NCBI GenBank assembly: GCA_028284885.1
Contig: JANQQW010000356.1
Coordinates: 1-53,406 of the forward strand
Origin: Planctomycetaceae bacterium
Lineage (GTDB): Bacteria; Planctomycetota; Planctomycetia; Planctomycetales; Planctomycetaceae
Length of the DNA: 53,406 nucleotides
Direction: 5' to 3'
The notes below the pieces were generated by a model. It had not been told where the DNA came from and searched no databases. It was given only the letters and a program-made list of their open reading frames with translations. Numbering within the stretch: the stretch's first letter is position 1; each line of letters starts with the position of its first letter. Of this stretch, positions 1 to 53,406 are shown piece after piece. A program made the position numbers and the translations under genes.

Positions 1-657
1 GCGTGTCGAGGCCGCGGTCGACTCGCCCCGCACGCCGAGCGCGACGACCGTCTTCTCGGAGACGTCCACGACGGTCACCTGCCCCTGCCGGCCCGGCTCG
101 CCGAGCGAACGGTCGCCGTACAGGAAGGCCATGGAGCGGTCGGCCATGCGACCGCGTTCCCCCTTCGGCATCTGCACCTCCACCGGGACCGTCATCGCGA
201 TCCGCCGCAGGGTGATGTGCCGGAACAGCGTGAAGAACCCCTTCCCCTCGGCTCGTCGGTACGCCGGGTACTCCTTCACCTCGACCACTCCGGTCGGCGT
301 GAACGTGGGGAAGTCCTTCGGCATGTCCCCCTCCTTGACCGGCTCGAACGCCAGCGACTCTCGGACCGAGACGATCCCGCTGCGGAGCTCGCCGGCGTCG
401 GCCAGATCGCGAAGCTGCTGCAGCCGCTCTCCGAGGGGCGAAGGCTCCGCCAGCAGACCGAGTGACTCGTCAATGGCCGCCCGCAGGTCGTCCACCGTGG
501 CCGACTCGTCCGCAACGAGGGTCTCGTCGAGTGCCTTCAGCAGCTCGACGGCGATCTCCGGACGGGGAAACGTCTCGTCGCCCGGGTCCGGGGCGCCGAA
601 CAGGGCGTAGCCGAGCGAGGAGAACGCGGCAACGGCGAGGGCGACGGGCTTGCGCAT
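1..657 (-). CDS. SOUL-like heme-binding family protein (3' end cut by window)
   Basis: The start is the ATG at 657 and the frame stays open to base 1, giving 219 visible residues with no stop. Residues 1-22 are a short hydrophobic leader and could be a signal peptide. The segment 'VVEVKEYPAYRRAEG', followed by 'RRIAMTVPVEVQM' and 'SMAFLYGD', matches the order of conserved blocks in SOUL/HBP proteins, where an opening strand precedes an 'IAMTxPV' block. Those proteins bind heme or porphyrins, but heme binding here is inferred from the family only. It is transcribed away from the LRR gene that starts at 931. The 273-bp intergenic stretch shows no clear motif. Confidence 0.6.
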   Translation of the reverse strand, partial: MRKPVALAVAAFSSLGYALFGAPDPGDETFPRPEIAVELLKALDETLVADESATVDDLRAAIDESLGLLAEPSPLGERLQQLRDLADAGELRSGIVSVRESLAFEPVKEGDMPKDFPTFTPTGVVEVKEYPAYRRAEGKGFFTLFRHITLRRIAMTVPVEVQMPKGERGRMADRSMAFLYGDRSLGEPGRQGQVTVVDVSEKTVVALGVRGESTAASTR

Positions 658-930
658 CGGAGCTTCTCCAGAGCGAACTTCGGGGACCGGCCACCCTCAC
701 GGGTCGCACCACTCGATCATTCGCAGCGACGGCGGGGGCGGATGCCCGAAATCCGCCTCCGGCGGTCGGATTCTCCAGGACGGGCCGCACCGGTCCGAAC
801 GAGCATGCCGACGGTCCTGACACCAGTTCGCCAGGTGGTGAGCCGTCCGGACTCGACGCCCGGCTTGCCACGCGTGGCCCCAGGTTCGATCGTACGGGGC
901 GTCGAAGTCGACTCCCGGAGCGGTGGCACG

Positions 931-2271
931 ATGGACGAGACACGCGAGCAGGAATTCGTCGAGGCGATCCTCGCCGACCCGGACGACGACGGCCTCCGCG
1001 GCGCCTACGGCGACTGGCTCCTCGAGCAGGGTGACGAACGGGGCGGCTTCGTCCACGCCCAACTCCAACTCGCGGCCACGCCCAAGACGGACGAGGCCTG
1101 GTGGGAACGCCGGCGCAAGGTCGAGGCCTTCCTCGACCGCAGCGGCAAGAAGTGGGCCCGCCAACTCGGCAAGGTCGGCAGCGTCGCCTGGGGCATCGAG
1201 CCGGCTCACCTCGTCCGCCGGGACTGGTTCGAACGGGGAACGGTGGAGCGGGCGACCTTCCCCAACTGGTCGCAGTTCGAGAAGTCGTTCGACGACGCCT
1301 GGAAGGTCGCCCCGATTCGCGAGGTGCGGGTCAACAAGTGGTCGGACGCCGGCATCGAGTCGTTCTTCCAGCCGAAGTACCTGAACCGTGTGCGCGGCCT
1401 CTGGCTGACGTGGGACGGCTTCGACCCCGCCTGCACCCGCGTCTCGACGCTGTTCGCCGCCGCCGACATGCGGCAGATCGAACGACTGCGACTCTTCGAC
1501 CGTATGCTGCGGCCCGACGGATGGACCCGACTGCTGGACTGCCGCTACGACGCGCTCCGTCGGCTGGAGCTCGTCAACACGCAGTCCAACGGGCCGGCCG
1601 TCGGCGACCTGTTGTCCGACCTCGTGGACTGGTCGCCGCTGGAACGGGTCGAGCACCTCGTGGCCGACGCGAGCCAACACGGGGAGTCGGGGGTCGTCGC
1701 CCTCGCCGAGTCTCCCCGGGTCGCGAAGCTGCAGTCGCTGTCGCTGGCCGGCAACGAACTCGGGGACGAGTCGTTCGCCGCGATCGCCGCGTCGCCGTAC
1801 CTCTCCGGCTTGGGCGAGCTCTCGCTGGCCGCCAACAGCCCGTCGCCGGCCGGGATCGCCGCGATCGCCAACGGCTCGCAACTCGCCGGACTGCGGCGGC
1901 TCGACCTGGGCGACACGGAGCTCGGCGTCGACGGGGCGGCCGCTCTCGCTTCGTCGACGGGACTCGGTTCGCTGCACGAACTGCGTCTCGCGCGGGCCGG
2001 CACGGACGACGCGACCCTCCGCGCCTTGGCCGGCGGCCCGGGGCTCTCGCAGCTTCGAGGACTCGACCTGTGGCGGTGCCTGGGCGGTGGCGAGGCGGTC
2101 GTCGAACTGGTCACGTCGGACCGGTTGGAGAACCTGCAGTACGTCCGCGTCGGGTCCAGCAGTCTGTCGGACGAAGAGCTGAAGGCCATCCGCGAGCGGT
2201 TTCCGCGGAAGCACGGCTCGGCCCGAACCGGGTTGTTCGAGTTCACGACCGACCGCGATCTCGTCCCGTGA
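931..2271 (+). CDS. TIGR02996-domain protein with leucine-rich repeats
   Basis: This is a 446-residue protein. The ATG at 931 is chosen because the N-terminal domain begins right after it and CGGAG lies upstream; an ATG at 742 in the same frame would only add low-complexity sequence. Residues about 5-45 ('EFVEAILADPDDDGLRGAY', then 'DWLLEQGDERGGFVHAQ') fit the TIGR02996 repeat-companion domain, which is expanded in planctomycetes. From about residue 185 there are repeated 'LRRLxLxxxxLGxxG' units typical of ribonuclease-inhibitor-type LRRs. No signal peptide is visible, so it is probably cytoplasmic. Its role is unknown; LRRs suggest protein binding. Confidence 0.75.
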   Translation: MDETREQEFVEAILADPDDDGLRGAYGDWLLEQGDERGGFVHAQLQLAATPKTDEAWWERRRKVEAFLDRSGKKWARQLGKVGSVAWGIEPAHLVRRDWFERGTVERATFPNWSQFEKSFDDAWKVAPIREVRVNKWSDAGIESFFQPKYLNRVRGLWLTWDGFDPACTRVSTLFAAADMRQIERLRLFDRMLRPDGWTRLLDCRYDALRRLELVNTQSNGPAVGDLLSDLVDWSPLERVEHLVADASQHGESGVVALAESPRVAKLQSLSLAGNELGDESFAAIAASPYLSGLGELSLAANSPSPAGIAAIANGSQLAGLRRLDLGDTELGVDGAAALASSTGLGSLHELRLARAGTDDATLRALAGGPGLSQLRGLDLWRCLGGGEAVVELVTSDRLENLQYVRVGSSSLSDEELKAIRERFPRKHGSARTGLFEFTTDRDLVP

Positions 2272-2643
2272 CTACTCGACCCCGTACCCCTCGCCGACGT
2301 GCTCGACCTCGATGTTCGTGCGGATGCCGCCGCGGGGGGTGAACTCGGCCCGGATCTGCAGGTACCGCGGGCTCGTGACGGCGACGAGGTCGTCGAGGAT
2401 CAGGTTCGTCACGTCCTCGTAGAACGCCCCGTGGTTGCGGTACTGCTGCAGGTACAGCTTCAACGACTTCAGCTCGAAGCAGACCTGGTCCGCGATGTAC
2501 GTGATCGTCAGCGTGCCGAAGTCGGGCTGGCCGGTCTTCGGGCACATCGAGGTGAACTCCGGGCAGACCGTCTCGATGACGTAGTCCCGGTGCGGGTGGG
2601 GGTTCTCGAACGTCTCCAGGACGTCGCGGGAGGGTTCGCTCAT
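2272..2643 (-). CDS. queF: NADPH-dependent 7-cyano-7-deazaguanine reductase (preQ1 synthase), short type
   Basis: QueF reduces preQ0 to preQ1 in queuosine biosynthesis. The 123-residue product fits the short unimodular QueF type. 'CPKTGQPD' at residues 34-41 carries the nucleophilic Cys34 and the general acid Asp41. 'FELKSLKLY' (56-64) is the QueF family motif, and Glu76 in 'HGAFYED' matches the substrate-binding glutamate. The ATG at 2643 is preferred over an in-frame start at 2853, because the extra N-terminus is low-complexity. The gene ends head-on against the LRR gene (stops at 2271/2272). No other queuosine gene lies in the window. Confidence 0.93.
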
Positions 2644-2674
2644 CGTTGCTCGGCTCCTTGGTTGGCGTGCGAGG

Positions 2675-2680
2675 ATTCTA
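2675..2680 (-). promoter_or_regulatory. candidate -10 box of queF
   Basis: Read on the minus strand this is TAGAAT, 32 bases before the queF ATG. The same hexamer precedes three other genes in this window (cysE, the UbiA gene and the DUF1549/1553 gene). No good -35 box is visible, so confidence is low. Confidence 0.35.
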
Positions 2681-2780
2681 GGGGACGCCACCCGAATCAC
2701 CAGCCGCCACCGACGACGAGCGGGCATCCGAACTCTGGTCGTGGACTCGCCGGAGGGGCGTCGCGTGGAATCGCGCCCGC

Positions 2781-2797
2781 ACGGTCGCGGCTGGTCG
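2781..2797 (+). repeat. half-copy of intergenic repeat family C
   Basis: These 17 bases are identical to positions 27206-27222, the right arm of the long hairpin at 27153-27221. It lies in the divergent spacer between queF and the Ldh_2 gene. No matching left arm is seen nearby, so this is a solo unit. Confidence 0.55.
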
Positions 2798-2839
2798 GGG
2801 ACTCCCGTAGGATCGCGGCTCACCCACCGGAGCCACCGC

Positions 2840-3886
2840 ATGCCGACCTTCACCGCCGACCAGATTCACGCCATCGCCCACCGCATCCTCGTCGCCGTCG
2901 GGACGAGTGCCGAGAACGCCGAGGTCGTCGCGAGCGAGCTTCGCGACGCCAACCTCGCCGGGCACGACAGCCACGGCGTGATCCGGCTGCCGCAGTACTG
3001 CGAGTTCGTCGCGGACGGGTTCGTGAAGCCGGACGCCGGGTTCGAGGTCGTCGTCGACCGGCCCGCCTTCGCCGTCGTCGACGGGCAGTTCCACTTCGGG
3101 CAGGTGACGGCGACGAAGGCGCTCGACATCGCCCGCGAGAAGGCCCGGGCGATGGGGACCGGGACCGTCTTCGTCCGCAACTGCAACCACGTCGGCCGGC
3201 TCGGGTCCTACGCGGAGAAGGCGGCCCGCGACGGCTTCGCCGCCCAGATGTGCGTCAACGCCCCCGGACCGGGCCGCGTCGTCCCGTTCGGCAGCAAGCA
3301 GGGGAAGATGGGGACCAACCCGATCTCCATGGCCGCCCCGTGGAACGGCGACGCCATGCTGCTCGACATGACCAGTTCCGCCACCGCCGAGGGGAAGGTC
3401 CGCGTCGCCCACCAGGCCGGCAAGCCGATCCCCGAGGGCTGGATCCTCGACGCCGACGGCAACCCCTCGACCAACCCCGGCGACCTGTACGGCCCGCCGC
3501 TCGGGTCGATCCTGCCGCTCGGCGGGACCATGGCCCACAAGGGCTACGGGCTCTCCGTGATGATCGACGTCTTCGGCGGCATGCTCTCCGGCAGCGGCGT
3601 CTGCCGCAAGGACCTCCCCCGCGGGGCGAACGGCGTCTGGATGTACCTCGTCGACGTCGAACAGGTCCTCCCCAAGGACGAGTACGACCAGTGGATGAAG
3701 ACCTACGTCGACGACATGAAGAGCAGCGAACGGCTGCCGGGCGTCGACGAGATCCTGCTCCCCGGCGAGATCGAGCGGCGACGGCGGGCGGAGCGGCTCG
3801 CCAACGGCGTCGAGGTGGCCGACGGGACCTGGACGCTGCTCGGCGAACTCGCCGCCAAGCTCGGGACCAACCTCGACAACCTGTAG
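2840..3886 (+). CDS. Malate/L-lactate dehydrogenase family (Ldh_2) oxidoreductase
   Basis: The protein has 348 residues, the usual length for the Ldh_2/YbiC/AllD family of NAD(P)-dependent 2-hydroxyacid dehydrogenases, which differs in fold from classical lactate dehydrogenases. Family signatures include '[14 protein letters not shown]' near residue 40, '[14 protein letters not shown]' around 113-126, and the nucleotide-binding stretch with '[13 protein letters not shown]' around 155. The ATG at 2840 starts directly at the conserved '[14 protein letters not shown]' helix; an in-frame start at 2741 adds only unconserved sequence. The exact substrate (malate, lactate, ureidoglycolate or sugar acids) cannot be told from sequence. 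It is a single gene, divergent from queF. Confidence 0.88.
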
Positions 3887-4002
3887 TCCTCGGTCGATCG
3901 ACTTGCACGACCGCGTCCCTACGGGCATGTTGAACCGGGTTCGGGGCGATGCGTTCTCGTGGACGGCGTCGGCTCCGGCCCCGGTGAACGGCAGGGGGGA
4001 CG

Positions 4003-4497
4003 ATGGGCATGGTGGAGTCGGAGAGCAACCCGGTTAACATCCTCGTCGTCGAGGACAACCCCATCGACCGGAAGCTCCTCGCGCGGCGGATGCTCAAGGA
4101 GGAGGTTCGCAACCCGCTCGTGTTCGCCGGCGACGGCATCGAGGCCCTCGAGATCCTCAGGCGACGAGACGCGGGCGGCATCGCGTCGCCGTTCCTCGTC
4201 CTCCTCGACCTCCGCCTGCCGAAGATGAACGGCTTCGAGTTCCTCGACGCCGTCCGCGACGACCCGGAACTGGCCAAGTCGATCGTCGTCGTGCTGACGA
4301 CCTCCGACGACGAACGCGACGTCGACGAGGCCTACAGGCGGCAGGTCGCCGGCTACCTCAGCAAGGAAGAGGTCCTCGCCGACTTCGGGAAGCTGAAACG
4401 GCTGATCGAGGCGATGGAGTCCTCCCTGCGATTTCCCGTCATCGACCCGGGCCAGTCACTGGAGAATGCGGCGACGGAAGGCGACAATCCCCGCTGA
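4003..4497 (+). CDS. Stand-alone response-regulator receiver protein (Rcp1-like)
   Basis: The 164 residues form one CheY-like receiver domain with no output domain. 'ILVVEDNPIDRKLL' carries the acidic pocket, 'LVLLDLRLPKMNGFEFL' carries the phospho-acceptor Asp, and 'VVVLTTSDDERD' has the conserved Thr. The usual late Lys is in 'GYLSKEE'. A tail of about 30 residues follows. The spacing between receiver blocks resembles the Rcp1/phytochrome-partner group. No histidine kinase lies nearby, so the partner is unknown. An ATG at 4009 is an alternative start. It lies 38 bp before a membrane-protein gene on the same strand. Confidence 0.88.
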   Translation: MGMVESESNPVNILVVEDNPIDRKLLARRMLKEEVRNPLVFAGDGIEALEILRRRDAGGIASPFLVLLDLRLPKMNGFEFLDAVRDDPELAKSIVVVLTTSDDERDVDEAYRRQVAGYLSKEEVLADFGKLKRLIEAMESSLRFPVIDPGQSLENAATEGDNPR

Positions 4498-4535
4498 CCG
4501 CGAATCGTCCCGAGACTCCCAGCCGGACCGCTGCG

Positions 4536-5018
4536 ATGTTCCACCCGACGCTGCTCCTGCTCGGCCAGTCGGCCGACCCCGCCCCGAACGCCTGGGCGCG
4601 GCTCGTCGAGAACTTCGTGACGCTGCTCGCCGCGCTCTGGGGGCTGCTGCTGAGCATCGGCGAGATCGTGCTGCCCTTCCTGCCGCTGCTGGCGTGGATC
4701 GCCGTCTGGACGTTCGCCGTCAACTGGGTCCGGCTCCGCCGCATCCTGCTGTTCGAGGGGGGCTGGATCGGCGTACTGCTGCTGGGCGTCGTCGCCGTGC
4801 TCGTCTGGGGAACCGTCGCCCCGCCCGCCGGCGGGCACCACGACCTGCTGGGCATGCAGGTCAGCAACTACGTCGGCAAGACGATCTACGTCACGGCCCT
4901 GATCGTGATCGCCTCCCTCTGCGGCTCCACCCAACTCTCCGGAGCCGCCGGCGTCGTCGCCAGGTTCGAGGAAGAGGACGCCGCCATTCAGAACGCCGAG
5001 GCCCACGCCGGCCACTGA
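4536..5018 (+). CDS. Conserved planctomycete-type integral membrane protein
   Basis: This 160-residue protein is dominated by hydrophobic helices: roughly residues 26-60 (long enough for two crossings), 72-92 and 108-128. A basic loop ('NWVRLRRILL') follows the first hydrophobic block, and the tail is acidic and His-containing. No catalytic motif is visible. I recall similar proteins in other planctomycetes but know no assigned function. The stop TGA at 5016-5018 overlaps the GAGG that serves as ribosome binding site for the next gene, so translation of the two is probably coupled. Confidence 0.7.
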   Translation: MFHPTLLLLGQSADPAPNAWARLVENFVTLLAALWGLLLSIGEIVLPFLPLLAWIAVWTFAVNWVRLRRILLFEGGWIGVLLLGVVAVLVWGTVAPPAGGHHDLLGMQVSNYVGKTIYVTALIVIASLCGSTQLSGAAGVVARFEEEDAAIQNAEAHAGH

Positions 5019-5026
5019 GGTTTGCC

Positions 5027-6232
5027 ATGCCGACCATCTTGATCGTGGCAGCCAGTCCACTCGATCAAGACAGGCTGCGCCTCAGTGCCGAAGTCCGTGA
5101 TATCCGCCACGCTCTTCAACGCTCCCGGCATCGGGACGACTGGACGATCGAGAGCAACGAAGCGGTCACGCTTGACGACTTCCGCCGTGCTTTGCTCGAC
5201 CACAACCCTGTGATCTGCCATTTCGCCGGGCATGGGGACGCCGGGGGTCTGTGTTTCGAGGATGCCGACGGCGGTTCGGCGAATGCCGATGCAGCATCAC
5301 TGGCGCGATTGTTCCACCACTTCAAGAGCGACTTGAAGTGTGTCCTCCTCAACGCGTGCTACTCCGATCATCAAGCTGAGGTAATTCGTGACGAGATCGA
5401 CTATGTGATCGGCATGCGTCGCGGGATCCACGACGATCCCGCCCGCCGATTTGCAGTTGCGTTCTACGACGCCATCTTCGCAGGGACGGACTTTCGCACT
5501 GCATTCGACCTCGGATGTACTGCGCTTGATCTCAATGGACTGCCAGACTCCGACGTACCCGTTTTTCTCTCTGCGACGCACCTGACGAGTTCGACACTGT
5601 CCTACTCTGCGCAGGTCCCGGCAATCGAGCGGTTTCTGTACACCTACTACAACACGCCCTTTGAAGAGCGTGCTGAACTCACGACCAAGGGTGAGGTACT
5701 GCAGTCAACCATCACGAAGCACTATGGTGAGAAACCACATCGAAACATCAATCAGGTCCGCGTTCTCAGCGTTTCGCGAATCGACGACCAGCACTCGCGA
5801 ATCACAGTCGATCTAAGTGATGGACTGGATAGGGGGCAGGTCACGGTATACCTGCGGATCAAGCATCTCGACATTCGAGTGGAATGGGAGGCGACAGTCG
5901 GGCTCTGGAGTGTTCCACCCCGGACTTTCTTGACCCTTGGCTCAAGTGTCCCGGTCCTGGCACGTGTGCAGGCCCGGCTCTCGGACCGCTACTGGGGAGA
6001 GTTCTCGGATCGTGAGCGGGAATTCCAAGCGATCTCGCTACAGACGCGAGACGGTGAGCTGATTGAGGCTTACGTGGGCCGATCGACTGCTGATTACGAG
6101 CCGCTAATGGCAATCTTGTCGGACGGCAATCAGCACTCACTAACGCTGGAACTGGCACACGTTACGGAGCGGAGGGACACGCCGGTGGTCACCCGCCTCC
6201 TCTCGCAGAACTGGCTGTGCGGCAACGACTAA
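5027..6232 (+). CDS. CHAT-domain (caspase-like) protein with an uncharacterised C-terminal region
   Basis: The protein has 401 residues. The ATG at 5027 has a good GAGG six bases upstream. Residues 1-185 form a CHAT fold: 'HFAGHGD' (65-71) supplies the catalytic His69, and 'LLNACYS' (107-113) supplies the nucleophile Cys111, the His/Cys dyad of clan CD peptidases. Residues about 190-401 match nothing I recognise; they start with a helical stretch rich in Tyr/Phe and continue as beta-rich sequence. The gene has visibly lower GC and more A/T-ending codons than its neighbours, suggesting transfer. CHAT proteases are known in bacterial defence and cell death; a role here is inference. Its stop overlaps the fmt stop by 3 bp on the opposite strand. 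Confidence 0.85.
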   Translation: MPTILIVAASPLDQDRLRLSAEVRDIRHALQRSRHRDDWTIESNEAVTLDDFRRALLDHNPVICHFAGHGDAGGLCFEDADGGSANADAASLARLFHHFKSDLKCVLLNACYSDHQAEVIRDEIDYVIGMRRGIHDDPARRFAVAFYDAIFAGTDFRTAFDLGCTALDLNGLPDSDVPVFLSATHLTSSTLSYSAQVPAIERFLYTYYNTPFEERAELTTKGEVLQSTITKHYGEKPHRNINQVRVLSVSRIDDQHSRITVDLSDGLDRGQVTVYLRIKHLDIRVEWEATVGLWSVPPRTFLTLGSSVPVLARVQARLSDRYWGEFSDREREFQAISLQTRDGELIEAYVGRSTADYEPLMAILSDGNQHSLTLELAHVTERRDTPVVTRLLSQNWLCGND

Positions 6233-7188
6233 CTCGTCGTTGAAGTGAACCGGTCCCCTGCCACCAGCTGATGCCCGCGCAGGAACTCGGCGACGTCCAT
6301 CGCCCGCTTGCCCTCCGGCTGCACGCGGAGGATCGAGGCGCAGCCGTCGCCCGTGCGGACGACGAGACGCTCGGTGTCCACCTCGACGATCGTGCCGGGC
6401 GCCGCGTCGTCGGCCCCGCTGAGCCACGTCGGCTCGACGTCCAGCACCAGCATCCGCAGCGGCGGGGCGTCGCCGTGCACGAGGTGGCTCGACGGCTTCG
6501 GCCACGGCTGCATCGCCCGGATGCGGCAGTCGATCTCGCGGGTCGTCTCGGACCAGTCGATCAGCCCGTCCGACTTCTCCAGCCGCGGAGCCTTCGTGAC
6601 GAGTGACGCGTCCTGCTTCCGTGGCTCGATCGTCCCGGCGGCGAGGCCGTCGACGACTTCGAGTGTCAGCGGCACGGCGAGGTCGGCGAGGCGGAGCATC
6701 AGTTCGCCGGACGTCTCCTTCTCGCCGATCGGCGTCTTGACGACCCTGAGGATCGGGCCGGCGTCGAGCCGGGGTTCGATGCGGAAGATCGTGACGCCCG
6801 TTTCGGCGTCCCCCTTCCAGACGGCGTACTGCACCGGGGCCGCGCCGCGGTATTTTGGGAGCAACGAGCCGTGCAGGTTGATCGTCGCGAGCCGCGGCGC
6901 GTCGATGACGTCGGGCTTCAGCAGTTGGCCGTACGCGGCGACGACCGTCACGTCCGGCTGCAGCCCGCGGATCTCTTCGACGACCTCCGGAACGTTCACG
7001 TTCTCCGGCTGCAGCACCGGCGTGCCCCGTTCGAGGGCGAGTTCCTTGAGCGGATTCCGGTGCCGATGATGCCCCCGCCCCGTCCGGTCCGGCTGCGTGC
7101 ACAACCCGACGACCTCGTGCGACGAGTCGTAGAGCGCCCGAAACGCCGGCTCGGCGAAGGCCCCGGTTCCCATCAGCAACAGTCGCAT
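6229..7188 (-). CDS. fmt: Methionyl-tRNA formyltransferase
   Basis: Fmt formylates initiator Met-tRNA using 10-formyltetrahydrofolate. The product has 319 residues, normal for the family. The N-terminal Rossmann-like domain opens with 'LLLMGTGAFAEPAFRALY'. The catalytic block 'NLHGSLLPKYRGAAP' (104-118) holds Asn104 and His106, and Asp142 in 'EPRLDAGPIL' completes the triad. A C-terminal OB-type domain begins near residue 205. def lies 162 bp upstream on the same strand, the classic def-fmt pairing, although a repeat-rich spacer separates them here. Confidence 0.95.
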   Translation of the reverse strand: MRLLLMGTGAFAEPAFRALYDSSHEVVGLCTQPDRTGRGHHRHRNPLKELALERGTPVLQPENVNVPEVVEEIRGLQPDVTVVAAYGQLLKPDVIDAPRLATINLHGSLLPKYRGAAPVQYAVWKGDAETGVTIFRIEPRLDAGPILRVVKTPIGEKETSGELMLRLADLAVPLTLEVVDGLAAGTIEPRKQDASLVTKAPRLEKSDGLIDWSETTREIDCRIRAMQPWPKPSSHLVHGDAPPLRMLVLDVEPTWLSGADDAAPGTIVEVDTERLVVRTGDGCASILRVQPEGKRAMDVAEFLRGHQLVAGDRFTSTTS

Positions 7189-7243
7189 GTGTGTCCTTCC
7201 CAGTGCTCGGGGACACCGAACGACTGCGGCCCCCTCTCCCTGA

Positions 7244-7268
7244 CCCTCTCCCCCCGGAGGGGCGAGGG
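7244..7268. repeat. C-rich/G-rich interspersed hairpin
   Basis: Hairpin of ccctc-t-cccc against gggg-c-gaggg with a 5-base loop, between fmt and def. It resembles the CCCTCTCCC/GGGAGAGGG-type debris repeats found in many bacterial genomes. No T-tract follows on either strand, so I do not call it a terminator. Confidence 0.5.
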
Positions 7269-7316
7269 GGCTTTCAAGGCGTGCGTCGAAGACGCGGTGT
7301 CATCCCCGCCTGACAG

Positions 7317-7348
7317 CTCTTGACTCTCGACCCTCGACTCTTGACTCC
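7317..7348. repeat. short degenerate tandem of cttgactctcgac-like units
   Basis: About two and a half units alternating 'ttgactc' and 'tcgac', ending two bases before the def stop codon. It looks like low-complexity repeat debris rather than a coding or regulatory element. Confidence 0.45.
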
Positions 7349-7350
7349 GT

Positions 7351-7926
7351 TCACTTCGGCTCGAGTTCCTTGAGTCGCTTCTTCAGCTCCTCGTCGCTCG
7401 CCACGTCTTGGGTCGATTGTTGGCTGCGGAAGACGGTCTCGAACTCCTCGATGCGGTCGGCCCGCTCTCGTTTCGCCGAGTCCGTCATCCGGTCGATGAA
7501 CATCACCCCGTCGATGTGGTCGTTCTCGTGCTGCACCACGCGGCTGGGGAGGTCGTCCAGTTCCAGCGTGTACGGCTCGCCGGAGAGGTCGAACGCGTCG
7601 ACGACGATCTGCTTCGCCCGCCGCACGGGGCCGTACAGCTCCGGCAGGCTGAGGCAGCCTTCCTCCCCCTCGACGCTCCCCTTCCGCGAGACGATCTCCG
7701 GGTTGATGAAGACGAACTCCTGGTCCGCCTCCTCGGGGTCGCCGGTCGGGTTGACGAGGAACAGCCGGTAGGGCAGCCCCACCTGGTTCGCGGCGAGGCC
7801 GATCCCGTTCGCCTCGTACATCAGCTCGAACATCTCGTCGACCGTCCGCCGCAGTTCGGCGTCGATCTGCGTGATCGGCTTGGACTTCCAGCGGAGGGCG
7901 GGGTGGGGGTAGAGGACGATTTCCAT
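7351..7926 (-). CDS. def: Peptide deformylase
   Basis: Def removes the N-formyl group from nascent proteins. It has 191 residues with all three family motifs: 'GIGLAANQVG' (41-50), 'EGCLSLPE' with metal ligand Cys91, and 'QHENDHIDG' with metal ligands His133 and His137 and catalytic Glu134. The C-terminus carries an extra charged helix of about 35 residues (Lys/Glu-rich). A TATAAT box lies about 37 bases upstream, so it probably has its own promoter despite nadB lying upstream on the same strand. fmt follows downstream. Confidence 0.96.
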   Translation of the reverse strand: MEIVLYPHPALRWKSKPITQIDAELRRTVDEMFELMYEANGIGLAANQVGLPYRLFLVNPTGDPEEADQEFVFINPEIVSRKGSVEGEEGCLSLPELYGPVRRAKQIVVDAFDLSGEPYTLELDDLPSRVVQHENDHIDGVMFIDRMTDSAKRERADRIEEFETVFRSQQSTQDVASDEELKKRLKELEPK

Positions 7927-7962
7927 CGGAGCTTCGGCGGGGACGGCGTGGCGGACGATCGG

Positions 7963-7968
7963 ATTATA
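7963..7968 (-). promoter_or_regulatory. candidate -10 box of def
   Basis: A perfect TATAAT read on the minus strand, 36 bases before the def ATG, in a GC-rich spacer. No convincing -35 box is visible at 16-18 bp. Confidence 0.4.
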
Positions 7969-8008
7969 GGGCCCGCAGTCTGAAACCAGTATGACACGTA
8001 ACGCGTGG

Positions 8009-9631
8009 TCAGGTCGTCCCCGACAGGGCGACGTGCCGGCCTTCGTCCGCGTTCGGCTCCGGAAAGTCGCTGCGGTAGTGGACGCCGCGGCTCTCGCGAC
8101 GTTCGGTCGCCCCGGTGATCATCAGCCGGGCGACCAGCAGCATGTTCTGCAGTTCCCACCCGGGTGGACGGTCGAACTCGCGGCGGCCGACGTAGCGGTC
8201 CCAGAAGTCGACCTGGGCGAGGGCGGCGGCGAGGCCGTCGGCGTCCCGGCGGATGCCGACGTTCCGGCCCATGAGCGCGGCGAGCGAGTTGCGGACGTCG
8301 GCGAGGTTCAACGCCTCGTCCGGCGAGACCGGTTCGGGCCACTCGGCCTTCAGCGGTCGCGCCGCGAACTGGTCCGGCATGCCGGCCGCCGCGTCGGACG
8401 CGTTCCTGCCGGCCCGCAGCCCGAACACGAGTCCTTCGACGAGGCTGTTCGACGCGAGCCGGTTCGCCCCGTGCAGCCCGCTGGAGGTGACCTCGCCCGC
8501 TCCCCACAGGCCGGGCAGGGTGGTCGCGGCGTTCTCGCCGACCGTGACGCCGCCGATCATGTAGTGGGCTCCCGGGCGGACCGGCACGCGGTCGCGGGTG
8601 ATGTCGATCCCGAAGCCGGCGCAGACCTCGCCGATGTTGGGGAACCGCTCGCGGACCAGTTCCGGGGCGAGGTGCGACAGGTCGAGGTAGACGCAGGGGT
8701 GGTTCGTCTTCGCCATCTGGTCGGTGATGGCGAGGCTGACGACGTCCCGCGGGGCGAGTTCGCCGAGCTCGTGGTGGTCCGGCATGAAGCGGTGGCCGCT
8801 CGCGTCGACGAGGTGGGCCCCCTCGCCGCGGACCGCCTCGGAGATGAGGTGCCGCGAGCCGCCGGCGATGTAGAGCACGGTCGGGTGGAACTGCATCAGT
8901 TCCATGTCCCGCACCTCGGCCCCGGCCCGGAAGGCGGCGGCGTGGCCGTCGCCGGTGGCGATCGACGGGTTGGTCGTCTCGCGGTAGAGCGCGCCGGCCC
9001 CCCCAGTGCAGAGGACCGTCTGCTTGGCCCACACGAACGTCTTGCCGTGCTGCGGATTCCAGACGAGCGCCCCGCAGCAATTCCCCTCGTGGGTCAGCAG
9101 GTCGATCGTGAAGGTCTCTTCCCAAAGCTGCAGGTTCGCCGACTCCCGCATCCGCACGATGAGGGCCCGCATGACCTCCCGGCCGGTGGCGTCCCCGAGG
9201 GCGTGCACGATGCGGCGATGGCTGTGCCCTCCCTCCTTGGTGAGGGCGAGCTCGCCGTCCTCGTGGTCGAAGTGGGCGCCGTAGGCGATCAGCTCGCGAA
9301 TCCGCTCCGGGGCCTCCTCGACGACCATCCGGACCACGTCCTCGTCACAGAGGCCGCGTCCGGCGGTCAACGTGTCGGCCATGTGGTCGGCGAACTCGTC
9401 GAGCGGGTCGAGCACGCCGGCGATGCCCCCCTGGGCCCACGCGCTGCTCGAGAGTTGCACTCGGTCCTTCGTGACCACCACGACCTCCTGGTCCGGCTCC
9501 ACGGCGAGCGCGGCCCGCGTCCCGGCGATGCCCCCGCCGATGACGAGCACGTCGGCGAACAGGTGCGGGATGCGCTTCGGGTCGAAGCGGACGAGGTAGC
9601 GACGACCGAGCGGAACGGAGAGACGAGTCAA
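8009..9631 (-). CDS. nadB: L-aspartate oxidase
   Basis: NadB oxidises L-aspartate to iminoaspartate, the first step of de novo NAD synthesis. It has 540 residues. The FAD-binding 'DVLVIGGGIAGTRAAL' is near residue 28. Further family blocks are 'SSSAWAQGGIAGVL', the catalytic-loop region 'GHRFMPDHHELGELAPRDVV' and 'RPGAHYMIGGVTV'. 'GLHGANRLASNSLVEGLVFG' completes the flavin site. The start is TTG at 9631, preceded by GAAGG about ten bases upstream; it places the protein just ahead of a conserved 'RRYLVRFDPKR' segment. nadA and nadC are not in the window. Confidence 0.94.
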   Translation of the reverse strand: MTRLSVPLGRRYLVRFDPKRIPHLFADVLVIGGGIAGTRAALAVEPDQEVVVVTKDRVQLSSSAWAQGGIAGVLDPLDEFADHMADTLTAGRGLCDEDVVRMVVEEAPERIRELIAYGAHFDHEDGELALTKEGGHSHRRIVHALGDATGREVMRALIVRMRESANLQLWEETFTIDLLTHEGNCCGALVWNPQHGKTFVWAKQTVLCTGGAGALYRETTNPSIATGDGHAAAFRAGAEVRDMELMQFHPTVLYIAGGSRHLISEAVRGEGAHLVDASGHRFMPDHHELGELAPRDVVSLAITDQMAKTNHPCVYLDLSHLAPELVRERFPNIGEVCAGFGIDITRDRVPVRPGAHYMIGGVTVGENAATTLPGLWGAGEVTSSGLHGANRLASNSLVEGLVFGLRAGRNASDAAAGMPDQFAARPLKAEWPEPVSPDEALNLADVRNSLAALMGRNVGIRRDADGLAAALAQVDFWDRYVGRREFDRPPGWELQNMLLVARLMITGATERRESRGVHYRSDFPEPNADEGRHVALSGTT

Positions 9632-9658
9632 CGCGGCAGCCTTCGACGGTGTTCTGGT

Positions 9659-9692
9659 TGAACCACGGAGACACAGAGGTCACAGATGATGG
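9659..9692 (+). repeat. left inverted repeat of family D
   Basis: A 34-base unit of the 'accacggagacacagagg' type that matches the reverse complement of 10062-10095 at 26 of 34 positions. It lies between the nadB start and the stop of the small gene at 9713. Confidence 0.65.
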
Positions 9693-9712
9693 CCCCTGAC
9701 GTCACGACTACA

Positions 9713-10060
9713 CTATCGCGTCAGTGTGTAGACGCCGGGTTGTGATCTCTCTGCAACACCGAGCAGGACGAACAGGCCCCCGATGGTTGTGAAGTGGCAA
9801 GTCTGCCGTGCCGCAACGGGAAATGCGTCGTTGAACCACGGGCGCGTCAGTTCACCTGACGCATGCAGTTGAGCGAACGCGCTGTCGAGCTGCGACTCGG
9901 TCACTGACTTCACGCTCGTTCCGTTAATCTTGTATCGCACTGAGCGTTCTCCGGAACGAGTCGCCCCCACTCCCTCGAACGTTGTGTTGCCTCGCGGCTT
10001 CGGAATTTTCTTCCCGACCGCGATCTCGTCGACAATTCGGTCGATCACGGCGTTCGCCAT
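9713..10060 (-). CDS. Conserved hypothetical protein in an inverted-repeat cassette
   Basis: The protein has 115 residues from the ATG at 10060; a GGAG inside the right-hand repeat sits six bases upstream and is its ribosome binding site. A GTG at 10096 would read through the repeat and is less likely. The sequence has 'RPWFNDAFP' and 'CHFTTIGGLFVLLGVAE', reminiscent of a short family of unknown function found scattered in bacteria. Codon use is less GC-rich than in nadB. The gene is bracketed by an inverted pair of repeats, suggesting acquisition as a unit. No function can be assigned. Confidence 0.65.
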   Translation of the reverse strand: MANAVIDRIVDEIAVGKKIPKPRGNTTFEGVGATRSGERSVRYKINGTSVKSVTESQLDSAFAQLHASGELTRPWFNDAFPVAARQTCHFTTIGGLFVLLGVAERSQPGVYTLTR

Positions 10061-10061
10061 C

Positions 10062-10095
10062 CCTTTCTCCGTGCTCTCTGTGTCTCTGCGGTTCA
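10062..10095 (-). repeat. right inverted repeat of family D
   Basis: Inverted partner of 9659-9692. Read on the minus strand, its first three bases (TGA, 10095-10093) are the stop codon of the thioredoxin-like gene, and its far end contains the GGAG that serves the 115-residue gene. Confidence 0.65.
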
Positions 10096-10683
10096 CTCAA
10101 CCGCTTCGGTCGTCGGACCCTCGGCGAACTCCAGCACGCGTTTGAGCACGGGCCGCAGGTGCTCGACGTCGAGTTCGTCGGCCCGCAGGGCCATGCGGTG
10201 TTCGCAGCGGCGGTTGCGGTAGCAGACGACGGTGACCGCGGCTTCGGAGTGCACGTTCTGTTGGCCGGCCGAGGCGACCTCCTCCGGGGCGACGACGAGC
10301 GGCATCTTCACGCGGCCCTCGAAGGCGAACGTCTGCACGCGGGAGACGTCCCGCTGCGACGGGACGGCACTCAGGTAGACGCCGAAACTGCGAAGTCCGT
10401 CGCCCCGGTGCCGGTCGACGAGAATGTCGACGTTCCGGAGCAGCCGTTGCACCGGGGCCGAGGTGTCCCGGACGAAGACCATCACGACCGGCCGGGTTCC
10501 GTTGCGGCAGACGTAGCAGACCGACTTGTTCATCAGCGGGCCGGTGACGACCCGCGTGTAGAACTCGGGGATCGGGTCGCCGACGCCCCGGCCCGACTCG
10601 AGATCCGCGGCGACGGCCGACCCACCGAACGCGAGGACCGCGAGTGCGGTGAGCGTCGGCGGCAGGGCTCGGCGGGCGGACAA
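10093..10683 (-). CDS. Secreted thioredoxin-like (CxxC) protein
   Basis: The protein has 196 residues from the TTG at 10683, chosen because AGAGGA lies 7 bases upstream and a clean signal peptide ending 'GGSAVA|AD' follows. A GTG at 10755, overlapping the stop of the cytochrome gene as GTGA, is the alternative. After the leader comes 'VGDPIPEFYTRVVTGPL' and then 'SVCYVCRNGTRPVVMVFV', which reads as the start of a thioredoxin-like fold with a CxxC pair before the first core strand. Similar planctomycete proteins exist, with function unknown to me. A second Cys pair lies near the C-terminus ('VVCYRNRRCEH'). It lies directly downstream of a cytochrome c gene. Confidence 0.65.
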   Translation of the reverse strand: MSARRALPPTLTALAVLAFGGSAVAADLESGRGVGDPIPEFYTRVVTGPLMNKSVCYVCRNGTRPVVMVFVRDTSAPVQRLLRNVDILVDRHRGDGLRSFGVYLSAVPSQRDVSRVQTFAFEGRVKMPLVVAPEEVASAGQQNVHSEAAVTVVCYRNRRCEHRMALRADELDVEHLRPVLKRVLEFAEGPTTEAVE

Positions 10684-10751
10684 GTCGGCGTCCTCTGATC
10701 GGTTCGCGAGAACCGCAGTGTCGCCCGGCGTGGTCGCGTCCGCAATCCCGA

Positions 10752-11258
10752 TCACGGGGCGAGCTGGTGCTCGCCGCCGGCGAACTTGTCGTGGCAGGCG
10801 TTGCAGCGGCCCAGCATCGCCTCCCAGTGGACCCGCGTAGACTCGTAGTCGCGCTTCTTCGCGGCCCGGTACAGCTTGCCGCCGTGCTCGCGGACGTCGG
10901 CGGAGATCCCGGTCCACGCGGCGTCCATCTCCTTGGTCCACTTGTCCGCCTCGGGGCGGCGGTGCATCAGCAGGTTGCCCGCCTCGGCGAGCACGAGCGC
11001 GTCCCCCTTCACCGCCTTCCAGGCCTTGTTGTCGGCCGGCTTCTCGGCGAGCACCACCTTCAGCCGCTTGTAGCCCGGCTCGAAGACGTACTCCATGAAC
11101 TCGTGCATGTCGGGCTCGACCGCCTCCTCGGCCGGGGCCTTCGACTCCGGAGCGGTCTCGGCCACGGCGGCGGTCGCATCGAGACGGACGGCGGCCACGG
11201 CGGCCACGAACAACACGACGAACAGCGTGCCCAACAGAACGGTGCGGTCGATCTTCAC
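10752..11258 (-). CDS. Cytochrome c, class II-like (cytochrome c'/c556 type)
   Basis: The protein has 168 residues. An N-terminal hydrophobic segment (7-24) acts as signal peptide or membrane anchor. The rest is mainly helical, and the single heme motif 'CNACH' (152-156) lies near the C-terminus, as in class II four-helix-bundle cytochromes. No obvious methionine ligand position can be assigned by eye. It probably works in the periplasm as an electron carrier or sensor. It is immediately upstream of, and probably cotranscribed with, the CxxC protein gene. Confidence 0.8.
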   Translation of the reverse strand: MKIDRTVLLGTLFVVLFVAAVAAVRLDATAAVAETAPESKAPAEEAVEPDMHEFMEYVFEPGYKRLKVVLAEKPADNKAWKAVKGDALVLAEAGNLLMHRRPEADKWTKEMDAAWTGISADVREHGGKLYRAAKKRDYESTRVHWEAMLGRCNACHDKFAGGEHQLAP

Positions 11259-11391
11259 GGAGAACCTCGGGGAGCTTCGCGCAGGGGTGAGAACTCAGGC
11301 AGGTCCCATCACAGTACCCCGATCCGTCGCCGAGGGAAATCGACAGAACCGGTTTCACCGGAAATTCCGTCCCGACCCCGGGGGATCCCCG

Positions 11392-12177
11392 CTACCGGGC
11401 CATCAGCACGCCGACGACCACGTCGTACATCGCGTGGCAGCCGACGGCGACGCCGAACCCCCGCGTGACGAACAACGTCGCGAAGTACGCCCCGGCGAGC
11501 GTCCGGAACGCGAACGTCGAGAGGGCGAACGCCTCCGCGCCGCTGACGTAGTGGGCGATGGAGAACCCGGTGCTCGTCGCGAACACGGCGAGCGCGACCG
11601 ACCACTTCTGCGAGACGCCGCCCTGCCGGAACAGCAGGTAGCAGGCGGGCAGCAGCAGCAGCCGGAACACGAGTTCCTCGTAGATGCCGGCCCCCACGTA
11701 GACCACGCTCCGCGACGCGGCCTGGTGCAGGGAGAGCGGCGTGTCGACGTCGAGCGACGTGAGCAGACCCGACTGCAGCGTCGCGATCACCACCAGCAGG
11801 AAGGCGAAGACGACGCTCTCCGCGAACATGCCGACCAACGTCGGCGCGCGAAGCGTCCACCGCTCCTTCGACTTCGCCTGCCAGACCAGCAGCACTCCCA
11901 GCACGGCGATCGGTGGCAGCCAGACCCGGGCCGCCCCCGCGTTCGCCAGCCGGTCGCGAATCCAGGCGTCGACGCCGTTCCGCACCGGCACCGCCGCGGG
12001 ATCGGAGCAGAGCCAGACGCCCACCTCGTACAGCAGCACGAGGGGCAGCAGGAACACGAACGACGCGAAGGGCCGTCGGGCCGCCTCCCAGTACTCCTCC
12101 GGCTCGGCGACGGTCGCAGGGGACTCGTCGCTCGGCGGAGGACCGGCCGGTTCGACTTGCCAGACGCTCTCGTTCAC
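11392..12177 (-). CDS. CPBP-family intramembrane glutamic endopeptidase
   Basis: The protein has 261 residues from the GTG at 12177, with a GGGGGAG ribosome site just upstream. Eight or so hydrophobic helices follow a 40-residue polar N-terminus. 'EELVFRLLLLP' is the EExxxR motif. 'FSIAHY' supplies the FxxxH element, and 'GCHAMYDVVVG' the final His-containing helix. These are the motifs of the Abi/CAAX-like protease family (CPBP). Bacterial members act in protein maturation or bacteriocin immunity; the substrate here is unknown. It is divergent from cysE. Confidence 0.88.
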   Translation of the reverse strand: MNESVWQVEPAGPPPSDESPATVAEPEEYWEAARRPFASFVFLLPLVLLYEVGVWLCSDPAAVPVRNGVDAWIRDRLANAGAARVWLPPIAVLGVLLVWQAKSKERWTLRAPTLVGMFAESVVFAFLLVVIATLQSGLLTSLDVDTPLSLHQAASRSVVYVGAGIYEELVFRLLLLPACYLLFRQGGVSQKWSVALAVFATSTGFSIAHYVSGAEAFALSTFAFRTLAGAYFATLFVTRGFGVAVGCHAMYDVVVGVLMAR

Positions 12178-12334
12178 GTCTCCCCCGGCTGCCAGACGGT
12201 CAGGAACTCGACTCTCTCGGCATCGGCGGCGGTGAGCGAGTCGGTCGAACGCGACCGCTCCGGCTTCTGCGGATCGCCTCAATTCGAGGGGTTGCCGGGC
12301 CGAAGAGAGTGGTGGTGACGGCCGATCCGGCTCG

Positions 12335-12362
12335 TTGACCGGCCCTCGGGGCGTCGTAGAAT
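12335..12362 (+). promoter_or_regulatory. candidate sigma-70-type promoter of cysE
   Basis: TTGACC at 12335-12340, a 16-base spacer, and TAGAAT at 12357-12362. Both boxes differ from consensus by one or two bases. The predicted transcript would have a leader of about 85 bases before the cysE ATG. Confidence 0.55.
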
Positions 12363-12453
12363 CGGCAGAACCGGTCGATTTTCCCGCGAACGACCTCCCG
12401 ACCGGACCGGTCGGACGAACGGCCGACGAGTCCCGCGCGCGACGAGACCCAAC

Positions 12454-13389
12454 ATGGCGACCGACTTCCGCCGCAAGGAACAGCTCCCCGACCTGACCGA
12501 CCGTCTCGTCGAGACCTACCAGGATCTGCCCACGATCCACCACCTCGGCCACTGCCCGCTCCCCAGCGTGGAGGCCGTCATCGAGATCGTGGACGACCTG
12601 AAGGAGCTCGTCTTCCCCGGCTACCGCCGCCGGCAAAACCTGCACATGGGCAACGTCGTCTACCACGTGGGCGACCTCGTCGACGGGCTGCACGACAAGC
12701 TCACCGAGCAGATCGGCCGTGCCCTCCGCCACCGCTACCAGCTGCAGAACGGCATCCACTGCGTCGACGAGTCGAAGCAGGACTTCGAGAAGCTCGGGCA
12801 GGAGAAGGCGATCGACTTCCTCGAGTCGCTCCCCGAGATCCGCCGGCTGCTGGCGACCGACGTGCAGGCCGCCTACGACGGCGACCCGGCCGCCAAGAGC
12901 CTCGACGAGATCATCTTCTGCTACCCCGGCATCGAGGCGATCACCGTCCACAGGCTCGCCCACCGCCTGTACCAGATGGACGTGCCGCTCATCCCCAGGA
13001 TCCTCGGCGAGTACTCGCACGCCCGCACGGGCATCGACATCCACCCCGGCGCGAACGTCGGCCCGTCGTTCTTCATCGACCACGGCACGGGCGTCGTCAT
13101 CGGCGAGACGTGCGACATCGAGGAAGGCGTGAAGATCTACCAGGGCGTCACGCTCGGGGCCCTCAGCTTCCCCCGCGACGACGAGGGCAACCTCGTCCGC
13201 GACGAGAAGCGGCACCCGACCATCGAGGCGGGCGTCGTCATCTACGCGAACGCCACCATCCTCGGCGGCACCACCGTCGTCGGCCGGAACTCGATCATCG
13301 GCGCCAGCGTCTCGCTGAAGAAGAGCGTCGAGCCGAACACCGTCGTCACCATCGAGAACCCGACCCTCCGGTTCCGCGAGGCCTCCTGA
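12454..13389 (+). CDS. cysE: Serine O-acetyltransferase (EpsC/SAT type)
   Basis: CysE acetylates L-serine with acetyl-CoA, the first step of cysteine synthesis. It has 311 residues: a helical N-terminal SAT domain to about residue 180, then left-handed beta-helix hexapeptide repeats. Signature stretches are '[18 protein letters not shown]', '[17 protein letters not shown]' and '[16 protein letters not shown]', with the active-site His in 'FFIDHGTG' and the preceding Asp. The C-terminal '[11 protein letters not shown]' replaces the usual CysK-binding Ile tail, so complex formation with CysK is uncertain. Confidence 0.93.
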
Positions 13390-13404
13390 GTGGACGGACT
13401 CTTG

Positions 13405-13430
13405 CTCCCTGCGTTGGTTGCAGCAGGGAG
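13405..13430 (+). promoter_or_regulatory. hairpin enclosing the ribosome binding site of the next gene
   Basis: A perfect 8-bp stem, ctccctgc (13405-13412) against gcagggag (13423-13430), with a 10-base loop. The 3' arm plus the next base forms AGGGAGG, the Shine-Dalgarno sequence of the gene starting at 13436. If it folds in the mRNA, it would hide the site. Confidence 0.5.
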
Positions 13431-13435
13431 GTCCA

Positions 13436-13888
13436 ATGAGAGTCGTTGCCGTCGTCGCCCTCGTTCAGTTCTGCGTGCTCGTACTCGGTTGGTGCGGCCT
13501 CGCCGTCGTCTTGCGCGTCCACGGGTATCCGGAAGTCTCACCGCTCGATCCGGCGTGGCGACCCAGTGCTGTCTGGTTGCGTGAGTGTGGTCTCTGGATG
13601 CTGTTCGTGGTGCCTGTCTGGGTGTCACTCGCTGCCTGGTGCCACGACCTCGAGTGGAACAACCTGCGCAAGGCGACAACTGCCGTCGTCGGAGTGGCGA
13701 TCCTGATCCTCGCACTCCTGGCCTTCATGTCGGCAGCGGTGAGTCCCCGACTTCCGCGTGGCCTCCAGCTCTCGCCGCACACGCCGCCCGAGCCTCGTCA
13801 CGCGCGGCGGTCGAACCACCACTTGGTCCACAGGCAGGCCCAGCCGAGCAGGACGAACGTGCCGGCGGCGCCGATCATGGCCGGGTAA
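13436..13888 (+). CDS. Small hypothetical membrane protein
   Basis: The protein has 150 residues from the ATG at 13436, which has AGGGAGG five bases upstream. Three hydrophobic segments are visible: about residues 3-25, 50-67 and 82-102. The last 45 residues are proline- and arginine-rich and look like out-of-frame reading of the opposite-strand gene at 13798-14016, so the original stop may have been lost and the tail may be non-functional. No family is recognised. It lies just downstream of cysE, but a hairpin and its own ribosome site separate the two. Confidence 0.6.
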   Translation: MRVVAVVALVQFCVLVLGWCGLAVVLRVHGYPEVSPLDPAWRPSAVWLRECGLWMLFVVPVWVSLAAWCHDLEWNNLRKATTAVVGVAILILALLAFMSAAVSPRLPRGLQLSPHTPPEPRHARRSNHHLVHRQAQPSRTNVPAAPIMAG

Positions 13889-14016
13889 CGGTCTCCGAAG
13901 TCGGCCCGCTCGGCCGCCGCGGCCCGCGTCCACGCGCCGAGGAGCGACGCTCCCGCAAGCACGCCGACGACCACCAGCCACGCACCGCAGGCCAGAAACG
14001 TCGTCCGCGTCCGCAT
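13798..14016 (-). CDS. Small hypothetical membrane protein
   Basis: The protein has 72 residues from the ATG at 14016; an in-frame start at 14091 would run into the transporter gene. It has two hydrophobic helices (about 6-27 and 43-63) and ends 'WTKWWFDRRA'. It starts 34 bases after the stop of the Nramp-like gene on the same strand, so it may be cotranscribed with it. It overlaps the tail of the convergent gene ending at 13888 by 91 bases. No family is recognised. Confidence 0.55.
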   Translation of the reverse strand: MRTRTTFLACGAWLVVVGVLAGASLLGAWTRAAAAERADFGDRYPAMIGAAGTFVLLGWACLWTKWWFDRRA

Positions 14017-14050
14017 CACGCGACTCCCGACTCCGGCCCGCCGCTCGAAC

Positions 14051-15871
14051 TCAAGACTCCTCGGAGGCCGCCGCACCCGCGTTCCCACCACCCCGCACGA
14101 AGTGCACGACGACGGCGAGGAGCAGGAAGCCGCCCAGCGCCCCGAAGCCGACCATGCGGTGGGCGCTGCTGTTGACGCTCCACAGGCAGCAGAAGGTCGC
14201 GAACGCCGTCGCCAGCCCCATCAGCACGTTCCACACGACCAGCTTCGCGCCGCTGGGCCGGTCGTCGCCGACGAGGCTCTTCGAGTTCAGCATCAGGAAG
14301 AACGTCGTGTAGGCGATCGGCAGCAGCACCATGCCGAACATCGAGGTCGGCACCGCGAGGTACGCCTTCGCGTCCCCGGTCCACAGGTTGGCCGACCCGT
14401 ACGCCCCGGCGATCGAGGCGATGAAGCAGCCGACGAGGTGCAGCACCTTGTTGCCCGGCTGGTTGCAGATCTCGGTCAGCACGAATCCGTTGATGAGCAT
14501 CAGGATGATGATCGTGGAGACCGCCATGCCGAGCACGCCGATGCCGAAGATCTTCTGGGCCGTCGACGCACCGGAGAGTCGCGACAGCGAGGCGGCGAAG
14601 TCGGCCGTGTCCCGCTTCACGATCATTGCCGCAATCCGCTTGTCCCCCTGCGGCAGGTCGTCCCGTCGCTCGGCGGTGAGCTCGTCGACCGGTCCTGGCC
14701 CCAGGTCGGGATTCGACTTCTTCTCCGCGTCGTGGGCCGCCTGTTCCTGCTTCAGCTTCGCCAGCGCCTCGGCTCCCTCGGTCCGGCCGTACTCCTCGAG
14801 CACACGGCTCGCGAGAATCTTGTTGTATCCCGCGACGAGGCCGCCGCGAGCCTCGCCGCTCTCGAGCTTCTCGACGAGACCGGGGGCCTCCTGGGCGTGG
14901 AACGACGACGCCGAGGCGATCACCACGCAGCTGGTCGCCAGCAGGTACGGGATGAACAGGCCCGTCGAGAGGTCGAAGATCGCGAGGCCACGGAAGTCGC
15001 GGTCCCAGCCCTTCCGCAGCATGGAGTAGGGCAGCAGGAACGTCATGTTGATGCCGACCGCGGTCGCGGCCGAGGCGATCATCGCGTTCCGCTGCTCGTT
15101 CTGGATCATGGTCTCCCAGAAGTCGCGGTAGTCCAGCGTGGAGCCGAGCACCGCGTCGAACTTCGGCGAGACGCGCCACAGGGCGGAGAAGTCCGGCACG
15201 AAGCCGGCGAAGATCTCGCCCCACGGCAGCGGGTTCTCGGTGTCGAAGCTCATTCGCACGACCACCGCGAAGAAGCTGATCACGACGATCCCGACCATCC
15301 CCTTGAGGATCCAGTCGAAGATCTTCACGGCGATGCCGCCCGCGTCGTAGCAGAGGATGACGATGCCCGTGACGACGAACAGGATGCCGATGGCGACGTA
15401 CTGGCTCGTCTCGCCCCCCAGCACGCCGGGCATCAGGTTCTGCCGCAGGGCCGCGGTGCCCAGGCCGTACTGCGGCATGCACCAGACGACGTTCGCCATC
15501 AGCGTGGCGATGGCCCAACCCCAGCCGAGGACCGGGTTGACGTGCTTGTTGATGGCGTCGAACGGCCGTTCGCCCGTGGAGAGCGTGACGTAGCCGATCG
15601 CCGAGAGCATGATCACGCCCATGATCATGGCGAGCGGCTGCCAGAACATGGCCCCGAAGCCGGCGAGCACGCCGAGGTACAGGCTGCCGGCCAGCGACCC
15701 GCCGCCGAGCGTGATGGCCGACTGCAGCCAGCCCGGCCCGGACAGCCGCGTGAAGGCCCACAGCTTGCCGCCGATCCCCTCGGCGTTCTTGATGAGGGCC
15801 CGGTTCGCCTCGACTTGGTCGTTCGGGACGTTCGCGGCCTCGGACTCGGTCAGCTTCGTCTCGTCGCTCAT
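14051..15871 (-). CDS. Nramp-superfamily divalent metal transporter-like protein (non-canonical)
   Basis: The protein has 606 residues with about eleven hydrophobic helices. The opening 'LSGPGWLQSAITLGGGSLAG' aligns with the first Nramp helix ('GPGxxxxxxxxDPGN'), but the DPGN metal motif is replaced by a glycine-rich stretch. The sixth-helix 'MPH' is not seen either; the corresponding region reads 'GINMTFLLPYSML'. A hydrophilic insert of about 130 residues, charged and partly helical, follows the 'SASSFHAQEAPG' segment. Planctomycete homologues are usually annotated as Nramp transporters, but loss of the motifs makes Mn/Fe transport doubtful. Alternatives are Mg-type NRMT proteins or another substrate. 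Confidence 0.75.
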   Translation of the reverse strand: MSDETKLTESEAANVPNDQVEANRALIKNAEGIGGKLWAFTRLSGPGWLQSAITLGGGSLAGSLYLGVLAGFGAMFWQPLAMIMGVIMLSAIGYVTLSTGERPFDAINKHVNPVLGWGWAIATLMANVVWCMPQYGLGTAALRQNLMPGVLGGETSQYVAIGILFVVTGIVILCYDAGGIAVKIFDWILKGMVGIVVISFFAVVVRMSFDTENPLPWGEIFAGFVPDFSALWRVSPKFDAVLGSTLDYRDFWETMIQNEQRNAMIASAATAVGINMTFLLPYSMLRKGWDRDFRGLAIFDLSTGLFIPYLLATSCVVIASASSFHAQEAPGLVEKLESGEARGGLVAGYNKILASRVLEEYGRTEGAEALAKLKQEQAAHDAEKKSNPDLGPGPVDELTAERRDDLPQGDKRIAAMIVKRDTADFAASLSRLSGASTAQKIFGIGVLGMAVSTIIILMLINGFVLTEICNQPGNKVLHLVGCFIASIAGAYGSANLWTGDAKAYLAVPTSMFGMVLLPIAYTTFFLMLNSKSLVGDDRPSGAKLVVWNVLMGLATAFATFCCLWSVNSSAHRMVGFGALGGFLLLAVVVHFVRGGGNAGAAASEES

Positions 15872-15996
15872 GGGTGGGTCGATCTCGTCGCCGGCGCGGA
15901 CGGTGTGGAAACACGGGGGTGTCGGTAGGATGGTCCAAGCTACCGGCGGGGCGAGGGAGAGACAACCAGCCCACGCCGGGGGGGGGAGAGCCTTCG

Positions 15997-16440
15997 ATGA
16001 GCGACTGCCCGCACTGCGACACCCAACTCACGGCTGCCGAGCGGGCCGGCGACGGCTGTCCCGCGTGCGGACGTTCCCTCACGCGGCTGTCACCCGACAC
16101 GCGTGCGACACTCCACCCTCGGAGCGTCGGACTCGTGCTCGCCGGAGTTGGCGCGGCACTGATCGGTCTCTGCATCGGCTTGCCCATGCTCTTCGTCCTG
16201 CTGGACGGCGGCGAGGCGACGTTCTGGATCAAGGGAGCACTGCTCGGGTGGGTCTTGTTGGTCGGGGGCTTGGCAGCCGTGGTGCTGGGTGAACGGATGG
16301 TGGACTTCGTCCCCACCGGGCACGAGCCCTTGAACTTCAAGTCCACGGTCGGGCTGCTCGTTCTCCTGGCCACCACGCTCGGCGGCTGGCTCCTGTTGCA
16401 TCGACTGCTCAAGGCACTCGGTTTCGTACTTGCGAGGTAG
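15997..16440 (+). CDS. Zinc-ribbon membrane protein, hypothetical
   Basis: The protein has 147 residues from the ATG at 15997, which follows a GGGGGGAGAG ribosome site. An N-terminal 'CPHC...CPAC' pair (residues 4-26) forms a probable zinc ribbon. Three hydrophobic helices follow, at roughly 46-68, 73-92 and 113-135. There are no catalytic residues. Such ribbon-plus-membrane proteins are common and mostly uncharacterised. The stop TAG is three bases from the next start, and its last codons contain the GAGGTAGG ribosome site of the PQQ-type gene, so the two are probably cotranscribed. Confidence 0.7.
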   Translation: MSDCPHCDTQLTAAERAGDGCPACGRSLTRLSPDTRATLHPRSVGLVLAGVGAALIGLCIGLPMLFVLLDGGEATFWIKGALLGWVLLVGGLAAVVLGERMVDFVPTGHEPLNFKSTVGLLVLLATTLGGWLLLHRLLKALGFVLAR

Positions 16441-16443
16441 GAC

Positions 16444-17694
16444 ATGCGTGTTTCCCCAGGCGACCTCACGACGCGACTCTCGACCCTCGCGTTCGTTCTG
16501 GCCGCGACGACCGCCCACGCTCAGGAGTGGACCCGCTTCCGCGGCCCCAACGGCAGCGGCCTCGCCACCGCGAAGACCGTCCCCGCCAAGCCCACGGCCG
16601 ACGACGTCCGCTGGACCGTCGAACTGCCGGGTCGGGGAAACGGCTCCCCCGTGCTGTGGGGGACGAAGCTCTTCCTGCTCGCCGAGAAGGACGACGGCGC
16701 GACCCGCGTCGTGCTGTGCATCGACGCCCGCACCGGCGAGTCGCTGTGGCAGAAGGAGTACGCCGTCGGCACGCACAAGAAGCACAAGCAGAACAGCTAC
16801 GCCAGCAGCACCCCCGCCTGCGACGCCGAACGGCTCTACGTCGGCTGGGCGACGAAGGAGCGAATCACGCTGCTCGCCCTGACGCACGACGGCGAGGAGG
16901 TCTGGCAGCGCGACCTCGGACCGTTCAAGGCGGGCCACGGGTACGCCATCTCGCCCAGCGTGCAAGGCGACCTCGTCATCCTCGGCAACGACCAGGAGGG
17001 GGACAGCTCGCTGTTCGCCTTCCACGCGAAGACCGGCGAGACCGCCTGGCAGGTGCCACGGCCGAAGAGCGTGCGGGCCACCTACTCCACCCCCTGCCTC
17101 TACCAGGCGCCGGGCGGCAAGCCGGAACTCGTCTTCACCAACTGGCAGCACGGCATCACGGGCGTCGATCCGAAGACCGGGGCCGTCAACTGGGAGATCT
17201 CCGTCTTCGACGTCGACCGCAAGGAGCGGGCGATCGGCTCGCCGTTCGTCGCGGGCGACCTCGTCGTCGGCACGTGCGGCTTCACCACCGCCCAGAAGCA
17301 CCTCGTCGCCGTCCAGCCGACGGCCGCGGGGATCAAGGAGGTCTACCGCATCGAACGGAACGTCCCCCACGTGCCGACCGCCCTCCACTACGCGGGCGAC
17401 CTGTACCTGTGGGGCGACAAGGGCGTGGTAGCCTGCCACGACGCGGCCGACGGCGAACTTCTCTGGCAGGGCCGTGTCACCGGGAACTACTACGGGTCGC
17501 CCGTCTGCGTGGACGGCCGGCTGTACGCCGTCGACGACACCGGCGTGCTGCACGTCGTCGCGACCGGGGAGGACTTCGAGGAACTCGCCGAATTCGACCT
17601 CGGCGAAGGCTGCCACAGCACCCCGGCCGTCGCGAACGGCACCCTCTTCGTCCGGACCCACTCGAAGCTCGTCGCCATCGGAAGGAAAGAGTGA
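16444..17694 (+). CDS. Secreted PQQ-like beta-propeller repeat protein
   Basis: The protein has 416 residues. The signal peptide spans about residues 1-26, ending 'ATTAHA|QEW'. The mature part begins 'WTRFRGPNGSGLA', the typical opening of planctomycete PQQ-like propellers, and continues with repeated blade motifs such as 'GESLWQKEY', 'GETAWQVPR', 'GAVNWEISV' and 'GELLWQGRV'. No catalytic calcium or PQQ ligand set of a true quinoprotein dehydrogenase is evident, so it is best read as a structural or binding propeller in the periplasm. It is followed after one base by a lipoprotein gene. Confidence 0.88.
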   Translation: MRVSPGDLTTRLSTLAFVLAATTAHAQEWTRFRGPNGSGLATAKTVPAKPTADDVRWTVELPGRGNGSPVLWGTKLFLLAEKDDGATRVVLCIDARTGESLWQKEYAVGTHKKHKQNSYASSTPACDAERLYVGWATKERITLLALTHDGEEVWQRDLGPFKAGHGYAISPSVQGDLVILGNDQEGDSSLFAFHAKTGETAWQVPRPKSVRATYSTPCLYQAPGGKPELVFTNWQHGITGVDPKTGAVNWEISVFDVDRKERAIGSPFVAGDLVVGTCGFTTAQKHLVAVQPTAAGIKEVYRIERNVPHVPTALHYAGDLYLWGDKGVVACHDAADGELLWQGRVTGNYYGSPVCVDGRLYAVDDTGVLHVVATGEDFEELAEFDLGEGCHSTPAVANGTLFVRTHSKLVAIGRKE

Positions 17695-17695
17695 G

Positions 17696-18568
17696 ATGAG
17701 TCGATTCCTGCTGGTCCTCTTGGTCCTCGGCGGTCTCGGGTGCGGGACGGGCGGCTCCTCTCCGGACTCAGGCGACGAAGGGGCGCACGATGCGCGTCAC
17801 GATGAGCCAGATGCCTCGACTCAGGCTGAAGACGGCGAGGTTGATCCTGCCACGCTGCCCGTCATCGAGATCACAGCCGAGGAATTGAGCCGTTCGTTCC
17901 AAACCGATCCGGAACGAGCCGCGGAAGAGTACAAGGGCCGGCGACTCCGCCTGAGCGGGGAGATCGACTCCATCCCACAGGTCCGCAGCATCTACTTGAC
18001 AGGCTGGCAGGACCGCGACACGTCCGCACAGTTTGCCGTCGCGGGTTATGTCCGAGTCGAGGGGACGTTCCCGGAGCCGATGCCGGCGTGGATGGCCACG
18101 ATCCACCCGACTCGGAAAGTCGTCGTCGAGGGCATTTGCGAGGGGGAGCCGCGAGCGGGATTCGGTCCGGTCGTCTCGCAGCCACGACTCGTCGAACTGG
18201 GTCCCGGGCCTGCAGTCGAGATCGAGTCGACGGCGTTGGCCGCGGCCTTCGTGACCGACGCGGGGCAGGCGGAAACGACGTACAAGGGGAAGTGGGTCTC
18301 CATCACGGGCGCCGTCGTCGACGAACGGGACGGGGACGAGTACCTCGCCGGCGCAACGACCGAGGACGGCGAGTCGATCCCGGTACGCTGCTTGGCGACC
18401 GCATTCGAGACCGTGATCGGCCCCGAGCCGATCACACAGGGCGACGTCCTCGTGTTGCACGGGGCATGCTCCGGCCTGACCGGCAAGGGTGACGCCGTGC
18501 TCGTCGAGCGAGCGGTCGTCGTTTCCCGCAAACGGGCCGACACCGTGAAGGGCCCGTCGTCCGACTGA
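17696..18568 (+). CDS. Lipoprotein with two tRNA_anti-like (OB-fold) domains
   Basis: The protein has 290 residues from the ATG at 17696, one base after the preceding stop. The leader 'LLVLLVLGGLGC' is a near-lipobox with Cys21. Two similar halves follow a low-complexity linker: 'SRSFQTDPERAAEEYKGRRL' (about 63-82) and 'AAFVTDAGQAETTYKGKWVS' (about 182-201). Each leads into a beta-rich OB-like segment, as in tRNA_anti-like proteins, which are common secreted domains of unknown ligand. Internal duplication is clear by eye. It is probably an outer- or inner-membrane lipoprotein cotranscribed with the propeller protein. Confidence 0.7.
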   Translation: MSRFLLVLLVLGGLGCGTGGSSPDSGDEGAHDARHDEPDASTQAEDGEVDPATLPVIEITAEELSRSFQTDPERAAEEYKGRRLRLSGEIDSIPQVRSIYLTGWQDRDTSAQFAVAGYVRVEGTFPEPMPAWMATIHPTRKVVVEGICEGEPRAGFGPVVSQPRLVELGPGPAVEIESTALAAAFVTDAGQAETTYKGKWVSITGAVVDERDGDEYLAGATTEDGESIPVRCLATAFETVIGPEPITQGDVLVLHGACSGLTGKGDAVLVERAVVVSRKRADTVKGPSSD

Positions 18569-18632
18569 GCGACGGCGATCCGGCGCGTCTCCAGAGTTCG
18601 AATCTCCTGTCACGACCAAAGAGGCCAACACG

Positions 18633-18884
18633 ATGGAAGCCGTCCTCGTCACCACCACCGCGTACGCCTGGCTCGGCAAGGTCGAGCGGGAATGCGAGCG
18701 TTACCTGCACCTCACCTCGGCCAGCCGGGTCTTCAACGACGGCCGCTTCGGCGCGTTCGTCCGCACGGGCGGCCACGAGAACGCCGAGATCGAGAACGTC
18801 GGCGAGGCCCGCGTCCGCATCCCACACACGGCCGTCGTCGACGTCGTCGAGTGGACCCACCCCCTGCCGACCGACGACCAGTGA
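18633..18884 (+). CDS. Small conserved hypothetical protein
   Basis: The 83-residue product has no signal peptide or membrane segment. It opens 'MEAVLVTTTAYAWLGKVERE' and ends in an acidic tail. The beta-rich second half, including 'ENVGEARVRIPHTAVVDVVE', suggests a small globular domain. No family is recognised. It has its own leader of 64 bases after the lipoprotein gene and ends 14 bases before a family B palindrome. Confidence 0.55.
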   Translation: MEAVLVTTTAYAWLGKVERECERYLHLTSASRVFNDGRFGAFVRTGGHENAEIENVGEARVRIPHTAVVDVVEWTHPLPTDDQ

Positions 18885-18898
18885 CGACTGCCCCGTCG

Positions 18899-18936
18899 CT
18901 GCGTTGCCACGCAACGCAGTCAGCACGCGGTCGACG
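18899..18936 (+). repeat. family B palindromic repeat, solo copy
   Basis: Core palindrome ctgcgttgc-cac-gcaacgcag at 18899-18919, a 9-bp perfect stem with a 3-base loop, plus 17 flanking bases shared with 19647-19663. Together they match the copy at 19626-19663 at 35 of 38 positions in direct orientation. Confidence 0.75.
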
Positions 18937-18951
18937 TCGCACGGACAAAGG

Positions 18952-18981
18952 ATGACCTCGGAGTCGATCCAGGCGTACAAT
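18952..18981 (+). promoter_or_regulatory. candidate promoter of the Uma2 gene
   Basis: ATGACC at 18952-18957, an 18-base spacer and TACAAT at 18976-18981. It lies between the solo palindrome and the Uma2 ATG at 19010, so the gene would carry its own promoter inside the repeat-bounded unit. Confidence 0.4.
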
Positions 18982-19009
18982 CGAGCCGTACTGCCTTCGT
19001 GGAGCCACC

Positions 19010-19564
19010 ATGTCCACTGTCACTCTCGTCACGCCCGAAGAACTGCTGTCGATGCCCGACGGCAAGAGCTTCGAACTCGTCCGCGGGGAACTGCTGGAGC
19101 GCGAGATGAGCTTCCTGACGAGCTACATCGGTGCGGAGATGCTCGGCCGGCTCCGTGAGTTCGTTCGCGAGCGAGAACTCGGCTGGGTCCTCGGCGCAGA
19201 CTGCGGGTTTCGGTGCTTCCCGCACGACCCGACGCAGGTTCGCAAGCCGGACGTCTCCTTCGTCGGTCGCGACAAGCTGTCCGCCGACGAGATCGACTTC
19301 GGCTGGTGTCCGGTCGTCCCCGACCTGGTCGTCGAGGTCATCTCGCCGAACGACCGGGCGGGCGAACTGGAGATCAAGCTGGGCGACTACCGCGAGGCGG
19401 GCGTACCGGTCGTCTGGCTGCTGTACCCCGAGAGCGTCTCGGCCCACGTCCAACGGGCCGACGGCCGCAACGACCACCTGACCGGCGACGTCGAACTCGT
19501 CGGCGAGGGCCCACTCGACGGCTTTCGCTGCAAGTTCGCCGACCTGCTGCCGCCGACCAAGTAA
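19010..19564 (+). CDS. Uma2-family putative restriction endonuclease-fold protein
   Basis: The protein has 184 residues. It opens with 'TPEELLSMPDGKSFELVRGEL', the usual Uma2 start with its conserved Glu. The PD-(D/E)xK core is visible as 'VRKPDVSFV' (Asp), 'PDLVVEVISPND' (Glu-Val) and 'KLGDYREAGVPVVWLLYP'. Uma2 (DUF820) proteins are highly multiplied in cyanobacteria and planctomycetes; their biological targets are unknown. The gene and its likely promoter sit between two direct copies of the family B repeat, consistent with movement or amplification as a unit. Confidence 0.88.
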   Translation: MSTVTLVTPEELLSMPDGKSFELVRGELLEREMSFLTSYIGAEMLGRLREFVRERELGWVLGADCGFRCFPHDPTQVRKPDVSFVGRDKLSADEIDFGWCPVVPDLVVEVISPNDRAGELEIKLGDYREAGVPVVWLLYPESVSAHVQRADGRNDHLTGDVELVGEGPLDGFRCKFADLLPPTK

Positions 19565-19625
19565 CCCCGACCCGCCGAGCGGACACCCACGAGACGATCG
19601 ACAACCAGTGATGCCGACTCCATAA

Positions 19626-19761
19626 CTGCGTTGCCACGCAACGCAGTCAACGCGCGGTGGACGCCATCAGTCGGTTCGAGTCATGAGTCCGGCTTCCGGG
19701 CGACGCTCCAAACCTCTCCGGACGACGGCCCCGCGCTCGACTGCGTTGCGTGGCAACGCAG
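19626..19761. repeat. family B palindrome pair in inverted orientation (REPIN-like)
   Basis: Two 21-base palindromes, 19626-19646 (loop cac) and 19741-19761 (loop gtg), face each other across 94 bases. The second ends two bases before an ATG in the aroE frame. The pair structure resembles REPINs, which are inverted pairs of repetitive extragenic palindromes. Confidence 0.75.
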
Positions 19762-19820
19762 CTATGGCGAACATCTCGACGTTCTCACCTGATCGTCCGC
19801 CACTTCCGTCGGAGCCCCCC

Positions 19821-20687
19821 GTGTCCTCACGTTCCTTCAAGCAGGACCTCACCTGCGTCTTCGGCCAGCCGGTCGCCGAGAATCCCACGCAGGCGATGAT
19901 CGAGGCGGCGTATCGGCATCACGGGCTCGACTGGCGGTACCTCACCATCGAGGTCGCCCCGGACGATCTCGGTGATGCCGTCCGCGGGTTGCGGGCGATG
20001 GGCTTCCGCGGCGGGAACCTGACCATCCCGCACAAGGTGGCCGTCATCGAGCACCTCGACGGGCTGACCGAGGCGGCCGAGAAGATCGGAGCCGTCAACT
20101 GCATGGTCTGGCAGGGCGAGGGGGACGACCGGAAGCTGATCGGCGAGAACACCGACGGCAAGGGCTTCGTCGAGTCCCTCCGCGAGGTGACCGACCCGGC
20201 CGGCAAGTCGGTCGTGATGTTCGGCGCCGGCGGGGCCGCCCGGGCGATCGGCGTGGAACTTGCCCTTGCCGGGACCACGTCGTTCACGGTCGTCAACCGG
20301 ACCGAGCAGCGGGGACTCGAACTCGCCAAGCGGCTCCGGGACAAGACGAAGGCCAAGGCCGAGTTCGTCCACTGGGAAGGGGACTTCGCGATTCCCGAGG
20401 GGACCGACGTGGTCGTCAACTCGACCTCGATCGGCCTGTTCCCCGACGTCGACGCCCGCCTCGCCCTCGACGTCTCGACGCTGACCGAGGGGATGGTCGT
20501 CGCCGACGTGATCCCCAACCCGCCCGAGACGAACCTCGTCCGCGACGCCCGCGACCGCGGCTGCACGGTCCTCGACGGCCTCGGCATGCTCGTCAACCAG
20601 GGCGTCATCGGCTTCCGCCTCTGGACCGGCGTCGATCCCGACCCGTCCGTCATGCGGGCCGCGCTGGAAGAGGTCTTCGGCGAGTGA
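19821..20687 (+). CDS. aroE: Shikimate dehydrogenase-like protein (AroE family)
   Basis: The protein has 288 residues from the GTG at 19821, which has GGAG six bases upstream; an ATG at 19764 abuts a repeat and lacks a ribosome site. AroE reduces 3-dehydroshikimate with NADPH. 'GGNLTIPHK' carries the catalytic Lys, 'GENTDGKGF' the family Asp block, and 'MFGAGGAARAIG' the Rossmann glycine loop. However, the shikimate-binding Ser-x-Ser of classical AroE, expected in 'FGQPVAENPTQAM', is replaced by Asn-Pro-Thr. It may be a planctomycete variant of AroE or a paralogue with another substrate. Confidence 0.82.
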   Translation: MSSRSFKQDLTCVFGQPVAENPTQAMIEAAYRHHGLDWRYLTIEVAPDDLGDAVRGLRAMGFRGGNLTIPHKVAVIEHLDGLTEAAEKIGAVNCMVWQGEGDDRKLIGENTDGKGFVESLREVTDPAGKSVVMFGAGGAARAIGVELALAGTTSFTVVNRTEQRGLELAKRLRDKTKAKAEFVHWEGDFAIPEGTDVVVNSTSIGLFPDVDARLALDVSTLTEGMVVADVIPNPPETNLVRDARDRGCTVLDGLGMLVNQGVIGFRLWTGVDPDPSVMRAALEEVFGE

Positions 20688-20741
20688 CGGATCGGGTACA
20701 CTGACCGCTCACCCGGAATCCGCCCTCGTGAAGGCCGTCCC

Positions 20742-21509
20742 ATGTCGTCGTCCACTCGCCTCACCGGCGTTCTGCTCCTGACTCTCGCCGTCGGCTGCGG
20801 CGGTGGTGCGGAGCCTGACCCCGAGCCGCGGCAGCAGACCGAGACGCTGACCTCGAACACGTCGGACGGGACGTCCTCCGACCGGGCGGCCGACGACTCC
20901 GACACCTCCAGGGGCACGACGGACGAACCGAAGCTCGTCGTCACGATGACGGCCGCCCTCAGGGATCTCACCTCGGACGACGCGAAGGAGCGGGCGGCGG
21001 CGGTCGCCTTCGTCAACAAGGCCGAGGTCGATCCGGACGTGAAGGAGCAGGTCGTGCTCGGGCTGGTCAAGCGGCTCGCCGACAGCGACGACTCGATTCG
21101 CGAGGCGGCCGTCGACGGGCTCGCCAAGTGGGCCGACGGGGGCGACGTGGTGTTCGTCGCCGGCGTGCTCGCCCGCGACGACAAGGAGATTCGGCACCGG
21201 GCGATCGCCGCGCTCGGCCGCATCGGCGGACCGGACGCCGCGGTCGCGATCGCGGAACGGCTGGAGAGCGCGTTCGACCGGGCCGTGGCGACGCGGGAAC
21301 TGAAGGGGATGGGGGCCGACGCCGAGGCGGCCGTGCTGCCGTTCGCCGAGAGCACCGACAAGGAGACCCGGCTCTGCGTCGTCGAGGTGCTGCACGAGGT
21401 GGGCGTGCCGTCGAACTCGCTGGACACGCTGGTGGAGCTGCAGTCGGACCCGGAGGCGGAGGTGGCCGTCAACGCCCAGCGGGCCCTGATGGCCGTCGAG
21501 ACCCGCTGA
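20742..21509 (+). CDS. HEAT-repeat lipoprotein
   Basis: The protein has 255 residues. The leader ends 'LLTLAVGC', with the lipidation Cys at position 19. A low-complexity Glu/Asp/Ser/Thr linker to about residue 65 follows, then five or six HEAT-like helical pairs, for example 'RLADSDDSIREAAVDGLAKW' and 'KEIRHRAIAALGRIGGPDAA'. Such repeats usually serve as protein-binding scaffolds. No partner is indicated. It lies 54 bases after aroE and 37 bases before the patatin gene, so cotranscription is possible. Confidence 0.78.
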   Translation: MSSSTRLTGVLLLTLAVGCGGGAEPDPEPRQQTETLTSNTSDGTSSDRAADDSDTSRGTTDEPKLVVTMTAALRDLTSDDAKERAAAVAFVNKAEVDPDVKEQVVLGLVKRLADSDDSIREAAVDGLAKWADGGDVVFVAGVLARDDKEIRHRAIAALGRIGGPDAAVAIAERLESAFDRAVATRELKGMGADAEAAVLPFAESTDKETRLCVVEVLHEVGVPSNSLDTLVELQSDPEAEVAVNAQRALMAVETR

Positions 21510-21546
21510 CCGGACGAGGAAGGTCGAGTCTCGGGAGGGAGCCCGG

Positions 21547-23895
<2,349 letters not shown>

Positions 23896-23899
23896 GGCG

Positions 23900-24088
23900 T
23901 CAGTCCGTCGGGTCGTCGGCCGTTCCGTCCTCGGGTTGCACGACGATCGGGTTGTCGCCTCCCTTGCTGCGGGAGCCCTGCCGTTCGCCCCTACCGCTGC
24001 ACCCGCCAAGGATTGCCAGCACGCAGAAGACGACCAGCGTCGTCGCGATCGTCGGCCGGTTCGGCGTGCAGCTTCCGCGCGTCGTCAT
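23900..24088 (-). CDS. Small putative lipoprotein
   Basis: The protein has 62 residues from the ATG at 24088, with GGGAG seven bases upstream. A signal peptide with lipobox-like 'CVLAILGGC' places the lipidation Cys at residue 30; the rest is polar and Gly/Asp-rich. It overlaps the end of the preceding minus-strand gene by 98 bases in another frame, which is unusually long. The strong ribosome site and lipobox argue for it being real. Confidence 0.5.
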   Translation of the reverse strand: MTTRGSCTPNRPTIATTLVVFCVLAILGGCSGRGERQGSRSKGGDNPIVVQPEDGTADDPTD

Positions 24089-24911
24089 CGAGAATCTCCC
24101 AGACGTCCATCTGCCAGCGTGTGTCCTGTTCGCCGCCGCCGTTCAGCCCGACCTGGGCGACCACGGCGACGAGTTCCCCCGGCATGGCCGAGAGCACGAG
24201 TTGCAGGCTGCCGGCCGACGACTCGCCGGCCTGCAGCAACCCGGTGCCACCGCCCCCCTCGACGAACGGGAACAGGAGTTCGGGGTCGTGCGGCGTCTTG
24301 AACTGCATCCCCTCGCGGAAGGACTCCGTGACGATGCTGCCGTGGCTGAGTCGGTGCCGCCAGCGGACGTTCCCCTCCTCGAGCGGCACGTTCACGCGGA
24401 CGGCCGTGTCGACGCCCGGGTCGATCCGCGGAGCCGTGTAGGCGTGCACGACGACGTACGTCACCTCGTTCGCCGTCGCCCCGGCGTTCTGCAGCTTGTA
24501 CTCGTAGTTCACGAGGAAGGTGTGGGCGTCGCGGGCGTCGCCGCGGACCTCGGTCGTCGCGACGGCCGGCCGGATCGTGGCCTCGTCCGACGAGTGCTCG
24601 TCCGGACCGGAGGCCGGGCCGAGATCGCGGACCTCGATCTCGTGCGAGGGGACCAGCTTCGGCGTGTTCAGGTCGGTCAGCTCGCGTTCGGCCTTCAGCA
24701 CCTCGAGCTTGGCGAGGTCGGCCGCGAGTTGACGCTCCGTTCGCCCGAACTCCAAGTACAGGTAGAACGTCCAGGCGGCGGCGAGCAGCGTCGCGGCGAC
24801 CTGTCCGAGCGCGAGCAGGTTCGAGGCCGACAGCCACGCGTTCACCTTCGCCGGCCTCGCGGCCCGCGGCGGCGACTTCACCAACTCGACCTCGACGACT
24901 TCGTTGTCCAC
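23991..24911 (-). CDS. Hypothetical single-span membrane protein
   Basis: The protein has 306 residues from the GTG at 24911. One hydrophobic helix (about residues 28-52, 'LLALGQVAATLLAAAWTFYL') is preceded by a short basic N-terminus. A coiled-coil-like segment (about 55-80) and a beta-rich extracytoplasmic domain follow. The last 30 residues overlap the small lipoprotein ORF and look low-complexity, so the original stop may lie earlier. No family is recognised. It is 64 bases downstream of another hypothetical gene on the same strand. Confidence 0.65.
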   Translation of the reverse strand: MDNEVVEVELVKSPPRAARPAKVNAWLSASNLLALGQVAATLLAAAWTFYLYLEFGRTERQLAADLAKLEVLKAERELTDLNTPKLVPSHEIEVRDLGPASGPDEHSSDEATIRPAVATTEVRGDARDAHTFLVNYEYKLQNAGATANEVTYVVVHAYTAPRIDPGVDTAVRVNVPLEEGNVRWRHRLSHGSIVTESFREGMQFKTPHDPELLFPFVEGGGGTGLLQAGESSAGSLQLVLSAMPGELVAVVAQVGLNGGGEQDTRWQMDVWEILDDDARKLHAEPADDRDDAGRLLRAGNPWRVQR

Positions 24912-24975
24912 GCCCGGTTCCTCGGTGACGAACGGGCGGAACGATCCCGCGTCGCGGGAGTTGGGTCAAGACGAA

Positions 24976-25992
24976 TCACGGCGACTCCGACTCGTCGACG
25001 GGAGCGTGCAGGAGGAGATAGAACTCGAGGTCCCGGTAGGTGTCGACGTCGGGATAGCCGTCGCACGTCGGCGAGAGGGCGTATCGCGCCTCGCCGGTCC
25101 CGAAGATCGACTCGTCCCGCAGCCTCCTCAGGGTGTCGGGGTCGGACGGCGGCGTCGGGCCGGGCACCATCCGCGGCGGGGTCGCCCCGTTCCCCTCACG
25201 CCGAAGTCCCCACCCGCCGCCGTAGTTGTCCAGGTCGTCGAACAGGGCGGGCGGTTTCGGCGAACCGGCGTTGTTCGCGTTGGCCAGCGTGAAGTTGCGG
25301 TCCTTTCCGGGCGAGACGAACCCCACCACGAACGCGTACCGCCGTCCCCGTTCCAGCACCAGTTCGTCGTCGCCGGAGAGGTCCCACTTTAGGTAGGTCA
25401 GCTTGCCCGCCTTCTCGGAGGCGAGGTCGGGCAGTCGGCCGCCGCGGGCCACGCGGAGCGGTTCGTAGGTCACGCCGGTGACGAAGTCGTCGCAGCGGTG
25501 GTTGGTGGAGAAGCCGTGGGTCGCCTTCGTTCCGGGCGGGGTGCCGTTGTCGTCGATCCTCGGCGTGCCCCGGACCTCGAAGAACTGGACGAAGACCTCC
25601 GCCCCGGCCGACCCGTCCTGGAAGGCGAGCGTGTCGTTCCCGGTCCGCAGCACGATCGCGTCGAGCCGCCCGTCCCGCGGGGCCGTGAAGACCTGGCCGA
25701 GATCGCGCGCTCGCCGGAAGTACCCCTTGTCCTTCCAGACGAGCGGCGACTGGTTCCGCACCGAGGTGTTCCCGCCGAGGTTCGCCTTGAGCTGTCTGAC
25801 CGCCACGCGGTCGGCGTCCTCGCCGAGCACCGCCCGCACCCGCTCCCACTTCCTCGGCGTTCCCCGGGCGTCGTCCTTCGCCGGGAGTTCGGTGGCCCGC
25901 CCGAGGCTGGTGACCACGAGCTCCCCGCGTGCCGTGGGGAGGACGAGGAACGGCGAGAGAACACCGAGCAACAGGGCCGAGCGTGGAGACAT
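24976..25992 (-). CDS. Secreted hypothetical protein
   Basis: The protein has 338 residues with a signal peptide of about 23 residues ending 'LPTARG'. The mature part appears beta-rich: 'LGQVFTAPRDGRLDAIVLRT' and 'LVLERGRRYAFVVGFVSPG' suggest a jelly-roll or carbohydrate-binding-like fold in which the text 'AFVVGF' forms a core strand. It contains no catalytic motif that I recognise. It starts 79 bases from the divergent UbiA gene and heads a possible three-gene minus-strand operon with the two following genes. Confidence 0.7.
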   Translation of the reverse strand: MSPRSALLLGVLSPFLVLPTARGELVVTSLGRATELPAKDDARGTPRKWERVRAVLGEDADRVAVRQLKANLGGNTSVRNQSPLVWKDKGYFRRARDLGQVFTAPRDGRLDAIVLRTGNDTLAFQDGSAGAEVFVQFFEVRGTPRIDDNGTPPGTKATHGFSTNHRCDDFVTGVTYEPLRVARGGRLPDLASEKAGKLTYLKWDLSGDDELVLERGRRYAFVVGFVSPGKDRNFTLANANNAGSPKPPALFDDLDNYGGGWGLRREGNGATPPRMVPGPTPPSDPDTLRRLRDESIFGTGEARYALSPTCDGYPDVDTYRDLEFYLLLHAPVDESESP

Positions 25993-26071
25993 GGCGGCGA
26001 TCCGGCGGGCGAGTGGGTCGTGGTGCGAGTTCTCCCTAGAATGTGCCGCGTCCAGTCCACGGCGACAACCG

Positions 26072-26953
26072 ATGCTCCAACGACTCCGCGATCTCCTCGG
26101 GCTGATTCGCTTCAGTCACACCGTCTTCGCCCTGCCGTTCGCGATGGCGTCGGCCGTGCTCGCGTGGCGGGAGGTGCCGTTCCGGTGGGAGCACCTCGGC
26201 GGCCTGCTGCTCTGCATGGTCTTCGCCCGCTCGGCCGCCATGGCCTTCAACCGACTCGTCGACCGCCGGATCGACGCCGACAACCCCCGCACGGCCGGGC
26301 GGCACATCCCGGCCGGCATCCTCTCGGTCGGCACGGTCACCGCCTTCACGCTCGTCTGCAGCCTGGGCTTCGTCGCCTCCACCCTGCTGTTCCTGCCGAA
26401 CGTCTGGCCGGTGGTCCTCTCCGTGCCGGTGCTCGCGTTCCTGCTGGGATACTCGTACGCGAAGCGGTTCACGTCGTGGTGCCACTACTGGCTGGCGGCG
26501 GCGCTGATGCTCTCGCCGGTCGCCGCGTGGATCGCGTTGACCGGCGGCCTCGCGTGGCCGCCCGTGCTGCTGGCGGCCGTCGTCTTCTTCTGGGTCGGCG
26601 GGTTCGACGTCCTCTACGCCTGCCAGGACGTCGACTTCGACCGCGAGAAGGGCCTGTTCAGCCTGCCCAGGTGGCTCGGCGTCCCCGGCGCACTGCGGCT
26701 GGCGATGGTCAGCCACCTGCTGGTCGTCGCCTGCCTCGTCGGCCTGTGGTGGGCGGCCGACCTCGGCGTCGTGTTCCTGATCGGTACGGGCGTCGTCGCC
26801 GCGCTGCTGGTCTACGAACACGCCCTCGTCCGCCCCGACGACCTCACGCGCGTCAACGTCGCCTTCTTCCAGGTGAACGCCGTCATCGGCCTCGGCCTGT
26901 TCGCCGTGACGTGTCTGGACGTCTGGCTGCGGACGGCTGCCGAGAACTCGTAG
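26072..26953 (+). CDS. UbiA-family prenyltransferase (MqnP/UbiA-like)
   Basis: The protein has 293 residues with eight to nine hydrophobic helices. The two Asp-rich motifs of the UbiA superfamily are present: 'NRLVDRRIDADNPRT' near residue 67 and 'DVDFDREKGLFSLP' near residue 188. It attaches a polyprenyl chain to an aromatic acceptor, either 4-hydroxybenzoate or the menaquinone futalosine-pathway precursor. The form without a partner gene and its close resemblance to MqnP-type sequences favour menaquinone synthesis, but this is not decisive. TAGAAT at 26037-26042 may be its -10 box. Confidence 0.87.
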   Translation: MLQRLRDLLGLIRFSHTVFALPFAMASAVLAWREVPFRWEHLGGLLLCMVFARSAAMAFNRLVDRRIDADNPRTAGRHIPAGILSVGTVTAFTLVCSLGFVASTLLFLPNVWPVVLSVPVLAFLLGYSYAKRFTSWCHYWLAAALMLSPVAAWIALTGGLAWPPVLLAAVVFFWVGGFDVLYACQDVDFDREKGLFSLPRWLGVPGALRLAMVSHLLVVACLVGLWWAADLGVVFLIGTGVVAALLVYEHALVRPDDLTRVNVAFFQVNAVIGLGLFAVTCLDVWLRTAAENS

Positions 26954-27000
26954 CCGAGAGCCTTTCACGTCCGACTCTCGCACCTGGACGATGCCTCCTC

Positions 27001-27100
27001 GGCGAGCGGGAGGTGTGAGCCTCCCGGTTACGCGTCCCGACGAGTGACGGGGCTCTGCTTCGATCACCCGTAACCGGCCGGCTGACACCGGCCGCTCGCC
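27001..27100. repeat. family A double-hairpin repeat, copy 1
   Basis: Inverted pair of hairpins. The left arm 27001-27034 has stem gggagg/cctccc around tgtgag; the right arm 27067-27100 (complement) has stem ggccgg/ccggcc around tgtcag. Both arms share ggcgagcg before the stem and ggttacg after it. It lies 47 bases after the UbiA gene and, with the next repeat, fills the convergent gap before the DUF1501 gene. Confidence 0.8.
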
Positions 27101-27152
27101 CGTCGTCACAAGGCGGCGCGAAGTCAGGTCGGGTCGCGGGGCAGACGCAACG

Positions 27153-27221
27153 GACCAGCCGCGACCGTGAGGGAGCGTTCGGGACCGGCGCTCACTCGCT
27201 CCCTGACGGTCGCGGCTGGTC
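27153..27221. repeat. family C long hairpin
   Basis: Arms 27153-27177 and 27197-27221 pair at 24 of 25 positions across a 19-base loop. The right arm shares 17 identical bases with 2781-2797. It sits in the convergent space between the UbiA gene and the DUF1501 gene and could act as a two-way terminator, though no T-run follows. Confidence 0.75.
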
Positions 27222-27256
27222 GTCCGACGTCTCGCGACTCCTGCAGATCAACGACC

Positions 27257-28666
27257 TCACCCCACGATCTTCTCGTACGGTTCACCCTCGTTGAGCGTCG
27301 GCCTCTCCGGGCGGCCCTTGTACTGGTACACCAAGTCCATGTGGCCGAGGCCGAGGAGGTGTAGGATGGTCGCGTGGACGTCGTGGACGTGCAGCTTGTC
27401 CTCGACGGCCCGCAGGCCGAGGTCGTCGGTCTTGCCGATGACCCGGCCCCCCTTCACGCCGCCGCCCGCCATCCAGATGGTGAAGCCGTGCACGTTGTGG
27501 TCGCGGCCGTTTCCCTTCTCGCTCATCGGCGTGCGGCCGAACTCGCCCCCCCAGACGACGAGCGTGTCCTCCAGCAAGCCCCGCTGCTTCAGATCCTTCA
27601 ACAGCCCGGCGACCGGCTTGTCGCTCTGACGGCAGACCTTGGCGTGGTTTCCCTCGATGTTCGAGTGCGAGTCCCACTTGCTGCCAGCCCCGTGGTAGCA
27701 CTGCACGAAGCGGACACCCCGTTCGACGAGCCGCCGGGCCAGCAGCAGCGTCTTGCCGTACGGGGCACACTGTTCGTCGTCGAGTCCGTACAGCGACTGC
27801 GTCTCCTTCGACTCGCTGGCGAGGTCGACGGCCTCCGGGGCGGTCGCCTGCATGCGGTAGGCGAGTTCGTAGCTCTTGATGCGGGCGTCGAGTTCGGTCT
27901 GCCAGGCACGGTCCTCGGCGTGCCGGCCGTTGAGGTACGACAGCAGGTCGAGCTTCCCCCGTTGCCGGTCGGGCGTGATCTCGCCGGGCGGATTCAGGTT
28001 CGCGATGGGGGCGCCCGTCGGGGAGAAGGGCGTTCCCTGGTACAGGGCCGGCATGAAGCCGGGGCCCCAGTTGCGGGGGCCGTTCACGATCTGCGTCGGC
28101 TTGTCCTGCATGACGACGAACGCCGGCAGGTTCGTGTTCTCCGTGCCGAGGCCGTACGTCACCCACGACCCGAGCGACGGCCGGCCGGCGAGCGGCGTGC
28201 CCGTGTTCATCTCGCAGACGCCGCCCGCGTGGTTGATGCCGTCCGTCTGGCAGCTGCGGAGGACGGCGATGTCGTCGACGCACTCGGCGATGTGCGGCAA
28301 CCAGTCGGAGACCCACAGCCCGCTCTCGCCGTGCCGGGCCCACTTCCGCTTCGAGCCGAGCAGCGGGGCGTTCGACTCGCCCATCGGCGTGATGATCGTC
28401 CCGAACGACTCCGGCAACGGCTTGCCCGAAAGCTCGTTCAGCAGCGGCTTCGGGTCGAACGTGTCCATCTGGCTGGGCCCGCCCTCCATGAAGCACCAGA
28501 TGACGGACTTCGCCCGCGGCGGGTGATGCGGGTCCTTCGCCGCGAGCGGGTTGTCGCTCGTCGACGGAGCCGCCGTGGCGGCCTGGTTCGTCATCCACGT
28601 GAGCGCCGCGGCCCCGAGTCCGGAGCCGGCGGTCGAGAGCATGTGACGGCGGTTGAGGTGTTGCAT
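27257..28666 (-). CDS. DUF1501 domain-containing secreted protein
   Basis: The protein has 469 residues from the ATG at 28666. The N-terminus 'NRRHMLSTAGSGLGAAAL' is a twin-arginine-type leader. DUF1501 signatures are 'SVIWCFMEGGPSQMDTFDPK', 'GPGFMPALYQGT', 'VVWGGEFGRTP' and 'DHNVHGFTIWMAGGGVKGG', placing it in the alkaline-phosphatase/sulfatase-like fold. In planctomycetes it is almost always paired with a DUF1549/DUF1553 protein, as here. Their joint function is unproven; polysaccharide use is often suggested. The two genes are separated by a family B repeat pair. Confidence 0.9.
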   Translation of the reverse strand: MQHLNRRHMLSTAGSGLGAAALTWMTNQAATAAPSTSDNPLAAKDPHHPPRAKSVIWCFMEGGPSQMDTFDPKPLLNELSGKPLPESFGTIITPMGESNAPLLGSKRKWARHGESGLWVSDWLPHIAECVDDIAVLRSCQTDGINHAGGVCEMNTGTPLAGRPSLGSWVTYGLGTENTNLPAFVVMQDKPTQIVNGPRNWGPGFMPALYQGTPFSPTGAPIANLNPPGEITPDRQRGKLDLLSYLNGRHAEDRAWQTELDARIKSYELAYRMQATAPEAVDLASESKETQSLYGLDDEQCAPYGKTLLLARRLVERGVRFVQCYHGAGSKWDSHSNIEGNHAKVCRQSDKPVAGLLKDLKQRGLLEDTLVVWGGEFGRTPMSEKGNGRDHNVHGFTIWMAGGGVKGGRVIGKTDDLGLRAVEDKLHVHDVHATILHLLGLGHMDLVYQYKGRPERPTLNEGEPYEKIVG

Positions 28667-28682
28667 GGTCTCACTCCACAGT

Positions 28683-28794
28683 TGCACTGCCACGCAGTGC
28701 AGACGAAGTCTGGTTGTGTTCCAAATGTCTCGACGGCGACGTCCGTCCGCGTTCGACGATCGCTCGACCGCGACTGCACTGCGTGGCCGTGCAG
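28683..28794. repeat. family B palindrome pair inside an operon spacer
   Basis: Palindromes 28683-28701 (tgcactgc-cac-gcagtgca) and 28774-28794 (ctgcactgc-gtg-gccgtgcag, one mismatch) face each other. They share the loop and outer bases with the copies near 19 kb but differ in the stem middle with matching changes on both sides. They fill the spacer between the DUF1549/1553 and DUF1501 genes. Confidence 0.7.
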
Positions 28795-31700
28795 CTAGTC
28801 GACGTACAGGAACTCGCTGGAGTTCAGGAGGACGTGGCAGAAGTCGGTGCGGGCCTTGGTGTTCACGTTGGTCCTCGGTTGGTTCAGGCGGACGTGGTTG
28901 TCGTGGCCGCTGGAGTCCTGGCCGAAGGTCGTGGGGTCGTCGAAGGTCCAGTGGCCGACGACGCCCTCGGGCCGGTCGCCGCGGGACCCGACGGAGTCCT
29001 TGGTGACTCGCTGGACGAAGTGGTCGAGCAGCAGTTCGTCGTCGTCGAGAACACGGCTCGACAGGCGGACCTCGCCGACGCTGCCGTCCCAGAAGTGTCG
29101 CTTCTGTTCGTGGCGGCCGCCGACGACGAACGGCACCTTCGCCCGGTAGCCGCCGACGACGGTGTGCTTCACCCGGGCCGTCTGGACCTCGGCATCGGGC
29201 TTCGAGAGGTCCCGCATGCGGAACGTGACGCCGGTCTCGCCCGCGTCGTCGACGTCGACGGTGGCCGAGAGGTAGTAGGGCCTGCCGAGTTCGGGGCGGA
29301 GGTTCGAGGCGACCACCTCGTAGACGAGCTTGCCGGCGGCGTTCCTGCCGACGAGCTGCAGGATGAGGTTCCGCGGCTGGTACTTGGACTTCGTGCTGGT
29401 CACGCCGAACGCCCAGCCGGGCTGCTGGGTGCTGCTGGTCCACTGCGAGGCGATGGTGCGGACGGTGGCGTCCTGGTAGAGCGAGTCGAGTTGGACGACC
29501 GCCTCGATCGTGAAGTCGCCGGACGGGAGGGACGCGTCGTCCGCGACCGCGAGCGACTGGACCGGCGACCCGGGCTTCAACCGGACGGCCGACCCGAGCG
29601 ACGCGGGCCACTTGGCGAGCACGGGGTTCGGCCTCTCGGTGTCCCCCGTGATGCGGTCCTGCTGGGCGGCGAGGAAGGCGAGGGCCGCCTCTCGCTCGTC
29701 GGACTCCGGGGCCCGGCCGTACGCGAGCTGGTAGGCCCGCTCGACGAACGCCTCGTCGCCGTCGGTCTCCTTCGAGACGCGGCTCTGGAAATCGGCGGCC
29801 CGGGCGAGCACCCAGGGGGCGTTGGCGAGCAGCAGGGCCTGGTTGGCGGTCGTCGTCACGTCCCGCTTCGCCGTGCTGTTGAAGCCGTCGGCGAGGTCGA
29901 AGGCGTTCAGGAACGGGTCCTTGGTGTTCCGAATCTGCTTGGTGTAGATCGACCGCCGCGGCGTGGTCGCGGAGACACTCGGGCCGCCGCGCTTCGCGTC
30001 GAGCTTGCCGGTGACGGCGAGGACGGCGTCGCGGATTCGCTCGGCGTCGAGTCGGCGGACGCGGGCCCGCCAGTACATCGTGTTCCGCGGGTCCTCCAGC
30101 TGTTGCGCGGCCGCGTCCGGGTGGCGGACGGACTGCCGGTACGTCGCCGAGAGCAGGATGCGGCGGTGCAGCGGCTTCAGTCGCCAGCCCTCTTCGACGA
30201 AGCGGCTCGTCAGCCAGTCGAGCAGTTCGGGGTGCGTGGGGTCCTCGCCGAGGTGGCCGAAGTCGCTGGTCGTCTCGACGATGCCGCGGCCGAGGTGGTA
30301 CTGCCAGACCCGGTTGACGATGACCCGCGTGGAGAGCGGGTTCTCGGGGTCGGTGATCCAGTTGGCGAGGGCCGTGCGTCGGCCGGTCGAGTCGGGGGCC
30401 GTCGGGATCTCGTGGATCTCGGCCGGGCCGGGGGCGAGCACCTCGAGGAAGCCGGGCTCGATGACGCGCTGCTTCGGGTCGCCGGGGATCATGGTCGGCG
30501 ACGACTCGGGACCGACGTCGGTGACGGTGAGCGCCGTCGCCGGCTTCCGGGGCTTCAGGTCGTCGAACTCGGCGAGCGACTTCTTCAGTTGCTCGATCTG
30601 CTTGGCGTGCTCGTCCTTGATCTTGATGCGGTCGAACTCGAACACGACTTGCCGGTTCACGAGGTCGGCGAGCTGGCGTTCGCGGGGCGTCCAGTCGGCC
30701 GGGTCGCCGAACATGAACTCCTTCACGTCGGCCGGGAACTTGCCGATGCCGATCTTCGCCGCCCGCTCCCGGTACGGCTTCTCGATCGTCGCGATCTCGT
30801 CACGGATCTCCTTCGTCTTCTCCTTCCACGCCGCGAGGGCCAACTCGTACGCCTCCCGCTCGGCGGCCGTCATCGGCGCGACGTCGTCCCGCGGCAGCAT
30901 CGGCTCGAAGAAGGCCCGCAGCCGGAAGTAGTCGGTCCGCGGGATCGGGTCGAACTTGTGGTCGTGGCAGCGGGCACACCCCATCCCCATCGCCAGGAAC
31001 GCCTCGCCCGTCACGTTCGTCACGTCGGTGAGGATGTCGTTCCACTGCGTGCGGCAGTCGCGCTGGTTGTACTCGTACAGGTAGTGCCGCAGGTAACCGG
31101 TCGCGACGACGGCGTCCGGGTCGTCGGGGGCGATCTCGTCGCCGGCGAGCTGCTCGCGGACGAACTGGTCGTACGGCTTGTCCTCGTTGAACGAGCGGAC
31201 GACGTAGTCGCGGTACCGCCAGACGGTCGGCCGGTAGTCGTCCTTGCGGAAGCCGTCGGACTCGGCGTAGCGGACGACGTCGAGCCAGTGGCGGGCCCCC
31301 TTCTCGCCGTAGGCGGGGCTGGCGAGCAACTCGTCGACGAGCTTCTCGTACGCGTTCGGGTCGGGGTCGTCGACGAACGCCTCGATCGCCTCGGGGGTCG
31401 GCGGCAGGCCGACGATGTCGAAGTAGAGGCGGCGGATCAGCGTGCGGCGGTCGGCGAGCGGGGCCGGGGCGAGCCCCTGCTCCTTCAACTTCCGGAGGAC
31501 GAACCGGTCGATCTCGTTGGCCGCCCAGCCCCCTGCGACCTCGGGGACCTCGGGATCGCGAACGGGCTGAAAGGCCCAGTGCTTGCGGCCCTCCTCGAAG
31601 TCGATGCCGCCGACGTCGGCCGCCTCGCCGTCCCGCGGGTCGGGAGCGCCGAGTTCGATCCACTTCTTGAAGTCGGCGACGACCTTGTCCGGCAGCTTGC

Positions 31701-32010
31701 CGGCTGGGGGCATCTCGAAGGTCTCGTGCGTGAGCGCCCCGACGATCAGGCTCTCGTCGAGGTCGCCCGGGACGACGGCCGGACCGGACTCCCCGCCGCG
31801 GCGAATGCCCGCGCGGGTGTCGACGACGAGGCCTCCCTTGATCGTCTTCGAGTCGGCCGCGTGGCACTTGTAGCAGTGCTGCACGAGCACCGGGCGGATC
31901 TTCTCCTCGAAGAACTTCACGCCGGCGGCGTCCGGCTTCGCGTCCTCCGCGGCCCGAACGGGAATCGTGATCGCGAGCAGGCCGAGCACGGCCCAGGGGA
32001 GTGGTCTCAT
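28795..32010 (-). CDS. Planctomycete cytochrome C domain / DUF1549 / DUF1553 protein with C-terminal LamG-like domain
   Basis: The protein has 1071 residues from the ATG at 32010; the signal peptide ends about residue 20. The 'CYKCH' heme motif (46-50) opens a PSCyt1 domain to about residue 125. DUF1549 follows (about 160-370) and contains a second heme-type motif 'CARCH' (345-349). After a charged, partly coiled linker (380-490), DUF1553 runs about 540-790 ('PLSTRVIVNRVWQYHLGRG'). A LamG/concanavalin-like beta domain (about 810-1040, 'GDFTIEAVVQLDSL') ends the protein and suggests glycan binding. It is secreted and forms a gene pair with DUF1501, opposite a sulfatase. Confidence 0.92.
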   Translation of the reverse strand: MRPLPWAVLGLLAITIPVRAAEDAKPDAAGVKFFEEKIRPVLVQHCYKCHAADSKTIKGGLVVDTRAGIRRGGESGPAVVPGDLDESLIVGALTHETFEMPPAGKLPDKVVADFKKWIELGAPDPRDGEAADVGGIDFEEGRKHWAFQPVRDPEVPEVAGGWAANEIDRFVLRKLKEQGLAPAPLADRRTLIRRLYFDIVGLPPTPEAIEAFVDDPDPNAYEKLVDELLASPAYGEKGARHWLDVVRYAESDGFRKDDYRPTVWRYRDYVVRSFNEDKPYDQFVREQLAGDEIAPDDPDAVVATGYLRHYLYEYNQRDCRTQWNDILTDVTNVTGEAFLAMGMGCARCHDHKFDPIPRTDYFRLRAFFEPMLPRDDVAPMTAAEREAYELALAAWKEKTKEIRDEIATIEKPYRERAAKIGIGKFPADVKEFMFGDPADWTPRERQLADLVNRQVVFEFDRIKIKDEHAKQIEQLKKSLAEFDDLKPRKPATALTVTDVGPESSPTMIPGDPKQRVIEPGFLEVLAPGPAEIHEIPTAPDSTGRRTALANWITDPENPLSTRVIVNRVWQYHLGRGIVETTSDFGHLGEDPTHPELLDWLTSRFVEEGWRLKPLHRRILLSATYRQSVRHPDAAAQQLEDPRNTMYWRARVRRLDAERIRDAVLAVTGKLDAKRGGPSVSATTPRRSIYTKQIRNTKDPFLNAFDLADGFNSTAKRDVTTTANQALLLANAPWVLARAADFQSRVSKETDGDEAFVERAYQLAYGRAPESDEREAALAFLAAQQDRITGDTERPNPVLAKWPASLGSAVRLKPGSPVQSLAVADDASLPSGDFTIEAVVQLDSLYQDATVRTIASQWTSSTQQPGWAFGVTSTKSKYQPRNLILQLVGRNAAGKLVYEVVASNLRPELGRPYYLSATVDVDDAGETGVTFRMRDLSKPDAEVQTARVKHTVVGGYRAKVPFVVGGRHEQKRHFWDGSVGEVRLSSRVLDDDELLLDHFVQRVTKDSVGSRGDRPEGVVGHWTFDDPTTFGQDSSGHDNHVRLNQPRTNVNTKARTDFCHVLLNSSEFLYVD

Positions 32011-32066
32011 CGTCGGCTCAAGGTGCGAGTCGAGGCGGTGGGCAGTCAACGAATCGGTGGTCTTCG

Positions 32067-32095
32067 ATTCTACCATCGGAACGCGAGCGAATCAG
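32067..32095 (-). promoter_or_regulatory. candidate promoter of the DUF1549/1553 gene
   Basis: On the minus strand, CTGATT (32095-32090), a 17-base spacer and TAGAAT (32072-32067). Expected transcript start is about 50 bases before the ATG at 32010. Confidence 0.45.
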
Positions 32096-32158
32096 CCGGA
32101 GTTCCCGTCGACCGGTTTCGTCCCGTGTTCAGTTCGCGTGAACGGCGACTCTCGCCGG

Positions 32159-32187
32159 TTGAACCCCCACACCCGGACGACCAGAAT
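32159..32187 (+). promoter_or_regulatory. candidate promoter of the sulfatase gene
   Basis: TTGAAC at 32159-32164, a 17-base spacer and CAGAAT at 32182-32187, giving a leader of about 57 bases. It is back to back with the promoter proposed for the DUF1549/1553 gene. Confidence 0.45.
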
Positions 32188-32251
32188 GCAGCGGCACGTC
32201 GCACCGCGCAGATCGCGCCAGACTCCCCGTCTTCAACACGAAGGACACCCC

Positions 32252-33811
32252 ATGTCGCCCGGAATCCGTCTCCTCGTCGCCGCGGTCGCACTGTGCGGCC
32301 TGCTGGGTCGCGCCGAAGCGGCCGACAAGCCGAGCATCCTCTGCATCTGGGGGGACGACATTGGCCAGACCAACGTCTCCGCCTACACGATGGGGCTCGT
32401 CGGCTACAAGACGCCGAACATCGACCGCATCGCCAAGGAGGGGATGATCTTCACCGACTACTACGCCGAGCAGAGCTGCACGGCCGGCCGCTCGACCTTC
32501 ATCACGGGCCAGTGCAGCTACCGCACCGGGCTCGCCAAGGTGGGGCTGCCGGGGGCGGACCTCGGGCTGCAGAAGGAGGACCCGACGATCGCGGAACTCC
32601 TCAAGCCGCACGGCTACGTCACGGGACAGTTCGGCAAGAACCACCTGGGCGACCGGGACGAGTTCCTGCCCACCGCCCACGGCTTCGACGAGTTCTTCGG
32701 CAACCTGTACCACCTGAACGCCGAAGAGGAGCCCGAGAACGTCAACTACCCGCGTGACCCCGCCTTCCGCAAGAAGTTCGGCCCCCGCGGCGTGATCCAC
32801 TCGTGGATGCTGCCCGACGGCACGCACAAGATCGAGGACACCGGCCCGCTCACCAAGAAGCGGATGGAGCGAGTCGACGACGAGACGAACGAGGCGGCCA
32901 TCGGCTTCATCAAGAAGGCCGTCAAGGCGGACAAGCCCTTCTTCGTCTGGTGGAACGGCACCCGCATGCACTTCCGCACGCACGTCTCCGCCGACCGCCG
33001 CGACGAGCCCGGCCTGACGGCCCGCACCGAGTACGCGGACGGCATGATCGAGCACGACATGCACGTCGGCAACCTCCTCGAGGCGCTCGACGAACTCGGC
33101 ATCGCCGACAACACGATCGTCCTCTACACGACCGACAACGGCCCCCACAAGAACACCTGGCCGGACGCCGCGGTCAGCCCGTTCCGCAACGAGAAGAACT
33201 CGAACTGGGAGGGGGCGTTCCGCGTCCCATGTGCCGTTCGCTGGCCGGGCAAGATCAAGGCGGGCAGCGTCTCCAACGAGATCGTCAGCGGCATGGACTG
33301 GCTGCCGACCTTCCTCGCCGCCGCCGGCGACGACGGTGTGAAGGAGAAGCTCCTGAAGGGCCACGAGGCCGACGGCAAGGAGTTCAAGGTCCACCTCGAC
33401 GGCTACGACATCCTGCCGTACCTCACAGGCAAGGTGGAGAAGTCCCCGCGCCGCGACTTCTTCTACTTCAACGACGACGGCCAGCTCGTCGGCATGCGGT
33501 TCGAGAACTGGAAACTCGTCTTCCTGGAACAGCGGGTGAAGGGAACGTTGCAGGTCTGGGCCGAGCCGTTCACGCCGCTGCGGCTCCCGAAGATCTTCGA
33601 CCTGCGAGCCGACCCGTACGAGCAGGCGGACGTCACGTCGAACACGTACTACGACTGGCTGATCGACCGGGCCTTCCTGCTCGTCCCGGCCCAGCAGTAC
33701 GCGGGCAAGTTCCTGGCGACCTTCAAGGAGTACCCGCCCCGCCAGAAGCCGGCGAGCTTCAACCTCGACGAGGTGATGGAGAAGCTCTCCAAGGGGGCCG
33801 GCTCGCAGTAG
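32252..33811 (+). CDS. Secreted type I sulfatase (arylsulfatase family)
   Basis: The protein has 519 residues from the ATG at 32252 (AAGGA upstream). The signal peptide spans 1-24. 'CIWGDDIGQTNVSAY' supplies the paired metal-binding Asp residues. 'CTAGR' (76-80) is the CxAxR site where Cys76 is converted to formylglycine, so an FGE-type maturase is needed; none is in the window. 'FGKNHLGDRDEFLPT' and 'TTDNGPHKNTWPD' complete the metal and sulfate site. It hydrolyses sulfate esters, probably of polysaccharides, in the periplasm. A terminator follows. Confidence 0.94.
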   Translation: MSPGIRLLVAAVALCGLLGRAEAADKPSILCIWGDDIGQTNVSAYTMGLVGYKTPNIDRIAKEGMIFTDYYAEQSCTAGRSTFITGQCSYRTGLAKVGLPGADLGLQKEDPTIAELLKPHGYVTGQFGKNHLGDRDEFLPTAHGFDEFFGNLYHLNAEEEPENVNYPRDPAFRKKFGPRGVIHSWMLPDGTHKIEDTGPLTKKRMERVDDETNEAAIGFIKKAVKADKPFFVWWNGTRMHFRTHVSADRRDEPGLTARTEYADGMIEHDMHVGNLLEALDELGIADNTIVLYTTDNGPHKNTWPDAAVSPFRNEKNSNWEGAFRVPCAVRWPGKIKAGSVSNEIVSGMDWLPTFLAAAGDDGVKEKLLKGHEADGKEFKVHLDGYDILPYLTGKVEKSPRRDFFYFNDDGQLVGMRFENWKLVFLEQRVKGTLQVWAEPFTPLRLPKIFDLRADPYEQADVTSNTYYDWLIDRAFLLVPAQQYAGKFLATFKEYPPRQKPASFNLDEVMEKLSKGAGSQ

Positions 33812-33831
33812 TCGAGTCGTGACGACCACCA

Positions 33832-33870
33832 GCCGGGCCGTTCTCGCGAACGGTCCGGCCTTCTTATTCT
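33832..33870 (+). terminator. candidate intrinsic terminator after the sulfatase gene
   Basis: An 11-bp stem (33832-33842 with 33849-33859, one G-T pair) around ctcgcg, then cttcttattct. It is one of very few T-rich tails in the window. Confidence 0.6.
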
Positions 33871-33890
33871 CCCGAACGCAGGACGTCGAA

Positions 33891-34877
<987 letters not shown>

Positions 34878-34880
34878 CAT

Positions 34881-34981
34881 GGCGAGCGGCCGGTGTCAGC
34901 CGGCCGGTTACGCGTTCCATCCCGTTCGACGCCGACCCCGCGTGCACCGCGTAACCGGGGGGCTGACACCCCCCGCTCGCC
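34881..34981. repeat. family A double-hairpin repeat, copy 2
   Basis: Left arm 34881-34914 with stem ggccgg/ccggcc; right arm 34948-34981 (complement) with stem gggggg/cccccc, both around tgtcag. It occupies nearly the whole convergent gap between the HAD and aldolase genes, starting 3 bases after one stop and ending 21 bases before the other. Confidence 0.85.
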
Positions 34982-35002
34982 GGTGTCGTTCGATCCCTGC
35001 GA

Positions 35003-36034
<1,032 letters not shown>

Positions 36035-36194
36035 GGTGTCCTCTGCGTTCTACGGGCGTCTCGTGGGAATCGGCTCGGGTGGCGACGGTGATCCCAGTCG
36101 GGTCCGGTCGCGACGCACCCTGAGCGCGGGAAGCGCGTCCTCGGAGTCGGCAGCCTAGCCTCGTGCTCGGCGGCCCCGCAAGTCGGCGGCGTCC

Positions 36195-39113
36195 CTACGG
36201 CGACGATTCCCGACCGAAGCCCGGGAGGCCGGGGAGGCGGTTGATGAGGTTCAGCGGGTTCCCCGGCAGCAGCCGCTGCGGGGCGCCCGACCGGTTCGGC
36301 CGGCCCCGTTCCTCCAGGACGACGACCCGCACGTCGTCCAGCAGCAGTTCGCCGTGGCCGTTCATCACGAACGTCATCGAGACGTCGCGGCTGCGGTGCA
36401 CCTCGCGGATCAGCTCGAACCGTTTCCAGCCGGACTCGTCGCCGCCCGGCAGCCGGTCCAGCCGCAGGGCGGCCGAGGAGCCGAGCACGTTGTCGTAGAC
36501 GACTGGACCGTCGACGTGCCGCTTGCCGCGTGGGCGGTGCCGGTACCAGCCGCTGAGGTGGACCATCTGCCCGCCGGCGACGGGAACGGCGGGCGTGGTC
36601 AGCGTGATCGACCGGTCCGGCGGCAGGCCCGCTTCCTCCTCGTCCTCCTCGACCGGTTCTACGGCGAGACGAAGGGCGTACTTGCCGCCGTGCCCGTCTG
36701 GCACGAGTTCCGTGGTCGTCTGGAGGTCGGGCCGCTCGCGTTGGCGGTTGGTCCACCCCTCGACGAGCATCGTGTCGAGGTCCTCGAAGTCGCCGGAGTG
36801 CAGCAGGTTCTCGCCGGCCGTGTACGGGCTGCGGCCGATCCGTTCGATCATCCGCCAGTGGTCGGGCAGGGTGTTGTGGCAGAGGGCGTGCGGGCTGGCG
36901 GCGGGCGAGGCGAGGAAGCCGACCGCCGCCTCCCAGTCGGCCCGCTGCAGGATTCGGAGGGCCTGCATCGCGTCCGCGGCGAGTTCGCGGGCCGCGTCGT
37001 GGCCCCCCTCCGAGTGGATCGACTCGGCCCGCAGGAGCATGCTGCGGGCCCGGCCGAGAAGCTGCGGGGCGTCCGGCTGCGAGTGTCCCGCGGCACGAAG
37101 CTCGGTCGAGGTCCGCTCGACACGTGCGAACTTCGCCCGGGCGAGCGCGATGGCGGTCTCCGAGCTGCTCTCGGCGATCTCGGCGACGGTCCGACGAAGC
37201 CGCTCGACGACCTTGCGGTCCGCCGTGACGAGGATGACGGCCGTCTGGTCGAACTTCGGCAGGACGATCTGGCGGCCCCCCGGCACGGGCTCGCCCCGAC
37301 CGAGCGAGCGGATGCTGGTCGTCGTCACCTCCCACGCGGTCGCCGTCTCGGACGCGCCGGTCAGCAGCACGCGGGCGTCGCTCGCCGCCATCTGCCCGGG
37401 GACGAACTGCGACCCCCGCTCGTGCCAGACCGGCAACAGCACGAGGCCGGCCGAGGTCCGGAGCATGGCCGCGTCGAAGCGGTCCTGCTCGAGCGTCTCG
37501 TTCCGCCGTTGCTCGGCGAGAACGCGTAGCAGGTTCTCGCGACGCGTGCGGTCCCGGCCCGTGCGGAAGTCGAGGTCGCCCCGGTCGACCTCGCTCGTCG
37601 GCCGGTTCATGGTGAAGGGGACCGACCCGGCGAGCCCCGACGTCGCGAGCAGGGGTTCGAGCAGCTGGAGTTCGAGGTCGAGTTGCCGGATCGCGAGGCG
37701 GCGTTCCTGGTCGCCGGGGCGGGTGCCGTCCAACGGCGTCGTCTTCCAGTACCCGATGCCGCGGCAGCCGGCGGACAAGGCGGTGTAGACCTGCAGCCGG
37801 ATCTGTTCCGGCTCCAGCACGACCGGCCGCAGACCGGCCCCGGACCGCGCGCGTTCGTGGGCCTTGTTCGGCTCGGTCTGGATCCAGGTCCACAGGAACG
37901 TGCCGGGCCAGGCGCGGCGGCTTCGTTCGCGGAGCCAGTCGTGGTAGGCCCGCGTGGACATCGTCCCGTTCACGAAGTGGCGGCTGACGCCCAGCATGCG
38001 GACGTCGCGGGAGAAGCCCCGTTCGTCGGCCGCGACGTCGGCCAGCATCGGCCGGTCGAGCCGGTCCGCCGCCCGCACCTGCGAGGCCCACGCGGCCACC
38101 TCGTCCCGCTTGGAGCCCGGCACGCGCGTGCCAGCCAGCCACAACAGGATCGGGTCGCTCTCCGGCCCGAACGGCAGCAGACTCGCCGTCGCGCGGTCGA
38201 GGCTGCGGCCCTCCGTGTCGAGCGGTCTCGGCGGAGTCGCCATCGCCCACAGGCCGGCCCGCCGGAGCGCCTGCAGCAACTCCGCGTCGTCGTGCCGCGG
38301 GACCAGCACGGTGTTCAGGCCGGCCGCGTCCAGTTCGCCCAGCTCCTCCCCGTGGTACGGCGTGAAGCGGGGCAGGAACGGACGCCCGTCGACGCGGAGC
38401 TGGTCGAGCCGGAAGTCGATCGGGGAGACGGTCTCGCGAGTCCGCGAGGCCTGCAGCACCTTCGCCTCCGCGCGAGGATCGACGATGGGGCCGAAGCGGA
38501 GGTCGTCGACGAAGAACTCGACGGCCCCCTCCGACGTGTCCGCCTGGATCACGACCCGGTCGACGTACGCGTCGCGGTCCGAGATCGTCGGGTCGGAGAG
38601 CTTCCAGCGGAGGTGACGGATCCGTTCGCGGAGAGCGGCGTCGACGTCGCGGCAGCCGAGGTTCTGCCAACGGCCGGTGTCCGTGTACGCCGTTCCGGCG
38701 ACGAACGTGCTGAGCACGGCCTTCGTCCGCGGGTCCACGTGGTGCGGCAGGATGACGCGGAGCCCGAGCGCCGCACCGGGACGGTTCCCCTTCAGCCACA
38801 GGGAGAGTTCGAGTTCGTCGTTCACCCGCGACGGTTCGAGCTGGTGTTCCAGCCAGACCCGTCCGCCCCCCGAGCCGACGACGAACTCGACGTGCTCGCT
38901 CCGCGTCCCGGAGTGGGCGACTCGCGTGCGACGATGCCCCAGCAGCCTCGTCCGCGCGCGGTCGTACCGCAGCTGCAGCGAGTTCTCCGTCCGCTCGAAG
39001 TCGACGACCTGCTCCGCCTGGGCGCTGCCAACGAACACGATCCCCAGGAGAACGAGCCACGAGATCGCGGCTCGCCCCGCGAGCGGAGCGTGTGGTCGCG
39101 TCGCCTTCGTCAC
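36195..39113 (-). CDS. Large secreted protein with a glycosidase-like middle and a carbohydrate-binding-like C-terminus
   Basis: The protein has 972 residues. The signal peptide is about residues 1-33, ending 'VGSAQA'. Residues about 35-215 look like a beta-sandwich ('VEFFVDDLRFGP'). About 235-490 resembles a TIM-barrel glycoside hydrolase: 'PFLPRFTPYHGEELGELDAA', 'TFLWTWIQTEPNKA' and 'LQVYTALSAGCRGIGYWKTT'. Residues 640-760 are helical, and the C-terminal 180 residues form another sandwich ending 'GHGELLLDDVRVVVLEERG'. I cannot identify the catalytic pair, so glycosidase activity is only suggested by layout. It is probably exported. Confidence 0.7.
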   Translation of the reverse strand: MTKATRPHAPLAGRAAISWLVLLGIVFVGSAQAEQVVDFERTENSLQLRYDRARTRLLGHRRTRVAHSGTRSEHVEFVVGSGGGRVWLEHQLEPSRVNDELELSLWLKGNRPGAALGLRVILPHHVDPRTKAVLSTFVAGTAYTDTGRWQNLGCRDVDAALRERIRHLRWKLSDPTISDRDAYVDRVVIQADTSEGAVEFFVDDLRFGPIVDPRAEAKVLQASRTRETVSPIDFRLDQLRVDGRPFLPRFTPYHGEELGELDAAGLNTVLVPRHDDAELLQALRRAGLWAMATPPRPLDTEGRSLDRATASLLPFGPESDPILLWLAGTRVPGSKRDEVAAWASQVRAADRLDRPMLADVAADERGFSRDVRMLGVSRHFVNGTMSTRAYHDWLRERSRRAWPGTFLWTWIQTEPNKAHERARSGAGLRPVVLEPEQIRLQVYTALSAGCRGIGYWKTTPLDGTRPGDQERRLAIRQLDLELQLLEPLLATSGLAGSVPFTMNRPTSEVDRGDLDFRTGRDRTRRENLLRVLAEQRRNETLEQDRFDAAMLRTSAGLVLLPVWHERGSQFVPGQMAASDARVLLTGASETATAWEVTTTSIRSLGRGEPVPGGRQIVLPKFDQTAVILVTADRKVVERLRRTVAEIAESSSETAIALARAKFARVERTSTELRAAGHSQPDAPQLLGRARSMLLRAESIHSEGGHDAARELAADAMQALRILQRADWEAAVGFLASPAASPHALCHNTLPDHWRMIERIGRSPYTAGENLLHSGDFEDLDTMLVEGWTNRQRERPDLQTTTELVPDGHGGKYALRLAVEPVEEDEEEAGLPPDRSITLTTPAVPVAGGQMVHLSGWYRHRPRGKRHVDGPVVYDNVLGSSAALRLDRLPGGDESGWKRFELIREVHRSRDVSMTFVMNGHGELLLDDVRVVVLEERGRPNRSGAPQRLLPGNPLNLINRLPGLPGFGRESSP

Positions 39114-39475
39114 GTTTGGCCGTCGTTGGAGGCGGGATCGATCACCACAATCCGTGCAACCCGCAGCGGAGTGGTTCCGGGTGGGGAATTCGTCCGTGGA
39201 ATGTTGGACGAACTCAAGTTCCCGAGGCAGGCGCCCCGGAGACGATCGGGAAGTGGTCTCGGGCCGGGGAATGGGTGCAAGTGCAGGGTTCTACAACAGG
39301 TTGCGATTCACGTCGAGACGAGTGGCGGAACGACGTTGCAACGGCGAAACGGCGACGGGAAGCGGTCGGTGCGACGCAACCTGTTACGAGGCCACGCCTT
39401 CCAGTGCGCGTGTTGTGAAAGGGCAACATGCCGCGCACAATCGCCTCCGACGAATCTGCAGCCGGAGCAACCACC
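39114..39475. other. 362-bp gene-free stretch with one inverted repeat
   Basis: No supported ORF. The only structure seen is a perfect 11-bp inverted pair, 39295-39305 (aacaggttgcg) and 39375-39385 (cgcaacctgtt), 69 bases apart, lying 90 bases upstream of the next start. The divergent promoters of the two flanking genes must lie here, but no clear -35/-10 pair was found. Confidence 0.4.
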
Positions 39476-39766
39476 ATGTCGTCCAACGCCTCCCGCCTCC
39501 CCGACGCGGAACTCGACGAACTCCCCCGAGAACTCGCCGACCTGAAGTCGAAGATCGACGCGCTGGCCGGCGAGGAGCGCGCCAGCCTCGGCGCGTCGTA
39601 CGACCGGGTCGTCGACTCGTTCCGCCGTCGGCGTCGCATTCTCAGCCTCGTCCAAGAGGCCCTCTCGCAGCTCCGCCTCGACATCAAGTACCTGATGTTC
39701 GACCTGGAGGTGACCCGCAAGGAGCGGGACGAGCTCCGCGAGAACCGCGGCGACGGCGAGTTCTGA
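39476..39766 (+). CDS. Small coiled-coil conserved hypothetical protein
   Basis: The protein has 96 residues from the ATG at 39476 (GGAG eight bases upstream); an in-frame ATG at 39428 is an alternative. It is almost wholly helical and charged, ending 'IKYLMFDLEVTRKERDELRE', a pattern I associate with small planctomycete proteins of unknown function. It has no membrane segment or signal. Possible roles include a structural or regulatory coiled coil. Confidence 0.65.
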   Translation: MSSNASRLPDAELDELPRELADLKSKIDALAGEERASLGASYDRVVDSFRRRRRILSLVQEALSQLRLDIKYLMFDLEVTRKERDELRENRGDGEF

Positions 39767-39826
39767 TCCGCCGGGACGGGTGCTCGACCCGTTCACGCAA
39801 CTTCGACGGATCGGCGTTCGCAGAAG

Positions 39827-39896
39827 AAGAACCGCGGACGAACACGGATCGACACGAATCCGCAGTCGCTCAACTGGACGGATTGGAAATCCGTCC
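39827..39896. repeat. intergenic repeat debris with a 9-bp hairpin (family E)
   Basis: 39827-39863 is of the 'accgcggacgaacacggat' type. 39876-39896 is a perfect hairpin ggacggatt-gga-aatccgtcc. It sits between two convergent stops. Translations of such repeats give the familiar spurious 'TDFQSV' peptide. Confidence 0.55.
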
Positions 39897-39902
39897 CACG
39901 CG

Positions 39903-41573
39903 CTACTCGGCGAGGGCCTCGGCGACGTCGGTCCGGTAGGCCGTCAGGCCCGGCACGATGCCGATCAGCGAGGCGAGCAGGACGAGGCCGGGGACGACGT
40001 ACAGCTCGGCCGTCTCGAAGGCGAACGGGTCGATCAGCAGGCCGCTCGCCGCCGCGACGAAGGGAGCGGCGATCAGCACCAGCACGTGGCCCAGCAGCAC
40101 GCCGACCACGCCGCCCGTCGCGCACAGCAGCACGGCCTCGAGCAGGATGATCGTGAAGACGGTCCCTCGACGTGCTCCGAGCGCCCGCATGACGGCGATC
40201 TCGCGTCGCCGGTCGGCCATGCTGTTGTAGATGCTGACGAAGATCCCCACGCCCGAGACGATCACGATCAGGATCGTCATCCAGAACAGCACGAGTTCCA
40301 CGTTGCCCACGAACTGCGTCTGCAGCCGCTGCATGGGAACCACCGGGTTGACCGCCTGGGCCTGCAGGCCGGTCTTCATCTCGGCGGCGTAGCCGATGGA
40401 GAGCGCCTCGGCGATGCCCGGTTGTCCCTCCGGCTGCTGCATGCGGACGAAGACGGCGGTCACCTCCTTCATCCAGACCGGGGGGTTGTGCATGATCGCG
40501 TGCGGCGTCTTGACGGCCCGTTCGAGCCGCGCGACCCGCTTGTCGATCTCGTCGAGTCTCGCCTTCTGCTCCGCCGTCGGCGACTCCTCCCCGCCGATAC
40601 GGGCCGCCTCGGACCGCAACGACTCCAGTTCGCTCGTCTTGGCCGTGATGTCGCGGTAGAACCGTTCGAGCTCGACCTCCCGGGCGAGCTTGATGCGGTC
40701 CATCTCCTCCGTGATCGCCTTCCGCTCGGCCCCCGTCGCCTGCTCGCGTTCGGCCCGGGCGCGGTCGAGCCGCGCCGTCTCGGCGTCCACGCGCCGCAAC
40801 CGTTCACCCAGGCCCACCCGTTCCTCCGGGTCGAACTCCCAGTCGCCCTCCAGCGTCTCCTGGCCGAAGTAGTCGTGGTTCATCTGGAGCGCTTCGGCGA
40901 GCGGCATGTCGTGCCCGGCGACCGCGTAGAAGCCCTCCAGCATGACGAACACCGTCTTGTCGTTCGGCGTCCCGGTCGGAGCCAGCACGCCGGTCACGGT
41001 GAACTTCTCGTCGTGTACGTGGGACGTGTCGGTGTCCGCCCCGCCGTGCACGAGCTGGAACTGGTCCCCCAGGTCCCAGCCGTTCTTCGAGGCGACGAAC
41101 GAGCCGATGACCGCGTCGAACGCCTTCGCCCCGTCGACGAACGGACCGCGGACGCGGAACGACTTCCCGGGGTCCCGGGGCGTGCGGCCCGGCTGGTAGG
41201 GGACCTCGAAGTACTTCCGGTTCGTCGCGATGATCGGGAAGCCCCCCTCCTCCGTGAAGTCGCCCATGCAGATCGGCACGGCGACGGCGACGCGGGGGTC
41301 GTCCTGGATCTCCTCGTACAGCTTGTACGGGATGTTCTCGATCGGCGCGCCGATGCGGTAGACCGACGAGAGGACCAGCTGGAGGTCGCTCCCCTTCGGC
41401 CCCACGACGAGGTGGTAGCCGATGGAGTTCTGCGTGAACGACCGCCGCAGGATGCCGAACACGACCAGCACGCAGACCATCAGCATCACGCCGAGCGCGA
41501 CGCCGAGCGCCGTGAGCGACGAGGCGAGTGCCCGCTGCCGAATGCTCTTGAGGGCGATCTGGACGAGGTTCAC
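39903..41573 (-). CDS. ABC transporter permease (FtsX/MacB/LolC-like) with coiled-coil insert
   Basis: The protein has 556 residues from the GTG at 41573, which overlaps the ATPase stop as GTGA, so the two are translationally coupled. One N-terminal helix (about 19-42) and three C-terminal helices (about 426-448, 471-497 and 522-545) are the FtsX layout. The extracytoplasmic part carries a MacB-like core and, unusually, a charged coiled coil of about 105 residues (250-355). MacB/LolCDE systems move substrates from the outer face of the inner membrane by mechanotransmission. The substrate here is unknown. Confidence 0.87.
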   Translation of the reverse strand: MNLVQIALKSIRQRALASSLTALGVALGVMLMVCVLVVFGILRRSFTQNSIGYHLVVGPKGSDLQLVLSSVYRIGAPIENIPYKLYEEIQDDPRVAVAVPICMGDFTEEGGFPIIATNRKYFEVPYQPGRTPRDPGKSFRVRGPFVDGAKAFDAVIGSFVASKNGWDLGDQFQLVHGGADTDTSHVHDEKFTVTGVLAPTGTPNDKTVFVMLEGFYAVAGHDMPLAEALQMNHDYFGQETLEGDWEFDPEERVGLGERLRRVDAETARLDRARAEREQATGAERKAITEEMDRIKLAREVELERFYRDITAKTSELESLRSEAARIGGEESPTAEQKARLDEIDKRVARLERAVKTPHAIMHNPPVWMKEVTAVFVRMQQPEGQPGIAEALSIGYAAEMKTGLQAQAVNPVVPMQRLQTQFVGNVELVLFWMTILIVIVSGVGIFVSIYNSMADRRREIAVMRALGARRGTVFTIILLEAVLLCATGGVVGVLLGHVLVLIAAPFVAAASGLLIDPFAFETAELYVVPGLVLLASLIGIVPGLTAYRTDVAEALAE

Positions 41574-42244
41574 GCCAACGCCTCCGGCTTGTTGAACTCG
41601 CTCAGCCGTTCGACCCGCGGGAACTGGTCGGCGACCTGCCGGGAGTGCGTCACCAGCAGCAGCGTGATCTCCCGCTCCGTGCAGGCCGTGCGAATCAGGT
41701 CGAGCACGGTCTCCTGGTTCGCCGTGTCGACGCTGGCGGTCGGCTCGTCGGCCAGCATGACGACGGGCTGGTTCGCGAGCGCCCGGGCGACGGCCACCCG
41801 CTGCTGCTCGCCGACCGACAACTGCCCCGGGCGGTGGGAGAGCCGGTGCCCGAGCCCGACGAGCCCCAGCAGGTCGACGGCCCGGGCCTTGTCCACGCCG
41901 CGGCCGGAGAAGCTCATGCCGAGCAGCACGTTCTCGTAGGCGGAGAAGGCGGGCAGCAGGTTGAACGTCTGGAACACCATGCCGATCCGCTCGGCCCGGA
42001 AGCGGTCCCGCGGGACCTCGCCGAGGGCGTTCACCTGCACGCCGTCGACCACGACCTTGCCGGAGTCGGGCCGGTCGATTCCGGCGACGCAGTTCAGCAA
42101 CGTCGTCTTGCCGCCGCCGCTCTCCCCGACGAGCGCGACCTGCTCCCCCTGCTTCAGGTGGAACTCGTCGATCCGCAGCACCGGCAACTGGTGGCCGTTC
42201 GGCTCCCGGTAGCTCTTGCGGACGTCGATCAGGTCGAGGGACAC
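41570..42244 (-). CDS. ABC transporter ATPase (LolD/MacB type)
   Basis: The protein has 224 residues from the GTG at 42244, where the conserved domain begins ('LDLIDVRKSYREPNG'). Upstream in-frame ATGs at 42322 and 42388 would add non-conserved sequence, so the start is not certain. Walker A is 'GESGGGKTT', the signature 'LSVGEQQRVAVARAL', and Walker B 'VVMLADEPTA', all intact. It energises the permease encoded immediately downstream. A divergent CobW-type GTPase gene starts 247 bases away. Confidence 0.9.
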   Translation of the reverse strand: MSLDLIDVRKSYREPNGHQLPVLRIDEFHLKQGEQVALVGESGGGKTTLLNCVAGIDRPDSGKVVVDGVQVNALGEVPRDRFRAERIGMVFQTFNLLPAFSAYENVLLGMSFSGRGVDKARAVDLLGLVGLGHRLSHRPGQLSVGEQQRVAVARALANQPVVMLADEPTASVDTANQETVLDLIRTACTEREITLLLVTHSRQVADQFPRVERLSEFNKPEALA

Positions 42245-42490
42245 GGCGGGGGTCGGATCGTGGCGGTGTGTCGTGAAGGCTGTGTGTAGTCCGGCCGACG
42301 CCTTGTTGCAATCGATGTGCATCGACCAACGCTGCGTACGCCGTCGGGCCGGGGAGCGTGGGACGAATTCCCGCGAAAGGCCGCGCACCCCGCGTCACGG
42401 GGAAGTCGGCGTCACCGGGGGCACGGCGAGTGAAGTTCCCCGGCGGATCGGCTACGCTCGACGAGTTGCCCCCACCTCGGAGATCCCACC

Positions 42491-43603
42491 ATGTCCCACC
42501 GTATTCGCTACGTCATGATCGGCGGCTTCCTCGGCGCCGGGAAGACGACCACGCTCGGCCGGCTCGCCCGCCACTACACCGACGCGGGCCTCAACGTCGG
42601 CATCGTCACCAACGACCAGGCGTCCGACCTCGTCGACACGAACACGCTCCGCGGGCAGGGCTTCGAGGTGGGCGAGGTCGCCGGGGCCTGCTTCTGCTGC
42701 AACTTCGACGAACTCGTCGAGACCGTCGGCTCGCTCGGAGAGGCCGGGCGGCCCGACGTCATCCTCGCCGAACCGGTCGGCAGCTGCACCGACCTCGTCG
42801 CCACCGTCGTCCAGCCGCTCAAGCAGTTGTACGACGCCGAGTTCGACATCGCCCCCTACGGCGTGATCCTCAAGCCCAACCACGGCAAACGCGTGCTCGG
42901 CGGCGGGGACGGCGGCCGCGGTGGCTTCTCGCCCAAGGCCGAGTACATCCTCCGCAAGCAGCTCGAGGAGGCGGACGCCATTCTCGTGAACCGCGTCGAC
43001 GAGCTCGAACTGGCCGAGGTCGAGGAGCTCGAGGCACTCGTCCGCGAACACGTTCCCGGCGTGCCGCTGCTCCGCATCTCGGCGAAGACGGGCGACGGGT
43101 TCGACGGGCTCGTCGAGTTCCTCGCACAGGACGGCGACTTCGGCCAACGGATCCTCGACATCGACTACGACACGTACGCCGAGGGGGAGGCCGAGCTCGG
43201 GTGGCTGAACTCCAGCATCACCGTCACCGGCGAGTCCAAGTTCGCGCTCGACGACCTGCTCGTCGACGTAATCGAGCGGCTCCGGGACTCGCTCGCCGAG
43301 CAGGAGGCGGAGACGGCCCACCTCAAGACGATCGGGTTGTGGGAGGGCTTCTTCGGCGTCGCCAACCTCGTCGGCAGCGACTCCGAGACGACGCTCTCGC
43401 TTCCCAGCCATCAGGAGGTGGGGACGTGCGAACTGGTCGTGAACGCCCGCGTGGCGTGCGACCCAGCCGTGCTGGAGACGCTGGTCCGTGATGCGGTCAC
43501 GGCCTCGTGCGAGGCGGCCGGCTGCACGGCGGAGTTCCGGCAGACCCAGAGCTTCCGTCCCGGTCGCCCGGTCCCGACACACCGCTTTGCCGCGCCGTCC
43601 TGA
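42491..43603 (+). CDS. CobW/COG0523-type G3E GTPase (putative metallochaperone)
   Basis: The protein has 370 residues. The P-loop is '[10 protein letters not shown]' (11-20). 'CFCC' at residues 67-70 is the CxCC metal-binding motif that marks COG0523 metallochaperones. 'AEPVGSC' follows, and G4 is 'VNRVDE'. A C-terminal CobW-C-like domain covers about 230-340. Members handle zinc, cobalt or other transition metals, with zinc most common. The neighbours do not fix the metal; the divergent ABC pair could be part of the same response, but this is inference. Confidence 0.87.
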
Positions 43604-43622
43604 TCGACTCGCCGCGACCGGG

Positions 43623-44609
43623 TCAGATGATCGGCTGCTCGGGCGTCTTCTCGGTCGGCCGCTGTCGCTTCTCCCGCAGACGTACGCGGATCGGCGTGTC
43701 GGAGTCGGGGGAGGGGATGGTCAGGATGGTGACCACCTTGACCAGCATGCGGTGGTCCCAGTTCACCAGCAGCAGGTTGCCGTCCGCGTCGAAGAAGTGA
43801 CCGATCGTCCCCTTCGGCACGGTCGCGTAGCGGCGAACGCGGCCCTTCGGATCGACGTGGGAGAGTTCGGCCCCGCCGTAGTTCGCGGCGACGAGATGCC
43901 CGTCCGGCGTGAAGGCGAGGTCGGACGGCCCCTGCAGGCCGCGGGTCAGCAGCGTCACCTCGCCCATCGAGCCGACGGCGTAGACGCTCCCCTCCGTCGA
44001 ACTGCAGACGAAGAGGGTTCCGCTCGGTCCCACCGCGACGGCGGAGGGGTTCGGAATCTCGGAGACGAACGTGATCGCCTCGCCCATGGGGGAGACGCGG
44101 GTCACCGAGTCGTCCTGGAAGTTGGCGACGTACAGGTAGCCGCTGCCGTCGAAGGCGAGTCCGGTCGGGGCGGTCAGGTTCTCGACGAAGACCTCGCGTT
44201 CGCCGTCGGACGTGATGCGGACGACGCGGCCGCCGCCCGTCATGCCGCTGGCGTGTTCGGAGACGTAGAGGTTGCCGGAGGGGTCGAACGCGAGTCCGGC
44301 CGGTTCGCCGAGGTTCGAGGCGACGACGTCCGCCGTGCCGTCCGCCGCGACGGCGACGACCGACCCGGCTCCCCAGTCCGCCACGTAGAGAACGCCGTCC
44401 GGCGAGAGGGCGACGCGACGCGGCCGGACGAGCGGCACGCGGTACTTCTTCACGATGGGCGGGAGGTCGAGCTCGACTTCGCGGCCCGCCTCGAGACCTG
44501 CCTGGGCTTCGATCAGTTCGGACAGTTGGGCACTGGCCGTTCCGCCGGTCGTGAGGATCTGGAGCGTGGCGAGGGCGAACAGGAAGGCAGCCGTTTTGAT
44601 CCGTGCCAC
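43623..44609 (-). CDS. Secreted NHL/SMP-30-like beta-propeller protein
   Basis: The protein has 328 residues with a signal peptide ending 'TASAQ'. Repeated blades have the pattern 'GLAFDPSGNLYVSEHASG', 'GLAFDGSGYLYVANF' and 'DLAFTPDGHLVAANY', each of about 42 residues, suggesting six blades. The family often has lactonase- or scaffold-like roles; no catalytic metal set can be assigned here. It is encoded convergently with the CobW gene. Confidence 0.82.
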   Translation of the reverse strand: MARIKTAAFLFALATLQILTTGGTASAQLSELIEAQAGLEAGREVELDLPPIVKKYRVPLVRPRRVALSPDGVLYVADWGAGSVVAVAADGTADVVASNLGEPAGLAFDPSGNLYVSEHASGMTGGGRVVRITSDGEREVFVENLTAPTGLAFDGSGYLYVANFQDDSVTRVSPMGEAITFVSEIPNPSAVAVGPSGTLFVCSSTEGSVYAVGSMGEVTLLTRGLQGPSDLAFTPDGHLVAANYGGAELSHVDPKGRVRRYATVPKGTIGHFFDADGNLLLVNWDHRMLVKVVTILTIPSPDSDTPIRVRLREKRQRPTEKTPEQPII

Positions 44610-44769
44610 GCGACTCGTCCCTTCGGATAGGGGTGACGACCGTCACGACGCAAGCTGCCGGCGAGCGCCGGCTCGGGCGTCACGCCCGATTCTTGCAACA
44701 CCCGTACCAAGGGTCAACGAGATTCCAGCCCCGCTTCTCCAGTCCTTTCTCCCCCGCTCGCGAAAAAAC

Positions 44770-44841
44770 GCGGGATCCCCGGCTTGCTGGGAACGGGGAA
44801 TGGGTGAGCGAAGTGCATCGGCACTTCACCGGGGATCCCGC
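44770..44841. repeat. nested inverted repeat
   Basis: Outer perfect 13-bp arms (44770-44782 and 44829-44841, gcgggatccccgg type) enclose an inner 7-bp hairpin gaagtgc/gcacttc (44810-44827). It lies in the otherwise empty region upstream of the NHL gene. Confidence 0.6.
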
Positions 44842-44905
44842 ATTCGCAGCATCGCCGATCGGTTTCCGGGCATCTGTGAGCTGTCCCACACCGCCGCCCG
44901 GATCG

Positions 44906-45139
44906 TCACAGCAGCAGATCGCGGACGATGCCGGCGAGGACGGCTGCCCCGAGCACGCCGAGGGCCAGCTTCCACGCAAAGCCGAACGTCTCGGGCTCCC
45001 ATTCGCCGTCGTTCTTGCCGGGCAAGCCGGCGTTGCCGCCACCTTGGAGTCCCGTCCCGCCGGAATTCACGACTTTCCCCCCGGGCGAATTGAACGCTGA
45101 CGGCCCACCGACTCTACTGGCGGAGACGCCGCACGACAC
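44906..45139 (-). CDS. Possible small tail-anchored membrane protein
   Basis: The protein has 77 residues from the GTG at 45139. The first half is Gly/Ser/Asn-rich and disordered; the C-terminal 24 residues form one hydrophobic helix ending 'AGIVRDLLL'. The stretch 44610-45171 has no other plausible gene. Weak start signals leave real doubt that it is translated. Confidence 0.4.
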   Translation of the reverse strand: MSCGVSASRVGGPSAFNSPGGKVVNSGGTGLQGGGNAGLPGKNDGEWEPETFGFAWKLALGVLGAAVLAGIVRDLLL

Positions 45140-45171
45140 GAACGAACCCCCAAGCGAATTGGATCACTGCG

Positions 45172-45759
45172 ATGGTCAAGACCGCCTCCACGATGCTCGA
45201 ACTCGGCACCGAGGCTCCCGACTTCTCGCTGCCGAACGTCGATGACACGACCGTCTCGCTGGCGGACTTTGCCCAGAAGAAGGGCTTGCTCGTGGTCTTC
45301 ATGTGCAACCACTGCCCCTTCGTCATCCACCTCCGCAGCGAGCTGGCCGCCTTCACCAAGGAGTACCACGAGAAGGGACTGGGCGTCGTCGGCATCAGTT
45401 CGAACGACGTTTCGACACACCCGGACGACAGCCCGGAGAAGATGAAGGAGGAGGCCGCCTCCGCCGGGTACGTGTTCCCGTACCTGTACGACGAGACGCA
45501 GGAGGTGGCGAAGGCCTACAAGGCGGCCTGCACGCCGGACTTCTTCCTGTTCGACGGCGACATGAAGCTCGTCTACCGCGGGCAGTTCGACGACAGCCGC
45601 CCCGGCAACGGCAAGCCGATCACCGGAGCCGACCTCCGCGCCGCCTGTGACCAGGTCCTCGCCGGCTCGCCGGTCCCGGAGGACCAGACGCCGAGCATCG
45701 GCTGCAACATCAAGTGGAAGGACGCCCCCGCCTACTTCACCGGCGAGCCCGCGGAGTGA
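45172..45759 (+). CDS. Thioredoxin-family peroxiredoxin-like protein (AhpC/TSA-type)
   Basis: The protein has 195 residues with no signal peptide. 'GTEAPDFSLPNVDD' is the AhpC/TSA opening. 'MCNHCPFVIH' places a CxxC pair at Cys45 and Cys48, with the 'NHCPF' form typical of a large redoxin subgroup. 'YDETQEVAKAYKAACTPDFF' holds the cis-Pro loop. It is probably a cytoplasmic thiol oxidoreductase or peroxidase. It is monocistronic by spacing. Confidence 0.88.
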   Translation: MVKTASTMLELGTEAPDFSLPNVDDTTVSLADFAQKKGLLVVFMCNHCPFVIHLRSELAAFTKEYHEKGLGVVGISSNDVSTHPDDSPEKMKEEAASAGYVFPYLYDETQEVAKAYKAACTPDFFLFDGDMKLVYRGQFDDSRPGNGKPITGADLRAACDQVLAGSPVPEDQTPSIGCNIKWKDAPAYFTGEPAE

Positions 45760-45907
45760 CGGGGAGGACTCGGCACTCGGGGATTGGAAACCGGGAATCG
45801 CCGTGGCGTCCCAGGATTCTTGGTCGCTCTCTGAGCCGTTCTGCGATGGTGGGAGCGGCAAGAGCGTTCCAGTCCGGTCACCCGACCCGAGATCCCGAGG
45901 CACCGAC

Positions 45908-47011
45908 GTGAAGCGACACGCGATCCTGGCACTCGTTCTGTTGGTGGCCGCGAACGGACCTTCCTTCGGGCAGGAGCAGGACGACTTCGACGCGGAGGTC
46001 GTCAACCGGGCGGCGCGGGCGGCACAGGCGAAGTTGGTCGAGCGGGAACTCGCCCGGCGGGACGCGATGATCGCCGACCTGAAGGCCCAGCTCGCGAAGG
46101 AGCAGAAGGAACGAGAACAGCAGGAGCAGCGAGCCGACGACGAAGCGGCGAAGTGGCGAGACACCTACGACAAGCTCGCCAAGGAGTACGTCGAAGTTCG
46201 CGAGAAGGCCGCCGAGCAGCGTGACGAGCTCGTGGAGATGCTGAAGGCGTTGGATCGTCGGGTGCAGGACCTGTCGAAGCGGGCCGAGCACCTCGAGCGC
46301 TGGCAGGTCGACGGACGGCTGACGTCGTTCGACCCGAAGACCGGACTGGGCGTCGTGCCACTCGGTTCGGAGCACGGCGCCCGGCCCCGCATGCGGTTCC
46401 TCGCCGCCCGCGCTGTGCTACGGAAGTACGACCTGGGAACGTTCGAGGTTGTCCGCGTCCTTGGCCCGGCGACTTCCGAGGTTCGGCTGATGCCGGCCGC
46501 AGAGGGCAAGGAACCCGCCGACGCCGAGACGCTGCTCGCCGCCGACCTGCACGCCCCGTGGTGGACGCCGGGGAAGAAGACGACGATCGCCCTGCTCGGC
46601 GAGTTGGAGACCGGCAACCACTCGACCGACGGCGGCCGAAATCCCGGGATGATGCAGTTCCTCCGGTCCCAGGGAGCGGAGTCCTACGAACTCCTGAGCG
46701 ACCTCGACGGCGAACGTCTGGCCGACCTCGAGCCGTCCGTCCGGTTGGTCGTCGTCGGTGACGTCGACGGCTCGTCCGTCATCGCCTTCGAGAACCAGAA
46801 GCGGTACCGCGAGGCCGCATCCGAACTGAGACGCGAGGCCGACGCTCGCGGCATCCCGGTCGTCTCCGAGAAGCAGTTCCTGGAGTGGACCGGCGGCCCG
46901 CCGAGCACGTTGACCGAGGAGGAGGTCGAAGCCCTCCGCGAGGAACAGATCCGCCGACTGATCGAACTCCGCAAACAACTCGACGCCGACCCGCAACCGC
47001 GGGACGAGTGA
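45908..47011 (+). CDS. Secreted coiled-coil protein, hypothetical
   Basis: The protein has 367 residues from the GTG at 45908, whose product starts with a clean signal peptide (to about residue 22, 'NGPSFGQ'). A long charged coiled coil (about 33-130) follows, then a mixed domain with 'DGRLTSFDPKTGLGVV'. The latter is reminiscent of a small beta-barrel, and a charged helix ends the protein. It is probably periplasmic. No family is recognised. Confidence 0.68.
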   Translation: MKRHAILALVLLVAANGPSFGQEQDDFDAEVVNRAARAAQAKLVERELARRDAMIADLKAQLAKEQKEREQQEQRADDEAAKWRDTYDKLAKEYVEVREKAAEQRDELVEMLKALDRRVQDLSKRAEHLERWQVDGRLTSFDPKTGLGVVPLGSEHGARPRMRFLAARAVLRKYDLGTFEVVRVLGPATSEVRLMPAAEGKEPADAETLLAADLHAPWWTPGKKTTIALLGELETGNHSTDGGRNPGMMQFLRSQGAESYELLSDLDGERLADLEPSVRLVVVGDVDGSSVIAFENQKRYREAASELRREADARGIPVVSEKQFLEWTGGPPSTLTEEEVEALREEQIRRLIELRKQLDADPQPRDE

Positions 47012-47091
47012 CGGAGCCGCCAGACCAATGCCACGGTGCTGTCATCGATCTTCAGCGACGTGACTGGTGAGCAGACGCCACCTCGACAGGC

Positions 47092-47433
47092 CTACGGGAG
47101 CGTGATGTCCGCGACGGACACACCGAGCGAGTAGACGAGTCCGAACTCGTCCTGTAGCAACTCGGCTGCGGGGTCCCGCACGTCGATCAGGAGATCGTGG
47201 CCGTCGGACGTGACTGCGAACGCCAGCAGGTTGGAGTCGGGACGAAAGCTCGTCGCGTCGTAGATGTCGAGCATGTACTGGATCTCGACGATCCGAGCGA
47301 CGCCGTGCACGCGGAACGCGGTTGGCAACGCTTCGCGGATCTGCTCGCTGGCCCAGAACTCGAGAAAGCCGTTGGCCGGCTCGGAGCCAAAGCGCGAGAG
47401 ATATGCCTGCGGGTCAGTGTTCGGCCGAGACAC
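47092..47433 (-). CDS. Small hypothetical protein, possibly SUKH (SMI1/KNR4)-like
   Basis: The protein has 113 residues, cytoplasmic. The pattern 'YDATSFRPDSNLLAFAVTSD' followed by 'GHDLLIDVRDP' resembles the core of SUKH proteins, in which a hydrophobic strand and a 'DGxGD' turn recur. The N-terminal part is shorter than usual. SUKH proteins often act as toxin-immunity proteins; no toxin gene is seen nearby, so this is only a possibility. Confidence 0.5.
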   Translation of the reverse strand: MSRPNTDPQAYLSRFGSEPANGFLEFWASEQIREALPTAFRVHGVARIVEIQYMLDIYDATSFRPDSNLLAFAVTSDGHDLLIDVRDPAAELLQDEFGLVYSLGVSVADITLP

Positions 47434-47521
47434 TCAGACTCCCTCGGGTAGACCAGTTTCTACATACTGCAGTCCCGAGTCCCCAGTCCTCAATCCCCAC
47501 TCCCCAGTTCCCCCACCCCAA

Positions 47522-48517
47522 GTGCCGGCCAATCTCACGCCGCAGTATCGCAAGGCCGAGCGGGGCTTCCGGCGGGCGCAGTCGGCGGCGGAGCGGCTCG
47601 CGTGTCTCGAGGAGATGCTGCGGCTGATCCCCAAGCACAAGGGGACCGACCATCTGCAGGGGCACATCAAGGCGAAGCTGAGCGAGACGCGGCGGGAGGC
47701 GGAGGCCGAGCGGAAGGCGGCCAAGAAGGGGGGGCGGACGTTCCGCTTCCCCAGGCAGGGGGCCGGGACCGTGCTGCTGCTGGGGGGGCCGAACGCCGGG
47801 AAGAGCCGGCTGCTGGCCGAGCTGACCGACGCCCGGCCGACCGTGGCCGAGTACCCGTTCTCCACGCTGGAGCCGTTGCCGGGGATGATGGCGTGGGAGG
47901 ACGTGCGGGTGCAGCTGGTCGACGTGCCGCCCGTGACGGAGACGCACTTCGAGCCGTACGTGCTGAACCTCGTCCGCGCGGCCGACGGCGTGCTGCTCTG
48001 CTTCGACGGCAGCAGCGACGACGCCCCGGAGCAGACGCTGGAGGTGGTCCGCCAACTCGAGTCCCGCCGCACCCGCCTCTCCGACCGCAGCGGCTTCGAC
48101 GACGAGGAGTTCTCGGTCGTCCACGTGCGCACGACGCTCGTCGTCACGCGGTCGAACGACCCGGACGTCGAGACGCGGCTCGAGTTCCTGCGTGAACTCG
48201 GCGGGCCGGACCTGCCGCTCGTGCGAGTCGACGCCGACGACGCCGGATCGCTCGACCCGTTGCGGGCGGCGGCGTTCGACCTGCTGGGGCTGATTCGCGT
48301 CTACACGAAGCGGCCGGGGCAGGAGCCGGAGCGGGACTCGCCCTTCACGATTCCCGTCGGCGGCACCGTCGAGGACGTGGCCCACGAGGTGCACGACGAC
48401 GTGGCCGCGGCCTTGAAGCACGCCCGTGTGTGGGGCGACTCGGCCGACAGCGACGGGCAGGTGGTCGGCCGCGAGCACGTGCTGGCGGACGGGGACGTGG
48501 TCGAGCTCCATGTGTGA
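47522..48517 (+). CDS. Obg/DRG-like GTPase with C-terminal TGS domain
   Basis: The protein has 331 residues from the GTG at 47522. No Shine-Dalgarno is visible, but family members begin 'PANLTPQY' exactly there. A helical N-terminus (1-75) precedes the P-loop 'GGPNAGKS' (88-95). The G2/G3 region reads 'YPFSTLEPLPGMM' then 'VQLVDVPP', with DxxG lost. G4 is 'TRSND' instead of the usual NKxD, so nucleotide specificity is doubtful. The TGS domain ends in 'DGDVVELHV'. Upstream lies a C-rich repeat tract (47475-47520). Confidence 0.85.
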   Translation: MPANLTPQYRKAERGFRRAQSAAERLACLEEMLRLIPKHKGTDHLQGHIKAKLSETRREAEAERKAAKKGGRTFRFPRQGAGTVLLLGGPNAGKSRLLAELTDARPTVAEYPFSTLEPLPGMMAWEDVRVQLVDVPPVTETHFEPYVLNLVRAADGVLLCFDGSSDDAPEQTLEVVRQLESRRTRLSDRSGFDDEEFSVVHVRTTLVVTRSNDPDVETRLEFLRELGGPDLPLVRVDADDAGSLDPLRAAAFDLLGLIRVYTKRPGQEPERDSPFTIPVGGTVEDVAHEVHDDVAAALKHARVWGDSADSDGQVVGREHVLADGDVVELHV

Positions 48518-48558
48518 GTCGGCAAGCGGTGGGACGCGACGATGCTCGGACCGCGGGC

Positions 48559-48615
48559 GTCCTGGCGGACCGGGACGTGGCGGAGCTGCACGTGTAAGTC
48601 GGCGAGCGGGGGGAT
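48559..48615 (+). pseudogene. duplicated 3' end of the TGS GTPase gene
   Basis: About 57 bases repeat 48479-48535 with an 80-base offset and roughly ten mismatches (about 83 percent). The copy would encode a second '...DRDVAELHV' ending with its own stop. It is not part of a longer gene and continues straight into family A repeat copy 3. Confidence 0.6.
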
Positions 48616-48701
48616 GTCAGCCCCCCGGTTACGCGTCGATCTTCGGCGACGCTGCGACGGGTGGGCACGCGTCACCGGCCGGCTGACACCGGCCGCTCGG
48701 C
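48601..48701. repeat. family A double-hairpin repeat, copy 3
   Basis: Left arm 48601-48635 has a gggggg/cccccc stem around an atgtcag loop; right arm 48668-48701 (complement) has ggccgg/ccggcc. The pair of different stem types is the same as in the other two copies. It lies between the GTPase gene and rsmH, here between codirectional genes. Confidence 0.85.
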
Positions 48702-48842
48702 AGCCGCCGAAAACTCCCCTTCGCGCGCTCGGGAATCCGGTGTAGAACTCCCGCCGCTCGGCTCTCCCCGGGCGAATCTCCACGTCTCCGGTCCTCGGGG
48801 ACGGCACTCCACCTGACAACTCAACTCCTCAACGGGTCGCGC

Positions 48843-49727
48843 GTGTCACGCCGTTCCGTCCATCGTCCCGTGCTGTTGCGGGAGGTGCTGCACTTCCTCG
48901 ACGTCCAGCCAGGGCAGGTCGTCGTCGACGGCACCGTGGGCGGCGGAGGGCACGCGGCCGCCCTCCTGGAACGCCTCGGCGACACCGGCACCCTCGTCGG
49001 ACTCGACCGCGACCCGGCGATGCTCGAACTCGCCGCCGAGAAGGTCTCCGGACCGAACACCCACCTCGTCCACGCCTCCCATGCCGACCTCCTCGACGTC
49101 CTCGCCGAACTCGGGCTCGACCACGCCGACCGCGTGCTGCTCGACCTCGGCCTCTCCTCCGACCAGTTGGAGAGCGGCCGCGGGTTCGGCTTCGGCACGG
49201 ACGGCCCGCTCGACCTGCGGTTCGACGAGTCGCGGGGCGAGCCGGCCCACGAACGACTCGAAGCGCTCGAAGCCGACGAGATCACACGGGCCCTGCAGGA
49301 CTACGGCGAGGAACGACACGCCCGCGCGATCGCCGCGGAGATCGTCGCTCGTCGAGACGGGAACCCGGTCCGCACCGTCGCCGACCTCGTCGCCGCGGTC
49401 GAGTCGGCCGTTCCCGGCAAGGTCCGCCGGGACAGCCGGAAGCACCCGGCGACCCGGGTCTTCCAGGCCCTCCGCATCCTCGTCAACGACGAGCTGCAAC
49501 ACGTCGAACGCACCTTGGAACACGTGCTCCCCGCGGCCCTCGTGGCCGGCGGGCGGGCCTGTGTCGTCACCTTCCACTCGTTGGAAGACCGCCTCGCGAA
49601 ACACGCCTTCAGGGACGAAGCGCGATGGGAAAACCTGACCAACAAACCGACCACGGCCACACCGGCGGAGAGCCGGGTCAACCCGCGGGCCCGTTCGGCG
49701 AAGCTGCGAGCGGCGACACGCCGGTAG
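48843..49727 (+). CDS. rsmH: 16S rRNA (cytosine(1402)-N4)-methyltransferase
   Basis: RsmH methylates C1402 of 16S rRNA in the decoding centre. The product has 294 residues from the GTG at 48843. The SAM-binding 'VVDGTVGGGGHAAALL' is near residue 27, 'LDRDPAMLELA' follows, and 'LLDLGLSSDQLESG', 'FQALRILVNDEL' and 'VVTFHSLEDRL' are RsmH signatures. In most bacteria it opens the cell-wall/division cluster, and here ftsL- and ftsI-like genes follow. The next gene starts inside its last 103 bases. Confidence 0.95.
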   Translation: MSRRSVHRPVLLREVLHFLDVQPGQVVVDGTVGGGGHAAALLERLGDTGTLVGLDRDPAMLELAAEKVSGPNTHLVHASHADLLDVLAELGLDHADRVLLDLGLSSDQLESGRGFGFGTDGPLDLRFDESRGEPAHERLEALEADEITRALQDYGEERHARAIAAEIVARRDGNPVRTVADLVAAVESAVPGKVRRDSRKHPATRVFQALRILVNDELQHVERTLEHVLPAALVAGGRACVVTFHSLEDRLAKHAFRDEARWENLTNKPTTATPAESRVNPRARSAKLRAATRR

Positions 49728-51433
49728 GCGACGCCGACTTCGCGGAACGCGACTTCGCCGACCCGCACGACCAGCGGCCGAGACACGAAGAGACCGACGC
49801 GGCCGACTCGCGCGAGCGGGCCGAGGCGAAGTCGTCCAAGTCCGAGGAGCCCGACGACTGGGGCTTCTCCCGGGAGAAACGCGGCATGTCCACCGAGACC
49901 AAGATCGGCCTGACGCTCGTCGTGCTGTTGCTCGGCACGTTCGGGTTCGTCGTCTGGAAGAAGCTGCAGCAGCGGCAGACGACCATCGCCGCCACCGACT
50001 TCGCCGAGCACCCGGAGTCCCGGCCGGAACGTCGGGATCCCCCCGTCAACCGTCGGCCGAAGCCGCAGGAACGCCCGGAGGACGTCGTCCACGCGGACGC
50101 CTTCGAGGAGCCGACGCGCCGCGGCCAGGGTCGCCACGACGACGGCTGGGCCGAGATCCAGCCCGTCTCCCGCGAGACGCCCCGGCACGACGACCCGTTC
50201 GCCGAGTTGGACCCGGAGAACTTCCGCAACCACGAGGTGCAGAAGCCCCCGGCCGAGGGACACCGCGGGGTCGAGGAACCGGCCTTCGCCGACCTGTTCG
50301 AGCCCGACCCGAGGCAACCGGCCACCGAGCCGAAGCCCGAGGAGTGCCCGCCCGACGGAGGGCTCGCCGAGTACGAGTTCGCGGACGACTTCGACTTCGG
50401 GGCAAGTGAACAACACCGGCCGCGGAACCAGCAACCGCGTGACGACTTCGGCCGACGCGACTTCGGCCGACGCGACTTCGGACGCGACGACTTCGGACGT
50501 GACGACTTCGGCCGACGCGACGAACGCGTCGTCGACGCGTGGGACCAGGAGCCGGGACGACTGGAGATCGCCGAGTTCGACGACCCGCGGATCCGTCAGA
50601 CGCGCGGCGTGGCCGCGACGAACGACGCCGGCTGGGACGACTTCGAGCCCGTTCAGCAGCGGCAGCAGCCACGGCCGCGGCAGGACGTCGCCCAGCGGCA
50701 GCCGGCCGAGGCGGGCTGGGACGACTTCGAGACCTTCGAGCCGGTCGACGCCCACCCGCGGAACCCGCGACAGGATCCCCGTCGGGACGAGTTCCGCCAG
50801 GACCAGCCGAGGCAGCAGGACTTCCGCCAGGACGCCCGCCGCGACGACTTCGGCCGTGACGCGTTCGAGCAGCACCCCACCCAACGGCACCAGCAGACGA
50901 ACTGGAACGACGCCCCGCCCGCCGAACACCAGGCGTGCGAGGACCCCACGGCACCGCCCGGCACGACCGTGCACGAGGTGGAGGCGGGGGACAGCTACTG
51001 GACCATCAGCCGGGACGCGTACGACACGGCCAAGTACTTCTCGGCTCTCGCGAAGTTCAACGAGTACCGCATCGCGAACCCGAAGCACATGCGGCCCGGG
51101 ATGCTCGTCCTCTGCCCGCCGACCGCGTACCTGCACCAGCGGTACCCCAAGCTGTGCGGCCCGGGCGAGGACGCGAAGGCCTGCCCGCACGAGAACCCCG
51201 AAGGCTTCTTCGTCGACGCGGACGGCCGGCCCAAGTACCGCGTGGGCGAGGAGGACACGCTCTCCGAGATCGCCCACGTCCACCTCGGCCGGGGCTCGCG
51301 GTGGGTCCAGATCTTCGAGCTGAACCGCGGACGGCTGCGGACGCCGGACACCCTCCCACTCGGAACGGTGCTCGACCTCCCCGCCGACGCCAGCAGCGTT
51401 CGACTGGTCGGAGGGACGCGAACCTACCGATGA
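49625..51433 (+). CDS. Membrane protein with repeat-rich linker and two LysM-type domains
   Basis: The protein has 602 residues from the ATG at 49625, overlapping rsmH by 103 bases; an ATG at 49886 would remove the overlap. A cytoplasmic charged N-terminus precedes one helix (about 94-111, 'LTLVVLLLGTFGFVVW'). A long linker rich in Asp, Arg, Gln and Phe follows, including five (D/R)DFGR units (50441-50515, period 15 bases) and repeated 'WDDFE' motifs. The C-terminus has LysM-like modules 'HEVEAGDSYWTISR' and 'YRVGEEDTLSEIAHVHLG', which bind peptidoglycan. It probably tethers the membrane to the wall within a division locus. Confidence 0.78.
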   Translation: MGKPDQQTDHGHTGGEPGQPAGPFGEAASGDTPVGDADFAERDFADPHDQRPRHEETDAADSRERAEAKSSKSEEPDDWGFSREKRGMSTETKIGLTLVVLLLGTFGFVVWKKLQQRQTTIAATDFAEHPESRPERRDPPVNRRPKPQERPEDVVHADAFEEPTRRGQGRHDDGWAEIQPVSRETPRHDDPFAELDPENFRNHEVQKPPAEGHRGVEEPAFADLFEPDPRQPATEPKPEECPPDGGLAEYEFADDFDFGASEQHRPRNQQPRDDFGRRDFGRRDFGRDDFGRDDFGRRDERVVDAWDQEPGRLEIAEFDDPRIRQTRGVAATNDAGWDDFEPVQQRQQPRPRQDVAQRQPAEAGWDDFETFEPVDAHPRNPRQDPRRDEFRQDQPRQQDFRQDARRDDFGRDAFEQHPTQRHQQTNWNDAPPAEHQACEDPTAPPGTTVHEVEAGDSYWTISRDAYDTAKYFSALAKFNEYRIANPKHMRPGMLVLCPPTAYLHQRYPKLCGPGEDAKACPHENPEGFFVDADGRPKYRVGEEDTLSEIAHVHLGRGSRWVQIFELNRGRLRTPDTLPLGTVLDLPADASSVRLVGGTRTYR

Positions 51434-51440
51434 GAGTCGT

Positions 51441-51776
51441 GTGGTTCCGACTCTCGTTCGGCCAGGACCCGTGGTCTTCCGTTTCGCCGCCGCCATCGCC
51501 CTCGTGGTCGCCGTGTCGCTCGCCGGCGTCGCGCTGGAGAAGCGGTCGCTGGAACTGCGTCGCGAGATCAGCCGGCAGCACTTCCGCGAGAACGTGCTGC
51601 GGGAGAACCACGCCCGGCTGAGGCTCCGCACGCAGGAACTCGGCGCGCCGTCCCGACTGGTCGATGCGATGGAGGAGGGCGAACTCTTGCTCGAGCCGCG
51701 TCCCGACGCCGAGCGGACCGGCGAGCCCGCGGCACCGCTGCTCTTCTGGGACGCGGCCCCGCCGCGCGACTGGTGA
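51441..51776 (+). CDS. FtsL-like small membrane protein
   Basis: The protein has 111 residues from the GTG at 51441; a GTG at 51471 is equally possible. One hydrophobic helix (about 13-31) is followed by a charged coiled coil ('RREISRQHFRENVLREN'), the layout of FtsL. FtsL is poorly conserved, so the assignment rests on size, topology and position directly ahead of ftsI. It ends four bases before the ftsI start. Confidence 0.6.
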   Translation: MVPTLVRPGPVVFRFAAAIALVVAVSLAGVALEKRSLELRREISRQHFRENVLRENHARLRLRTQELGAPSRLVDAMEEGELLLEPRPDAERTGEPAAPLLFWDAAPPRDW

Positions 51777-51780
51777 CGCC

Positions 51781-53406
51781 GTGTCGACCGACGTCGTCCG
51801 CCCCGACGCGGCTCCGGCCGTTCCCGCCTGGCGGAGCCGCGCACTCGTCGTGGCCTTCCTCGCCGGCTGGCTCGTGTTGGCCGGCCGACTCGTGCAGCTG
51901 CAGGTCTGGAGCCGCGACGACCTCTCCGACCGCGTCGCCCGGCAGCAGTCCCTCACCGAGACGATCCCGGCCCGACCGGGCGACGTCGTCGACCGGCACG
52001 GCCGCGTGCTCGCGACGACCGTCACCGCCCGCAGCCTGTTCGTCGTTCCGTCACGAATCGAGGACCCGACCGCCGTCGCCGAGAAGCTGGCCGGTCTCCT
52101 CGACCTGGACGCCGACGCGCTCGCCCGGCGGATCGAGACGAACGCCGACAAGCACTTCCTGTGGGTCCGACGCCGCATCGACGAGGAAACGGCCGACCGC
52201 GTACGAAAGGCCGAGCTGCCGCCGCGGACGTGGGGCTTCCGCGAGGAGTTCCAGCGACGGTACCCGCACGGCCGGCTCGCCTGCCACGTGCTCGGGCTGC
52301 GGGACGTCGACGGCGTCGGTCGCGGGGGAGTCGAGCAGAGCCAGGACGCCGTCCTCCGCGGAACGGACGGTCGCCGCACACTCGTCCGGGACGCCCGCGG
52401 CCGCGTGATCGACGTGCGCGACCACGTCGCCTCCCGAGCCGTTCCCGGGCGGACGGTCGTGCTCACCATCGACTCCGTCGTCCAGGACTTCACCGAGGAA
52501 CGGCTGGAGGAGCTGGTCGAGGAGTGGCGGCCGTTGTCGGCCTGTGCGGTCGTCGTCGACGTGCCGACGTGCGAGCTGCTCGCCGTCGTCTCGATGCCGG
52601 ACTTCGACCCGGACGACCCGCGGAACGTCGCCCCGACCGCGTGGAAGAACACGACCGTCGCGTCGGTGTTCGAGCCGGGCTCGACGTTCAAGCCGTTCCT
52701 CGTCGCCCGCGCCCTGGAGGCCGGTCTCGTCGAGCGGGACGAGCTGATCCACTGCGAGAACGGTGCCTACCGCATGGGGCCGCGGGTGCTGCACGACCAC
52801 CACCGCTACGGCCACCTGTCCCTCGCGGACGTCCTCGTGAAGTCGAGCAACATCGGGATGGCGAAGCTGGGCGAGCGGCTGGGCAACCCGGCCCTGTTCG
52901 ACGCCGTCACCGCGTTCGGCTTCGGCCGCCGAACCGGCGTCGAGCTGCCGGGCGAGGTGCACGGTCTGCTGCGGCCGCTGTCGAAGTGGGACGTCTACTC
53001 GACCGGCTCGATCCCGATGGGGCAGGAGATCGGCGTGACGCCGATGCAGCTCGCCGCCGCCCACGCCGCCCTCGCCCACGGCGGCGTCCTCCGGCACCCG
53101 CGGCTGGTGAAGCAGATCGTCGACGCGGACGACGCCCCGCTCGCCGAGGCCCCGTACGAGCCGCCGGTCGTCTCCTCGGAGGTCGTCTCGTCCGACGTGG
53201 CCGACTGGGTCGTCGGCGTCGCCATGCGTGCGGTCGTCGAGCGGGGAACCGGGAAGCGGGCCCGCATCGAGGGGTACGACGTCTTCGGCAAGACGGGCAC
53301 CGCCCAGAAGGTCGATCCCGAGACCGGTCGCTACTCCTCGACGCGTCACGTCTGCAACTTCGTCTGCGGCGCCCCGGCCGACGCGCCGCGGGTGATCGTG
53401 CTGGTC
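51781..53406 (+). CDS. ftsI: Penicillin-binding protein, FtsI/PBP2 type (3' end cut by window)
   Basis: The transpeptidase cross-links septal or lateral peptidoglycan. 542 residues are visible from the GTG at 51781, with no stop before the window edge. An N-terminal membrane helix (about 23-40) precedes the PBP dimerisation domain, starting 'RPGDVVDRHGRVLA'. The transpeptidase domain has all three motifs: SxxK 'STFK' (301-304), SxN 'SSN' (355-357) and KTG (504-506). An intact transpeptidase in this planctomycete supports a peptidoglycan wall. Whether it is FtsI or a SpoVD-like enzyme cannot be settled without the C-terminus. Confidence 0.94.
   Translation, partial: MSTDVVRPDAAPAVPAWRSRALVVAFLAGWLVLAGRLVQLQVWSRDDLSDRVARQQSLTETIPARPGDVVDRHGRVLATTVTARSLFVVPSRIEDPTAVAEKLAGLLDLDADALARRIETNADKHFLWVRRRIDEETADRVRKAELPPRTWGFREEFQRRYPHGRLACHVLGLRDVDGVGRGGVEQSQDAVLRGTDGRRTLVRDARGRVIDVRDHVASRAVPGRTVVLTIDSVVQDFTEERLEELVEEWRPLSACAVVVDVPTCELLAVVSMPDFDPDDPRNVAPTAWKNTTVASVFEPGSTFKPFLVARALEAGLVERDELIHCENGAYRMGPRVLHDHHRYGHLSLADVLVKSSNIGMAKLGERLGNPALFDAVTAFGFGRRTGVELPGEVHGLLRPLSKWDVYSTGSIPMGQEIGVTPMQLAAAHAALAHGGVLRHPRLVKQIVDADDAPLAEAPYEPPVVSSEVVSSDVADWVVGVAMRAVVERGTGKRARIEGYDVFGKTGTAQKVDPETGRYSSTRHVCNFVCGAPADAPRVIVLV

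Follow-up and report, generated by a model that had tools for sequence, protein, structure and literature searches.

A REPIN-like family of paired hairpins and its adjoining RAYT gene in a Planctomycetaceae genome

The three double-hairpin repeats of the window, as we call the whole 53,406-nucleotide stretch analysed here (contig C317 of a 6.47 Mb planctomycete assembly in 399 contigs), belong, with a probability that we put at roughly 0.9, to a family of REPINs (family A). These are non-autonomous elements of ~100 bp made of two inverted REP hairpins, which would be recognised as folded single-stranded DNA by the genome's own RAYT, encoded on contig C380. By analogy with RAYTs studied elsewhere, the REPINs would be bound, cleaved and very probably moved by this single-strand transposase. 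The protein lies below the equivalog cut-off, it has the motif Y---Q and not Y----Q, and its repeats carry CGAG and not GTAG or CnGA; the system is therefore regarded as a variant of the known RAYT-REPIN type and not as a new type. The genome offers element and enzyme together, complete and countable, and some 90 planctomycete loci serve for comparison.

Copies of the element and their anatomy

The preliminary description placed three elements of 100-101 bp in the window, and their coordinates were borne out (Table 1). Each follows the plan GGCGAG-C-[6-bp stem]-T-GTSA-G-[stem']-G-GTTACG, after which come a spacer and the same unit inverted. With the closing C-G pair counted the hairpin stem is 7 bp, and the anatomy of family A is a CGAG foot, a 7-bp stem of free sequence, a GTNA loop, a GGTTACG tail and a spacer of fixed length. 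The most suitable reading of the loop is a GTNA tetraloop whose closing pair is T-G in the source genome and C-G in most relatives. All six arms in the window have self-complementary six-base stems, as had been proposed. The outer and inner bases described as constant are so in five of the six arms, but the right arm of copy 3 has GGTGACG instead of GGTTACG and CCGAGCGG instead of GGCGAGCGG. The left loop of that copy contains one extra A (GGGGGG-ATGTCAG-CCCCCC), and copy 3 is partly or slightly decayed.

Table 1. Positions of the family A elements and their neighbouring genes in the window
Feature	Coordinates	Strand	Description
REPIN copy 1	27001..27100	+	stems GGGAGG/GGCCGG; left arm of the G-run type with loop TGTGAG, right arm of the GGCCGG type with loop TGTCAG; 100.9 bits, covariance model R1
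REP arm 1 of copy 1	27001..27034	+	foot GGCGAG, 7-bp stem C+GGGAGG, loop T-GTGA-G, tail GGTTACGCG
REP arm 2 of copy 1	27067..27100	-	GGCGAG C GGCCGG TGTCAG CCGGCC GGTTACGGG
REPIN copy 2	34881..34981	-	stems GGCCGG/GGGGGG; left arm of the GGCCGG and right arm of the GGGGGG type; 106.6 bits
REPIN copy 3	48601..48701	+	stems GGGGGG/GGCCGG; left arm GGGGGG type, one inserted A in loop; right arm GGCCGG type, tail GGTGACG; 92.8 bits
Predicted protein-coding gene upstream of copy 1	25478..26953	+	codon-usage prediction
Predicted protein-coding gene convergent to copy 1	27257..28687	-	
HAD-type phosphatase gene, end 3 bp before copy 2	33819..34877	+	name by sequence inspection
Class II fructose-bisphosphate aldolase-like gene, convergent to copy 2	35003..36034	-	name by sequence inspection
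Predicted gene, end 83 bp before copy 3	47522..48517	+	

Searching the genome with the arm pattern and free stems gave 50 matches at up to two mismatches and none with the reversed control. A covariance model built from 23 elements, in a search of the kind that the preliminary description had proposed with the six arms, recovered 27 full elements at 50 bits or more (50-113 bits), nearly all of them doublets. On these two results the elements are not due to chance. The spacer is 34-36 nt long in every aligned copy with a pairwise identity of 42%, against 27% expected at random, and the bases immediately flanking the elements are random. Since the length of the spacer is fixed and its sequence nearly random, while copies share 90-91% identity in their arms, the conserved features are the two arms and the distance between them, that is, two inverted REPs at fixed spacing as in a REPIN. 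The exact family, defined by loop, tail and spacing, has 44 arms in the source genome and at most 11 one-mismatch look-alikes per genome in 169 other genomes of the same family; with the tail GGTTACG it is confined to the source genome.

Copies are many and mainly extragenic, 24 of 27 lying outside predicted genes. By gene context 14 are tandem, 5 convergent and 4 divergent, while 3 overlap a predicted frame and 1 lies at the edge of a contig; the first three proportions are close to the window's own gene order (24 tandem, 9 convergent, 10 divergent). The copies in the window had been described as following the stop of a plus-strand gene. This holds for all three, at 47, 3 and 83 bp, two of them in convergent gaps (copy 2 and the stop of the aldolase-like gene are 21 bp apart), but it is not general across the genome, and the setting of the window's three copies is unrepresentative.

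Folding of the arms and the unlike stems

Within the source genome 97.2% of the stem cells in the local hairpins are paired, and covariation scores 0.099, a value that none of 500 shuffles reached (mean 0.042). When the partner was slid by 1-3 columns pairing fell to 34-61%. Nine stem cells are doubly changed, most of them through one shared change (GGGAGG, in 6 copies), so that independent events within the genome are few. The cross-genome comparison is the stronger of the two. A pattern blind to complementarity supplied 75 distinct arms in 12 genomes, and 86% of their stem positions were Watson-Crick (93% with G-T) compared with 55% (maximum 62%) when the 3' halves were shuffled (0 of 2000), with compensated changes at all six stem positions. 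Selection on a folded single strand, as first suggested from the window, is thus supported within the genome and between genomes, each REP folding as a hairpin under constraint; the loss of complementarity at chance rate that would have spoken against it is not seen.

The long hairpin formed arm to arm has no covariation, and two columns per side are mismatched in 21-23 of the 23 copies. As the selected structure it was rejected by these pair counts. Mirror pairing in the spacer is weak (0.47, the best of seven registers, versus 0.40 shuffled).

The two arms of an element carry unlike stems. The pairing of one G-run stem with one GGCCGG stem noticed in the window generalises, all 23 aligned elements being heterotypic in stem class. 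Arms differing at no more than one stem position occur in 1 of 23 elements, while random pairing predicts 10.7 (5000 trials, minimum 3). A DNA energy model places the long fold below the clover by a mean of 10.8 kcal/mol in the real elements and by 25.8 kcal/mol with arms made alike; heterotypy costs the long hairpin ~15 kcal/mol relative to like arms. Among relatives, one genome (G061) is strictly heterotypic with other stems (9/9), whereas two of the same design, G104 (25/25) and G079, are strictly homotypic. As the design exists in homotypic form, heterotypy is not required; with both states found among relatives it is a lineage trait, attributable to a founder effect or to selection.

Selection for unlike stems could be added to the REPIN reading, in that it would keep the clover form usable by a RAYT dimer or would spare the element cruciform cleavage of the SbcCD type. 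The two-fold hypothesis was put forward in PMC3116915 (Figure S11) and the SbcCD idea in PMC3733652, where REP homodimers and heterodimers are already described and the heterodimers are said to have 'no obvious explanation'. We hold this addition to be rather doubtful. The complete heterotypy of the 23 elements, the scarcity of near-identical arms, an arm-to-arm fold mismatched at two positions per side in at least 21 of 23 copies, the reduced advantage of the long fold and the strict heterotypy of G061 argue for it. However, G104 and G079 are strictly homotypic, a single heterotypic founder would yield 23 of 23 by descent, and the long fold is lower in energy even in heterotypic elements. The strictly heterotypic and strictly homotypic lineages make the REP-heterodimer question directly testable.

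A wider proposal is that the planctomycete system forms a separate RAYT-REPIN branch with a CGAG foot, a GTNA loop, a Y---Q enzyme and free stems, in some lineages of which heterotypy is selected for a two-hairpin form used by the transposase. We offer it tentatively and would not expect it to hold; if true, the branch would be a natural test of the clover-versus-long-hairpin hypothesis.

The RAYT gene, its relatives and known systems

Pfam Y1_Tnp matches four places in the source genome. One of them (G000:C380:62988-63521), scoring above the Pfam cut-off, encodes a 178-aa HUH/Tyr protein with SNHVH (H102, H104), an invariant Y164 and WT. Family A REPINs stand on both sides of this gene, at 62873-62977 and 63522-63626; the upstream one ends ~10 bp before the ATG and the downstream one begins at the 3' end of the gene and is followed by a single arm. 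The RAYT-type transposase proposed as a test in the preliminary description is therefore present in the same genome between copies of the same repeat, and the REPIN-like reading wins over a terminator or stability role. The AlphaFold model of the protein (pLDDT 86) has the predicted fold of a Y1 transposase with HUH and Tyr. It superposes on IS200-type transposases of IS200/IS605 with Z 14.7 and 2.4 A for 106 residues, and on 4er8, the solved complex of the E. coli RAYT with its REP, with Z 10.9 and 2.9 A for 120 residues. The protein scores 39.5 bits against NCBI NF047646 (REP_Tyr_transpos), for which the cut-off is 80 bits. By predicted fold and by association the C380 protein is a RAYT outside this curated equivalog.

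The reading frame of the gene lacks a stop of its own and runs (L041:2983-4680; G000:C380:62982-64679) through the REPIN and the further REP arm into an epmA-like gene with a tRNA-synt_2 domain; given such a frame, this RAYT copy may be damaged. The stretch from the REPs to the conserved beginning of epmA showed no in-frame ATG, GTG or TTG; epmA may therefore begin within a REPIN or be made as a fusion.

A second RAYT paralogue (C208:3-464) is 60% identical, is cut by the contig end and has HVY in place of HVH. It adjoins a pair of REPs of a second family, which has the loop CGTSAG and the tail TGTT; an arm of this family, GGCGAGCGGGGGGCGTCAGCCCCCTGTT, overlaps the 5' end of the paralogue (L044:1-610); further copies of this family are found on C19, C91, C335 and C341. 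Each paralogue has one REP family of its own, which is typical of RAYTs (PMC6006769). Three arms of the second family (one at C91, two at C335; L225, L226) are followed ~60-70 bp on by a hairpin GCGGGCG-TCTC-GCCCGC and not by an inverted partner arm.

The RAYTs of E. coli, Stenotrophomonas and Marinomonas (PMC8266576), together with IS200/IS605, suggest how such elements would move: by recognition of the folded strand through loop and foot, tyrosine cleavage and joining, and the placing of copies in gaps. During a single-stranded phase, on the lagging-strand template or similar, each arm would form a hairpin of 7 bp topped by the GTNA loop. This hairpin would be bound via loop and stem by the RAYT, which is a single-strand endonuclease of the Y1/HUH type, with the CGAG at the foot of the hairpin serving as a guide, the presumed counterpart of E. 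coli GTAG and of the IS200/IS605 guide tetranucleotides. The catalytic Y164 and the HVH metal site (H102, H104) would cleave and rejoin the strand, and copies would accumulate in intergenic gaps. Sequence-specific loop contacts have been reported for RAYTs with perfect-palindrome REPs (PMC8266576), and these contacts agree with a stem that is free while loop and foot are fixed. A foot and loop that stay constant while the stem changes separate what the enzyme probably reads from what need only pair.

RAYT proteins were found in 27 of 59 genomes searched (same family and class, the source genome counted), and named relatives are almost all Planctomycetota. We scanned 93 RAYT loci for the loop YGTNAG on 5 bp or more of perfect stem, obtaining 116 hairpins against 2 with the reversed loop. 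Such hairpins occur at 2.1/kb up to 250 bp from the RAYT gene, at 0.32/kb between 250 and 500 bp and at ~0.03/kb (0-0.08/kb) beyond 500 bp, with 3 matches in all block-shuffled sequence. A hairpin with the strict loop and stem lies within 300 bp at only 28 of 65 close RAYT loci, and some others have different loops. Stems vary by locus (among them CCCCGAC, CACCGGG, CCGTGGA, CGGCGGG and CCCCCGA), while the foot retains ..AG, with CGAG as its commonest form. In many of 120 genomes of the same family GCGAGC-N6-YGTNAG is strongly enriched over its reversed control (315/21 in G079, 198/19 in G061 and 102/4 in G007). Two gene pairs flanking elements, HAD-aldolase and leuA-epmA, are adjacent in no relative examined, a set with no genome of the same genus, and so yield no empty site.

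Feet in the relatives are CGAG, TGAG, CCGAG and also CTGAG, with GTAG at one locus and in one stray match. At that locus, in a Phycisphaerales MAG (L153:2414-3217), some of the RAYT-flanking hairpins have a GTAG foot (CGTAG, also ATAG and TTAG) with the planctomycete GTNA loop. These hairpins may connect the GTAG REPs with the CGAG REPs.

The closest well-described elements are the REPINs and RAYTs of Pseudomonas fluorescens SBW25 (Bertels and Rainey 2011, PMC3116915). They too consist of two inverted conserved REPs, ~71 bp apart from first residue to first residue, with a variable spacer of kept length; they are extragenic, have one RAYT per REP family, and their single REPs are what remains of doublets. 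Family A differs in sequence, foot, stem and loop, and its RAYT belongs to a different clade. In SBW25 compensatory changes are reported along the long hairpin, whereas in family A they are found in the local hairpins only. Excision events are known in SBW25, while family A is known here from sequence alone.

Class 3 TnpA-Y1 proteins and their atypical hairpins (Quentin et al. 2018, PMC6006769) are also similar. Class 3 is a small uncharacterised group of 10 members, extended to 24, of 178 aa, mainly from Planctomycetes, with NHVH and W[TA], and the gene lies between multicopy hairpins without GTAG; no fold, pairing or covariation is given for these hairpins in the part of that paper drawn on here. 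The class 3 foot CnGA fits hairpins of some relatives (CCGAG, CTGAG) but not the GCGAG of the source genome. Of the class 3 motifs the C380 clade has NHVH and WT but not Y----Q (YV[VI]xEQ), having the one residue shorter Y---Q (YVEQQ, YVRNQ, YVRDQ).

E. coli BIMEs and the REPtron (Y, Z1 and Z2 REPs; TnpA-REP, 4er8) share inverted REP pairs of two subtypes, an HUH/Tyr enzyme and a tetranucleotide foot. However, the foot of E. coli REPs is GTAG and their stem is bulged, whereas family A has a perfect stem and a GTNA loop and is closer to the second REP group, that of perfect palindromes (PMC8266576). The foot in the source genome is CGAG and not the GT[AG]G of the canonical RAYT subclasses, nor the GTAG found in proteobacterial REPs. 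The GTAG- and CGTC-tagged REP dimers of PMC3733652, which mentions tagged families in Planctomycetes, likewise form head-to-head homodimers and heterodimers with spacers of 20-100 bp; the tag is CGAG in family A, TGAG in some relatives and GTAG at the Phycisphaerales locus.

Other roles considered and other repeats in the window

An element acting as RNA, its hairpins serving as transcription terminators or 3' mRNA stabilisers, would explain why all three window copies follow stop codons, two of them in convergent gaps, and such roles are reported for enterobacterial REPs (PMC3733652, PMC6006769). We judge it improbable, and the alternative raised in the preliminary description is unsupported. 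Copy 1, where terminators and promoters were searched for and nothing was found, has no T-run and no terminator-like site, no arm in the alignment is followed by a T-run as an intrinsic terminator would be, and the window has no Rfam match. Four of the 27 copies lie in divergent gaps, and the contexts of the copies (14/5/4) are close to the window's gene order (24/9/10). Foot, loop and tail are moreover conserved to the same degree as the stems, and the same element stands on both sides of a transposase gene. A secondary, exapted effect on some mRNAs may accompany the REPIN function. Chance palindromes or decayed insertion-sequence ends without function, to which the decayed arms of some copies (C62, C117:11560, C158) might point, deserve practically no credence, being refuted by the 50 matches against 0 in the control, an arm identity of ~0.90 beside a nearly random spacer, and the compensatory stem changes.

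The window contains repeats other than family A. A second hairpin family, CTGCGTTGC-CAC-GCAACGCAG, is present at 18899-18919, 19626-19646 and 19741-19761. It has 26 sites in the genome at up to two mismatches and none in the reversed control, often as inverted pairs ~110-130 bp apart, and some pairs join a CTGCG arm to a CCGCG arm, a compensated change. These hairpins are probably another REP family. Directly 3' of REPIN copy 1 lies a long imperfect inverted repeat at 27145-27225 (CAGCCGCGACCGTGAGGGAGCG ... CGCTCCCTGACGGTCGCGGCTG). Because similar hairpins (CCGCGACCGTGAGG) flank the RAYT of one relative (L080), this repeat may be a member of yet another REP family. Finally, 15-bp tandem-like coding repeats (CGACGCGACTTCGGC) are located at 50437-50536, inside a predicted gene.
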